A DNA stretch of 64,000 nt from Clusia tigrina. Lineage: Eukaryota > Arthropoda > Insecta > Diptera > Clusiidae. The stretch is taken from assembly GCA_920105625.2 (NCBI GenBank), contig OV050030.1:189405887-189469886 (forward strand), read 5' to 3'. The notes beneath the pieces are model-generated. The model worked only from the letters and a program-made list of their open reading frames with translations, made no database searches and had not been told where the DNA came from. Of the stretch, positions 1 to 64,000 are shown one piece after another (within the stretch, counting starts at the first letter, position 1; every line of letters starts with the position of its first letter). Position numbers and translations under genes: made by a program.

Positions 1-800
1 GCATGATCGGCAGATTGGTCACTCGACTATTGCGCATACCTGGAGTAGTTCTATCCAACACATTGATTACTCTATACCTAATCTCAACTTCGATAGGCAC
101 TTCCAGACATATATTCCATCTAGAAGAGAGTGGCAAACACCAATGCCATGGAGAAGGGGGGAACTTAATTTCCACACTGACGGATCCAAACTTGACTATA
201 TAGTCGGTTTTGGAGTTTTCTCAAAGGTTGCTCAGGAATGCCGGGCAGCCCTAAATGATATAAGTACCGTTTTCAGGGTACGCCTTATATGGGTTCCGGG
301 GCACAGGGATATTGAGGGGAACTGTAGGGCTGATGACTTAGCCAGACGGGGTACCAACCTTCCTTTATGCACGGACAGATGCCTGTAAACTGATGCTGAA
401 GGATAGGGTCGTGCGTGAGACCAATGGGTCTTGGGCACAAGAGGGCACTTGCTTAACGACTAGGCTAATGTGGCCGGAACTTAATAGTAGGAAAACTAGA
501 GACTTGCTTGCCCTGCCGAGAGAGAATATCTCTAAGGTCGTGGCATGTATAACTGGTCACTGGCTTTTCGGCAGACATGCTCTCAGGCTGGGAGTACTCT
601 CTCATGAATACTGCAGAAGCTGTGGGGATGAGGAGGAGGAGGAGACTGCGGAACATCTCTTCTGTAGTTGCCCCGCTCTGGCTAGAAGCAGAGCGGGCTC
701 TTTAGGCAAATACGCTTTTAGCTCTCTTACAGAGGTGTCTAGCGCGAAGATCAAACAAATCCTGCGCTTTATTAGGGCTTCAAAATGGTTCGACGAGTGA
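1..800 (+). pseudogene. Element A pol, 3' end (RNase H remnant and C-terminal zinc finger), left-edge copy
   Basis: This is the end of the ORF2 polyprotein of an RNase-H-bearing non-LTR retrotransposon, cut by the window edge. The RNase H start motif TDGSK is at 176-190 and the last catalytic motif region (WVPGHRDIEGNCRADDLAR) lies near 291-346. The stretch between them, which should hold the Glu and second Asp, is missing: FGVFSK joins directly to VAQECR at about 221-226. After a frameshift near 380, the frame at 393-800 carries the C-terminal Cys/His motif CRSCGDEEEEETAEHLFCSC, a typical zinc-finger end of LOA/I-like ORF2 proteins. The protein ends at TGA near 798. Not functional. Confidence 0.85.
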
Positions 801-900
801 ATCGGAGGTGCGTTGTGGCGCGGTGGTATCACAATGGACCCATGGTGGTCTGAGTGAGCTTGTCCTTGGACTGGCTGCCACATTAACCTAACCTAACCTA
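801..900 (+). repeat. Element A 3' UTR and (CCTAA) tail
   Basis: About 80 bp of 3' untranslated sequence ends in ttaacctaacctaaccta at 883-900, in place of poly(A). Non-LTR elements of the LOA/I group often end in short tandem repeats. Equivalent tails are at 10045-10062, 19207-19224, 28371-28388, 37557-37574 and 46933-46950. The motif happens to equal the complement of the insect telomeric repeat TTAGG, but there are only about three copies. Confidence 0.75.
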
Positions 901-1856
901 GTGTATAAGCAGGTGATCTTTTACTAAAGAGAAGATTTAACAACTGAACTGTAGCTCGTGTTAACTCGCGCGGTTAAGTTCAATATAGTGTACTCAGGCT
1001 GCCAATAAGGCGCTCAGCTAACGTCCAGTGTTTGATTCAGTGAATAGAGTTCAGGCGGATATAAAGCGACTGGCAAACACACATATCTCCAAAATTTTTT
1101 GGGCAGCCGTTAGGATCCTACCAATATGTGAGGATACATGTCAGGATACTACCACAACAATTTTTCGCGCAACCGGTCTCAGGACCAAAAAAAAGGAGGA
1201 AACCCAGGGCGAGGAAACCCTGAAGCAGGACAAGCATCCTGTAACGAAACACCAACAAAAAGGCTCGAACATCGGACGGAGGAGCAATGCATTATCTTTA
1301 TTGTAGCGTAGTGTAAGTAGACACTTCTTCGACCCTGAAGGCGCCATAGCGCTGGTAAAAAAGTTGAAGCCTACAGGCGCCATTGCGCTGTTGCACACAA
1401 CTCTGTCTTGGCAAGCATAAAGCGTCAGTATGATCGGATGGTATATAAGTCAGCTTGTTTTTTTTAATAGGGGTTTATGTGTGTCTGAAATATTTACATG
1501 TAATCAAACATAATAAGCATAATGTATTATTAGGCAGCATCATGGGTTGTTGCATCATAGTTTATATAATTTCCGAAACTACAAACTACATATAAATGCT
1601 TAATTAATGTTTTGCATGGAAAAGGAGAATGAAAAAGTGAAATTTGCGTTAAAAACTGATACGTGCCTTAAGCGGTGTCAATTGTTTTATATATTTATTA
1701 GTTAATTAAACGCAGTACATAATTGTTAGAATAACTTACGTCTTTCCACGCTGGTAATTTATTTAAGAAGGAAGAGTAAAAGCATACTACAAAAGTATTG
1801 TCTGTCAAGTATGACAGCTATGTGTTGAGAACTCAATTGATTATCATGGTTGCATT
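901..1856. other. Spacer of unit 1, no gene recognised
   Basis: This 956-bp stretch lies between the element A tail and the copia-like fragment. Its first ~270 bp recur beyond the array edge in diverged form, so they may be part of a dispersed repeat, perhaps an LTR. A near-direct repeat, aggcgccatagcgctg at 1339-1354 and aggcgccattgcgctg at 1375-1390, lies 36 bp apart. A TATA-like TATATAAG is at 1442-1449. The right half (about 1480-1856) is very AT-rich and may be the remains of the copia-like 3' LTR, but no clear LTR ends are visible. Small frames at 1028-1306 show no known domain. Confidence 0.6.
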
Positions 1857-3745
1857 TCAAATACAATACTCCCACTTAATCAATGAGTTGAATAATTCAA
1901 ATAGAAAATAGAAAATATTAAGCTCCATTTCTTTTATGCAAAATAAATGTTTTTCAATTGACACGGCTTTAGTCAAATTATCTGCAATCATTTCATTAGT
2001 GCTTACTTTGATAATTTTAACCAGGCCCTTACTTATGTAATCTCTTATAAAATGATGGCGAATCGCAATGTGTTTCACCCTAGGACTAAACATTCCAGTT
2101 TCTGTTAAGTCGACGGCTCCTTTGTTATCACAGTGTAACTCCAGTGGCGGCGTACCGTCTTAATTATTTTATCCTTTAACTGATTAAGCCACAATGCTTC
2201 TTGTGTCGCTGCTGATAAGCTCATATACTCTGCCACTGTTGACTGCTTTTTACTTGCCCATGTTATCGCTGCATTCTGCAAAAGAAATACATAGCCAGTA
2301 CAGGATTTAAAGTCCTGAAAGCTGTGATCCCCAATCAGATTCAGCATACCCGCATAGACTGTCATTTTCCCTTTTATATCTAAGTTTGATATTTAGTGTA
2401 CCTTTCAAATATCTCATTACTCTTTTCACCCCTTTCCAGTGCGCCATTCCAGGGTTTTTATTAAACTGACTTAAATTGGTGATACTAAACGAAATATCTG
2501 GACGCGTGCACTAATACTACCAATGGCCTCCTGATATGGGATCGTCTGCATTTTCTCATGCTCATCTTCAGTCGACGGACACATTTCTGCAGTAAGTTTT
2601 TGATTTGGATCACTTGGTATCTTCACCGGATCCCAATCAAACATATTAAATTTACGCAGAATCAATTCTGTATACTTTTGTTGACCTAGACTGATGATTC
2701 CTTTATCATAATTGTAGTTTATTCGAATTCCAGGAACGTTCGTTACTGTGCCTAGATCCTTCATGCGAAAATGCTTCTTCAATGTTGATTTAAGTTGATC
2801 TTTCCATGGAGAGTTATTAAAAAATATCAATAAATCATCGACATACACAGCAACAACCATAATAAAATTTTCTTTGTGTCGTACATTAACACAGGAATCG
2901 GTTTTACATCGCTTATACCCTGCACGCTCCAGTACTTCGTTGAATTTAAGATTCCACTGTCTGCTGGCCTGCTTCAGACCATACAAAGCTTTATTTAATT
3001 TGCATACACGCCCTCTTTTGTCGTCATATGCTTCAGGCTGATGCATATAAAGTATCTCGTGAATATCACCTTGCAAAAACGCTGTCACGACGTCCATTTG
3101 CTCGATTTTCTAGCCAAATTCTGCTGCCATCGCCATTAACATTCGAATCGATTAATATCGAACTACTGGCGAAAAAGTATGCACGTAGTCGACGCCTTCA
3201 CGCTGACTATAGCCTTTTGCCACAATTCGCGCCTTGTATCGCACAATTTCACCTTTTGAGTCAGTTTTTCTTATAAAGACCCACTTGCAATTGATGGCTT
3301 TATGACCTATCAGGTAAATGTGTTATATTCCAGGTTCCATTATCAATAAGCGATCGATACTCTTCGTCCATTGCAGCTGTCCACTGCAATTTTTCACTCC
3401 CACGATTAATCGCTATCATTGCCTACGTCCAATCTGCTGTCATCTACATCATCATACAAAGATTCTTCTGTACTGCTAATCGTTTCATCAACATTGTCAT
3501 TGTGATCTTCAAATTGATCACGTTCATTTGAGCACGCCATTTGAGCTACTGTTTGCCGAACTATCTGATTCAAAAATATCCGCAGCAAATTGGAAAATTT
3601 TGTTATTAGAATTTTCACCAAGTTAGTTGAAATGCTCAATAAAATTCACTACTCTGCTTATAATCACTTTATGGGTTTCCTTGTCCATTAAGCGATATCC
3701 CTTTTGTGCCTCGGAATATCCAACGAATAGATATTCTTTTGACTA
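1857..3745 (-). pseudogene. Copia-like (Ty1/copia) pol fragment: integrase end, RT, RNase H; unit 1
   Basis: Read on the minus strand from 3745, it begins with the integrase C-terminal motif (SKEYLFVGY...GYRLMDKE, about 3745-3640) and an acidic linker (3639-3406). Then comes reverse transcriptase: the N-terminal part (KWVFIRKTDSKGEIVRYKAR region, 3290-3165) and, after an in-frame TAG at 3110-3112, a 208-codon open frame (3097-2471) with DVVTAFLQGD, the ALYGLKQASRQW motif and catalytic YVDD. RNase H follows in two frames at 2365-2105 (SCTGYVF, STVAEYMSLSAATQEA) and 2093-1857 (KHIAIRHHFIRDYI, ADNLTKAV). The domain order IN-RT-RH identifies Ty1/copia. Gag, protease and most of integrase are absent. 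A purine run (aagtgggag, 1865-1873) at the left end may be the old polypurine tract. Confidence 0.9.
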
Positions 3746-6137
3746 CGAGAAGGCAGGAGGTAATTGACGTCACCCTGTCAAATCCAAGACTAGGATGGTC
3801 GATCAACAACTGGAGGGTCCTCGCCGAAGACTCGTGCTCGGACCACTGATACATTGAGTTTCAGTGTGGCGAGCAGGCGCAGATGCCATTGCCCACCAGA
3901 AACCCAAAAAAAACAGACTGTCCAAAGTTCAGGGAGGCACTGCGTAGCAATTACGTGACGCCACTGAAACTTCGCAAGGAGCAAAACATTGAGGCGGCTG
4001 TTGAACATCTCAACACCGCTCTAACAAACAGCTTCGAGCTAGCCTGTCCAACTAGACCTCCTATTAGCTGGACTCCTGTATTAGTATGACCTTGTTCATG
4101 CTAAAGAGTTTAGAACGGCTGGTGGAGCTTCGGATACGTAGGGAGTTTCTGAAGACACATCCACTCTCTCCATTTCAGCATGCCTATCAAAGCGGAAAAT
4201 CCTGCGAGACGGCTCTGCAAAACCTTGTTGGAAGGATAGAGCGAGCCATCGACAGGAAAGAATACGCAATAGGCATCTTTGTGGACATAGAGGGTGCGTT
4301 TGACAATGCTACTTTCGACAGTATGTGCGGCTCTGCTAGGCGGCATGGCGTACATCGGGCTCTAGTAAAATGGATACGTTCAATGCTGGCCCAGAGAATC
4401 ATAATGGTGCGGGCGGAGGAAGATATGCTGGTGTCGTCTGGGGTTAATAGAGGCTGTGCCCAAGGTGGCGTACAGTCTCCGTTGCTCTGGTGCATGGTAA
4501 TCGAACCCCTGCTTAACGCCATTAATGACTCGGGTGTATACGCTCAGGCATATGCGGATGATGTTGGCTGTCTTGTAACAGGTCCATCCCTTATGAATGT
4601 CTGCTGAAGGGTGCAGAGAACTCTGGATATGATTGACACTTGGTGCAGTGCGAATGGGCTATCGGCTAATCCTGTCAAGACTGGCATTGTCCAGTTTCCC
4701 AGAAGGAGAAAGCTTGATGGACTTATTCTGCCTACACTAAAAGGAGTCACTATCCAGCTATCCAAGGAAATCAAATATCTTGGAGTCATCGTTGATAACA
4801 AACTTCTTTGGAAAACACATGTCGAACTGAAGACATCCAAAGCACTGTCAGTTTTCTGGCAGTGTAAGGGTATTTTTGGTAAGACATGGGGTCTTTCCCC
4901 TCGTAAGGTCCTAGGGATCTATACAGCTATAGTAAGACCTATTATCACCTATGCATCGATGGTTTGGATGAGCAGACTCTCTCTTGTAGGGGTCAAAAAA
5001 GCTCTATCAAGACTACAACGTACTGCGGCCATATGTGGTACCGGAGCATTTCCGACTACTCCAGGCCCGGCACTTGATGCTTTGGTGAATCTCCCGCCAC
5101 TAGATGTCTTCACCCGCGGAGAGGCCGTTCAGGCCATCTGCAGAGTGAAACATAGTGGCCACTGGTATGGGTGTATTCGATATTGGACAACGGCGCAGGC
5201 ACTGACATCGATTCTGCAATCCTGTCTATGCCCCCGGACTCCATGTCATCAACCGTCATACTAGAAAAGCGGTGCAATGTGTTGCTGCTAGAGGCTCGTT
5301 CATGGTTAGACCCCGAGAACGAGCCCGGCAAACACTGCTGCCGTGTATTCACTGATGGCTCCAGGACTAAAGACGGTTCAGGTTCTGGTGTCTTCATGGA
5401 ACCCGTCGGTTCTTTGCCTTGGTCTGCATGCATCTGTGTTTGAGGCGGAGGTGTATGCGATACTTGAGGCAATGGACTTTGTTGTGGAAAACAGGTGGAA
5501 AGGCAAATCTATTTGTGTGACAGCAAAGCTGCGCTCATGGCCTTGGATAGTCCTACCACCACTTCCACGATAGTCAGGCCCTGCAAATCCAGGCTAAATT
5601 ATGTTGGAAAACATAATAGTCTGACGCTGACTTGGGTACCGGGACATGCTGGCATTGCGGGTAACGAGACCTCTGACTATTTGGCTAGGATGAGCTCTGA
5701 GGCTGTTTTTTCTTTTTTTTTATTATTGTCCCTGAGCCTGTTCTAAAACTCCCTTCTGCTGTCTTCAAAGCCACTGCAAAGAAGTGGGTTGTTTCGACCC
5801 ACAAGCGGGCTTGGCGGGCTGAGAGAGGCTGCGGATGGACGAACATTGTGCTACCTGTTATCTCTGACCAATGGTCGCGGTTCCTTCTTTAGGTAGGAGG
5901 GAATGCAGGCTGTAGGTTGGCGTGATGACGGGGCACTTTCTATGGGCTACGCACATGGAAAGGATTGGCATATCAGACAGTGCGCTGTGCCCAGCCCGTG
6001 GAGAAGAAGACGAGACGGCGGACCATTTCCTTTGCGTCTGCCCTGCCTTTGCTCGAATCAGGTTTGGGATTTTTGGCACTGATGTGCTGAGGAGTAACCA
6101 ACATGGCTCCTTGGGGTTGAAGCGTAAGTTTCGTTGA
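3746..6137 (+). pseudogene. Element B pol (non-LTR, RNase-H-bearing): endonuclease end, RT, RNase H, zinc finger; unit 1
   Basis: Coding similarity starts abruptly at the copia junction with the end of an endonuclease domain (EVIDVTLSNP, then WRVL and SDH), interrupted by TGA at 3849-3851. An internal deletion then removes the RT N-terminus and joins this part to the FRPIS-type RT region at about 4080. The RT palm at 4086-4607 has FVDIEGAFDN (4278-4307) and YADD (4551-4562). TGA at 4605-4607 interrupts the frame, which then continues to 5264 with the thumb region. RNase H pieces lie in three frames: FTDGSRTKDGSGSGVFME near 5344-5400, AEVYAILEA near 5446, and CDSKAALMAL with WVPGHAGIAGNETSDYLAR near 5516-5690. 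A zinc-finger end (CPARGEEDETADHFLCVC) is at 5922-6137. Units 1-3 lack 29 bp at the deletion junction. Different family from element A. Confidence 0.85.
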
Positions 6138-6395
6138 AACGTAAATTTTCGCAAGATAGTTCTAGGAACCTCTATTCCATCTAGACCGATAGTGCGTGGC
6201 GAAGAGTCACATCCTGCCCGAAGTAACCCTGCTATTTATAACAGAACACTATGGATCTAGACTGAGGGTCAATAAACACCTCAACGGATACAGGGTGCGG
6301 AGGATCAAACCTCTATAAAAAACCTCTGGGTTGGAGTATGATGCCATACGACCCGTGTCGATGCTCAGCCTGGCTGGGAACCAGGTAAAAAAAAA
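6138..6395 (+). other. Element B 3' region and junction with element A, unit 1
   Basis: This non-coding stretch follows the element B C-terminus. It contains a small palindrome-like cctgg...ccagg at about 6368-6385 and then taaaaaaaaaaatag. The A run may be the 3' tail of element B, or part of the element A leader; the boundary cannot be fixed from the sequence. The same segment occurs at 15302-15559, 24465-24722, 33652-33908 and 42842-43099. Confidence 0.5.
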
Positions 6396-7002
6396 AATAG
6401 CCCAGTCTCTAACGGAGTGCTCCGGATACTTGGCGTCCTCCGGTTCTATCTAGCCTTACTCGCGCACACGGACCTCTGCGCGAGTGGACCTCTCTTGTCT
6501 GATACCCGTGCGGTCAGGGGGCTACCCCCGCCCGCAGGCCGTAGAGGGGCACAGCAGCTCAAAGACAGTTGCTGGGGTAAACCAGGGGGAGTCGTTTAAA
6601 CCCGTTCGTCCGTCAAAGCAGGCCTATTATGATAGGAAGGCGGCCATGAGGGTCATGGCCAAATATGAGACTCTACCCACGGACCAGCTCATTGAGGAGC
6701 AGGCCAAATCGGTAGAGTGGGCAAGGGGGGTGCTATCCGGCTTGGGCGAACCGGCGGGTACAGCCCCAAAGAGGCAACGTTCGGCTGAAGAGGCGGGTGA
6801 GGTCGCTAAAAGACAAAAAGTCGGCGGCCAGAAATACCCATCCTACAGCGAAGTTGTCAAAGGTGGGGGTGAGATGCTGGCCATCATTGACCGGAAGGAG
6901 GAGGAAGGGGTCATACCCAAAGAGAAGTGGAGGTGGGTGGAGCAAGCGATTGCCGAAGTCTACCTCCAAGTCTTAGAGGAAAATCCTGGAAAAAGCACAC
7001 AA
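6396..7002 (+). pseudogene. Element A ORF1 (gag-like) remnant, unit 1
   Basis: A long open frame (from about 6484, no ATG) encodes a basic, Lys/Arg-rich N-terminus (KRQRSAEEAGEVAKRQK) followed by the conserved motif LAIIDRKEEEGVIPKEKWRW and VEQAIAEVYLQVLEENPG. That motif recurs in element C ORF1 and is typical of LOA-like gag proteins. The protein stops being recognisable at about 7002, where an internal deletion fuses it to endonuclease sequence in another frame, so the zinc-knuckle part of ORF1 is gone. A strong inverted repeat, ACTCGCGCA (6458-6466) and TGCGCGAGT (6477-6485) with a 10-nt loop, sits at its start. This copy has six G at about 6723 and an open frame of 181 codons. Confidence 0.75.
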
Positions 7003-9962
7003 CACATTGTGGGGAAGTTCGAACACTAACGCCAGAGGTGAGTCAGTTTTAGACTTCATTATAGAGAATAAGCTTAGTGTTATAAATTTAGGCTCAGAGC
7101 CGACGTTTATAACACAAAATAGAAGGGAAGTGTTAGATATTACACTGACCTTCGATAATTTCGCGAACAATATAGATGGAGAGCGTCGAATGAAAATTCC
7201 TACTCTGACCATCGCTATATAGAATACGAATTGAACTTCCCAGTAGCTCCAGTTAAGACCTTTAGAAATATACGGAGAACGGACTGGGGGAAGTATAGGA
7301 AGACTCTCAGGGCCTCACTGTCAAGAAATCCCCCGTCTGATCCCACAGACCCTGTGGAATTCGACGAGTTGATCAATCAGGTAACCACGGCCCTGAAAAG
7401 TTAACTGACAGCCGGGTGCCCGGTTGTAAAACTGAGAGGCAAGGACAAACTACCTTGGTGGTCAATGGATTTAGACCTTCTCCGGAAGTCCAATAGGCGG
7501 TTATTTAACAGGGCTAAAACTTCGGGTCTGCCCGCGGACTGGGAAGCCTACAAGGCTGAGCTAAAAATATACAACAAAGCAACCAGAACTGCGCAGCAAC
7601 AATCCTGGCAAAATTATTGTAGGGATGTGGAAGAAACATCGGAAGCAGCTAGACTAAGAAGAATCCTAGCAATGACACCACACAACCTGGGCTACCTTAA
7701 AGGTCCGGGTGATGTGTGGAGTGAATCGAGCGAGGAATCTTTGGCTCTTCTCTTAGATACGCATTTTCCAGGCAGTAGCACAGTGGAGGGTGATAACCCG
7801 ACACCTAGGGGCAGGCAGTCTGAGATACGGAATGCGATAGTTACAGTCGAGAAAGTTCAGTGGGCCATTAACACCTTTGGTCCATATAAATCTCCGGGTC
7901 CGGATGGAATTTATCCAGCTGAACTGCAACAATCACGGGACAAAATTACGCCCTGGGTTGTGACTGCAATTAGAAGCTGTCTTAACATGGTCTATATTCC
8001 GCTGAGATGGAGAGAAACGAAGGTTTCCTTCATACCCAAGGCAGGCAGGACAGCTCATGTAAATCCTAAAGACTTCAGACCAATGAGTCTCACGTCTTTC
8101 CTCCTAAAAACACTGGAGAGATTGATGGATGCACACTTACGGGAAGCTATACCAACTGGTAGAATCTCCTCGGTACAACATGCATACACGAAGGGCAAAT
8201 CGACAGAGACGGCGTTACACGTAATTATTGGTATAGTGGAAAAAGCCATCCAGCAGAAAGATTTCGCACTAGCGGCGTTCATTGACATAGAAGGCGCTTT
8301 CAACAACATAAATGCGAACGCCATTACGGGAGCGTTAGAAGCGCTGGGCGTCGATCCTAATATGGTAGCGATGGTAGAGATGATACTCGTCAGCAGAAAG
8401 GTAACTGCCAGCTTAGGTTCCCACACCTTACGCAGACAGGTCTGCAGAGGCACTCATCAGGGAGGAGTCCTCTCCCCCTGCTCTGGAATTTGGCGGTAAA
8501 TTCATTACTGCTAGCCCTAGAGAGGGAGGGTTGCCATGTCGTCGCCTATGCTGATGACTTGGCAATTGTGAACAGAGGGAAATATCCAAACACTCTTATG
8601 GATATTTTGCGCTCTAGCATGGCCACGCTTACTGGTTGGACGGGAAGAAGGGGATTAGGGTTAAACCCTGATAAAATGGAATTAATCCTCTTTTCTAAGA
8701 AAAATATATCTCCTGAGGTCTCCCCGCTAACATACAAAGGTGTGGAAATTCCGATGAAGGAGACAGTTAGATATTTGGGACTAGTACTAGATAGAAAACT
8801 TACCTGGAAACCCAATATTGAAGAAAGAGTCAGAAAGGCCAATATTGCTTTGTACACATGTAAAAAAAAACGGTCGGAATCAGGTGGGGGCTATCCCCAC
8901 GAATTATGCACTGGCTATACATTTCGGTGGTCAGACCCATATTGCTATATGGAATACTGGTATGGTGGCCAGCCACTCAGAAACAAAGCTATTTGCAGCT
9001 TCTGAGCAAGTTCCAAAGAACGGCTTTTTTATGCATCTCTGGTGCCTTAAGGACCACGCCTACTAAAGCTTTAGAAGTAATACTCAACCTACCTACATTA
9101 GAGGTGGTAGGGAAACAAGTGGCCGCCACATCAGCACTAAGGCTGAAATGTGCGGCGTTATGGCATGATCGGCAGATTGGTCACTCGACTATTGCGCATA
9201 CCTGGAGTAGTTCTATCCAACACATTGATTACTCTATACCTAATCTCAACTTCGATAGGCACTTCCAGACATATATTCCATCTAGAAGAGAGTGGCAAAC
9301 ACCAATGCCATGGAGAAGGGGGGAACTTAATTTCCACACTGACGGATCCAAACTTGACTATATAGTCGGTTTTGGAGTTTTCTCAAAGGTTGCTCAGGAA
9401 TGCCGGGCAGCCCTAAATGATATAAGTACCGTTTTCAGGGTACGCCTTATATGGGTTCCGGGGCACAGGGATATTGAGGGGAACTGTAGGGCTGATGACT
9501 TAGCCAGACGGGGTACCAACCTTCCTTTATGCACGGACAGATGCCTGTAAACTGATGCTGAAGGATAGGGTCGTGCGTGAGACCAATGGGTCTTGGGCAC
9601 AAGAGGGCACTTGCTTAACGACTAGGCTAATGTGGCCGGAACTTAATAGTAGGAAAACTAGAGACTTGCTTGCCCTGCCGAGAGAGAATATCTCTAAGGT
9701 CGTGGCATGTATAACTGGTCACTGGCTTTTCGGCAGACATGCTCTCAGGCTGGGAGTACTCTCTCATGAATACTGCAGAAGCTGTGGGGATGAGGAGGAG
9801 GAGGAGACTGCGGAACATCTCTTCTGTAGTTGCCCCGCTCTGGCTAGAAGCAGAGCGGGCTCTTTAGGCAAATACGCTTTTAGCTCTCTTACAGAGGTGT
9901 CTAGCGCGAAGATCAAACAAATCCTGCGCTTTATTAGGGCTTCAAAATGGTTCGACGAGTGA
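7003..9962 (+). pseudogene. Element A pol: endonuclease end, RT, RNase H remnant, zinc finger; unit 1
   Basis: The endonuclease C-terminal half (WGSSNTNARGESVLDFIIENK, EVLDITLT) begins at the ORF1 junction; the N-terminal half is deleted. A frameshift near 7175 and TAA at 7402-7404 follow. The open frame 7465-8499 (344 codons) covers the linker and RT fingers/palm: YKSPGPDGI, FIPKAG, FRPMSLTSFLLKTLERL and FIDIEGAFNN (8278-8307). A 1-nt frameshift at the ctctccccctg run near 8476 splits it from the frame with VAYADD (YADD 8547-8558). A second frameshift sits in an A homopolymer near 8862 (nine A here). The RT connection and RNase H follow (TDGSK from 9338), with the 186-bp deletion near 9383-9388, a frameshift near 9543, and the zinc-finger frame 9555-9962. 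Private Gly-to-Val at 7990. The 3' tail is at 10045-10062. Confidence 0.88.
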
Positions 9963-10062
9963 ATCGGAGGTGCGTTGTGGCGCGGTGGTATCACAATGGA
10001 CCCATGGTGGTCTGAGTGAGCTTGTCCTTGGACTGGCTGCCACATTAACCTAACCTAACCTA

Positions 10063-11018
10063 GTGTATAAGCAGGTGATCTTTTACTAAAGAGAAGATTT
10101 AACAACTGAACTGTAGCTCGTGTTAACTCGCGCGGTTAAGTTCAATATAGTGTACTCAGGCTGCCAATAAGGCGCTCAGCTAACGTCCAGTGTTTGATTC
10201 AGTGAATAGAGTTCAGGCGGATATAAAGCGACTGGCAAACACACATATCTCCAAAATTTTTTGGGCAGCCGTTAGGATCCTACCAATATGTGAGGATACA
10301 TGTCAGGATACTACCACAACAATTTTTCGCGCAACCGGTCTCAGGACCAAAAAAAAGGAGGAAACCCAGGGCGAGGAAACCCTGAAGCAGGACAAGCATC
10401 CTGTAACGAAACACCAACAAAAAGGCTCGAACATCGGACGGAGGAGCAATGCATTATCTTTATTGTAGCGTAGTGTAAGTAGACACTTCTTCGACCCTGA
10501 AGGCGCCATAGCGCTGGTAAAAAAGTTGAAGCCTACAGGCGCCATTGCGCTGTTGCACACAACTCTGTCTTGGCAAGCATAAAGCGTCAGTATGATCGGA
10601 TGGTATATAAGTCAGCTTGTTTTTTTTAATAGGGGTTTATGTGTGTCTGAAATATTTACATGTAATCAAACATAATAAGCATAATGTATTATTAGGCAGC
10701 ATCATGGGTTGTTGCATCATAGTTTATATAATTTCCGAAACTACAAACTACATATAAATGCTTAATTAATGTTTTGCATGGAAAAGGAGAATGAAAAAGT
10801 GAAATTTGCGTTAAAAACTGATACGTGCCTTAAGCGGTGTCAATTGTTTTATATATTTATTAGTTAATTAAACGCAGTACATAATTGTTAGAATAACTTA
10901 CGTCTTTCCACGCTGGTAATTTATTTAAGAAGGAAGAGTAAAAGCATACTACAAAAGTATTGTCTGTCAAGTATGACAGCTATGTGTTGAGAACTCAATT
11001 GATTATCATGGTTGCATT
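10063..11018. other. Spacer of unit 2, no gene recognised
   Basis: 956 bp, equivalent to 901-1856. The paired aggcgccat repeats are at 10501-10516 and 10537-10552 and the TATA-like motif at 10604-10611. No gene is seen. Confidence 0.6.
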
Positions 11019-12907
11019 TCAAATACAATACTCCCACTTAATCAATGAGTTGAATAATTCAAATAGAAAATAGAAAATATTAAGCTCCATTTCTTTTATG
11101 CAAAATAAATGTTTTTCAATTGACACGGCTTTAGTCAAATTATCTGCAATCATTTCATTAGTGCTTACTTTGATAATTTTAACCAGGCCCTTACTTATGT
11201 AATCTCTTATAAAATGATGGCGAATCGCAATGTGTTTCACCCTAGGACTAAACATTCCAGTTTCTGTTAAGTCGACGGCTCCTTTGTTATCACAGTGTAA
11301 CTCCAGTGGCGGCGTACCGTCTTAATTATTTTATCCTTTAACTGATTAAGCCACAATGCTTCTTGTGTCGCTGCTGATAAGCTCATATACTCTGCCACTG
11401 TTGACTGCTTTTTACTTGCCCATGTTATCGCTGCATTCTGCAAAAGAAATACATAGCCAGTACAGGATTTAAAGTCCTGAAAGCTGTGATCCCCAATCAG
11501 ATTCAGCATACCCGCATAGACTGTCATTTTCCCTTTTATATCTAAGTTTGATATTTAGTGTACCTTTCAAATATCTCATTACTCTTTTCACCCCTTTCCA
11601 GTGCGCCATTCCAGGGTTTTTATTAAACTGACTTAAATTGGTGATACTAAACGAAATATCTGGACGCGTGCACTAATACTACCAATGGCCTCCTGATATG
11701 GGATCGTCTGCATTTTCTCATGCTCATCTTCAGTCGACGGACACATTTCTGCAGTAAGTTTTTGATTTGGATCACTTGGTATCTTCACCGGATCCCAATC
11801 AAACATATTAAATTTACGCAGAATCAATTCTGTATACTTTTGTTGACCTAGACTGATGATTCCTTTATCATAATTGTAGTTTATTCGAATTCCAGGAACG
11901 TTCGTTACTGTGCCTAGATCCTTCATGCGAAAATGCTTCTTCAATGTTGATTTAAGTTGATCTTTCCATGGAGAGTTATTAAAAAATATCAATAAATCAT
12001 CGACATACACAGCAACAACCATAATAAAATTTTCTTTGTGTCGTACATTAACACAGGAATCGGTTTTACATCGCTTATACCCTGCACGCTCCAGTACTTC
12101 GTTGAATTTAAGATTCCACTGTCTGCTGGCCTGCTTCAGACCATACAAAGCTTTATTTAATTTGCATACACGCCCTCTTTTGTCGTCATATGCTTCAGGC
12201 TGATGCATATAAAGTATCTCGTGAATATCACCTTGCAAAAACGCTGTCACGACGTCCATTTGCTCGATTTTCTAGCCAAATTCTGCTGCCATCGCCATTA
12301 ACATTCGAATCGATTAATATCGAACTACTGGCGAAAAAGTATGCACGTAGTCGACGCCTTCACGCTGACTATAGCCTTTTGCCACAATTCGCGCCTTGTA
12401 TCGCACAATTTCACCTTTTGAGTCAGTTTTTCTTATAAAGACCCACTTGCAATTGATGGCTTTATGACCTATCAGGTAAATGTGTTATATTCCAGGTTCC
12501 ATTATCAATAAGCGATCGATACTCTTCGTCCATTGCAGCTGTCCACTGCAATTTTTCACTCCCACGATTAATCGCTATCATTGCCTACGTCCAATCTGCT
12601 GTCATCTACATCATCATACAAAGATTCTTCTGTACTGCTAATCGTTTCATCAACATTGTCATTGTGATCTTCAAATTGATCACGTTCATTTGAGCACGCC
12701 ATTTGAGCTACTGTTTGCCGAACTATCTGATTCAAAAATATCCGCAGCAAATTGGAAAATTTTGTTATTAGAATTTTCACCAAGTTAGTTGAAATGCTCA
12801 ATAAAATTCACTACTCTGCTTATAATCACTTTATGGGTTTCCTTGTCCATTAAGCGATATCCCTTTTGTGCCTCGGAATATCCAACGAATAGATATTCTT
12901 TTGACTA
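11019..12907 (-). pseudogene. Copia-like pol fragment, unit 2
   Basis: Same structure as 1857-3745: integrase end near 12907-12802, linker 12801-12568, RT open frame 12259-11633 with YVDD, and RNase H frames 11527-11267 and 11255-11019. The upstream TAG in RT is shared. No copy-specific break was noticed. Confidence 0.9.
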
Positions 12908-15301
12908 CGAGAAGGCAGGAGGTAATTGACGTCACCCTGTCAAATCCAAGACTAGGATGGTCGGTCGATCAACAACTGGAGGGTCCTCGCCGAAGACTCG
13001 TGCTCGGACCACTGATACATTGAGTTTCAGTGTGGCGAGCAGGCGCAGATGCCATTGCCCACCAGAAACCCAAAAAAAACAGACTGTCCAAAGTTCAGGG
13101 AGGCACTGCGTAGCAATTACGTGACGCCACTGAAACTTCGCAAGGAGCAAAACATTGAGGCGGCTGTTGAACATCTCAACACCGCTCTAACAAACAGCTT
13201 CGAGCTAGCCTGTCCAACTAGACCTCCTATTAGCTGGACTCCTGTATTAGTATGACCTTGTTCATGCTAAAGAGTTTAGAACGGCTGGTGGAGCTTCGGA
13301 TACGTAGGGAGTTTCTGAAGACACATCCACTCTCTCCATTTCAGCATGCCTATCAAAGCGGAAAATCCTGCGAGACGGCTCTGCAAAACCTTGTTGGAAG
13401 GATAGAGCGAGCCATCGACAGGAAAGAATACGCAATAGGCATCTTTGTGGACATAGAGGGTGCGTTTGACAATGCTACTTTCGACAGTATGTGCGGCTCT
13501 GCTAGGCGGCATGGCGTACATCGGGCTCTAGTAAAATGGATACGTTCAATGCTGGCCCAGAGAATCATAATGGTGCGGGCGGAGGAAGATATGCTGGTGT
13601 CGTCTGGGGTTAATAGAGGCTGTGCCCAAGGTGGCGTACAGTCTCCGTTGCTCTGGTGCATGGTAATCGAACCCCTGCTTAACGCCATTAATGACTCGGG
13701 TGTATACGCTCAGGCATATGCGGATGATGTTGGCTGTCTTGTAACAGGTCCATCCCTTATGAATGTCTGCTGAAGGGTGCAGAGAACTCTGGATATGATT
13801 GACACTTGGTGCAGTGCGAATGGGCTATCGGCTAATCCTGTCAAGACTGGCATTGTCCAGTTTCCCAGAAGGAGAAAGCTTGATGGACTTATTCTGCCTA
13901 CACTAAAAGGAGTCACTATCCAGCTATCCAAGGAAATCAAATATCTTGGAGTCATCGTTGATAACAAACTTCTATGGAAAACACATGTCGAACTGAAGAC
14001 ATCCAAAGCACTGTCAGTTTTCTGGCAGTGTAAGGGTATTTTTGGTAAGACATGGGGTCTTTCCCCTCGTAAGGTCCTAGGGATCTATACAGCTATAGTA
14101 AGACCTATTATCACCTATGCATCGATGGTTTGGATGAGCAGACTCTCTCTTGTAGGGGTCAAAAAAGCTCTATCAAGACTACAACGTACTGCGGCCATAT
14201 GTGGTACCGGAGCATTTCCGACTACTCCAGGCCCGGCACTTGATGCTTTGGTGAATCTCCCGCCACTAGATGTCTTCACCCGCGGAGAGGCCGTTCAGGC
14301 CATCTGCAGAGTGAAACATAGTGGCCACTGGTATGGGTGTATTCGATATTGGACAACGGCGCAGGCACTGACATCGATTCTGCAATCCTGTCTATGCCCC
14401 CGGACTCCATGTCATCAACCGTCATACTAGAAAAGCGGTGCAATGCGTTGCTGCTAGAGGCTCGTTCATGGTTAGACCCCGAGAACGAGCCCGGCAAACA
14501 CTGCTGCCGTGTATTCACTGATGGCTCCAGGACTAAAGACGGTTCAGGTTCTGGTGTCTTCATGGAACCCGTCGGTTCTTTGCCTTGGTCTGCATGCATC
14601 TGTGTTTGAGGCGGAGGTGTATGCGATACTTGAGGCAATGGACTTTGTTGTGGAAAACAGGTGGAAAGGCAAATCTATTTGTGTGACAGCAAAGCTGCGC
14701 TCATGGCCTTGGATAGTCCTACCACCACTTCCACGATAGTCAGGCCCTGCAAATCCAGGCTAAATTATGTTGGAAAACATAATAGTCTGACGCTGACTTG
14801 GGTACCGGGACATGCTGGCATTGCGGGTAACGAGACCTCTGACTATTTGGCTAGGATGAGCTCTGAGGCTGTTTTTTCTTTTTTTTATTATTGTCCCTGA
14901 GCCTGTTCTAAAACTCCCTTCTGCTGTCTTCAAAGCCACTGCAAAGAAGTGGGTTGTTTCGACCCACAAGCGAGCTTGGCGGGCTGAGAGAGGCTGCGGA
15001 TGACGAACATTGTGCTACCTGTTATCTCTGACCAATGGTCGCGGTTCCTTCTTTAGGTAGGAGGGAATGCAGGCTGTAGGTTGGCGTGATGACGGGGCAC
15101 TTTCTATGGGCTACGCACATGGAAAGGATTGGCATATCAGACAGTGCGCTGTGCCCAGCCCGTGGAGAAGAAGACGAGACGGCGGACCATTTCCTTTGCG
15201 TCTGCCCTGCCTTTGCTCGAATCAGGTTTGGGATTTTTGGCACTGATGTGCTGAGGAGTAACCAACATGGCTCCTTGGGGTTGAAGCGTAAGTTTCGTTG
15301 A
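12908..15301 (+). pseudogene. Element B pol, unit 2
   Basis: As in unit 1, with RT palm frame 13252-13773, RT thumb frame 13777-14430 after the shared TGA, RNase H pieces across 14337-14900, and zinc-finger frame 15086-15301. A 4-bp tcgg duplication near 12961 shifts the endonuclease frame; it is shared only with unit 3. The T run near 14879 is one base shorter, so the RNase H frame ends differently (about 14900). Confidence 0.85.
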
Positions 15302-15559
15302 AACGTAAATTTTCGCAAGATAGTTCTAGGAACCTCTATTCCATCTAGACCGATAGTGCGTGGCGAAGAGTCACATCCTGCCCGAAGTAACCCTGCTATT
15401 TATAACAGAACACTATGGATCTAGACTGAGGGTCAATAAACACCTCAACGGATACAGGGTGCGGAGGATCAAACCTCTATAAAAAACCTCTGGGTTGGAG
15501 TATGATGCCATACGACCCGTGTCGATGCTCAGCCTGGCTGGGAACCAGGTAAAAAAAAA

Positions 15560-16165
15560 AATAGCCCAGTCTCTAACGGAGTGCTCCGGATACTTGGCGT
15601 CCTCCGGTTCTATCTAGCCTTACTCGCGCACACGGACCTCTGCGCGAGTGGACCTCTCTTGTCCGATACTCGTGCGGTCAGGGGGCTACCCCCGCCCGCA
15701 GGCCGTAGAGGGGCACAGCAGCTCAAAGACAGTTGCTGGGGTAAACCAGGGGGAGTCGTTTCAACCCGTTCGTCCGTCAAAGCAGGCCTATTATGATAGG
15801 AAGGCGGCCATGAGGGTCATGGCCAAATATGAGACTCTACCCACGGACCAGCTCATTGAGGAGCAGGCCAAATCGGTAGAGTGGGCAAGGGGGTGCTATC
15901 CGGCTTGGGCAAACCGGCGGGTACAGCCCCAAAGAGGCAACGTTCGGCTGAAGAGGCGGGTGAGGTCGCTAAAAGACAAAAAGTCGGCGGCCAGAAATAC
16001 CCATCCTACAGCGAAGTTGTCAAAGGTGGGGGTGAGATGCTGGCCATCATTGACCGGAAGGAGGAGGAAGGGGTCATACCCAAAGAGAAGTGGAGGTGGG
16101 TGGAGCAAGCGATTGCCGAAGTCTACCTCCAAGTCTTAGAGGAAAATCCTGGAAAAAGCACACAA
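15560..16165 (+). pseudogene. Element A ORF1 remnant, unit 2 (frameshifted)
   Basis: The G run near 15889 is one base shorter than in units 1 and 4, so the N-terminal frame (from 15648) leaves the gag frame after WARG. The LAIIDR...ENPG part is read in a separate frame from about 15881. The start hairpin is at 15622-15649. Confidence 0.75.
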
Positions 16166-19124
16166 CACATTGTGGGGAAGTTCGAACACTAACGCCAGAG
16201 GTGAGTCAGTTTTAGACTTCATTATAGAGAATAAGCTTAGTGTCATAAATTTAGGCTCAGAGCCGACGTTTATAACACAAAATAGAAGGGAAGTGTTAGA
16301 TATTACACTGACCTTCGATAATTTCGCGAACAATATAGATGGAGAGCGTCGAATGAAAATTCCTACTCTGACCATCGCTATATAGAATACGAATTGAACT
16401 TCCCAGTAGCTCCAGTTAAGACCTTTAGAAATATACGGAGAACGGACTGGGGGAAGTATAGGAAGACTCTCAGGGCCTCACTGTCAAGAAATCCCCCGTC
16501 TGATCCCACAGACCCTGTGGAATTCGACGAGTTGATCAATCAGGTAACCACGGCCCTGAAAAGTTAACTGACAGCCGGGTGCCCGGTTGTAAAACTGAGA
16601 GGCAAGGACAAACTACCTTGGTGGTCAATGGATTTAGACCTTCTCCGGAAGTCCAATAGGCGGTTATTTAACAGGGCTAAAACTTCGGGTCTGCCCGCGG
16701 ACTGGGAAGCCTACAAGGCTGAGCTAAAAATATACAACAAAGCAACCAGAACTGCGCAGCAACAATCCTGGCAAAATTATTGTAGGGAGGTGGAAGAAAC
16801 ATCGGAAGCAGCTAGACTAAGAAGAATCCTAGCAATGACACCACACAACCTGGGCTACCTTAAAGGTCCGGGTGATGTGTGGAGTGAATCGAGCGAGGAA
16901 TCTTTGGCTCTTCTCTTAGATACGCATTTTCCAGGCAGTAGCACAGTGGGGGGTGATAACCCGACACCTAGGGGCAGGCAGTCTGAGATACGGAATGCGA
17001 TAGTTACAGTCGAGAAAGTTCAGTGGGCCATTAACACCTTTGGTCCATATAAATCTCCGGGTCCGGATGGAATTTATCCAGCTGAACTGCAACAATCACG
17101 GGACAAAATTACGCCCTGGGTTGTGACTGCAATTAGAAGCTGTCTTAACATGGGCTATATTCCGCTGAGATGGAGAGAAACGAAGGTTTCCTTCATACCC
17201 AAGGCAGGCAGGACAGCTCATGTAAATCCTAAAGACTTCAGACCAATGAGTCTCACGTCTTTCCTCCTAAAAACACTGGAGAGATTGATGGATGCACACT
17301 TACGGGAAGCTATACCAACTGGTAGAATCTCCTCGGTACAACATGCATACACGAAGGGCAAATCGACAGAGACGGCGTTACACGTAATTATTGGTATAGT
17401 GGAAAAAGCCATCCAGCAGAAAGATTTCGCACTAGCGGCGTTCATTGACATAGAAGGCGCTTTCAACAACATAAATGCGAACGCCATTACGGGAGCGTTA
17501 GAAGCGCTGGGCGTCGATCCTAATATGGTAGCGATGGTAGAGATGATACTCGTCAGCAGAAAGGTAACTGCCAGCTTAGGTTCCCACACCTTACGCAGAC
17601 AGGTCTGCAGAGGCACTCATCAGGGAGGAGTCCTCTCCCCCTGCTCTGGAATTTGGCGGTAAATTCATTACTGCTGGCCCTAGAGAGGGAGGGTTGCCAT
17701 GTCGTCGCCTATGCTGATGACTTGGCAATTGTGAACAGAGGGAAATATCCAAACACTCTTATGGATATTTTGCGCTCTAGCATGGCCACGCTTACTGGTT
17801 GGACGGGAAGAAGGGGATTAGGGTTAAACCCTGATAAAATGGAATTAATCCTCTTTTCTAAGAAAAATATATCTCCTGAGGTCTCCCCGCTAACATACAA
17901 AGGTGTGGAAATTCCGATGAAGGAGACAGTTAGATATTTGGGACTAGTACTAGATAGAAAACTTACCTGGAAACCCAATATTGAAGAAAGAGTCAGAAAG
18001 GCCAATATTGCTTTGTACACATGTAAAAAAAACGGTCGGAATCAGGTGGGGGCTATCCCCACGAATTATGCACTGGCTATACATTTCGGTGGTCAGACCC
18101 ATATTGCTATATGGAATACTGGTATGGTGGCCAGCCACTCAGAAACAAAGCTATTTGAAGCTTCTGAGCAAGTTCCAAAGAACGGCTTTTTTATGCATCT
18201 CTGGTGCCTTAAGGACCACGCCTACTAAAGCTTTAGAAGTAATACTCAACCTACCTACATTAGAGCTGGTAGGGAAACAAGTGGCCGCCACATCAGCACT
18301 AAGGCTGAAATGTGCGGCGTTATGGCATGATCGGCAGATTGGTCACTCGACTATTGCGCATACCTGGAGTAGTTCTATCCAACACATTGATTACTCTATA
18401 CCTAATCTCAACTTCGATAGGCACTTCCAGACATATATTCCATCTAGAAGAGAGTGGCAAACACCAATGCCATGGAGAAGGGGGGAACTTAATTTCCACA
18501 CTGACGGATCCAAACTTGACTATATAGTCGGTTTTGGAGTTTTCTCAAAGGTTGCTCAGGAATGCCGGGCAGCCCTAAATGATATAAGTACCGTTTTCAG
18601 GGTACGCCTTATATGGGTTCCGGGGCACAGGGATATTGAGGGGAACTGTAGGGCTGATGACTTAGCCAGACGGGGTACCAACCTTCCTTTATGCACGGAC
18701 AGATGCCTGTAAACTGATGCTGAAGGATAGGGTCGTGCGTGAGACCAATGGGTCTTGGGCACAAGAGGGCACTTGCTTAACGACTAGGCTAATGTGGCCG
18801 GAACTTAATAGTAGGAAAACTAGAGACTTGCTTGCCCTGCCGAGAGAGAATATCTCTAAGGTCGTGGCATGTATAACTGGTCACTGGCTTTTCGGCAGAC
18901 ATGCTCTCAGGCTGGGAGTACTCTCTCATGAATACTGCAGAAGCTGTGGGGATGAGGAGGAGGAGGAGACTGCGGAACATCTCTTCTGTAGTTGCCCCGC
19001 TCTGGCTAGAAGCAGAGTGGGCTCTTTAGGCAAATACGCTTTTAGCTCTCTTACAGAGGTGTCTAGCGCGAAGATCAAACAAATCCTGCGCTTTATTAGG
19101 GCTTCAAAATGGTTCGACGAGTGA
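16166..19124 (+). pseudogene. Element A pol, unit 2
   Basis: Endonuclease end from 16170; RT frame 16628-17662 (FIDIEGAFNN near 17441); VAYADD frame 17653-18228; RT connection/RNase H frame 17981-18712; zinc-finger frame 18717-19124. The RT homopolymer has eight A, which still leaves the palm and RNase H in different frames. Residues shared only with unit 3 include Glu in CREVEE and Gly in STVGGDN. The 186-bp RNase H deletion is present near 18545. The 3' tail is at 19207-19224. Confidence 0.88.
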
Positions 19125-19224
19125 ATCGGAGGTGCGTTGTGGCGCGGTGGTATCACAATGGACCCATGGTGGTCTGAGTGAGCTTGTCCTTGGACTGGCT
19201 GCCACATTAACCTAACCTAACCTA

Positions 19225-20181
19225 GTGTATAAGCAGGTGATCTTTTACTAAAGAGAAGATTTAACAACTGAACTGTAGCTCGTGTTAACTCGCGCGGTTA
19301 AGTTCAATATAGTGTACTCAGGCTGCCAATAAGGCGCTCAGCTAACGTCCAGTGTTTGATTCAGTGAATAGAGTTCAGGCGGATATAAAGCGACTGGCAA
19401 ACACACATATCTCCAAAATTTTTTGGGCAGCCGTTAGGATCCTACCAATATGTGAGGATACATGTCAGGATACTACCACAACAATTTTTCGCGCAACCGG
19501 TCTCAGGACCAAAAAAAAAGGAGGAAACCCAGGGCGAGGAAACCCTGAAGCAGGACAAGCATCCTGTAACGAAACACCAACAAAAAGGCTCGAACATCGG
19601 ACGGAGGAGCAATGCATTATCTTTATTGTAGCGTAGTGTAAGTAGACACTTCTTCGACCCTGAAGGCGCCATAGCGCTGGTAAAAAAGTTGAAGCCTACA
19701 GGCGCCATTGCGCTGTTGCACACAACTCTGTCTTGGCAAGCATAAAGCGTCAGTATGATCGGATGGTATATAAGTCAGCTTGTTTTTTTTAATAGGGGTT
19801 TATGTGTGTCTGAAATATTTACATGTAATCAAACATAATAAGCATAATGTATTATTAGGCAGCATCATGGGTTGTTGCATCATAGTTTATATAATTTCCG
19901 AAACTACAAACTACATATAAATGCTTAATTAATGTTTTGCATGGAAAAGGAGAATGAAAAAGTGAAATTTGCGTTAAAAACTGATACGTGCCTTAAGCGG
20001 TGTCAATTGTTTTATATATTTATTAGTTAATTAAACGCAGTACATAATTGTTAGAATAACTTACGTCTTTCCACGCTGGTAATTTATTTAAGAAGGAAGA
20101 GTAAAAGCATACTACAAAAGTATTGTCTGTCAAGTATGACAGCTATGTGTTGAGAACTCAATTGATTATCATGGTTGCATT
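19225..20181. other. Spacer of unit 3, no gene recognised
   Basis: 957 bp. Equivalent to the other spacers, with one extra A in the run near 19511. No gene is seen. Confidence 0.6.
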
Positions 20182-22070
20182 TCAAATACAATACTCCCAC
20201 TTAATCAATGAGTTGAATAATTCAAATAGAAAATAGAAAATATTAAGCTCCATTTCTTTTATGCAAAATAAATGTTTTTCAATTGACACGGCTTTAGTCA
20301 AATTATCTGCAATCATTTCATTAGTGCTTACTTTGATAATTTTAACCAGGCCCTTACTTATGTAATCTCTTATAAAATGATGGCGAATCGCAATGTGTTT
20401 CACCCTAGGACTAAACATTCCAGTTTCTGTTAAGTCGACGGCTCCTTTGTTATCACAGTGTAACTCCAGTGGCGGCGTACCGTCTTAATTATTTTATCCT
20501 TTAACTGATTAAGCCACAATGCTTCTTGTGTCGCTGCTGATAAGCTCATATACTCTGCCACTGTTGACTGCTTTTTACTTGCCCATGTTATCGCTGCATT
20601 CTGCAAAAGAAATACATAGCCAGTACAGGATTTAAAGTCCTGAAAGCTGTGATCCCCAATCAGATTCAGCATACCCGCATAGACTGTCATTTTCCCTTTT
20701 ATATCTAAGTTTGATATTTAGTGTACCTTTCAAATATCTCATTACTCTTTTCACCCCTTTCCAGTGCGCCATTCCAGGGTTTTTATTAAACTGACTTAAA
20801 TTGGTGATACTAAACGAAATATCTGGACGCGTGCACTAATACTACCAATGGCCTCCTGATATGGGATCGTCTGCATTTTCTCATGCTCATCTTCAGTCGA
20901 CGGACACATTTCTGCAGTAAGTTTTTGATTTGGATCACTTGGTATCTTCACCGGATCCCAATCAAACATATTAAATTTACGCAGAATCAATTCTGTATAC
21001 TTTTGTTGACCTAGACTGATGATTCCTTTATCATAATTGTAGTTTATTCGAATTCCAGGAACGTTCGTTACTGTGCCTAGATCCTTCATGCGAAAATGCT
21101 TCTTCAATGTTGATTTAAGTTGATCTTTCCATGGAGAGTTATTAAAAAAGATCAATAAATCATCGACATACACAGCAACAACCATAATAAAATTTTCTTT
21201 GTGTCGTACATTAACACAGGAATCGGTTTTACATCGCTTATACCCTGCACGCTCCAGTACTTCGTTGAATTTAAGATTCCACTGTCTGCTGGCCTGCTTC
21301 AGACCATACAAAGCTTTATTTAATTTGCATACACGCCCTCTTTTGTCGTCATATGCTTCAGGCTGATGCATATAAAGTATCTCGTGAATATCACCTTGCA
21401 AAAACGCTGTCACGACGTCCATTTGCTCGATTTTCTAGCCAAATTCTGCTGCCATCGCCATTAACATTCGAATCGATTAATATCGAACTACTGGCGAAAA
21501 AGTATGCACGTAGTCGACGCCTTCACGCTGACTATAGCCTTTTGCCACAATTCGCGCCTTGTATCGCACAATTTCACCTTTTGAGTCAGTTTTTCTTATA
21601 AAGACCCACTTGCAATTGATGGCTTTATGACCTATCAGGTAAATGTGTTATATTCCAGGTTCCATTATCAATAAGCGATCGATACTCTTCGTCCATTGCA
21701 GCTGTCCACTGCAATTTTTCACTCCCACGATTAATCGCTATCATTGCCTACGTCCAATCTGCTGTCATCTACATCATCATACAAAGATTCTTCTGTACTG
21801 CTAATCGTTTCATCAACATTGTCATTGTGATCTTCAAATTGATCACGTTCATTTGAGCACGCCATTTGAGCTACTGTTTGCCGAACTATCTGATTCAAAA
21901 ATATCCGCAGCAAATTGGAAAATTTTGTTATTAGAATTTTCACCAAGTTAGTTGAAATGCTCAATAAAATTCACTACTCTGCTTATAATCACTTTATGGG
22001 TTTCCTTGTCCATTAAGCGATATCCCTTTTGTGCCTCGGAATATCCAACGAATAGATATTCTTTTGACTA
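20182..22070 (-). pseudogene. Copia-like pol fragment, unit 3
   Basis: RT open frame 21422-20796 with YVDD, RNase H frames 20690-20430 and 20418-20182, linker 21964-21731. A private synonymous change lies just after the YVDD codons (aaaaaagatcaataa near 21145). Confidence 0.9.
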
Positions 22071-24464
22071 CGAGAAGGCAGGAGGTAATTGACGTCACCC
22101 TGTCAAATCCAAGACTAGGATGGTCGGTCGATCAACAACTGGAGGGTCCTCGCCGAAGACTCGTGCTCGGACCACTGATACATTGAGTTTCAGTGTGGCG
22201 AGCAGGCGCAGATGCCATTGCCCACCAGAAACCCAAAAAAAACAGACTGTCCAAAGTTCAGGGAGGCACTGCGTAGCAATTACGTGACGCCACTGAAACT
22301 TCGCAAGGAGCAAAACATTGAGGCGGCTGTTGAACATCTCAACACCGCTCTAACAAACAGCTTCGAGCTAGCCTGTCCAACTAGACCTCCTATTAGCTGG
22401 ACTCCTGTATTAGTATGACCTTGTTCATGCTAAAGAGTTTAGAACGGCTGGTGGAGCTTCGGATACGTAGGGAGTTTCTGAAGACACATCCACTCTCTCC
22501 ATTTCAGCATGCCTATCAAAGCGGAAAATCCTGCGAGACGGCTCTGCAAAACCTTGTTGGAAGGATAGAGCGAGCCATCGACAGGAAAGAATACGCAATA
22601 GGCATCTTTGTGGACATAGAGGGTGCGTTTGACAATGCTACTTTCGACAGTATGTGCGGCTCTGCTAGGCGGCATGGCGTACATCGGGCTCTAGTAAAAT
22701 GGATACGTTCAATGCTGGCCCAGAGAATCATAATGGTGCGGGCGGAGGAAGATATGCTGGTGTCGTCTGGGGTTAATAGAGGCTGTGCCCAAGGTGGCGT
22801 ACAGTCTCCGTTGCTCTGGTGCATGGTAATCGAACCCCTGCTTAACGCCATTAATGACTCGGGTGTATACGCTCAGGCATATGCGGATGATGTTGGCTGT
22901 CTTGTAACAGGTCCATCCCTTATGAATGTCTGCTGAAGGGTGCAGAGAACTCTGGATATGATTGACACTTGGTGCAGTGCGAATGGGCTATCGGCTAATC
23001 CTGTCAAGACTGGCATTGTCCAGTTTCCCAGAAGGAGAAAGCTTGATGGACTTATTCTGCCTACACTAAAAGGAGTCACTATCCAGCTATCCAAGGAAAT
23101 CAAATATCTTGGAGTCATCGTTGATAACAAACTTCTATGGAAAACACATGTCGAACTGAAGACATCCAAAGCACTGTCAGTTTTCTGGCAGTGTAAGGGT
23201 ATTTTTGGTAAGACATGGGGTCTTTCCCCTCGTAAGGTCCTAGGGATCTATACAGCTATAGTAAGACCTATTATCACCTATGCATCGATGGTTTGGATGA
23301 GCAGACTCTCTCTTGTAGGGGTCAAAAAAGCTCTATCAAGACTACAACGTACTGCGGCCATATGTGGTACCGGAGCATTTCCGACTACTCCAGGCCCGGC
23401 ACTTGATGCTTTGGTGAATCTCCCGCCACTAGATGTCTTCACCCGCGGAGAGGCCGTTCAGGCCATCTGCAGAGTGAAACATAGTGGCCACTGGTATGGG
23501 TGTATTCGATATTGGACAACGGCGCAGGCACTGACATCGATTCTGCAATCCTGTCTATGCCCCCGGACTCCATGTCATCAACCGTCATACTAGAAAAGCG
23601 GTGCAATGCGTTGCTGCTAGAGGCTCGTTCATGGTTAGACCCCGAGAACGAGCCCGGCAAACACTGCTGCCGTGTATTCACTGATGGCTCCAGGACTAAA
23701 GACGGTTCAGGTTCTGGTGTCTTCATGGAACCCGTCGGTTCTTTGCCTTGGTCTGCATGCATCTGTGTTTGAGGGGGAGGTGTATGCGATACTTGAGGCA
23801 ATGGACTTTGTTGTGGAAAACAGGTGGAAAGGCAAATCTATTTGTGTGACAGCAAAGCTGCGCTCATGGCCTTGGATAGTCCTACCACCACTTCCACGAT
23901 AGTCAGGCCCTGCAAATCCAGGCTAAATTATGTTGGAAAACATAATAGTCTGACGCTGACTTGGGTACCGGGACATGCTGGCATTGCGGGTAACGAGACC
24001 TCTGACTATTTGGCTAGGATGAGCTCTGAGGCTGTTTTTTCTTTTTTTTATTATTGTCCCTGAGCCTGTTCTAAAACTCCCTTCTGCTGTCTTCAAAGCC
24101 ACTGCAAAGAAGTGGGTTGTTTCGACCCACAAGCGAGCTTGGCGGGCTGAGAGAGGCTGCGGATGACGAACATTGTGCTACCTGTTATCTCTGACCAATG
24201 GTCGCGGTTCCTTCTTTAGGTAGGAGGGAATGCAGGCTGTAGGTTGGCGTGATGACGGGGCACTTTCTATGGGCTACGCACATGGAAAGGATTGGCATAT
24301 CAGACAGTGCGCTGTGCCCAGCCCGTGGAGAAGAAGACGAGACGGCGGACCATTTCCTTTGCGTCTGCCCTGCCTTTGCTCGAATCAGGTTTGGGATTTT
24401 TGGCACTGATGTGCTGAGGAGTAACCAACATGGCTCCTTGGGGTTGAAGCGTAAGTTTCGTTGA
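22071..24464 (+). pseudogene. Element B pol, unit 3
   Basis: RT palm frame 22415-22936, thumb frame 22940-23593, RNase H pieces 23500-24063, zinc-finger frame 24249-24464. It carries the tcgg insertion near 22124 and the 29-bp deletion. A private change (gaggggga near 23772) turns Ala to Gly in the RNase H AEV motif. Confidence 0.85.
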
Positions 24465-24722
24465 AACGTAAATTTTCGCAAGATAGTTCTAGGAACCTCT
24501 ATTCCATCTAGACCGATAGTGCGTGGCGAAGAGTCACATCCTGCCCGAAGTAACCCTGCTATTTATAACAGAACACTATGGATCTAGACTGAGGGTCAAT
24601 AAACACCTCAACGGATACAGGGTGCGGAGGATCAAACCTCTATAAAAAACCTCTGGGTTGGAGTATGATGCCATACGACCCGTGTCGATGCTCAGCCTGG
24701 CTGGGAACCAGGTAAAAAAAAA

Positions 24723-25328
24723 AATAGCCCAGTCTCTAACGGAGTGCTCCGGATACTTGGCGTCCTCCGGTTCTATCTAGCCTTACTCGCGCACACGGAC
24801 CTCTGCGCGAGTGGACCTCTCTTGTCCGATACTCGTGCGGTCAGGGGGCTACCCCCGCCCGCAGGCCGTAGAGGGGCACAGCAGCTCAAAGACAGTTGCT
24901 GGGGTAAACCAGGGGGAGTCGTTTCAACCCGTTCGTCCGTCAAAGCAGGCCTATTATGATAGGAAGGCGGCCATGAGGGTCATGGCCAAATATGAGACTC
25001 TACCCACGGACCAGCTCATTGAGGAGCAGGCCAAATCGGTAGAGTGGGCAAGGGGGTGCTATCCGGCTTGGGCAAACCGGCGGGTACAGCCCCAAAGAGG
25101 CAACGTTCGGCTGAAGAGGCGGGTGAGGTCGCTAAAAGACAAAAAGTCGGCGGCCAGAAATACCCATCCTACAGCGAAGTTGTCAAAGGTGGGGGTGAGA
25201 TGCTGGCCATCATTGACCGGAAGGAGGAGGAAGGGGTCATACCCAAAGAGAAGTGGAGGTGGGTGGAGCAAGCGATTGCCGAAGTCTACCTCCAAGTCTT
25301 AGAGGAAAATCCTGGAAAAAGCACACAA
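24723..25328 (+). pseudogene. Element A ORF1 remnant, unit 3 (frameshifted)
   Basis: Same five-G frameshift as unit 2: frames 24811 onward and 25044 onward carry the two halves. The start hairpin is at 24785-24812. Confidence 0.75.
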
Positions 25329-28288
25329 CACATTGTGGGGAAGTTCGAACACTAACGCCAGAGGTGAGTCAGTTTTAGACTTCATTATAGAGAATAAGCT
25401 TAGTGTCATAAATTTAGGCTCAGAGCCGACGTTTATAACACAAAATAGAAGGGAAGTGTTAGATATTACACTGACCTTCGATAATTTCGCGAACAATATA
25501 GATGGAGAGCGTCGAATGAAAATTCCTACTCTGACCATCGCTATATAGAATACGAATTGAACTTCCCAGTAGCTCCAGTTAAGACCTTTAGAAATATACG
25601 GAGAACGGACTGGGGGAAGTATAGGAAGACTCTCAGGGCCTCACTGTCAAGAAATCCCCCGTCTGATCCCACAGACCCTGTGGAATTCGACGAGTTGATC
25701 AATCAGGTAACCACGGCCCTGAAAAGTTAACTGACAGCCGGGTGCCCGGTTGTAAAACTGAGAGGCAAGGACAAACTACCTTGGTGGTCAATGGATTTAG
25801 ACCTTCTCCGGAAGTCCAATAGGCGGTTATTTAACAGGGCTAAAACTTCGGGTCTGCCCGCGGACTGGGAAGCCTACAAGGCTGAGCTAAAAATATACAA
25901 CAAAGCAACCAGAACTGCGCAGCAACAATCCTGGCAAAATTATTGTAGGGAGGTGGAAGAAACATCGGAAGCAGCTAGACTAAGAAGAATCCTAGCAATG
26001 ACACCACACAACCTGGGCTACCTTAAAGGTCCGGGTGATGTGTGGAGTGAATCGAGCGAGGAATCTTTGGCTCTTCTCTTAGATACGCATTTTCCAGGCA
26101 GTAGCACAGTGGGGGGTGATAACCCGACACCTAGGGGCAGGCAGTCTGAGATACGGAATGCGATAGTTACAGTCGAGAAAGTTCAGTGGGCCATTAACAC
26201 CTTTGGTCCATATAAATCTCCGGGTCCGGATGGAATTTATCCAGCTGAACTGCAACAATCACGGGACAAAATTACGCCCTGGGTTGTGACTGCAATTAGA
26301 AGCTGTCTTAACATGGGCTATATTCCGCTGAGATGGAGAGAAACGAAGGTTTCCTTCATACCCAAGGCAGGCAGGACAGCTCATGTAAATCCTAAAGACT
26401 TCAGACCAATGAGTCTCACGTCTTTCCTCCTAAAAACACTGGAGAGATTGATGGATGCACACTTACGGGAAGCTATACCAACTGGTAGAATCTCCTCGGT
26501 ACAACATGCATACACGAAGGGCAAATCGACAGAGACGGCGTTACACGTAATTATTGGTATAGTGGAAAAAGCCATCCAGCAGAAAGATTTCGCACTAGCG
26601 GCGTTCATTGACATAGAAGGCGCTTTCAACAACATAAATGCGAACGCCATTACGGGAGCGTTAGAAGCGCTGGGCGTCGATCCTAATATGGTAGCGATGG
26701 TAGAGATGATACTCGTCAGCAGAAAGGTAACTGCCAGCTTAGGTTCCCACACCTTACGCAGACAGGTCTGCAGAGGCACTCATCAGGGAGGAGTCCTCTC
26801 CCCCTGCTCTGGAATTTGGCGGTAAATTCATTACTGCTAGCCCTAGAGAGGGAGGGTTGCCATGTCGTCGCCTATGCTGATGACTTGGCAATTGTGAACA
26901 GAGGGAAATATCCAAACACTCTTATGGATATTTTGCGCTCTAGCATGGCCACGCTTACTGGTTGGACGGGAAGAAGGGGATTAGGGTTAAACCCTGATAA
27001 AATGGAATTAATCCTCTTTTCTAAGAAAAATATATCTCCTGAGGTCTCCCCGCTAACATACAAAGGTGTGGAAATTCCGATGAAGGAGACAGTTAGATAT
27101 TTGGGACTAGTACTAGATAGAAAACTTACCTGGAAACCCAATATTGAAGAAAGAGTCAGAAAGGCCAATATTGCTTTGTACACATGTAAAAAAAAACGGT
27201 CGGAATCAGGTGGGGGCTATCCCCACGAATTATGCACTGGCTATACATTTCGGTGGTCAGACCCATATTGCTATATGGAATACTGGTATGGTGGCCAGCC
27301 ACTCAGAAACAAAGCTATTTGCAGCTTCTGAGCAAGTTCCAAAGAACGGCTTTTTTATGCATCTCTGGTGCCTTAAGGACCACGCCTACTAAAGCTTTAG
27401 AAGTAATACTCAACCTACCTACATTAGAGCTGGTAGGGAAACAAGTGGCCGCCACATCAGCACTAAGGCTGAAATGTGCGGCGTTATGGCATGATCGGCA
27501 GATTGGTCACTCGACTATTGCGCATACCTGGAGTAGTTCTATCCAACACATTGATTACTCTATACCTAATCTCAACTTCGATAGGCACTTCCAGACATAT
27601 ATTCCATCTAGAAGAGAGTGGCAAACACCAATGCCATGGAGAAGGGGGGAACTTAATTTCCACACTGACGGATCCAAACTTGACTATATAGTCGGTTTTG
27701 GAGTTTTCTCAAAGGTTGCTCAGGAATGCCGGGCAGCCCTAAATGATATAAGTACCGTTTTCAGGGTACGCCTTATATGGGTTCCGGGGCACAGGGATAT
27801 TGAGGGGAACTGTAGGGCTGATGACTTAGCCAGACGGGGTACCAACCTTCCTTTATGCACGGACAGATGCCTGTAAACTGATGCTGAAGGATAGGGTCGT
27901 GCGTGAGACCAATGGGTCTTGGGCACAAGAGGGCACTTGCTTAACGACTAGGCTAATGTGGCCGGAACTTAATAGTAGGAAAACTAGAGACTTGCTTGCC
28001 CTGCCGAGAGAGAATATCTCTAAGGTCGTGGCATGTATAACTGGTCACTGGCTTTTCGGCAGACATGCTCTCAGGCTGGGAGTACTCTCTCATGAATACT
28101 GCAGAAGCTGTGGGGATGAGGAGGAGGAGGAGACTGCGGAACATCTCTTCTGTAGTTGCCCCGCTCTGGCTAGAAGCAGAGCGGGCTCTTTAGGCAAATA
28201 CGCTTTTAGCTCTCTTACAGAGGTGTCTAGCGCGAAGATCAAACAAATCCTGCGCTTTATTAGGGCTTCAAAATGGTTCGACGAGTGA
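25329..28288 (+). pseudogene. Element A pol, unit 3
   Basis: RT frame 25791-26825, VAYADD frame 26816-27331, RT connection/RNase H frame 27232-27876, zinc-finger frame 27881-28288. The A homopolymer near 27188 has nine A, as in unit 1, although the rest of the element resembles unit 2. The RNase H deletion is present near 27710. The 3' tail is at 28371-28388. Confidence 0.88.
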
Positions 28289-28388
28289 ATCGGAGGTGCG
28301 TTGTGGCGCGGTGGTATCACAATGGACCCATGGTGGTCTGAGTGAGCTTGTCCTTGGACTGGCTGCCACATTAACCTAACCTAACCTA

Positions 28389-29344
28389 GTGTATAAGCAG
28401 GTGATCTTTTACTAAAGAGAAGATTTAACAACTGAACTGTAGCTCGTGTTAACTCGCGCGGTTAAGTTCAATATAGTGTACTCAGGCTGCCAATAAGGCG
28501 CTCAGCTAACGTCCAGTGTTTGATTCAGTGAATAGAGTTCAGGCGGATATAAAGCGACTGGCAAACACACATATCTCCAAAATTTTTTGGGCAGCCGTTA
28601 GGATCCTACCAATATGTGAGGATACATGTCAGGATACTACCACAACAATTTTTCGCGCAACCGGTCTCAGGACCAAAAAAAAGGAGGAAACCCGGGTCGA
28701 GGAAACCCTGAAGCAGGACAAGCATCCTGTAACGAAACACCAACAAAAAGGCTCGAACATCGGACGGAGGAGCAATGCATTATCTTTATTGTAGCGTAGT
28801 GTAAGTAGACACTTCTTCGACCCTGAAGGCGCCATAGCGCTGGTAAAAAAGTTGAAGCCTACAGGCGCCATTGCGCTGTTGCACACAACTCTGTCTTGGC
28901 AAGCATAAAGCGTCAGTATGATCGGATGGTATATAAGTCAGCTTGTTTTTTTTAATAGGGGTTTATGTGTGTCTGAAATATTTACATGTAATCAAACATA
29001 ATAAGCATAATGTATTATTAGGCAGCATCATGGGTTGTTGCATCATAGTTTATATAATTTCCGAAACTACAAACTACATATAAATGCTTAATTAATGTTT
29101 TGCATGGAAAAGGAGAATGAAAAAGTGAAATTTGCGTTAAAAACTGATACGTGCCTTAAGCGGTGTCAATTGTTTTATATATTTATTAGTTAATTAAACG
29201 CAGTACATAATTGTTAGAATAACTTACGTCTTTCCACACTGGTAATTTATTTAAGAAGGAAGAGTAAAAGCATACTACAAAAGTATTGTCTGTCAAGTAT
29301 GACAGCTATGTGTTGAGAACTCAATTGATTATCATGGTTGCATT
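28389..29344. other. Spacer of unit 4, no gene recognised
   Basis: 956 bp. Private changes include cccgggtcgagg near 28691 and ccacactgg near 29235. No gene is seen. Confidence 0.6.
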
Positions 29345-31230
29345 TCAAATACAATACTCCCACTTAATCAATGAGTTGAATAATTCAAATAGAAAATAGA
29401 AAATATTAAGCTCCATTTCTTTTATGCAAAATAAATGTTTTTCAATTGACACGGCTTTAGTCAAATTATCTGCAATCATTTCATTAGTGCTTACTTTGAT
29501 AATTTTAACCAGGCCCTTACTTATGTAATCTCTTATAAAATGATGGCGAATCGCAATGTGTTTCACCCTAGGACTAAACATTCCAGTTTCTGTTAAGTCG
29601 ACGGCTCCTTTGTTATCACAGTGTAACTCCAGTGGCGGCGTACCGTCTTAATTATTTTATCCTTTAACTGATTAAGCCACAATGCTTCTTGTGTCGCTGC
29701 TGATAAGCTCATATACTCTGCCACTGTTGACTGCTTTTTACTTGCCCATGTTATCGCTGCATTCTGCAAAAGAAATACATAGCCAGTACAGGATTTAAAG
29801 TCCTGAAAGCTGTGATCCCCAATCAGATTCAGCATACCCGCATAGACTGTCATTTTCCCTTTTATATCTAAGTTTGATATTTAGTGTACCTTTCAAATAT
29901 CTCATTACTCTTTTCACCCCTTTCCAGTGCGCCATTCCAGGGTTTTTATTAAACTGACTTAAATTGGTGATACTAAACGAAATATCTGGACGCGTGCACT
30001 AATACTACCAATGGCCTCCTGATATGGGATCGTCTGCATTTTCTCATGCTCATCTTCAGTCGACGGACACATTTCTGCAGTAAGTTTTTGATTTGGATCA
30101 CTTGGTATCTTCACCGGATCCCAATCAAACATATTAAATTTACGCAGAATCAATTCTGTATACTTTTGTTGACCTAGACTGATGATTCCTTTATCATAAT
30201 TGTAGTTTATTCGAATTCCAGGAACGTTCGTTACTGTGCCTAGATCCTTCATGCGAAAATGCTTCTTCAATGTTGATTTAAGTTGATCTTTCCATGGAGA
30301 GTTATTAAAAAATATCAATAAATCATCGACATACACAGCAACAACCATAATAAAATTTTCTTTGTGTCGTACATTAACACAGGAATCGGTTTTACATCGC
30401 TTATACCCTGCACGCTCCAGTACTTCGTTGAATTTAAGATTCCACTGTCTGCTGGCCTGCTTCAGACCATACAAAGCTTTATTTAATTTGCATACACGCC
30501 CTCTTTTGTCGTCATATGCTTCAGGCTAATGCATATAAAGTATCTCGTGAATATCACCTTGCAAAAACGCTGTCACGACGTCCATTTGCTCGATTTTCTA
30601 GCCAAATTCTGCTGCCATCGCCATTAACATTCGAATCGATTAATATCGAACTACTGGCGAAAAAGTATGCACGTAGTCGACGCCTTCACGCTGACTATAG
30701 CCTTTTGCCACAATTCGCGCCTTGTATCGCACAATTTCACCTTTTGAGTCAGTTTTTCTTATAAAGACCCACTTGCAATTGATGGCTTTATGACCTATCA
30801 GGTAAATGTGTTATATTCCAGGTTCCATTATCAATAAGCGATCGATACTCTTCGTCCATTGCAGCTGTCCACTGCAATTTTTCACTCCCACGATTAATCG
30901 CTATCATTGCCTACGTCCAATCTGCTGTCATCTACATCATCATACAAAGATTCTTCTGTACTGCTAATCGTTTCATCAACATTGTCATTGTGCTCTTCAA
31001 ATTGATCACGTTCATTTGAGCACGCCATTTGAGCTACTGTTTGCCGAACTATCTGATTCAAAAATATCCGCAGCAAATTGGAAAATTTTGTTATTAGAAT
31101 TTTCACCAAGTTAGTTGAAATGCTCAATAAAATTCACTCTGCTTATAATCACTTTATGGGTTTCCTTGTCCATTAAGCGATATCCCTTTTGTGCCTCGGA
31201 ATATCCAACGAATAGATATTCTTTTGACTA
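29345..31230 (-). pseudogene. Copia-like pol fragment, unit 4 (extra nonsense codon)
   Basis: The RT frame is shortened to 30474-29959 because a minus-strand TAG replaces CAG at 30526-30528, within the MHQPEAY part. RNase H frames are 29853-29593 and 29581-29345. The linker (31127-30894) has Asp-to-Glu (FEEHNDN), shared with unit 5. Three bases (act) are missing near 31137. Confidence 0.9.
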
Positions 31231-33651
31231 CGAGAAGGCAGGAGGTAATTGACGTCACCCTGTCAAATCCAAGACTAGGATGGTCGATCAACAACTGGAG
31301 GGTCCTCGCCGAAGACTCGTGCTCGGACCACTGATACATTGAGTTTCAGTGTGGCGAGCAGGCGCAGATGCCATTGCCCACCAGAAACCCAAAAAAAACA
31401 GACTGTCCAAAGTTCAGGGAGGCACTGCGTAGCAATTACGTGACGCCACTGAAACTTCGCAAGGAGCAAAACATTGAGGCGGCTGTTGAACATCTCAACA
31501 CCGCTCTAACAAACAGCTTCGAGCTAGCCTGTCCAACTAGACCTCCTATTAGCTGGACTCCTGTTCCATGGTGGAATCAAGAGCTTCAGACCTATTAGTA
31601 TGACCTTGTTCATGCTAAAGAGTTTAGAACGGCTGGTGGAGCTTCGGATACGTAGGGAGTTTCTGAAGACACATCCACTCTCTCCATTTCAGCATGCCTA
31701 TCAAAGCGGAAAATCCTGCGAGACGGCTCTGCAAAACCTTGTTGGAAGGATAGAGCGAGCCATCGACAGGAAAGAATACGCAATAGGCATCTTTGTGGAC
31801 ATAGAGGGTGCGTTTGACAATGTTACTTTCGACAGTATGTGCGGCTCTGCTAGGCGGCATGGCGTACATCGGGCTCTAGTAAAATGGATACGTTCAATGC
31901 TGGCCCAGAGAATCATAATGGTGCGGGCGGAGGAAGATATGCTGGTGTCGTCTGGGGTTAATAGAGGCTGTGCCCAAGGTGGCGTACAGTCTCCGTTGCT
32001 CTGGTGCATGGTAATCGAACCCCTGCTTAACGCCATTAATGACTCGGGTGTATACGCTCAGGCATATGCGGATGATGTTGGCTGTCTTGTAACAGGTCCA
32101 TCCCTTATGAATGTCTGCTGAAGGGTGCAGAGAACTCTGGATATGATTGACACTTGGTGCAGTGCGAATGGGCTATCGGCTAATCCTGTCAAGACTGGCA
32201 TTTTCCAGTTTCCCAGAAGGAGAAAGCTTGATGGACTTATTCTGCCTACACTAAAAGGAGTCACTATCCAGCTATCCAAGGAAATCAAATATCTTGGAGT
32301 CATCGTTGATAACAAACTTCTTTGGAAAACACATGTCGAACTGAAGACATCCAAAGCACTGTCAGTTTTCTGGCAGTGTAAGGGTATTTTTGGTAAGACA
32401 TGGGGTCTTTCCCCTCGTAAGGTCCTAGGGATCTATACAGCTATAGTAAGACCTATTATCACCTATGCATCGATGGTTTGGATGAGCAGACTCTCTCTTG
32501 TAGGGGTCAAAAAAGCTCTATCAAGACTACAACGTACTGCGGCCATATGTGGTACCGGAGCATTTCCGACTACTCCAGGCCCGGCACTTGATGCTTTGGT
32601 GAATCTCCCGCCACTAGATGTCTTCACCCGCGGAGAGGCCGTTCAGGCCATCTGCAGAGTGAAACATAGTGGCCACTGGTATGGGTGTATTCGATATTGG
32701 ACAACGGCGCAGGCACTGACATCGATTCTGCAATCCTGTCTATGCCCCCGGACTCCATGTCATCAACCGTCATACTAGAAAAGCGGTGCAATGCGTTGCT
32801 GCTAGAGGCTCGTTCATGGTTAGACCCCGAGAACGAGCCCGGCAAACACTGCTGCCGTGTATTCACTGATGGCTCCAGGACTAAAGACGGTTCAGGTTCT
32901 GGTGTCTTCATGGAACCCGTCGGTTCTTTGCCTTGGTCTGCATGCATCTGTGTTTGAGGCGGAGGTGTATGCGATACTTGAGGCAATGGACTTTGTTGTG
33001 GAAAACAGGTGGAAAGGCAAATCTATTTGTGTGACAGCAAAGCTGCGCTCATGGCCTTGGATAGTCCTACCACCACTTCCACGATAGTCAGGTCCTGCAA
33101 ATCCAGGCTAAATTATGTTGGAAAACATAATAGTCTGACGCTGACTTGGGTACCGGGACATGCTGGCATTGCGGGTAACGAGACCTCTGACTATTTGGCT
33201 AGGATGAGCTCTGAGGCTGTTTTTTCTTTTTTTTTATTATTGTCCCTGAGCCTGTTCTAAAACTCCCTTCTGCTGTCTTCAAAGCCACTGCAAAGAAGTG
33301 GGTTGTTTCGACCCACAAGCGAGCTTGGCGGGCTGAGAGAGGCTGCGGATGGACGAACATTGTGCTACCTGTTATCTCTGACCAATGGTCGCGGTTCCTT
33401 CTTTAGGTAGGAGGGAATGCAGGCTGTAGGTTGGCGTGATGACGGGGCACTTTCTATGGGCTACGCACATGGAAAGGATTGGCATATCAGACAGTGCGCT
33501 GTGCCCAGCCCGTGGAGAAGAAGACGAGACGGCGGACCATTTCCTTTGCGTCTGCCCTGCCTTTGCTCGAATCAGGTTTGGGATTTTTGGCACTGATGTG
33601 CTGAGGAGTAACCAACATGGCTCCTTGGGGTTGAAGCGTAAGTTTCGTTGA
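31231..33651 (+). pseudogene. Element B pol, unit 4 (less deleted form)
   Basis: This copy and unit 5 keep 29 bp at about 31566-31594 (reading PWWNQEL), just before the FRPIS-type RT region, so they preserve an earlier state of the endonuclease-to-RT deletion junction. RT palm frame 31600-32121 (FVDIEGAFDN, then Val instead of Ala; YADD), thumb frame 32125-32778 with GIFQF, RNase H pieces 32685-33260, zinc-finger frame 33436-33651. Confidence 0.85.
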
Positions 33652-33908
33652 AACGTAAATTTTCGCAAGATAGTTCTAGGAACCTCTATTCCATCTAGAC
33701 CGATAGTGCGTGGCGAAGAGTCACATCCTGCCCGAAGTAACCCTGCTATTTATAACAGAACACTATGGATCTAGACTGAGGGTCAATAAACACCTCAACG
33801 GATACAGGGTGCGGAGGATCAAACCTCTATAAAAAACCTCTGGGTTGGAGTATGATGCCATACGACCCGTGTCGATGCTCAGCCTGGCTGGGAACCAGGT
33901 AAAAAAAA

Positions 33909-34515
33909 AATAGCCCAGTCTCTAACGGAGTGCTCCGGATACTTGGCGTCCTCCGGTTCTATCTAGCCTTACTCGCGCACACGGACCTCTGCGCGAGTGG
34001 ACCTCTCTTGTCCGATACTCGTGCGGTCAGGGGGCTACCCCCGCCCGCAGGCCGTAGAGGGGCACAGCAGCTCAAAGACAGTTGCTGGGGTAAACCAGGG
34101 GGAGTCGTTTAAACCCGTTCGTCCGTCAAAGCAGGCCTATTATGATAGGAAGGCGGCCATGAGGGTCATGGCCAAATATGAGACTCTACCCACGGACCAG
34201 CTCATTGAGGAGCAGGCCAAATCGGTAGAGTGGGCAAGGGGGGTGCTATCCGGCTTGGGTGAACCGGCGGGTACAGCCCCAAAGAGGCAACGTTCGGCTG
34301 AAGAGGCGGGTGAGGTCGCTAAAAGACAAAAAGTCGGCGGCCAGAAATACCCATCCTACAGCGAAGTTGTCAAAGGTGGGGGTGAGATGCTGGCCATCAT
34401 TGACCGGAAGGAGGAGGAAGGGGTCATACCCAAAGAGAAGTGGAGGTGGGTGGAGCAAGCGATTGCCGAAGTCTACCTCCAAGTCTTAGAGGAAAATCCT
34501 GGAAAAAGCACACAA
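33909..34515 (+). pseudogene. Element A ORF1 remnant, unit 4
   Basis: Six G near 34238 keep the frame open from about 33997 to the endonuclease junction, as in unit 1. The start hairpin is at 33971-33998. Confidence 0.75.
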
Positions 34516-37474
34516 CACATTGTGGGGAAGTTCGAACACTAACGCCAGAGGTGAGTCAGTTTTAGACTTCATTATAGAGAATAAGCTTAGTGTCATAAAT
34601 TTAGGCTCAGAGCCGACGTTTATAACACAAAATAGAAGGGAAGTGTTAGATATTACACTGACCTTCGATAATTTCGCGAACAATATAGATGGAGAGCGTC
34701 GAATGAAAATTCCTACTCTGACCATCGCTATATAGAATACGAATTGAACTTCCCAGTAGCTCCAGTTAAGACCTTTAGAAATATACGGAGAACGGACTGG
34801 GGGAAGTATAGGAAGACTCTCAGGGCCTCACTGTCAAGAAATCCCCCGTCTGATCCCACAGACCCTGTGGAATTCGACGAGTTGATCAATCAGGTAACCA
34901 CGGCCCTGAAAAGTTAACTGACAGCCGGGTGCCCGGTTGTAAAACTGAGAGGCAAGGACAAACTACCTTGGTGGTCAATGGATTTAGACCTTCTCCGGAA
35001 GTCCAATAGGCGGTTATTTAACAGGGCTAAAACTTCGGGTCTGCCCGCGGACTGGGAAGCCTACAAGGCTGAGCTAAAAATATACAACAAAGCAACCAGA
35101 ACTGCGCAGCAACAATCCTGGCAAAATTATTGTAGGGATGTGGAAGAAACATCGGAAGCAGCTAGACTAAGAAGAATCCTAGCAATGACACCACACAACC
35201 TGGGCTACCTTAAAGGTCCGGGTGATGTGTGGAGTGAATCGAGCGAGGAATCTTTGGCTCTTCTCTTAGATACGCATTTTCCAGGCAGTAGCACAGTGGA
35301 GGGTGATAACCCGACACCTAGGGGCAGGCAGTCTGAGATACGGAATGCGATAGTTACAGTCGAGAAAGTTCAGTGGGCCATTAACACCTTTGGTCCATAT
35401 AAATCTCCGGGTCCGGATGGAATTTATCCAGCTGAACTGCAACAATCACGGGACAAAATTACGCCCTGGGTTGTGACTGCAATTAGAAGCTGTCTTAACA
35501 TGGGCTATATTCCGCTGAGATGGAGAGAAACGAAGGTTTCCTTCATACCCAAGGCAGGCAGGTCAGCTCATGTAAATCCTAAAGACTTCAGACCAATGAG
35601 TCTCACGTCTTTCCTCCTAAAAACACTGGAGAGATTGATGGATGCACACTTACGGGAAGCTATACCAACTGGTAGAATCTCCTCGGTACAACATGCATAC
35701 ACGAAGGGCAAATCGACAGAGACGGCGTTACACGTAATTATTGGTATAGTGGAAAAAGCCATCCAGCAGAAAGATTTCGCACTAGCGGCGTTCATTGACA
35801 TAGAAGGCGCTTTCAACAACATAAATGCGAACGCCATTACGGGAGCGTTAGAAGCGCTGGGCGTCGATCCTAATATGGTAGCGATGGTAGAGATGATACT
35901 CGTCAGCAGAAAGGTAACTGCCAGCTTAGGTTCCCACACCTTACGCAGACAGGTCTGCAGAGGCACTCATCAGGGAGGAGTCCTCTCCCCCTGCTCTGGA
36001 ATTTGGCGGTAAATTCATTACTGCTAGCCCTAGAGAGGGAGGGTTGCCATGTCGTCGCCTATGCTGATGACTTGGCAATTGTGAACAGAGGGAAATATCC
36101 AAACACTCTTATGGATATTTTGCGCTCTAGCATGGCCACGCTTACTGGTTGGACGGGAAGAAGGGGATTAGGGTTAAACCCTGATAAAATGGAATTAATC
36201 CTCTTTTCTAAGAAAAATATATCTCCTGAGGTCTCCCCGCTAACATACAAAGGTGTGGAAATTCCGATGAAGGAGACAGTTAGATATTTGGGACTAGTAC
36301 TAGATAGAAAACTTACCTGGAAACCCAATATTGAAGAAAGAGTCAGAAAGGCCAATATTGCTTTGTACACATGTAAAAAAAACGGTCGGAATCAGGTGGG
36401 GGCTATCCCCACGAATTATGCACTGGCTATAGATTTCGGTGGTCAGACCCATATTGCTATATGGAATACTGGTATGGTGGCCAGCCACTCAGAAACAAAG
36501 CTATTTGAAGCTTCTGAGCAAGTTCCAAAGAACGGCTTTTTTATGCATCTCTGGTGCCTTAAGGACCACGCCTACTAAAGCTTTAGAAGTAATACTCAAC
36601 CTACCTACATTAGAGGTGGTAGGGAAACAAGTGGCCGCCACATCAGCACTAAGGCTGAAATGTGCGGCGTTATGGCATGATCGGCAGATTGGTCACTCGA
36701 CTATTGCGCATACCTGGAGTAGTTCTATCCAACACATTGATTACTCTATACCTAATCTCAACTTCGATAGGCACTTCCAGACATATATTCCATCTAGAAG
36801 AGAGTGGCAAACACCAATGCCATGGAGAAGGGGGGAACTTAATTTCCACACTGACGGATCCAAACTTGACTATATAGTCGGTTTTGGAGTTTTCTCAAAG
36901 GTTGCTCAGGAATGCCGGGCAGCCCTAAATGATATAAGTACCGTTTTCAGGGTACGCCTTATATGGGTTCCGGGGCACAGGGATATTGAGGGGAACTGTA
37001 GGGCTGATGACTTAGCCAGACGGGGTACCAACCTTCCTTTATGCACGGACAGATGCCTGTAAACTGATGCTGAAGGATAGGGTCGTGCGTGAGACCAATG
37101 GGTCTTGGGCACAAGAGGGCACTTGCTTAACGACTAGGCTAATGTGGCCGGAACTTAATAGTAGGAAAACTAGAGACTTGCTTGCCCTGCCGAGAGAGAA
37201 TATCTCTAAGGTCGTGGCATGTATAACTGGTCACTGGCTTTTCGGCAGACATGCTCTCAGGCTGGGAGTACTCTCTCATGAATACTGCAGAAGCTGTGGG
37301 GATGAGGAGGAGGAGGAGACTGCGGAACATCTCTTCTGTAGTTGCCCCGCTCTGGCTAGAAGCAGAGCGGGCTCTTTAGGCAAATACGCTTTTAGCTCTC
37401 TTACAGAGGTGTCTAGCGCGAAGATCAAACAAATCCTGCGCTTTATTAGGGCTTCAAAATGGTTCGACGAGTGA
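34516..37474 (+). pseudogene. Element A pol, unit 4
   Basis: RT frame 34978-36012, VAYADD frame 36003-36578, RNase H frame 36439-37062, zinc-finger frame 37067-37474. Thr-to-Ser in AGRSAHV is shared with unit 5. His-to-Asp at about 36431 is private. Eight A in the RT homopolymer. The RNase H deletion is present near 36895. The 3' tail is at 37557-37574. Confidence 0.88.
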
Positions 37475-37574
37475 ATCGGAGGTGCGTTGTGGCGCGGTGG
37501 TATCACAATGGACCCATGGTGGTCTGAGTGAGCTTGTCCTTGGACTGGCTGCCACATTAACCTAACCTAACCTA

Positions 37575-38531
37575 GTGTATAAGCAGGTGATCTTTTACTA
37601 AAGAGAAGATTTAACAACTGAACTGTAGCTCGTGTTAACTCGCGCGGTTAAGTTCAATATAGTGTACTCAGGCTGCCAATAAGGCGCTCAGCTAACGTCC
37701 AGTGTTTGATTCAGTGAATAGAGTTCAGGCGGATATAAAGCGACTGGCAAACACACATATCTCCAAAATTTTTTGGGCAGCCGTTAGGATCCTACCAATA
37801 TGTGAGGATACATGTCAGGATACTACCACAACAATTTTTCGCGCAACCGGTCTCAGGACCAAAAAAAAAGGAGGAAACCCAGGGCGAGGAAACCCTGAAG
37901 CAGGACAAGCATCCTGTAACGAAACACCAACAAAAAGGCTCGAACATCGGACGGAGGAGCAATGCATTATCTTTATTGTAGCGTAGTGTAAGTAGACACT
38001 TCTTCGACCCTGAAGGCGCCATAGCGCTGGTAAAAAAGTTGAAGCCTACAGGCGCCATTGCGCTGTTGCACACAACTCTGTCTTGGCAAGCATAAAGCGT
38101 CAGTATGATCGGATGGTATATAAGTCAGCTTGTTTTTTTTAATAGGGGTTTATGTGTGTCTGAAATATTTACATGTAATCAAACATAATAAGCATAATGT
38201 ATTATTAGGCAGCATCATGGGTTGTTGCATCATAGTTTATATAATTTCCGAAACTACAAACTACATATAAATGCTTAATTAATGTTTTGCATGGAAAAGG
38301 AGAATGAAAAAGTGAAATTTGCGTTAAAAACTGATACGTGCCTTAAGCGGTGTCAATTGTTTTATATATTTATTAGTTAATTAAACGCAGTACATAATTG
38401 TTAGAATAACTTACGTCTTTCCACGCTGGTAATTTATTTAAGAAGGAAGAGTAAAAGCATACTACAAAAGTATTGTCTGTCAAGTATGACAGCTATGTGT
38501 TGAGAACTCAATTGATTATCATGGTTGCATT
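37575..38531. other. Spacer of unit 5, no gene recognised
   Basis: 957 bp, with the extra A in the run near 37861 also seen in unit 3. No gene is seen. Confidence 0.6.
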
Positions 38532-40420
38532 TCAAATACAATACTCCCACTTAATCAATGAGTTGAATAATTCAAATAGAAAATAGAAAATATTAAGCTC
38601 CATTTCTTTTATGCAAAATAAATGTTTTTCAATTGACACGGCTTTAGTCAAATTATCTGCAATCATTTCATTAGTGCTTACTTTGATAATTTTAACCAGG
38701 CCCTTACTTATGTAATCTCTTATAAAATGATGGCGAATCGCAATGTGTTTCACCCTAGGACTAAACATTCCAGTTTCTGTTAAGTCGACGGCTCCTTTGT
38801 TATCACAGTGTAACTCCAGTGGCGGCGTACCGTCTTAATTATTTTATCCTTTAACTGATTAAGCCACAATGCTTCTTGTGTCGCTGCTGATAAGCTCATA
38901 TACTCTGCCACTGTTGACTGCTTTTTACTTGCCCATGTTATCGCTGCATTCTGCAAAAGAAATACATAGCCAGTACAGGATTTAAAGTCCTGAAAGCTGT
39001 GATCCCCAATCAGATTCAGCATACCCGCATAGACTGTCATTTTCCCTTTTATATCTAAGTTTGATATTTAGTGTACCTTTCAAATATCTCATTACTCTTT
39101 TCACCCCTTTCCAGTGCGCCATTCCAGGGTTTTTATTAAACTGACTTAAATTGGTGATACTAAACGAAATATCTGGACGCGTGCACTAATACTACCAATG
39201 GCCTCCTGATATGGGATCGTCTGCATTTTCTCATGCTCATCTTCAGTCGACGGACACATTTCTGCAGTAAGTTTTTGATTTGGATCACTTGGTATCTTCA
39301 CCGGATCCCAATCAAACATATTAAATTTACGCAGAATCAATTCTGTATACTTTTGTTGACCTAGACTGATGATTCCTTTATCATAATTGTAGTTTATTCG
39401 AATTCCAGGAACGTTCGTTACTGTGCCTAGATCCTTCATGCGAAAATGCTTCTTCAATGTTGATTTAAGTTGATCTTTCCATGGAGAGTTATTAAAAAAT
39501 ATCAATAAATCATCGACATACACAGCAACAACCATAATAAAATTTTCTTTGTGTCGTACATTAACACAGGAATCGGTTTTACATCGCTTATACCCTGCAC
39601 GCTCCAGTACTTCGTTGAATTTAAGATTCCACTGTCTGCTGGCCTGCTTCAGACCATACAAAGCTTTATTTAATTTGCATACACGCCCTCTTTTGTCGTC
39701 ATATGCTTCAGGCTGATGCATATAAAGTATCTCGTGAATATCACCTTGCAAAAACGCTGTCACGACGTCCATTTGCTCGATTTTCTAGCCAAATTCTGCT
39801 GCCATCGCCATTAACATTCGAATCGATTAATATCGAACTACTGGCGAAAAAGTATGCACGTAGTCGACGCCTTCACGCTGACTATAGCCTTTTGCCACAA
39901 TTCGCGCCTTGTATCGCACAATTTCACCTTTTGAGTCAGTTTTTCTTATAAAGACCCACTTGCAATTGATGGCTTTATGACCTATCAGGTAAATGTGTTA
40001 TATTCCAGGTTCCATTATCAATAAGCGATCGATACTCTTCGTCCATTGCAGCTGTCCACTGCAATTTTTCACTCCCACGATTAATCGCTATCATTGCCTA
40101 CGTCCAATCTGCTGTCATCTACATCATCATACAAAGATTCTTCTGTACTGCTAATCGTTTCATCAACATTGTCATTGTGCTCTTCAAATTGATCACGTTC
40201 ATTTGAGCACGCCATTTGAGCTACTGTTTGCCGAACTATCTGATTCAAAAATATCCGCAGCAAATTGGAAAATTTTGTTATTAGAATTTTCACCAAGTTA
40301 GTTGAAATGCTCAATAAAATTCACTACTCTGCTTATAATCACTTTATGGGTTTCCTTGTCCATTAAGCGATATCCCTTTTGTGCCTCGGAATATCCAACG
40401 AATAGATATTCTTTTGACTA
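38532..40420 (-). pseudogene. Copia-like pol fragment, unit 5
   Basis: RT open frame 39772-39146 with YVDD, RNase H frames 39040-38780 and 38768-38532, linker 40314-40081 with the FEEHNDN variant shared with unit 4. The unit 4 nonsense codon is absent. Confidence 0.9.
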
Positions 40421-42841
40421 CGAGAAGGCAGGAGGTAATTGACGTCACCCTGTCAAATCCAAGACTAGGATGGTCGATCAACAACTGGAGGGTCCTCGCC
40501 GAAGACTCGTGCTCGGACCACTGATACATTGAGTTTCAGTGTGGCGAGCAGGCGCAGATGCCATTGCCCACCAGAAACCCAAAAAAAACAGACTGTCCAA
40601 AGTTCAGGGAGGCACTGCGTAGCAATTACGTGACGCCACTGAAACTTCGCAAGGAGCAAAACATTGAGGCGGCTGTTGAACATCTCAACACCGCTCTAAC
40701 AAACAGCTTCGAGCTAGCCTGTCCAACTAGACCTCCTATTAGCTGGACTCCTGTTCCATGGTGGAATCAAGAGCTTCAGACCTATTAGTATGACCTTGTT
40801 CATGCTAAAGAGTTTAGAACGGCTGGTGGAGCTTCGGATACGTAGGGAGTTTCTGAAGACACATCCACTCTCTCCATTTCAGCATGCCTATCAAAGCGGA
40901 AAATCCTGCGAGACGGCTCTGCAAAACCTTGTTGGAAGGATAGAGCGAGCCATCGACAGGAAAGAATACGCAATAGGCATCTTTGTGGACATAGAGGGTG
41001 CGTTTGACAATGTTACTTTCGACAGTATGTGCGGCTCTGCTAGGCGGCATGGCGTACATCGGGCTCTAGTAAAATGGATACGTTCAATGCTGGCCCAGAG
41101 AATCATAATGGTGCGGGCGGAGGAAGATATGCTGGTGTCGTCTGGGGTTAATAGAGGCTGTGCCCAAGGTGGCGTACAGTCTCCGTTGCTCTGGTGCATG
41201 GTAATCGAACCCCTGCTTAACGCCATTAATGACTCGGGTGTATACGCTCAGGCATATGCGGATGATGTTGGCTGTCTTGTAACAGGTCCATCCCTTATGA
41301 ATGTCTGCTGAAGGGTGCAGAGAACTCTGGATATGATTGACACTTGGTGCAGTGCGAATGGGCTATCGGCTAATCCTGTCAAGACTGGCATTTTCCAGTT
41401 TCCCAGAAGGAGAAAGCTTGATGGACTTATTCTGCCTACACTAAAAGGAGTCACTATCCAGCTATCCAAGGAAATCAAATATCTTGGAGTCATCGTTGAT
41501 AACAAACTTCTTTGGAAAACACATGTCGAACTGAAGACATCCAAAGCACTGTCAGTTTTCTGGCAGTGTAAGGGTATTTTTGGTAAGACATGGGGTCTTT
41601 CCCCTCGTAAGGTCCTAGGGATCTATACAGCTATAGTAAGACCTATTATCACCTATGCATCGATGGTTTGGATGAGCAGACTCTCTCTTGTAGGGGTCAA
41701 AAAAGCTCTATCAAGACTACAACGTACTGCGGCCATATGTGGTACCGGAGCATTTCCGACTACTCCAGGCCCGGCACTTGATGCTTTGGTGAATCTCCCG
41801 CCACTAGATGTCTTCACCCGCGGAGAGGCCGTTCAGGCCATCTGCAGAGTGAAACATAGTGGCCACTGGTATGGGTGTATTCGATATTGGACAACGGCGC
41901 AGGCACTGACATCGATTCTGCAATCCTGTCTATGCCCCCGGACTCCATGTCATCAACCGTCATACTAGAAAAGCGGTGCAATGCGTTGCTGCTAGAGGCT
42001 CGTTCATGGTTAGACCCCGAGAACGAGCCCGGCAAACACTGCTGCCGTGTATTCACTGATGGCTCCAGGACTAAAGACGGTTCAGGTTCTGGTGTCTTCA
42101 TGGAACCCGTCGGTTCTTTGCCTTGGTCTGCATGCATCTGTGTTTGAGGCGGAGGTGTATGCGATACTTGAGGCAATGGACTTTGTTGTGGAAAACAGGT
42201 GGAAAGGCAAATCTATTTGTGTGACAGCAAAGCTGCGCTCATGGCCTTGGATAGTCCTACCACCACTTCCACGATAGTCAGGTCCTGCAAATCCAGGCTA
42301 AATTATGTTGGAAAACATAATAGTCTGACGCTGACTTGGGTACCGCGACATGCTGGCATTGCGGGTAACGAGATCTCTGACTATTTGGCTAGGATGAGCT
42401 CTGAGGCTGTTTTTTCTTTTTTTTTATTATTGTCCCTGAGCCTGTTCTAAAACTCCCTTCTGCTGTCTTCAAAGCCACTGCAAAGAAGTGGGTTGTTTCG
42501 ACCCACAAGCGAGCTTGGCGGGCTGAGAGAGGCTGCGGATGGACGAACATTGTGCTACCTGTTATCTCTGACCAATGGTCGCGGTTCCTTCTTTAGGTAG
42601 GAGGGAATGCAGGCTGTAGGTTGGCGTGATGACGGGGCACTTTCTATGGGCTACGCACATGGAAAGGATTGGCATATCAGACAGTGCGCTGTGCCCAGCC
42701 CGTGGAGAAGAAGACGAGACGGCGGACCATTTCCTTTGCGTCTGCCCTGCCTTTGCTCGAATCAGGTTTGGGATTTTTGGCACTGATGTGCTGAGGAGTA
42801 ACCAACATGGCTCCTTGGGGTTGAAGCGTAAGTTTCGTTGA
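40421..42841 (+). pseudogene. Element B pol, unit 5
   Basis: Keeps the 29 bp near 40756-40784. RT palm frame 40790-41311, thumb frame 41315-41968, RNase H pieces 41875-42450, zinc-finger frame 42626-42841. Two private RNase H substitutions: Gly to Arg in WVPRHAG and Thr to Ile in GNEIS. Confidence 0.85.
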
Positions 42842-43099
42842 AACGTAAATTTTCGCAAGATAGTTCTAGGAACCTCTATTCCATCTAGACCGATAGTGCG
42901 TGGCGAAGAGTCACATCCTGCCCGAAGTAACCCTGCTATTTATAACAGAACACTATGGATCTAGACTGAGGGTCAATAAACACCTCAACGGATACAGGGT
43001 GCGGAGGATCAAACCTCTATAAAAAACCTCTGGGTTGGAGTATGATGCCATACGACCCGTGTCGATGCTCAGCCTGGCTGGGAACCAGGTAAAAAAAAA

Positions 43100-43705
43100 A
43101 ATAGCCCAGTCTCTAACGGAGTGCTCCGGATACTTGGCGTCCTCCGGTTCTATCTAGCCTTACTCGCGCACACGGACCTCTGCGCGAGTGGACCTCTCTT
43201 GTCCGATACTCGTGCGGTCAGGGGGCTACCCCCGCCCGCAGGCCGTAGAGGGGCACAGCAGCTCAAAGACAGTTGCTGGGGTAAACCAGGGGGAGTCGTT
43301 TCAACCCGTTCGTCCGTCAAAGCAGGCCTATTATGATAGGAAGGCGGCCATGAGGGTCATGGCCAAATATGAGACTCTACCCACGGACCAGCTCATTGAG
43401 GAGCAGGCCAAATCGGTAGAGTGGGCAAGGGGGTGCTATCCGGCTTGGGCAAACCGGCGGGTACAGCCCCAAAGAGGCAACGTTCGGCTGAAGAGGCGGG
43501 TGAGGTCGCTAAAAGACAAAAAGTCGGCGGCCAGAAATACCCATCCTACAGCGAAGTTGTCAAAGGTGGGGGTGAGATGCTGGCCATCATTGACCGGAAG
43601 GAGGAGGAAGGGGTCATACCCAAAGAGAAGTGGAGGTGGGTGGAGCAAGCGATTGCCGAAGTCTACCTCCAAGTCTTAGAGGAAAATCCTGGAAAAAGCA
43701 CACAA
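43100..43705 (+). pseudogene. Element A ORF1 remnant, unit 5 (frameshifted)
   Basis: Five-G frameshift near 43430 and gtttcaaccc near 43299, as in units 2 and 3, although the neighbouring element B matches unit 4. The start hairpin is at 43162-43189. Confidence 0.75.
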
Positions 43706-46700
43706 CACATTGTGGGGAAGTTCGAACACTAACGCCAGAGGTGAGTCAGTTTTAGACTTCATTATAGAGAATAAGCTTAGTGTCATAAATTTAGGCTCAG
43801 AGCCGACGTTTATAACACAAAATAGAAGGGAAGTGTTAGATATTACACTGACCTTCGATAATTTCGCGAACAATATAGATGGAGAGCGTCGAATGAAAAT
43901 TCCTACTCTGACCATCGCTATATAGAATACGAATTGAACTTCCCAGTAGCTCCAGTTAAGACCTTTAGAAATATACGGAGAACGGACTGGGGGAAGTATA
44001 GGAAGACTCTCAGGGCCTCACTGTCAAGAAATCCCCCGTCTGATCCCACAGACCCTGTGGAATTCGACGAGTTGATCAATCAGGTAACCACGGCCCTGAA
44101 AAGTTAACTGACAGCCGGGTGCCCGGTTGTAAAACTGAGAGGCAAGGACAAACTACCTTGGTGGTCAATGGATTTAGACCTTCTCCGGAAGTCCAATAGG
44201 CGGTTATTTAACAGGGCTAAAACTTCGGGTCTGCCCGCGGACTGGGAAGCCTACAAGGCTGAGCTAAAAATATACAACAAAGCAACCAGAGCTGCGCAGC
44301 AACAATCCTGGCAAAATTATTGTAGGGATGTGGAAGAAACATCGGAAGCAGCTAGACTAAGAAGAATCCTAGCAATGACACCGCACAACCTGGGCTACCT
44401 TAAAGGTCCGGGTGATGTGTGGAGTGAATCGAGCGAGGAATCTTTGGCTCTTCTCTTAGATACGCATTTTCCAGGCAGTAGCACAGTGGAGGGTGATAAC
44501 CCGACACCTAGGGGCAGGCAGTCTGAGATACGGAATGCGATAGTTACAGTCGAGAAAGTTCAGTGGGCCATTAACACCTTTAGTCCATATAAATCTCCGG
44601 GTCCGGATGGAATTTATCCAGCTGAACTGCAACAATCACGGGACAAAATTACGCCCTGGGTTGTGACTGCAATTAGAAGCTGTCTTAACATGGGCTATAT
44701 TCCGCTGAGATGGAGAGAAACGAAGGTTTCCTTCATACCCAAGGCAGGCAGGTCAGCTCATGTAAATCCTAAAGACTTCAGACCAATGAGTCTCACGTCT
44801 TTCCTCCTAAAAACACTGGAGAGATTGATGGATGCACACTTACGGGAAGCTATACCAACTGGTAGAATCTCCTCGGTACAACATGCATACACGAAGGGCA
44901 AATCGACAGAGACGGCGTTACACGTAATTATTGGTATAGTGGAAAAAGCCATCCAGCAGAAAGATTTAGCACTAGCGGCGTTCATTGACATAGAAGGCGC
45001 TTTCAACAACATAAATGCGAACGCCATTACGGGAGCGTTAGAAGCGCTGGGCGTCGATCCTAATATGGTAGCGATGGTAGAGATGATACTCGTCAGCAGA
45101 AAGGTAACTGCCAGCTTAGGTTCCCACACCTTACGCAGACAGGTCTGCAGAGGCACTCATCAGGGAGGAGTCCTCTCCCCCTGCTCTGGAATTTGGCGGT
45201 AAATTCATTACTGCTAGCCCTAGAGAGGGAGGGTTGCCATGTCGTCGCCTATGCTGATGACTTGGCAATTGTGAACAGAGGGAAATATCCAAACACTCTT
45301 ATGGATATTTTGCGCTCTAGCATGGCCACGCTTACTGGTTGGACGGGAAGAAGGGGATTAGGGTTAAACCCTGATAAAATGGAATTAATCCTCTTTTCTA
45401 AGAAAAATATATCTCCTGAGGTCTCCCCGCTAACATACAAAGGTGTGGAAATTCCGATGAAGGAGACAGTTAGATATTTGGGACTAGTACTAGATAGAAA
45501 ACTTACCTGGAAACCCAATATTGAAGAAAGAGTCAGAAAGGCCAATATTGCTTTGTACACATGTAAAAAAAACGGTCGGAATCAGGTGGGGGCTATCCCC
45601 ACGAATTATGCACTGGCTATACATTTCGGTGGTCAGACCCATATTGCTATATGGAATACTGGTATGGTGGCCAGCCACTCAGAAACAAAGCTATTTGAAG
45701 CTTCTGAGCAAGTTCCAAAGAACGGCTTTTTTATGCATCTCTGGTGCCTTAAGGACCACGCCTACTAAAGCTTTAGAAGTAATACTCAACCTACCTACAT
45801 TAGAGCTGGTAGGGAAACAAGTGGCCGCCACATCAGCACTAAGGCTGAAATGTGCGGCGTTATGGCATGATCGGCAGATTGGTCACTCGACTATTGCGCA
45901 TACCTGGAGTAGTTCTATCCAACACATTGATTACTCTATACCTAATCTCAACTTCGATAGGCACTTCCAGACATATATTCCATCTAGAAGAGAGTGGCAA
46001 ACACCAATGCCATGGAGAAGGGGGGAACTTAATTTCCACACTGACGGATCCAAACTTGACTATATAGTCGGTTTTGGAGTTTTCTCAAAACAACTGAGAC
46101 TGGAACTTTCTTTCCGTCTCTACGACCACTGCAGTGTTTATCAAGCAGAGGTCCTAGCCACAAAGGAGGTAGCCGTCTACTTAAATAGACATGCCGTAAC
46201 AAAAAATATTATAAATATCTACTCGGATAGCCAGGCGGCCATCTTGTCAATGAATTCGGTGGCACTGAAATCAAAGGTTGCTCAGGAATGCCGGGCAGCC
46301 CTAAATGATATAAGTACCGTTTTCAGGGTACGCCTTATATGGGTTCCGGGGCACAGGGATATTGAGGGGAACTGTAGGGCTGATGACTTAGCCAGACGGG
46401 GTACCAACCTTCCTTTATGCACGGACAGATGCCTGTAAACTGATGCTGAAGGATAGGGTCGTGCGTGAGACGAATGGGTCTTGGGCACAAGAGGGCACTT
46501 GCTTAACGACTAGGCTAATGTGGCCGGAACTTAATAGTAGGAAAACTAGAGACTTGCTTGCCCTGCCGAGAGAGAATATCTCTAAGGTCGTGGCATGTAT
46601 AACTGGTCACTGGCTTTTCGGCAGACATGCTCTCAGGCTGGGAGTACTCTCTCATGAATACTGCAGAAGCTGTGGGGATGAGGAGGAGGAGGAGACTGCG

Positions 46701-46850
46701 GAACATCTCTTCTGTAGTTGCCCCGCTCTGGCTAGAAGCAGAGCGGGCTCTTTAGGCAAATACGCTTTTAGCTCTCTTACAGAGGTGTCTAGCGCGAAGA
46801 TCAAACAAATCCTGCGCTTTATTAGGGCTTCAAAATGGTTCGACGAGTGA
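43706..46850 (+). pseudogene. Element A pol, unit 5/6, with the undeleted RNase H
   Basis: RT frame 44168-45202 (private Thr-to-Ala, Gly-to-Ser and Phe-to-Leu changes), VAYADD frame 45193-45768, RT connection/RNase H frame 45521-46438 (305 codons), zinc-finger frame 46443-46850. Only this copy retains the 62 codons at about 46086-46275 that hold the RNase H Glu (YQAEVLATKEV) and second Asp (IYSDSQAAI). All catalytic motif regions, TDGSK through DDLAR, are therefore present in one frame, although the RT frameshifts remain. Deletion of this piece in the other copies is flanked by the 5-bp repeat tcaaa (46085-46089 and 46271-46275). The 3' tail is at 46933-46950. Confidence 0.88.
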
Positions 46851-47168
46851 ATCGGAGGTGCGTTGTGGCGCGGTGGTATCACAATGGAACCATGGTGGTC
46901 TGAGTGAGCTTGTCCTTGGACTGGCTGCCACATTAACCTAACCTAACCTAGTGTATAAGCAGGTGATCTTTTACTAAAGAGAAGATTTAACAACTGAACT
47001 GTAGCTCGTGTTAACTCGCGCGGTTAAGTTCAATATAGTGTACTCAGGCTGCCAATAAGGCGCTCAGCTAACGTCCAGTGTTTGATTCAGTGAATAGAGT
47101 TCAGGCGGATATAAAGCGACTGGCAAACACAAATATCTCAAACATTTTTTGGGCAACCGTTAGGATCC
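45865..47168. repeat. Partial array unit 6 (right edge)
   Basis: This truncated copy holds the 3' end of element A and about 218 bp of spacer. It alone keeps the 186 bp of RNase H coding sequence that starts at 46085-46090. In its last ~45 bp it differs from the other copies at several positions (for example ctcaaacatttttt against ctccaaaatttttt), then loses similarity after ggatcc at 47168. The rising divergence suggests homology-based exchange rather than a blunt break. Confidence 0.9.
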
Positions 47169-47176
47169 GGAACATA
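46951..47176. other. Partial spacer and array edge
   Basis: The first ~170 bp match the start of the other spacers. Divergence rises from about 47130 and similarity ends after 47168. The following bases (ggaacata) lead directly to the BEL target-site duplication. Confidence 0.6.
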
Positions 47177-47181
47177 GTATG
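47177..47181. repeat. Target-site duplication, left (gtatg)
   Basis: The five bases gtatg immediately before the left LTR equal those immediately after the right LTR (56195-56199). Confidence 0.93.
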
Positions 47182-47660
47182 TGTTTTATTCCTAACTTTG
47201 ATTCCTCTACAGGCACTTTAACGTGGATAGGAGGTAGGAAGTTGAAATAGTTGTTTCAAGCACTTGAACTTGAAGAACTTGCTGGGATGAAATAAACTTC
47301 ACTTGTTGTAAGCTTGGTTATAATTCACGATTTTATTTGCCAGTTATGGCCTTATATACAATTCTAATTACAATTAATTACAATAACAAAATCTTAAGTG
47401 GCACGGTAAAATGAATGCACATACAAAATATTGAAGAATGCAAATGCAGCAAAGTAAGGCTATTGACTTATGGGTAACGAACTGGCGTTGACTTAAGGCC
47501 AATGCAACGTTATATTTGTTGGCAATATGCATGATTATTTCTGCTGACACGCCATCATACGGGTGTTTCACCTACTGCTACCAAAGGTAATTGACTTGGC
47601 GCGTGCTGTTGTGTAGCGGATGACGATGTTGTTGTGCCTACGAAAATTACTTTTCGTACA
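47182..47660 (-). repeat. BEL 3' LTR
   Basis: 479 bp, same length as the LTR at 55716-56194. By eye they differ at five positions (for example cctctacagg against cctatacagg and aacgtgg against aacctgg). On the minus strand a TATATAAG is at 47358-47351 and an AATAAA at 47337-47332. A 65-codon frame inside it (47571-47374) has no recognisable domain. Confidence 0.96.
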
Positions 47661-47669
47661 TTCCCCCAC
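47661..47669 (-). other. Polypurine tract
   Basis: On the minus strand the bases gtgggggaa directly precede the 3' LTR, the expected position for the plus-strand primer. Confidence 0.8.
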
Positions 47670-47684
47670 GTTGAGCAATTTTGG

Positions 47685-49450
47685 TCAACTCGCTTCTAAA
47701 TTGACGATGAATGGTGGTGGGTGTTGTCGCGGCGTTGGTTTTGGCTGAAATTTCTTGGACCTTTTGAATTTCCATATGAAGCATATGATGAGAACTGTTG
47801 CGGATATCAAAAGGGCGGTATAGCTGACCGCATGGTGGTGGTGACTGTTGGACCTTATTGTTTTTGGTAGGTCTCATGTGTTAGGCGCGTTTGGAGTGCG
47901 GTGAGGACGTCCAATTGAGTTTCAAATGTAATATTTTTCTCCTTGGGGGCCGTTGGTACTTCGTACATGGTGTTGATGGTACTAAAGTCTTTGAACCTGG
48001 CGTAGGATGTGTATGTGGAACTGGAATTGCTGTAGTGACCTTGAATTGTGATTACTGTAGTTTTGGCGATACAGTTAGGGTGCATGGTTAATATTCCAGA
48101 GCCTGTTATTGTTAGTTGAGCAATCTGGGTTCCACACACTGTTGACAGTTCAGTTTCTGATGTAGTGGAGAATAACCACTGATTCTTCTGATGCAATTGG
48201 GTCCACATAGAGCTACAATGCGATTGTGTGATGCTACAAATCTGTTGTAGCTTTGTTGTTGAATAGATTAATTTCGCAGGAAAATGCCGCTGATTCTCTT
48301 CCATAGGTCGGGTGGTTGCTTTCACATATGTAGGCGCCTTCCTTGGTTGAGAAGCATTTGTCCAGTTCATGTGAACTTAGTGGGATGTACTGATCACGAT
48401 GAGGGTTGACTGCTAGAAAGGAGGTATCTGGAGCTATTGTGTACATTGATTCGTTCATCATAATTGGAATCGGGATGAGTTGGAACAGGTCGAAATGTTG
48501 TTGATCGATTAGAGGTACCCTGATTAGAAATATGACCTTGCTCTTTGTGACTGCTCCTTCTGCTTTCATTATTTTATAGAATTGTACTATGTTGGATTGT
48601 TCAGTGGGCAGTTGTCGAGCTAATGGAAGGTGCGCCTTAATGGTGCTGATCTGAGCTTGTAGTTGTTGTGGTGTGAGTAATGTTGGACTGATTCTACCAT
48701 GGTGTGTATCTGTGAGCACATCGATGATGTCTGCCTGTATTCGTTGAAGGTTGGCCGCCATTAAGGACAATTGGGTTGCTGCTAAAATCAATAACTGCGC
48801 AATCTTAATTTGATTTGTGTTGCCGATCATGCTGTTATTTACTTCGTCTATGTCCTTTTGTAGCTCAGAAATTCGTGACCTTGTTGCTCGTTCGTCCTTC
48901 TTGATGACATTAATGGTAGAGTCAATGATGGAGGTATGATTTTGAAGTAAACGCTGCAGATGATTTTCGTTGGTTTTTGCTTCATTAATTGTGTGAGACA
49001 TTTCTTCCGCGTAGTCTGAGTCGAGAACACCGAACAGGGTGCGAGCAACGTTTCCAACTATATTGAGTGCCGCTCTTCTTTTACGCCCAATCGATAGCAT
49101 ATCTTTGTCCTGCACTAACTCATGCCGTGTCTGATTTTGGTTGTTGCTTAGTGTGTAACACGTGGAATTTTCTTCTACTCTTGTACATAAGTTCTGGAGT
49201 GCTAATATGCCGGAAGAGAAGGTATCGATTTCTGCCCAAAATGATGCCAACTCATAGTACACCACCATTTTCCATTCTGTTGTTATCATTCCTGTTGTCC
49301 CGATGCCTTCGAAATATATCCCAGGGTCCTTACCAAAGTTGTTGACATGGACTGAGCTGCTTAATATTGCCGGGATCAGTAGAAATGAAACAATAACTGT
49401 TACCAGGAGAGAGCTGGTCGGTGAGGCTCGCCTCCTTTTTGTTGGTATTA
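47685..49450 (-). pseudogene. env: BEL env-like (insect F/Env-type) gene, frameshifted
   Basis: The frame that carries the integrase C-terminus continues without a stop into a hydrophobic signal-like segment (SSLLVTVIVSFLLIPAILSS, about 49415-49356). A Cys-containing ectodomain follows, with a basic RKRR site at 49085-49074 just upstream of a Gly/Ala-rich segment (NIVGNVARTLFGVLD). This arrangement resembles the F/Env proteins of insect errantiviruses and baculoviruses; the assignment is from family knowledge. The frame stops at 48234. The C-terminal ectodomain continues in another frame (about 48270-47855, with Cys and NQWLF, GSGIL motifs). A hydrophobic anchor (47831-47772) with a basic tail lies in the third frame and ends at 47685. 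At least two frameshifts therefore break the gene. Confidence 0.75.
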
Positions 49451-51289
49451 CATTCGATTCGGTTGAACGAGGCTGGGTGGTTGTGAGATGGACGCTGTGG
49501 AGGTTATTATTACTGAGCTGGGAAGGTACACCGAGATCGTTATCCGCATCAGGGTCCGTTACTGGAAGGGGTGCGAGCCTGTGGATTGGACGCTTCCAGA
49601 CTCCAGTTGACGTTTGAATGTCAGCCACACCTACTGCGCCATCTTGGCCTTCGTATGTTTTGATTATCCTTCCTAGTGGCCAGCGAAGGGGTGGTAAGTT
49701 GTCTTCTTTGACTATTACCATCATACCTGGTCTTGCATTATCCACCTGATCTCTCCACTTGTGCCTGTATTGAAGTTCATTCAGATAATCTCGAGACCAT
49801 CGGTTCCAGAATTCATGCTTCAGATGCGATACTAGCTTCCATCTGGTTAACAATGAAGCTTTGGTCGATGTGGCAGCAGTGTCAATTGGTGCTGTTAGAG
49901 GTTCACCAATTAGGAAGTGTTCTGGCGTTAATGCGTGTAGATCCTTTGGGTCGGTTGACATGGGTGTTAATGGTCGCGAGTTTAAGATGGCTTCTATTTC
50001 AACCATCACCGTTTCCAATTCTTCATACGTTAATGAAGCACTGCCCACACTTCTTACAAAAAGAATTTTTTGCAGATTTGACTGCTGCTTCCCATAGTCC
50101 GCCAAAATGTGGTGCTCTTGGTGGAATGAAGTTGAATTTGATGCCCTTGCTGCTGCATGTCCTGATTACAGCTTCTTGTGCCTGTTCCCCATGAATTGCT
50201 TCTTTCAATTCTAAAAGCTGATTTTTGGCGCCCACGAAGTTTGTTGCGTTGTCGCAGTACAAATTTTGACAGTGCCCTCGTCGGCCTATGAAGCGCTTTA
50301 GGCATCCAATGAATGCTTCTGTGGTTAAATCGCTGACTACTTCAAGATGCACCGCCTTTGTGGCAAAGCAACAAAACACTGCTACATAAGCTTTGTGTGG
50401 TCTTTTTCCCTCGCGCCTTGAAATGAATCCAGAAAGGGCCGCAAAAGTCGACTCCTGAATTGATGAATGGTCGTGCTGGTTGAACTCGTTCTGCAGGTAA
50501 CCTCCCCATTATTTGTTGGAAAAGTTTAGGCTTCGCTTTGGTGTAGCGAACACAATGCTGTACAATTGACCGTGCCATGGATTTGCCTTTTATAGGCCAG
50601 AAGCGCTGACGAAGGTGGGCTAGTTTAGTCTGTGGCCCACAGTGCAAGTATTCTTTGTGATACTCTGTTACGAGAGTTTTTGGGTCGTTGTATGGAATGA
50701 TTATTGGATGCTTGGCATTATATGAAATGGTGGCTGCTTGAAGGCGTCCTCCCACCCGCATTATCCCTTCGGCGTCCACAAATGGGCTGAGGTTGGCTAA
50801 CTGACTGGTTTTGCTCAGATTGGGATTTTTGGCGATGGCCTTGATATCTTCTTTGAACTCAGATACTTGCATGGCGTGGATGATGATTGTGAGAGCTTTG
50901 CTTTGTTCTTGAGGAGTTAGCGCAGTGTGACTTCTTCGTTCCTTCTTCTTAGTCTTTGAATGATTTATAAATCTCAATACATATGCTACAATGTTTGTTA
51001 GTATTTTGAACGAGTTTTTGTTGTTAATTTTGTAGATCATATCCTCTAAGTCGTTTGCAGCCGTAATAGTTACTGTTACCGCGGTTCGTCTCCTTTCGAT
51101 CGTAGTCTCGATGGCCAGTTCTCTTGAGTATGGTTTTGGCCAATCGTCCATTTTTCTGTGAAGGAAGATAGGGCCATAAAACCACATATTGCAAGTGCTT
51201 AACTCTGACGGTGCTAATCCTCTGGATAGTATATCTGCTGGGTTTTCCTGAGAACGGACGTGTCGCCATTGGGAGGCAATAGAGAACTC
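49451..51289 (-). pseudogene. pol: BEL pol: integrase
   Basis: It follows an in-frame TAA at 51292-51290 in the same frame as RT/RNase H. The frame to 50342 holds the BEL-type N-terminal zinc region (HPIIIPYNDP, HKEYLHCGPQTKL, then C...C) and the first catalytic Asp region (VDFCGPFWIHF). A frameshift near 50395 moves the core to frame 50379-50023, with CDNATNFVGAKNQL (second Asp) and PHFGGLWEAAVKSAK (Glu). A further frameshift near 50065 leads to the C-terminal part in frame 50105 onward (ILNSRPLTP, LTPEHFLIG, LPPLRWPLGRI), which runs on into env. The D, D and E residues are present but in two frames. Confidence 0.9.
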
Positions 51290-53974
51290 TTAAATTCTTG
51301 CAATTATGTTAGCGACAAAGGTTTGGAATGACGTTGACTGTGCGTTGATCCATGAGAGAACAATTTGTGAGTCAGTCCACAGATACGTTGGGACAGCAGT
51401 TAAGCTCAGGTCCTCCTTTACTCGTGCTGCTAACTGGGCACTGAGTAATGATGAGCAGAGCTCCAGCCGTGGTATTGTTTGTGCTTTCAGTGGTGCTATG
51501 CGCGATTTTGCGCATAGAAGCCGTACTACAATTGTTCCGTCAGGGCGGATTGATCTAGCGTAAATTGCCGCACCGTATGCCTTCTCTGAGGCATCAGCGA
51601 ATGCATGCAATTGAAGTGATCTCTTAGTGCCTTCTTGAAATATGTGTCTGGCAATGTGGGTATTGTTGAGTTTGTTCAGGCTACTACGGAAAGTGGTCCA
51701 TTTAGTATGTAGTACAGTCGGCAGTTCGTCATCCCATGACAGCTTTGTCAGCCACAATTCCTGTATGAGAATTTTAGCTGTTACCACTATTGGTGCCAGT
51801 ACACCCAATGGATCGAATATTCTGGCTATATCCGAGACGATGGTTCTTTTGGTGATTCGATTATGTGTGTTGAGATTCACTTTGACGCAGAATTCATCAG
51901 TCTTCGGTAACCAGGTGAGTCCTAGGGTTTTGATTGCGTTGTCGGTGTCATTGTTGAAGTCAAGGTTGACTTCCTTGTCTTCGTTTGGAATAGATTGAAG
52001 TAATTTTGGATGGTTGGCGCACCATTTAAGCAATTGAAAACCTCCTTTGAGTAGAATATTCGTGAGCTGTTTTTGCGTTTCAATTGCTGTAATTAAACTG
52101 TCGGATCCAGTTAAACAGTCATCCACATAGAAGTTGTTTCGGAGAGCTTCAGCCCCAAGTGGATATTGAGAACTGTGCTCATTTCCTAACTGTTGAAGAC
52201 ACTTGATTGCCAAGTATGTTGCTGACCGAGTTCCGTATGTCAGCGTGTTTAGTTGAAAATATTCCAGGTTTTCGGTGGGATCTTTCCTCCAAACGATTAG
52301 CTGGTACTTTCGGTCGTCCGCATGAACCAAAATTTGTCTGTACATTTTTTGTATATCAGACGTGAAGACAAATCGTGGACATCGTAATCGCAGTAAAATC
52401 GTAAAGAGTTCGCTTTGAATCGTTGGCGCTGTGTGCATAAGGTCGTTGAGAGCTAAACCTGTTGACGTCTTCGCTGATTCATCAAACACGACTCTTAACT
52501 TCGTGGTGCTGCTTTCTGGCCGCTTGATGCAATGATGCGGGATGAAATAACAGGGTGATGTTATGCTGTCGAGATTTGTTTTTGTCATGTGCCCCAATGA
52601 TTCGTATTCGTCCATGAATGCGGTATACTGAACGCTCAAGTCCTTATCTGCTGCCAGGCGTCTCTCCAGCTGATAGAATCGATTGGTTGCGATTTTCTTT
52701 GAGTCGCCTAGAGCGGATGTATGTTCTGCGAATGGAATCTTGACTATGTATCGACCTTGATGGTTTCGAGTGGTGTTCAGTGCGAAATGAGTTTCACATA
52801 GTTTTTCTGTGGCAGACATTGTTGGTTTTGTGTCTTCCATTTCTGCAAGGTTCCAAAATTTTTCAATTGACTCATCTAACAGCTTATCCTCATTTGTCAG
52901 TACCCCACATGTTGCGGTGGTGGAATCTTGAGTGCCGATTTTTTCAGCTGCCACCCAACCAAGCACTGTGTTTTGTAGGATTGGGAGATTTTCTCCTAAC
53001 CTTATTTGCCCGGTTAGGAGTAGCTGATGGTGAAATTCAGCGCCAAGCAAAACGTCGATTTTGCCAGGGCGTGTGAAGTGAGGATCGGCTAGTATCACTT
53101 CTTTCGGTATCCTCCATGATGAGTTGTTCAGAGATTGTGCCGGTTGCATTGGGACAATATCTGGCAATACAAATGCCTCTAACCTTGTAGAAAAACTGCT
53201 TGTTCGTGACTGGAGTTGGATGTTGACGCGCTGGTTTGCCGTTTTTCTGCTGTGACCAATGCCTTCAATGCGGAGCGTTGCGTTGCTTGGAGTAATTGCT
53301 AGCCGCTTGATCAGCCGTTCGGTCACTAAGTTGACCTGTGAGCCGGAATCTAAGATGGCTCTGAACTCATTAGATTGTCCGTTGCTTGCCGTGATCGTTA
53401 CTCTGGCTGTTGCTAACAAGACATGGCCTTGGGATGCCGACAATGTATTGGCTGATGCTGATGTAACTGATGAATTGGCCGCTTTGGGTTCTATCGTATG
53501 TTTTGTTGATGGGAGGTTGGTTCCCAAGTGCAGCAGTGAATTGTGTTTTCTGTTAAATTTCAAACAGCCACGTGCGGTGCATGTTTTTGACGTATGGTCA
53601 CCCTTAAGGCAATTAACGCATAGTTGTTGCCTTTGAGTCCAATTTAGTCTAGCTACTGCTGATAATTGTAGAAATGATTTACAATAATACAGCGGATGGT
53701 TTGTGCCTTGACAAAAGTTGCATTTCGTAGTCGCAGTTGCAACTGTTGACACTGCCCTTGATGACTGTGGTCTTTCTCGTCCCCCGAGAGTTTCCAGATA
53801 TTGGAAACGATGCTCGAGGAAGTGCAGAAAGTCTTCCAATGTTTGAATCTCCTTAGGATTCTTTATTGACTGCTCATACAGCAAGTGACTCTGGCGGTCT
53901 AACTTCTTCACGAGGATATGCAGCAATATTGGGTCCCACGAAGATGTGTCGACTCCTATATTGTTGATGGCCAA
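51290..53974 (-). pseudogene. pol: BEL gag C-terminus, protease, RT and RNase H
   Basis: One long open frame of 894 codons. Two CCHC zinc knuckles lie at residues 85-98 (CNFCQGTNHPLYYC) and 119-132 (CVNCLKGDHTSKTC). The aspartic protease motif ILDSGSQVNLV has its DSG at 53350-53342. RT has FTSDIQKMYRQI and catalytic YVDD at 52129-52118. RNase H has HAFADASEKAYGAA, LELCSSLLSAQLA and WTDSQIVLSWI. The frame ends at TAA 51292-51290, inside the expected connection to integrase, so this is a nonsense mutation and not the natural end. It starts without an ATG because the upstream gag frame is shifted near 54085. Confidence 0.93.
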
Positions 53975-54049
53975 GATGCTTTCTCTTACGACATCATGGA
54001 GGTTTTTTATTGCGTCTGAGGATGTGTTTTCTGGTGATAGGCTTGAATG

Positions 54050-54739
54050 CCCTATGATTTGTTGGAGTAGTGTGCCAGCACTCGTTTATTGTGGTACCGG
54101 TCTTGGAGAAGGGTCCACGCTGTCTCATAATTCTCCTGGGTTAATGGTAGATGCCTGATTAATCTTTCAGCTTCTCCAGTGACATTCGACTTCAAGTACC
54201 ACATTTTTTCGTGTTGGGGCAATTGAAGTCTTGTGCACCATTTCTGAGAACATATCAAAGAATTGGTGCCATTTGAGGTAGCTGCCGTCAAATTTTGGTA
54301 TGGAAATTTTGGGCAAACGACATGCAAGCGATTCAGGTTGCAGTGAGGGAGTCGGAGCCCTTGCTTTGGTGGACAAAACAATCAACTGCTGATGAACCTG
54401 ATCTTCCATCTCCAGGTATGCTGAATGGTCGTACCCTGCGTCTTCTGGTGTTGATATTTCCTCAAAGATCTGGTAATTTATGGTCTCGATCTCGTCCCAT
54501 AGTTTGTTGATGCGTTTAATGTTACCCTCGTAGTACTCCTGTGGTTGAAAGTTCGACAATCCAGAAAGTAGCCGGCCAAGAGACATTAATAACGCTTGAT
54601 GCCGCTTATGTTGGGTGTGGCACCATTCACTTGCCTCTCTGTAGGCGTTGGAATCCTTGCGGCAGGGCGGGGTTCTATTTCCTTTGAATGAGTACGGTCT
54701 GCTGACGTTGCAGGTGCTGGACGATATTTGTACCACATT
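54050..54739 (-). pseudogene. gag: BEL gag, N-terminal part, start lost
   Basis: The frame at 54736-54167 carries a BEL-type gag N-terminus (ASEWCHTQHKRHQALLMSLG, LPKISIPKFDGSYLKWHQFF). A frameshift near 54240 moves it to the frame ending at 54052 (EKMWYLKSNVTGEAERLIRH, YETAWTLLQDRYHNKRVL), and another near 54085 links it to the long pol frame. In-frame sequence upstream contains no ATG before the bacterial-type segment begins at about 54740, so the natural start codon was lost there. Confidence 0.85.
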
Positions 54740-54935
54740 CGTATGTTTTTGATTGATATAATGGACTAATAAGTAATTTTACTTTACTGCTCCCATTACC
54801 ATTATCTTGATAGCTGAGTCCGTAAGCAACTCCATTCCCCTCAATTAATTCTACGTTTGTTGGATTAAAACCTATCGCTTCTTTAATTTCCGGTGTATTT
54901 GAGTTGATCCCGAGCAATCTTCTTAATATAGACAT
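54738..54935 (-). pseudogene. Unrecognised small frame in the bacterial-type segment
   Basis: An ATG-initiated frame begins at 54935 (MSILRRLLGINSNTPEIKEA) and remains protein-like to about 54740 (LLISPLYQSKTY), where it runs into gag sequence in a different frame. It diverges from nuoE. I do not recognise the family. It is probably the N-terminal end of a bacterial protein cut at the junction, but it could also be a chance frame. Confidence 0.45.
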
Positions 54936-55159
54936 AATTTTATTTAAAATATTAATAAAATGCTATTATGATTACTCCTGTGTGTTAATGTCAATGAAAA
55001 TTTTAACTAAAATTAAAAAATTAATATAATATTTTATACTAAAAGGTAAATATAAGCTTGAAGAGGGCTAAGAAGCTTTATGCTATTTCTCAAAAAACCA
55101 ACAATTGCAATCATTGGTTCTACAGGTATAATCTGTTAAAGTTTACACGAGTCTCATGA
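54936..55159. other. AT-rich intergenic region upstream of nuoE
   Basis: Very AT-rich DNA with runs such as aaattaaaaaattaatataat. A 19-codon frame at 55079-55138 (MLFLKKPTIAIIGSTG then a stop) resembles the start of a nucleotide-binding protein, but it is too short to assign. No clear promoter could be fixed. Confidence 0.4.
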
Positions 55160-55537
55160 ATGATAGAAAAAGAAGAGCAGTTTAGTTTTACATCAGAAAA
55201 CCTCAAGAAAGCGGGAAAGTTTATAGAGATGTATCCCAAAGGTAGAGAAGGTAGTGCTGTTATGCCTTTACTATATCTGGTTCAAGAGCAATGCGGATGG
55301 GTTTCTGAATCTGCTATGCGTTATGTTGCTGATATGCTGCATATTCCACATATTCGTGTATATGAAGTGGCAAATTTTTACACCATGTATAATTTAAAAC
55401 CAGTAGGCAAATATCTAATACAAATTTGTAGAACAACTCCTTGCTGGTTGTGCAATAGTGAAGAAGTTTTAAATACCTTTAAAAAAAAACTTGGAATCAA
55501 TATCGGTGAGACTACTAAAGATAATTTGTTCACTTTG
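55160..55537 (+). pseudogene. nuoE: NADH-quinone oxidoreductase subunit E (NuoE), truncated, Wolbachia-like
   Basis: NuoE is the 24-kDa-type subunit of respiratory complex I and binds a 2Fe-2S cluster. The frame from ATG 55160 shows the conserved series MYPKGREGSAVMPLLYLVQE, VADMLHIPHIRVYEVANFYT, MYNLKPVGKY and CRTTPCW, including the first cluster cysteine pair (C90 and C95), then LGINIGETTKDNLFTL. The family continues with an ECLGAC-type motif carrying the second pair. Here similarity stops at about 55537 and the frame reads on into BEL leader to 55729, so roughly the last quarter is missing. There is no mitochondrial presequence and no intron, which argues against the fly nuclear homologue NDUFV2. 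It lies antisense to the BEL element. Confidence 0.85.
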
Positions 55538-55696
55538 ATATGTTTTCCAGCTGCCTTATTGTGTTATCGCTTGTTTCGCTTCCTAGCGCACACTGATGTG
55601 AATTCTGCTTGTTGGTTCGCAACGTTGGACTTTGTCGGTTTGCTAAATGATAACACTGGTACTTGCACCAGGATATCGCAAATGGTACGTGTTTGG
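55538..55696 (-). other. BEL 5' leader
   Basis: Untranslated sequence between the primer-binding site and the bacterial-type segment. Its base composition differs from the adjacent AT-rich block. Confidence 0.6.
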
Positions 55697-55714
55697 ATCA
55701 CGTCGGGGTCATCA
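55697..55714 (-). other. Primer-binding site (tRNA-Trp type)
   Basis: On the minus strand tgatgaccccgacgtgat starts one base after the 5' LTR. It matches the complement of the insect tRNA-Trp 3' end (tggtgaccccgacgtgat, recalled from general knowledge) at 17 of 18 positions. In plus view the region also folds like the tRNA T-arm (acgtg, 7-nt loop, cacgt). Confidence 0.8.
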
Positions 55715-55715
55715 A

Positions 55716-56194
55716 TGTTTTATTCCTAACTTTGATTCCTATACAGGCACTTTAACCTGGATAGGAGGTAGGAAGTTGAAATAGTTGTTTCAAGCACTTG
55801 AACTTGAAGAACTTGCTGGGATGAAATAAACTTCAGTTGTTGTAAGCTTGGTTATAATTCACGATTTTATTTGCCAGTTATGGCCTTATATACAATTCTA
55901 ATTACAATTAATTACAATAACAAAATCTTAAGTGGCACGGTAAAATGAATGCACATACAAAATATTGAAGAATGCAAATGCAGCAAAGTAAGGCTATTGA
56001 CTTATAGGTAACGAACTGGCGTTGACTTAAGGCCAATGCAACGTTATATTTGTTGGCAATATGCATGATTATTTCTGCTGACACGCCATCATACGGGTGT
56101 TTCACCTACTGCTACCAAAGGTAATTGACTTGGCGCGTGCTGTTGTGTAGCGGATGACGATGGTGTTGTGCCTACGAAAATTACTTTTCGTACA
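55716..56194 (-). repeat. BEL 5' LTR
   Basis: 479 bp, partner of 47182-47660. On the minus strand TATATAAG at 55892-55885 and AATAAA at 55871-55866 are the likely promoter and polyadenylation motifs. Confidence 0.96.
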
Positions 56195-56199
56195 GTATG
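56195..56199. repeat. Target-site duplication, right (gtatg)
   Basis: Matches 47177-47181 exactly. Confidence 0.93.
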
Positions 56200-56799
56200 T
56201 TACAAAAAAGGGAAAGGGAGCTGATTTGCAACGTCGCGGACAAACTTTTTAGGGCACTTGACTCAAAGTACTTTAACAGATGTTAGGAACAATAGTGAAA
56301 GTAAAGTAAACTAAAATTAAATATGAGTTGTCGACTTCACAATTAACACCATAAAACAAATCCAGAACACCATAAAACAAAACCAGAAATCCCTCGTGAA
56401 GAGCAGTCACCCGGGGTACGAAGGCTTAGATGTTTGGAATGACACAATGAGTTGGGATGGTGAAGCTTCGGCTCTTATGGGATTACGCTGACCAGACTGA
56501 CTACTGCGGAGTAATCCAACTAAGAACTGTCTCCCTCCCAGTCTAGGGTGTTCTTGGGATCGTGCCCACTGGATGTTGTTTTGTAGCCAGGTGGTAAATG
56601 AGGCCGTATTTTAACGGAGCGCCGCTTCCTGATACCAGGCCGCCTCAGGTAGTAAAGGTGGCCTTGCTGTGGTACGGGGCGCTGCCACAGTTGACCAAAC
56701 CCTTCACCTTTCAAATTTTTGGTTGCGTTAGCTTGATCCGTTGAGCCGTAAGAACCAGAATCACAAATAATAAGAAAAAAAGAACTTGACGCGCGGTCT
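56200..56799. other. Unassigned stretch, possibly leader of element C
   Basis: No gene is recognised. A short near-direct repeat, caccataaaacaaa, occurs at 56347-56360 and 56369-56382. The GC-richer part from about 56560 lies directly before the element C gag-like frame and is the likely 5' UTR. The minus-strand frame 56957-56520 looks like a shadow. Confidence 0.45.
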
Positions 56800-57625
56800 T
56801 TAAACGCTAATTCGGATGTAAATCCAAATTCCCCCGCACACTCTGCGGCGGCTATTGCTACTGAGGACGACGAGTCTGGCACAAGCAATGCCACCCAGGA
56901 GGAGACCACCCACCCAGACCCCAAAAAATTTAAAAAGCGCGCTACTGTCACCACCAAATCCTTCAGCGGAGTGCTGAAACGACATCAGGCTATGGCAATT
57001 ATAGATCGAAATAACCCTGATGGCAGTATCTCTCTTGAGTGCTGGAAGAAGGTAGAAGTCAGCCTTTCAATGCTCTACCTCCAGTTAATGAAGGAATTCG
57101 CTGGTGGTTTTCCCTATTTTCGCAACAGTGGATGGCATCAGGGCCATGTGAAGCTGATCGCCTGCGCGGACCAAAGGTCAGAAGACCTGTATAGGATTGA
57201 AGCATGGCCAGGCGCATGACTGGAAGTCGTACCTATGGAGCTGATCCCTAATAGCCTTAGAGCGCGCGTATGAATCCCAGCCGAACCATCTGACTCTGAC
57301 GTTATCTTGGAGATTTTTAGGTTGAGCAACAAAACCCAACAAAAAATTGGAAAGTGACCAAATTACAGGAACCAAGTGGGAATTCCAAGTCAGCAACACT
57401 TGTGGTGAACGCCAAATCTCTGGCGACTCTGGCAGATTCAAATTGTGTTGTGGGCTATGGCATCTCATCCACGAGCCTCAAGGTCTACAAGAAGGACGGG
57501 CAACCGTCTGATATGGATCAAGTGGGAGTGAACCTTATAGGGGTAACTCCTGATTCTATTTCTGCTGTGGACTCCGCCATGCACCCGAAACACAGTGACG
57601 CTGTGTCAATTGAGGGGGTTTGATG
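56800..57625 (+). pseudogene. Element C ORF1 (gag-like), decayed
   Basis: The plus frame reads a basic N-terminus (KKFKKRATVTTKSFSGVLKR) then AMAIIDRNNPDGSISLECWK and LSMLYLQLMKEF, the same motif as in element A ORF1. It continues with the downstream gag domain (SGWHQGHVKLIACADQRSED) to a TGA near 57219. Beyond it, traces such as IPAEPSDSDVILEIFRLSN and GYGISSTSLKVYKK show that the domain continues in broken frames to about 57620. This ORF1 keeps the central domain that element A has lost. Non-functional. Confidence 0.75.
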
Positions 57626-57810
57626 AGTCTCCTAGGGACAAACACGCTCAGTGGAGGAAGTCTTTCTCGAGTCAGACCCGGAGGAGTCTAATGCGGACGT
57701 CAAGATGATGCAGGTGACCAGCGCTACAAATAGCAGAGATGCTACCAATAGTGCAGATTAGTAAAGAGTAGTAAAGTAAAGCCTCGCTCGATTCAGTAAA
57801 GTTTATCGCA
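57626..57810. other. ORF1-ORF2 interval of element C
   Basis: No domain is recognised. It contains small repeats of agtaaag near 57762-57780. Confidence 0.4.
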
Positions 57811-60520
57811 GAGGACGATGTGGACGTAGACCTTGTTCAAGAGCCTTGGCTCGTCAGAGGTAAAGTAAATGGACTCGGGATGGATGTTTATCGCCTCTAC
57901 ATTGCACAGACACAAGGTAAGATTAAAAGGTGTATAGTTGACAAGAAAGATATTAATATTTTTTTTCCAACTCTCTACAGCAGTGGAGACCTTACAACGG
58001 TGGTATGCGAGCACAGGCACAATCCTAGTTTGTTGCTAACGTCCGCATTCTTTCCGTACAATGAGGAAGGACCGCCACCACAGATCTTCCGGCAACTTAT
58101 CGCCTAGGGTAAGTCACGCAGACTGGGCATAGTGGACGGCTGATTTCAAAAGCAAAATTAAGACTGCGAAGAGGGAGCAGTCCTGGCAGCAGTTCTGCGG
58201 AACTCTGGAGTCGGTAAACGAGGCATCAAGGCTTAGGAAAATACTGTCCAGAACCACGACGGTGCTCGGCAGTGTGAAGAAGCAAGATGGCTCTTGGACT
58301 GGCTCCTGTCAAGGGTCCCTGGAAGTTTTGATGGAAATAAACTTTCCGGGTTGCACGGACTCGACCCGTACACCGTCGATACGCAGTCGATAAATCTTCC
58401 ACGTGTTTCAAGAACCGACGTGTTGGATATCGTGACGGAGGACAAAATTGTATGGGCGATAGGCTCCTTCGACCCGTATAAGTCAGCCTGATGGAGTTAT
58501 ACCGGCTATGCTGCAAAATTCTGCTGAGGGCGTGATTCCTCATCTAGTTCACATCTTTCAAGGTGTCCCAAGGATGGGTATGTGCTAAAAATTTGGAGAG
58601 AAGTCAGGGTGGTTTTCATTCCAAAAGCGGCAAAATAAATCACTCTACTGACAGGGATTACATACCAAAAAGTCTCTCATCGTTTATTCTTAAAACACTT
58701 GAGAGACTTATCGATTTGTATATTAGATGGGTTACCAATATTCGCACAATGGATATTGCGCAACACGCATACCGTAAGGGTGGATCAGTGGATAGGGCAC
58801 TTCATGAATTAGTTGGTACCATTGAGAGGTCAATGGACTATAAGGAATACACGATGGTAAGTTTTCTGGATATTGATTACATTCAGGAATGTAAACACAG
58901 AGGCGATCTGCATGGCGCTGGGAGATCACGGAGTCAAGGAACTCATAGTGACACTGATTAACACAATGCTAGTAAGCAGGGTCATCAATGCCACTATGGG
59001 ACGGCCTCGGTGAGTAGGATGACTACAAGGGGTTCGCCACAGGAGGGGATGCTATCACCTCCGCTATGGCTTCTAGTAATAAGAGATTTTAGGACCCTTC
59101 AAAGCAAGGAGAACAAAGGCTGTAGCCTACGCTGATGACGTTGCCATACAAACCCCGGGCAAGTTTTTGTCAACGATTAGCGAAGTCATGGAATCAGCAC
59201 TGGGTGAAATTTCCGGATGAGCTGAGCGAGCGCAACGGCTTAGGAGAGTTAACCCTACTAAGAAGAAACTAGTTTTGTTCTCCAGGAAACAAAAATAACC
59301 TGAGTTCCCTTTGCCAAAGTTAGGTAGGGTAACGTTGAATTTTTCTATAGAAACAAGATACTTAAGTACCATTCTTGAAACCGAGTTAAATTGGAGAAGG
59401 ACAATTGAGGAGAGAACAAAGAAGGGTTTGGCTGCATAATATATACCTGTAAAAGGATTGGGAAAAATGGGGATTGTCAACGTATATTGTGTATGGGATG
59501 TACACTACAATCATTAGACCAATTATCATCTACGGGTCCTTCGTCTGGTGGAAGGCGCTGGGAAGGAAATGTAATCAAAACCGTATTGGAAAATTACAAA
59601 GACTTGGAAGCCTTGGAATTTCAGGGGCTGTAAGTAGCGTGCCTCAAGAAGGTTTAAATATATTAATTCAGCTCTTACCACTAGGGGTGTTCATTCAGGG
59701 TTGTGCCGCCAAGTGTGCTCGCAAACTAAGGAGTGCAACACGGGGAAATCTGCCAACTATGGACACTGTACAATTCTGAGCGAAATAAAACCGAAGGGTC
59801 AAAGGATAGTTACGGCTGAGTTAGAAACGGCTACAGATTACATGACTTCTACTATAGACTTTACAGCTAGAATTCCAACTCTCTATCTAACCAGGGAAGA
59901 TTGGGAGTCAGGCTCTGTAACGGGTAATTCTGACATTATCATCTACACTAATGGCTCAAAGAAGGAGAGTGGAACGGGGGCGAGTGTCTTCTCGGAAGCC
60001 TTGCAGGCAAGACAGTCATATCGGCTGCAGCGTCTTTCAGGCCAAAATCAATGCAATTGAGAAAGCGGCTAGGCTGATACAAAGTAGTACAATTCGACCC
60101 TCGTATGTGACCATCTGTGTGGATACTCATGCGGCGCTTAAGGCAATAGAATCCAAGATAGTTAAATCGAAATTAGTAATGAAATGTCGTAGCTCACTAC
60201 TGAACATTGGACTCCACAAGGTCTCACTTTGCTGGGTTCCCAGACATAGCAATATAGAAGGGAATGAATAAGCGGACGAGATGACCAGAAGGGGATCTGA
60301 AATGGACATTAACGAAGAAGATACCTGAATACAAATCCCGATATGTGAACTGTTTAGGAACATAGATGAATTCACTATTGCGGTGACAAACAAATTATGG
60401 ACTAATCGTGACGACTGTGAAATCTCACGTGCCTTATGGCCTAGGTTAGACATGTAGAGAAAGAAGTTTCTCTTAGGGCTCAATAATCCTGCAGTAAGGG
60501 TGCTTAAGGGGTCATTACCG
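57811..60520 (+). pseudogene. Element C pol: endonuclease start, RT, RNase H, heavily decayed
   Basis: The endonuclease start is at 57820-58107 (VDLVQEPWLVRGKVNGLGMD). Most of the endonuclease is then deleted, and the RT linker follows near 58140-58500 (ASRLRKILSRT). RT fragments include KTLERLIDLYIRW and AQHAYRKGGSVDRALHELVG (58563-58961), a damaged palm motif (SFLDIDYIQE) and AVAYADDVA with YADD at 59129-59140. RT connection at 59474-59779 (TTIIRPIIIYGSFVWWKAL). RNase H pieces: YTNGSKKESGTGASVFSE near 59943-59998, with Asn replacing the catalytic Asp, CVDTHAALKAIESK near 60116 and CWVPRHSNIEGNE before a TAA. Many stops and shifts make this the oldest-looking non-LTR copy. Confidence 0.75.
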
Positions 60521-60825
60521 GGAACTGTGCAATCCCACCAATGCTTCAACGTTGGCGTATTCCGTCGAGCGGGCTATGTTCCCATGATGAAGATAGATAG
60601 AATTGATTCATCACCTTTTATGTCAATGTCCAAGACTACAGTTGAACCGACTTCAATGTTTGGGATCGCGATTCTTCACAAGCCTGACGCTTCTTGCTCA
60701 CTTTCATCTGGAAAACCAAATGGTTTAATAGGGATGGTACTTCGAATGTGTACGGAAATCGAGGTTAAGGACGAGAATGCCTCCTCTTGGCATTTTTGAA
60801 GGCAGTCACAATGGACATAGATGTC
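60521..60825. other. Unassigned stretch between elements C and D
   Basis: A plus frame at 60500-60799 is open, but no domain is recognised; the element C zinc-finger end is missing. The stretch may be element D leader or an unrelated insertion. Confidence 0.4.
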
Positions 60826-63517
60826 TCCGAGTAGATGTGCGAATACCGTATCCATCACTCGAATGCTACTTCTGCCAGCCTGCAGCTCCGTCTTGCAAAA
60901 GGCGGAGTTTACGTTGTCCTGATCCAAGAACCTTGGACACACCAGGGCTTGGTCTGTGGACTCAAGACTAACCATTACAGCTTGCTGCATACCGGAACGG
61001 AGGGAAGACCCAGGTCTTGTATCCTCATTAGGAATAATGTTAGCTCATTTATTCTCCTCAATTACAGCAATTTAACGGCCGTCTGCCTAGAAACTGGCAG
61101 GAAATGATACTGACTGGCGTCGGCCTATATGGCGCATGACCACGAAATTCTTCCGGAAGCCAACCTACAGAAGCTTGTTGTGGATGCAAAGGCTCAACGG
61201 GTGACTACAATTATTTACCGTTTTTGACCAGATTTCAAATTGGAGAGTTCTAGAGGAACACTTCTTTCCGGATCATAGGTTAATCCAGTTTGTTCTTTTA
61301 GATAGGCTTCCTAGCCATACGGCTCTCAGAAATGTCAGGAAAGCAAACTGGGACCTATACAAGGTGACTGAAGCTAGACTACTACCACAGAACCCCACGA
61401 GCATAAGCACGTGTGCGGAAATTGATAAGTCTGTGGAGGTTCTAACGGTTGCTCTTAATAAGGCTCTATTGGTCTCTTGCCCCCTCACTAGACCCAGGGG
61501 GAAACAAAAACCCACATGGTGGGGGGAGGAAATTAGGGGACTCAGACAACACTGTAGGAGACTTTTCAACAGCGCAAAGAAGTCTAGAGATAGTGTAGAC
61601 TGGGCTTTATATAAGGCAGCACTCAGAGCCTTCAAAAGTAAGCTTAGGAAGGCACAGAGAGAATCGTGGCGAAACTTTTGCGGTGACGTAGAAGATATCT
61701 CTGAGACGTCCAGGTTGAGGAAGATCCTATCAACTTCTCCAATGGTACCTAGTTATCTGAGGAAGGAGGATGAATCTTGGCCTTCAAATAGTAATGAGAC
61801 TCTAGAGCTTCTTCTGGAGACTCACTTGCCTGGTTGCTCGAGCACCATTCAGCGGAGAACGAAACCCAGCGGGAATGTAGTTGAAGTCAACTCAGACATT
61901 GTCACGAACCCAAATTTCCAATGGGCTATCCATAGCTTCGAACCATTTAAAGCATCTGTTCCAGATGGTGTATCTCCAATTGAAATTCAGCAGTCAGCGA
62001 ATCTTATAATAGAGTGGCTGTTAAAGATCTATAGTAGTTGTGTATGCTTAGTAGCAGGATAATGAATTCACAGCTGAGAACGTCGTCGCCCAAGAAGCCC
62101 GTGTGCAGAGGCACACCTCAAGGTAAAGTTCTTTCACTCCTACTCTGGAATCTTGCGGTAAATGAGCTGCTTGTTCGGCTGTAGAGGGAAGGAAGAAAAG
62201 TGGTTGCGTACGCGGATGATGTTGCTATTAGTATCTCAGGACATATGTTGAAAATTCTCTCTAAATGGACTACAGACTTTGGGTTGGGGGTTAATCCGAC
62301 CAAAACTAAGCTGGAGCTCTTCACTAGGAAGTATAAAATTTCTCAATTCATAGCTCCAAAACTATTGGGTGTAGATATTGGTATTGTAGAGGAGGCTAAA
62401 GTGATGCTAGATAGAAAACTGATCCAGTCCTTTTTTATGGAGTGCTTGCTTGGTGTACAACCCTGGGTACTACCACTTACAACAGGCTGGTAACAAAGGC
62501 TTGTTTGGCGAAAAAATGGCTGCAAATTCAGCTATAAGGCTAAAAGCTACACATCAATGGTTTGCCGAAAACGTAGGTCATGCGTCTATCTTAAGACGTT
62601 TCGAGGGCATTCCTGACTCTTTTGATTACATCACACCAATTTATGCCTTCAATGGCATCTGCAGGATGTCCATTCCTTCCAGGGACGAATGGAAGAATGG
62701 CAAATCCCCCCTCATACAAAAGGTATTTACATCTACACAGATGTATCCAAGTTACAGAGTAGGGTGGGAGGTAGTGTATTCTCAGAAGATTTGTACATTA
62801 ACATCTCCTTTAGGATGCCCGACCTCTGCCGAGGTCGCAGCTATAGACGCAGCACTGTCTTGGCTAAAGAAGAAGAAAATATCTGGACATAATATTTGCA
62901 TTCTATCCGACAGCCAAGAAGCTTTGCGCTCCCTGGATTCGGCATTTATCACCTCAAAAGCCGTCAAGAGCTACCGCAAATCTTTAGATGAGATAGCTAA
63001 GCAGACCCGTCCCCGGCCACAGAGATATTCCAGATAACTGTAAGGCGGATGAACTTGCCCGTGAGGGTACTACCATACCGATTGAACCAGATAGGTCGAA
63101 CCTCGGAATTCCTATTGCCACATGTAAGCTCTTAATTAATACAATATCATTAGGCATAGCCGGATGCAAAATAGCTAGACAAACCTGGCCAGAAATAAAT
63201 GTCAAGCGCTCAAAGGACTTAGTATCTCTAAATAGACTGAGTATAGGTTCCGTAATTAGTGTCCTAACGGGACACTGGACGTTGGGTACTCACGGGTGCA
63301 GGCTGGGGATTGCCTCTAACGTCTTCTGCAGGAGTTGGATAGACGAGGAGGAGGAAGAGTCCATTGTGCACCTGTTATGTACGTTTCCAGCGTTGTCCAG
63401 AAGGAGGCGCACTTTCCGGTGCGACCACTTTTTGGACTCTTTGGAAGATATTTGAAATAAAAAGATAAGCTCCATCAGCTGCTTCATTAAAAGCTCCAAA
63501 TGGCTGGACCTTTGAAA
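60826..63517 (+). pseudogene. Element D pol: endonuclease, RT, RNase H, zinc finger, decayed
   Basis: Endonuclease start at about 60835-61110 (LAKGGVYVVLIQEPWTHQGL), then a deletion to its end (WRVLEEHFFPDHRLIQFVL near 61240). The open frame 61364-62062 holds the RT linker and fingers start (WWGEEIRGLRQHCRRLFNSA, EPFKASVPDGVSPIEIQQS). The palm A motif is missing through another deletion; the frame near 62100-62440 resumes with CRGTPQGKVLSLLLWNLAVN and VAYADDVA (YADD 62209-62220). RNase H pieces follow: IYTDVSKLQSRVGGSVFSED near 62731, AEVAAIDAALSW and ILSDSQEALRSLDSAF in frame 62450-63037, then ADELAREGTT near 63046. The C-terminal finger near 63328-63400 has CRSW instead of CRSC. Stop at about 63517. 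Confidence 0.8.
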
Positions 63518-63609
63518 GGGAAGGGACTTGTTGTCTCATGCGATATCACAAGGGGTCAATGATGACCTAAGTACGCCCTTCAGGCGGTCAATATACCTAC
63601 CTACCTACC
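63518..63609 (+). repeat. Element D 3' UTR and (TACC)4 tail
   Basis: Short 3' UTR ending in four tacc repeats at 63594-63609, followed by unrelated AT-rich sequence. A tandem-repeat end instead of poly(A) matches the style of element A. Confidence 0.75.
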
Positions 63610-64000
63610 GAAAGCAGAAATAAATCTCCTAATTAACAGCAATATAAGAGAATCCAATAAATATATCAAATCCATATTTTGCAGGTTTAATATTCAGTAG
63701 CCATACAGCTAACGGTAACAGTGAAAAATTTACAAAGAATGCAATCATAAATACTAGATTCCCTTATAAATAATCACCTCGATAAAGTTATCCGTTATTG
63801 TTGACTCTAAAGCAACTATAAGGTCACTCAGATTGAACTTCACTTGCCATCATCACTACAATTGTTACAAAAAAAAAAAAAAAAACCGATACAGAAATAC
63901 AAACTAATAAAGGTAACGGACTCAATATAATTTTACTATTGGCTGAGCATGACTAATTTGAGATTTTACATTTGGTTCCCATAGCCAACTTATAAACAAT
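63610..64000. other. AT-rich flank, no gene recognised
   Basis: AT-rich sequence with an 18-nt A run at 63869-63886. Two short minus-strand frames look protein-like: a hydrophobic one starting at about 63753 (MIAFFVNFSLLPLAVWLLNI) and another (WQVKFNLSDLIVALESTITD) ending just before it. Neither is long enough to assign. Confidence 0.5.

Follow-up and report, generated by a model that had tools for sequence, protein, structure and literature searches.

A recent Wolbachia fragment in the gag region of one damaged BEL/Pao copy of Clusia tigrina, probably acquired by end joining

Does the Wolbachia-like DNA that lies inside an LTR retrotransposon of the fly Clusia tigrina travel with the element as part of its leader, or did it enter a single copy by accident? 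The DNA analysed is a stretch of 64,000 nucleotides (the window; C1:189405887-189469886) within a 429.8-Mb contig of an assembly of 1,214,047,780 bases in 666 contigs. A first-pass annotation had recognized bacterial DNA with a clear NuoE start at 54740-55537, placed it between the primer-binding site and gag of a BEL/Pao element with matched LTRs and an intact target duplication, and proposed that, if other genomic copies share it, the element had mobilized it.

The host element and its surroundings

The description of the element is borne out. Its two 479-bp LTRs, aligned with each other, agree at 474 of 479 positions with zero gaps; the short target duplication GTATG is intact, and the element is read on the minus strand (Table 1). 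Only under an assumed fly rate would the 5/479 LTR divergence put the element's age near one million years, which is not a firm date. Pfam matches on the element (Peptidase_A17, aspartic protease, RVT_1, integrase zinc-binding, DUF5641, and Baculo_F), together with alignment to relatives, give the Pao-type order gag, protease, reverse transcriptase, Peptidase_A17, integrase; the RVT_1 match lies below Pfam's cut-off, and its frame aligns with the relatives throughout. A search with the 894-residue pol frame scored 7990 candidates and returned 431 matches; among the 120 listed, the eight best relatives are 49-53% identical and all carry fly names, with Rhagoletis (53%), Teleopsis, Musca, and Haematobia represented. 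The same frame found no relative in the viral, phage, and plasmid collections, which may lack the records closest to the window's genome.

Besides the insert, the copy has further damage: the frame from 54070 to 50402 is interrupted by one stop, near 51290, and the alignment to a relative changes frame around 54070-54204, 50405, and 50060. Its Baculo_F match marks an env-like part, a feature that the accessible text of PMC3118150 reports for only a few BEL/Pao elements. To the left of the element, a 9.16-9.19-kb unit is repeated in tandem about five times across window positions 1-47168; its copies are more than 99% alike and contain reverse transcriptase frames of LINE type and copia type. 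Homology between the repeats stops at 47168, and 8 bases separate this point from the BEL target duplication.

Table 1. Coordinates of the BEL/Pao copy and of the Wolbachia DNA within it (window positions)
Feature	Position	Strand	Basis
GTATG target duplication, left	47177..47181	n/a	Direct reading
LTR, 3' in element sense	47182..47660	-	474/479 identical to 55716-56194, gapless
End of integrase region (DUF5641) and env-like part (Baculo_F)	48234..50105	-	Pfam
Integrase zinc-binding part (Integrase_H2C2)	50342..51187	-	Pfam; frame shared with 51290..53974, interrupted near 51290 by a single stop
Gag C-terminal part, protease, reverse transcriptase, Peptidase_A17	51290..53974	-	Pfam
Remaining gag, downstream (element sense) of insert	54167..54722	-	Aligns with P0001 (residues 131-277) and other relatives
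Wolbachia chromosomal fragment	54723..55536	+	Gapless, 791/814 to L069
5' end of Wolbachia hypothetical gene, cut at left junction	54726..54935	-	ORFs, alignment
5' part of Wolbachia nuoE, cut at right junction	55160..55536	+	PF01257; residues 1-126 identical to P0121
Gag island, 42 bp, between insert and deletion	55537..55578	-	Comparison with other copies
Site of ~164-bp deletion, probable gag start lost	55578..55579	n/a	Stretch in 23/23 measurable other copies, absent here
Element sequence, 5' LTR to gag	55579..55715	-	86-97% to 23 other copies
LTR, 5' in element sense	55716..56194	-	474/479 identical to 47182-47660
GTATG target duplication, right	56195..56199	n/a	Direct reading

Identity of the bacterial fragment

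The bacterial stretch stands as Wolbachia DNA, with its ends moved from 54740-55537 to 54723-55536 and a second, divergent Wolbachia gene start added to that of nuoE. Over these 814 bp, 791 positions (97.2%) are identical, without a gap, to locus L069 of genome G038, the best genome; without the bases shared at the junctions, the Wolbachia-derived part is 54726-55534. Some match to the insert was found in all 41 genomes searched, which a tool had assigned to the same genus as G003 (titled Wolbachia pipientis; source of locus L004). The insert and its nuoE found no relative in the viral, phage, and plasmid collections, where records very near the window's genome may likewise be missing.

The NuoE start that had been claimed is confirmed: the nuoE part is stop-free and comprises 125 full codons plus two bases out of 166 codons, with a PF01257 match; residue 126 is unchanged across the junction, one base of its codon being supplied by the element. 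All 126 residues are identical to those of P0121, a protein cluster of 195 members that is named after a group A Wolbachia. At the nucleotide level, nuoE differs from that of genome G035 at 6 sites, all at codon position 3 and with zero residue changes, from L069 at 9 sites (2 residue changes), and from L079 at 8 sites (2 residue changes). Comparison with known strains thus indicates a recent piece, from a donor strain near group A, without clear sign of decay. A distant donor, considered after an earlier 24-locus scan in which identity was at most 88%, is ruled out by the identity to P0121 and the 97.2% match to L069; nearer strains were evidently absent from that scan. We also rejected a patchwork of several Wolbachia pieces: the intergenic match to L002 and L004 is broken, but that to L069 is gapless. 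In both of the former loci (L002 3503-5001, L004 3290-5001), the hypothetical gene and nuoE are separated by ~1.5-1.7 kb that includes extra open frames; the spacing is 0.2-0.3 kb in the insert and in L001.

The fragment thus comes from a Wolbachia chromosome, and both of its genes, nuoE on the plus strand and the hypothetical gene on the minus strand, are truncated. Host element sequence flanks it on both sides in a single contig and the LTRs lie beyond, so the claim that Wolbachia DNA sits within the body of an LTR retrotransposon holds. Because the insert spans two divergent gene starts, it more likely derives from a DNA fragment than from a single transcript, and template switching onto a Wolbachia mRNA is disfavoured on the same ground.

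The gag site and the junctions

Whether the fragment moves with the element can be read from other copies. Of the 349 candidates that a query with the adjoining gag stretch brought up in the assembly, 40 were scored (identity 85-100%, window included), and 30 of these were read as loci, the window being one. Among the 40 scored of 349 candidates, the insert is absent from all 29 other copies read, three of which contain stray matches to it of 15, 18, and 51 bases. Measurement against all three anchors was possible in 23 of the 29; the other six are without the third anchor. At the insert site, 22 of these 23 measurable copies have 91-107 bp of ordinary element sequence (exactly 105 bp in 17) and one has 611 bp. 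The stretch deleted from the window copy at 55578 measures 163-168 bp in 21 of the 23, and 132 and 142 bp in two. Read by eye in the element sense, this second stretch in copy L039 has a start codon, after which the translation resembles the N terminus of the relative P0001; the first 130 residues of 16 relatives give only weak matches to the window's element (best E 0.001).

Comparison with ordinary copies thus shows that the Wolbachia DNA replaces ~105 bp of coding sequence near the N terminus of gag, and that the probable gag start was lost with the ~164-bp deletion 42 bp away. A position between the primer-binding site and gag therefore cannot be upheld, since in most copies read this place is taken by ~105 bp that encode the N-terminal part of gag; what had been taken for a leader is a damaged gag start. 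The first proposal, capture of Wolbachia sequence by the element and its spread within the leader, would suit a segment between the LTRs and within the element body, but is contradicted by the assembly and extremely unlikely: there is a single full-length match in the whole assembly, none of the 29 other copies read has the segment, the insert lies in gag coding sequence, and divergent genes make entry as a single RNA by template switching improbable. The uniqueness of the full-length match comes from a search of the whole 1.21-Gb assembly with the insert (18 candidates, all scored; 19 matches), in which that match is the window itself and no second near-identical nuoE was found.

The junctions were read from the assembly. 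At the left one, most ordinary copies have GGATGATGGG, the window GGACGATATTTG, and Wolbachia L069 GCTGATATTTG, with GAT common to them (54723-54725). At the right one, the corresponding sequences are CATTGATAT in most ordinary copies, CACTTTGATAT in the window, and CACTTTAAAA in Wolbachia L001, and TT is common (55535-55536). The microhomology is therefore 3 bp on the left and 2 bp on the right, lengths that can also be explained by chance. We considered and rejected a 5-bp target duplication, GATAT, around the Wolbachia piece: the right GATAT is element sequence, present in most ordinary copies, and at the left end only GAT can be common to element and Wolbachia. Because comparison with ordinary copies and Wolbachia leaves only GAT and TT shared, the occurrence of GATAT at both ends is a coincidence.

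Origin of the insert and relation to known systems

The account to which we give good confidence is a recent, single nuclear Wolbachia fragment (NUWT) acquired via end joining in one dead BEL/Pao copy, as far as its junctions are known from the assembly. A double-strand break in the element DNA would have been closed by end joining, with Wolbachia DNA taken up as filler and some element DNA lost; short microhomology and loss of target DNA fit such a repair. The break presumably struck an already integrated copy, which the uniqueness of the insert favours. Thereby, or earlier, the copy would have lost the ability to make Gag from its own start; the fragment itself would be neutral debris. Weighing against this account are the two close lesions, more than a single clean break would need.

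There is a small chance that the order was the reverse: a hybrid of the Wolbachia piece and element cDNA would have formed before integration, either in the nucleus or in the cytoplasm, and integrase would then have inserted it. The perfect target duplication, the near-identical LTRs, and the two neighbouring lesions within one short stretch would agree with this, as would the Pao-NUWT enrichment reported in many, not all, filarial nematodes (PMC12693587, in its accessible part); but the same observations also fit insertion after integration, and one copy was found in the assembly, so there was no later spread. About as small is the chance that BEL/Pao cDNA acts as a carrier, cytoplasmic Wolbachia DNA being end-joined to the unintegrated element and inserted by its integrase; if true, this would explain the nematode enrichment, and the present copy would be a base-level example from a fly. 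An assembly chimera of host element reads and Wolbachia reads we regard as very unlikely. The reliance of the junctions on the assembly and the recent, undecayed state of the bacterial sequence would be compatible with it, but both junctions lie within one element copy that has its own LTRs and target duplication, and element bases are lost at the site, as in repair. With no second near-identical nuoE, there is also no Wolbachia contig in the assembly to misjoin, although such a contig may have been filtered out.

The locus resembles the known NUWTs of insects and nematodes, which like it are truncated fragments of the Wolbachia chromosome within nuclear DNA and show no sign of function; such fragments can be as short as a few hundred bp (PMC12693587, accessible part). 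It differs from them in that the junctions are resolved inside gag of one LTR element whose target duplication is intact. According to the same portions of PMC12693587, NUWTs of filarial nematodes are strongly enriched for Pao in many species and show no repeat association in six. Both cases associate Wolbachia fragments with BEL/Pao elements; the filarial one is a statistical overlap in nematodes, and ours is one fly case, followed base by base. In Drosophila ananassae, as the available text of PMC4299567 describes, retrotransposons have integrated into a nuwt, so that Wolbachia DNA and host retrotransposons are again nested in a fly; the nesting is reversed here, a small nuwt lying inside a retrotransposon. 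Movement of a BEL element between D. ananassae and Wolbachia is mentioned in the accessible part of PMC3118150. Bacterial DNA embedded in transposable elements is also known from Curculio, where the portions of a preprint at hand (PMC13419823) place 97%, 93%, and 94% of the Rickettsia-derived pieces of three species in Mavericks; some of those Rickettsia-derived genes are multi-copy, in contrast to the one unshared LTR element copy described here.

Numts acquired by end joining, for which junction microhomology is documented in the accessible text of PMC2567098, resemble the present case in that microhomology and in the uptake of foreign DNA at breaks. According to that text, 54% of numt integrations occur without deletion, whereas here the source is Wolbachia and ~105 bp were lost. 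In the open-licence literature, to the extent that its text was accessible, we found no earlier insect BEL or LTR element that carries a Wolbachia piece. At the present locus, a recent entry of symbiont DNA into a chromosome at a retroelement can be followed to the base. The locus adds a single data point to the nematode Pao-NUWT association and does not demonstrate that retroelements spread bacterial DNA. The undamaged version can be read in sister copies of the same assembly, which makes the repair signature legible.

The assembly search also returned other Wolbachia-like sequence. An older, decayed NUWT with nuoE lies at C1:30568432-30568816 (two matches, 78-79%); at this locus (L063 4433-5425; G000:C1:30.568 Mb) pieces of nuoE and of the next gene are split by other sequence, and no BEL match occurs within the 9.9 kb read. 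A 64-bp Wolbachia-like fragment accounts for 16 matches at C1:390.97-391.38 Mb (83-88%), 14 of them in 7 inverted pairs ~2.5 kb apart (for example, L064 3014-3077 and 5565-5628). A small CBM39-like frame, below Pfam's cut-off, lies near these fragments, and the 64 bp of Wolbachia DNA were apparently amplified along with a local duplicated array.
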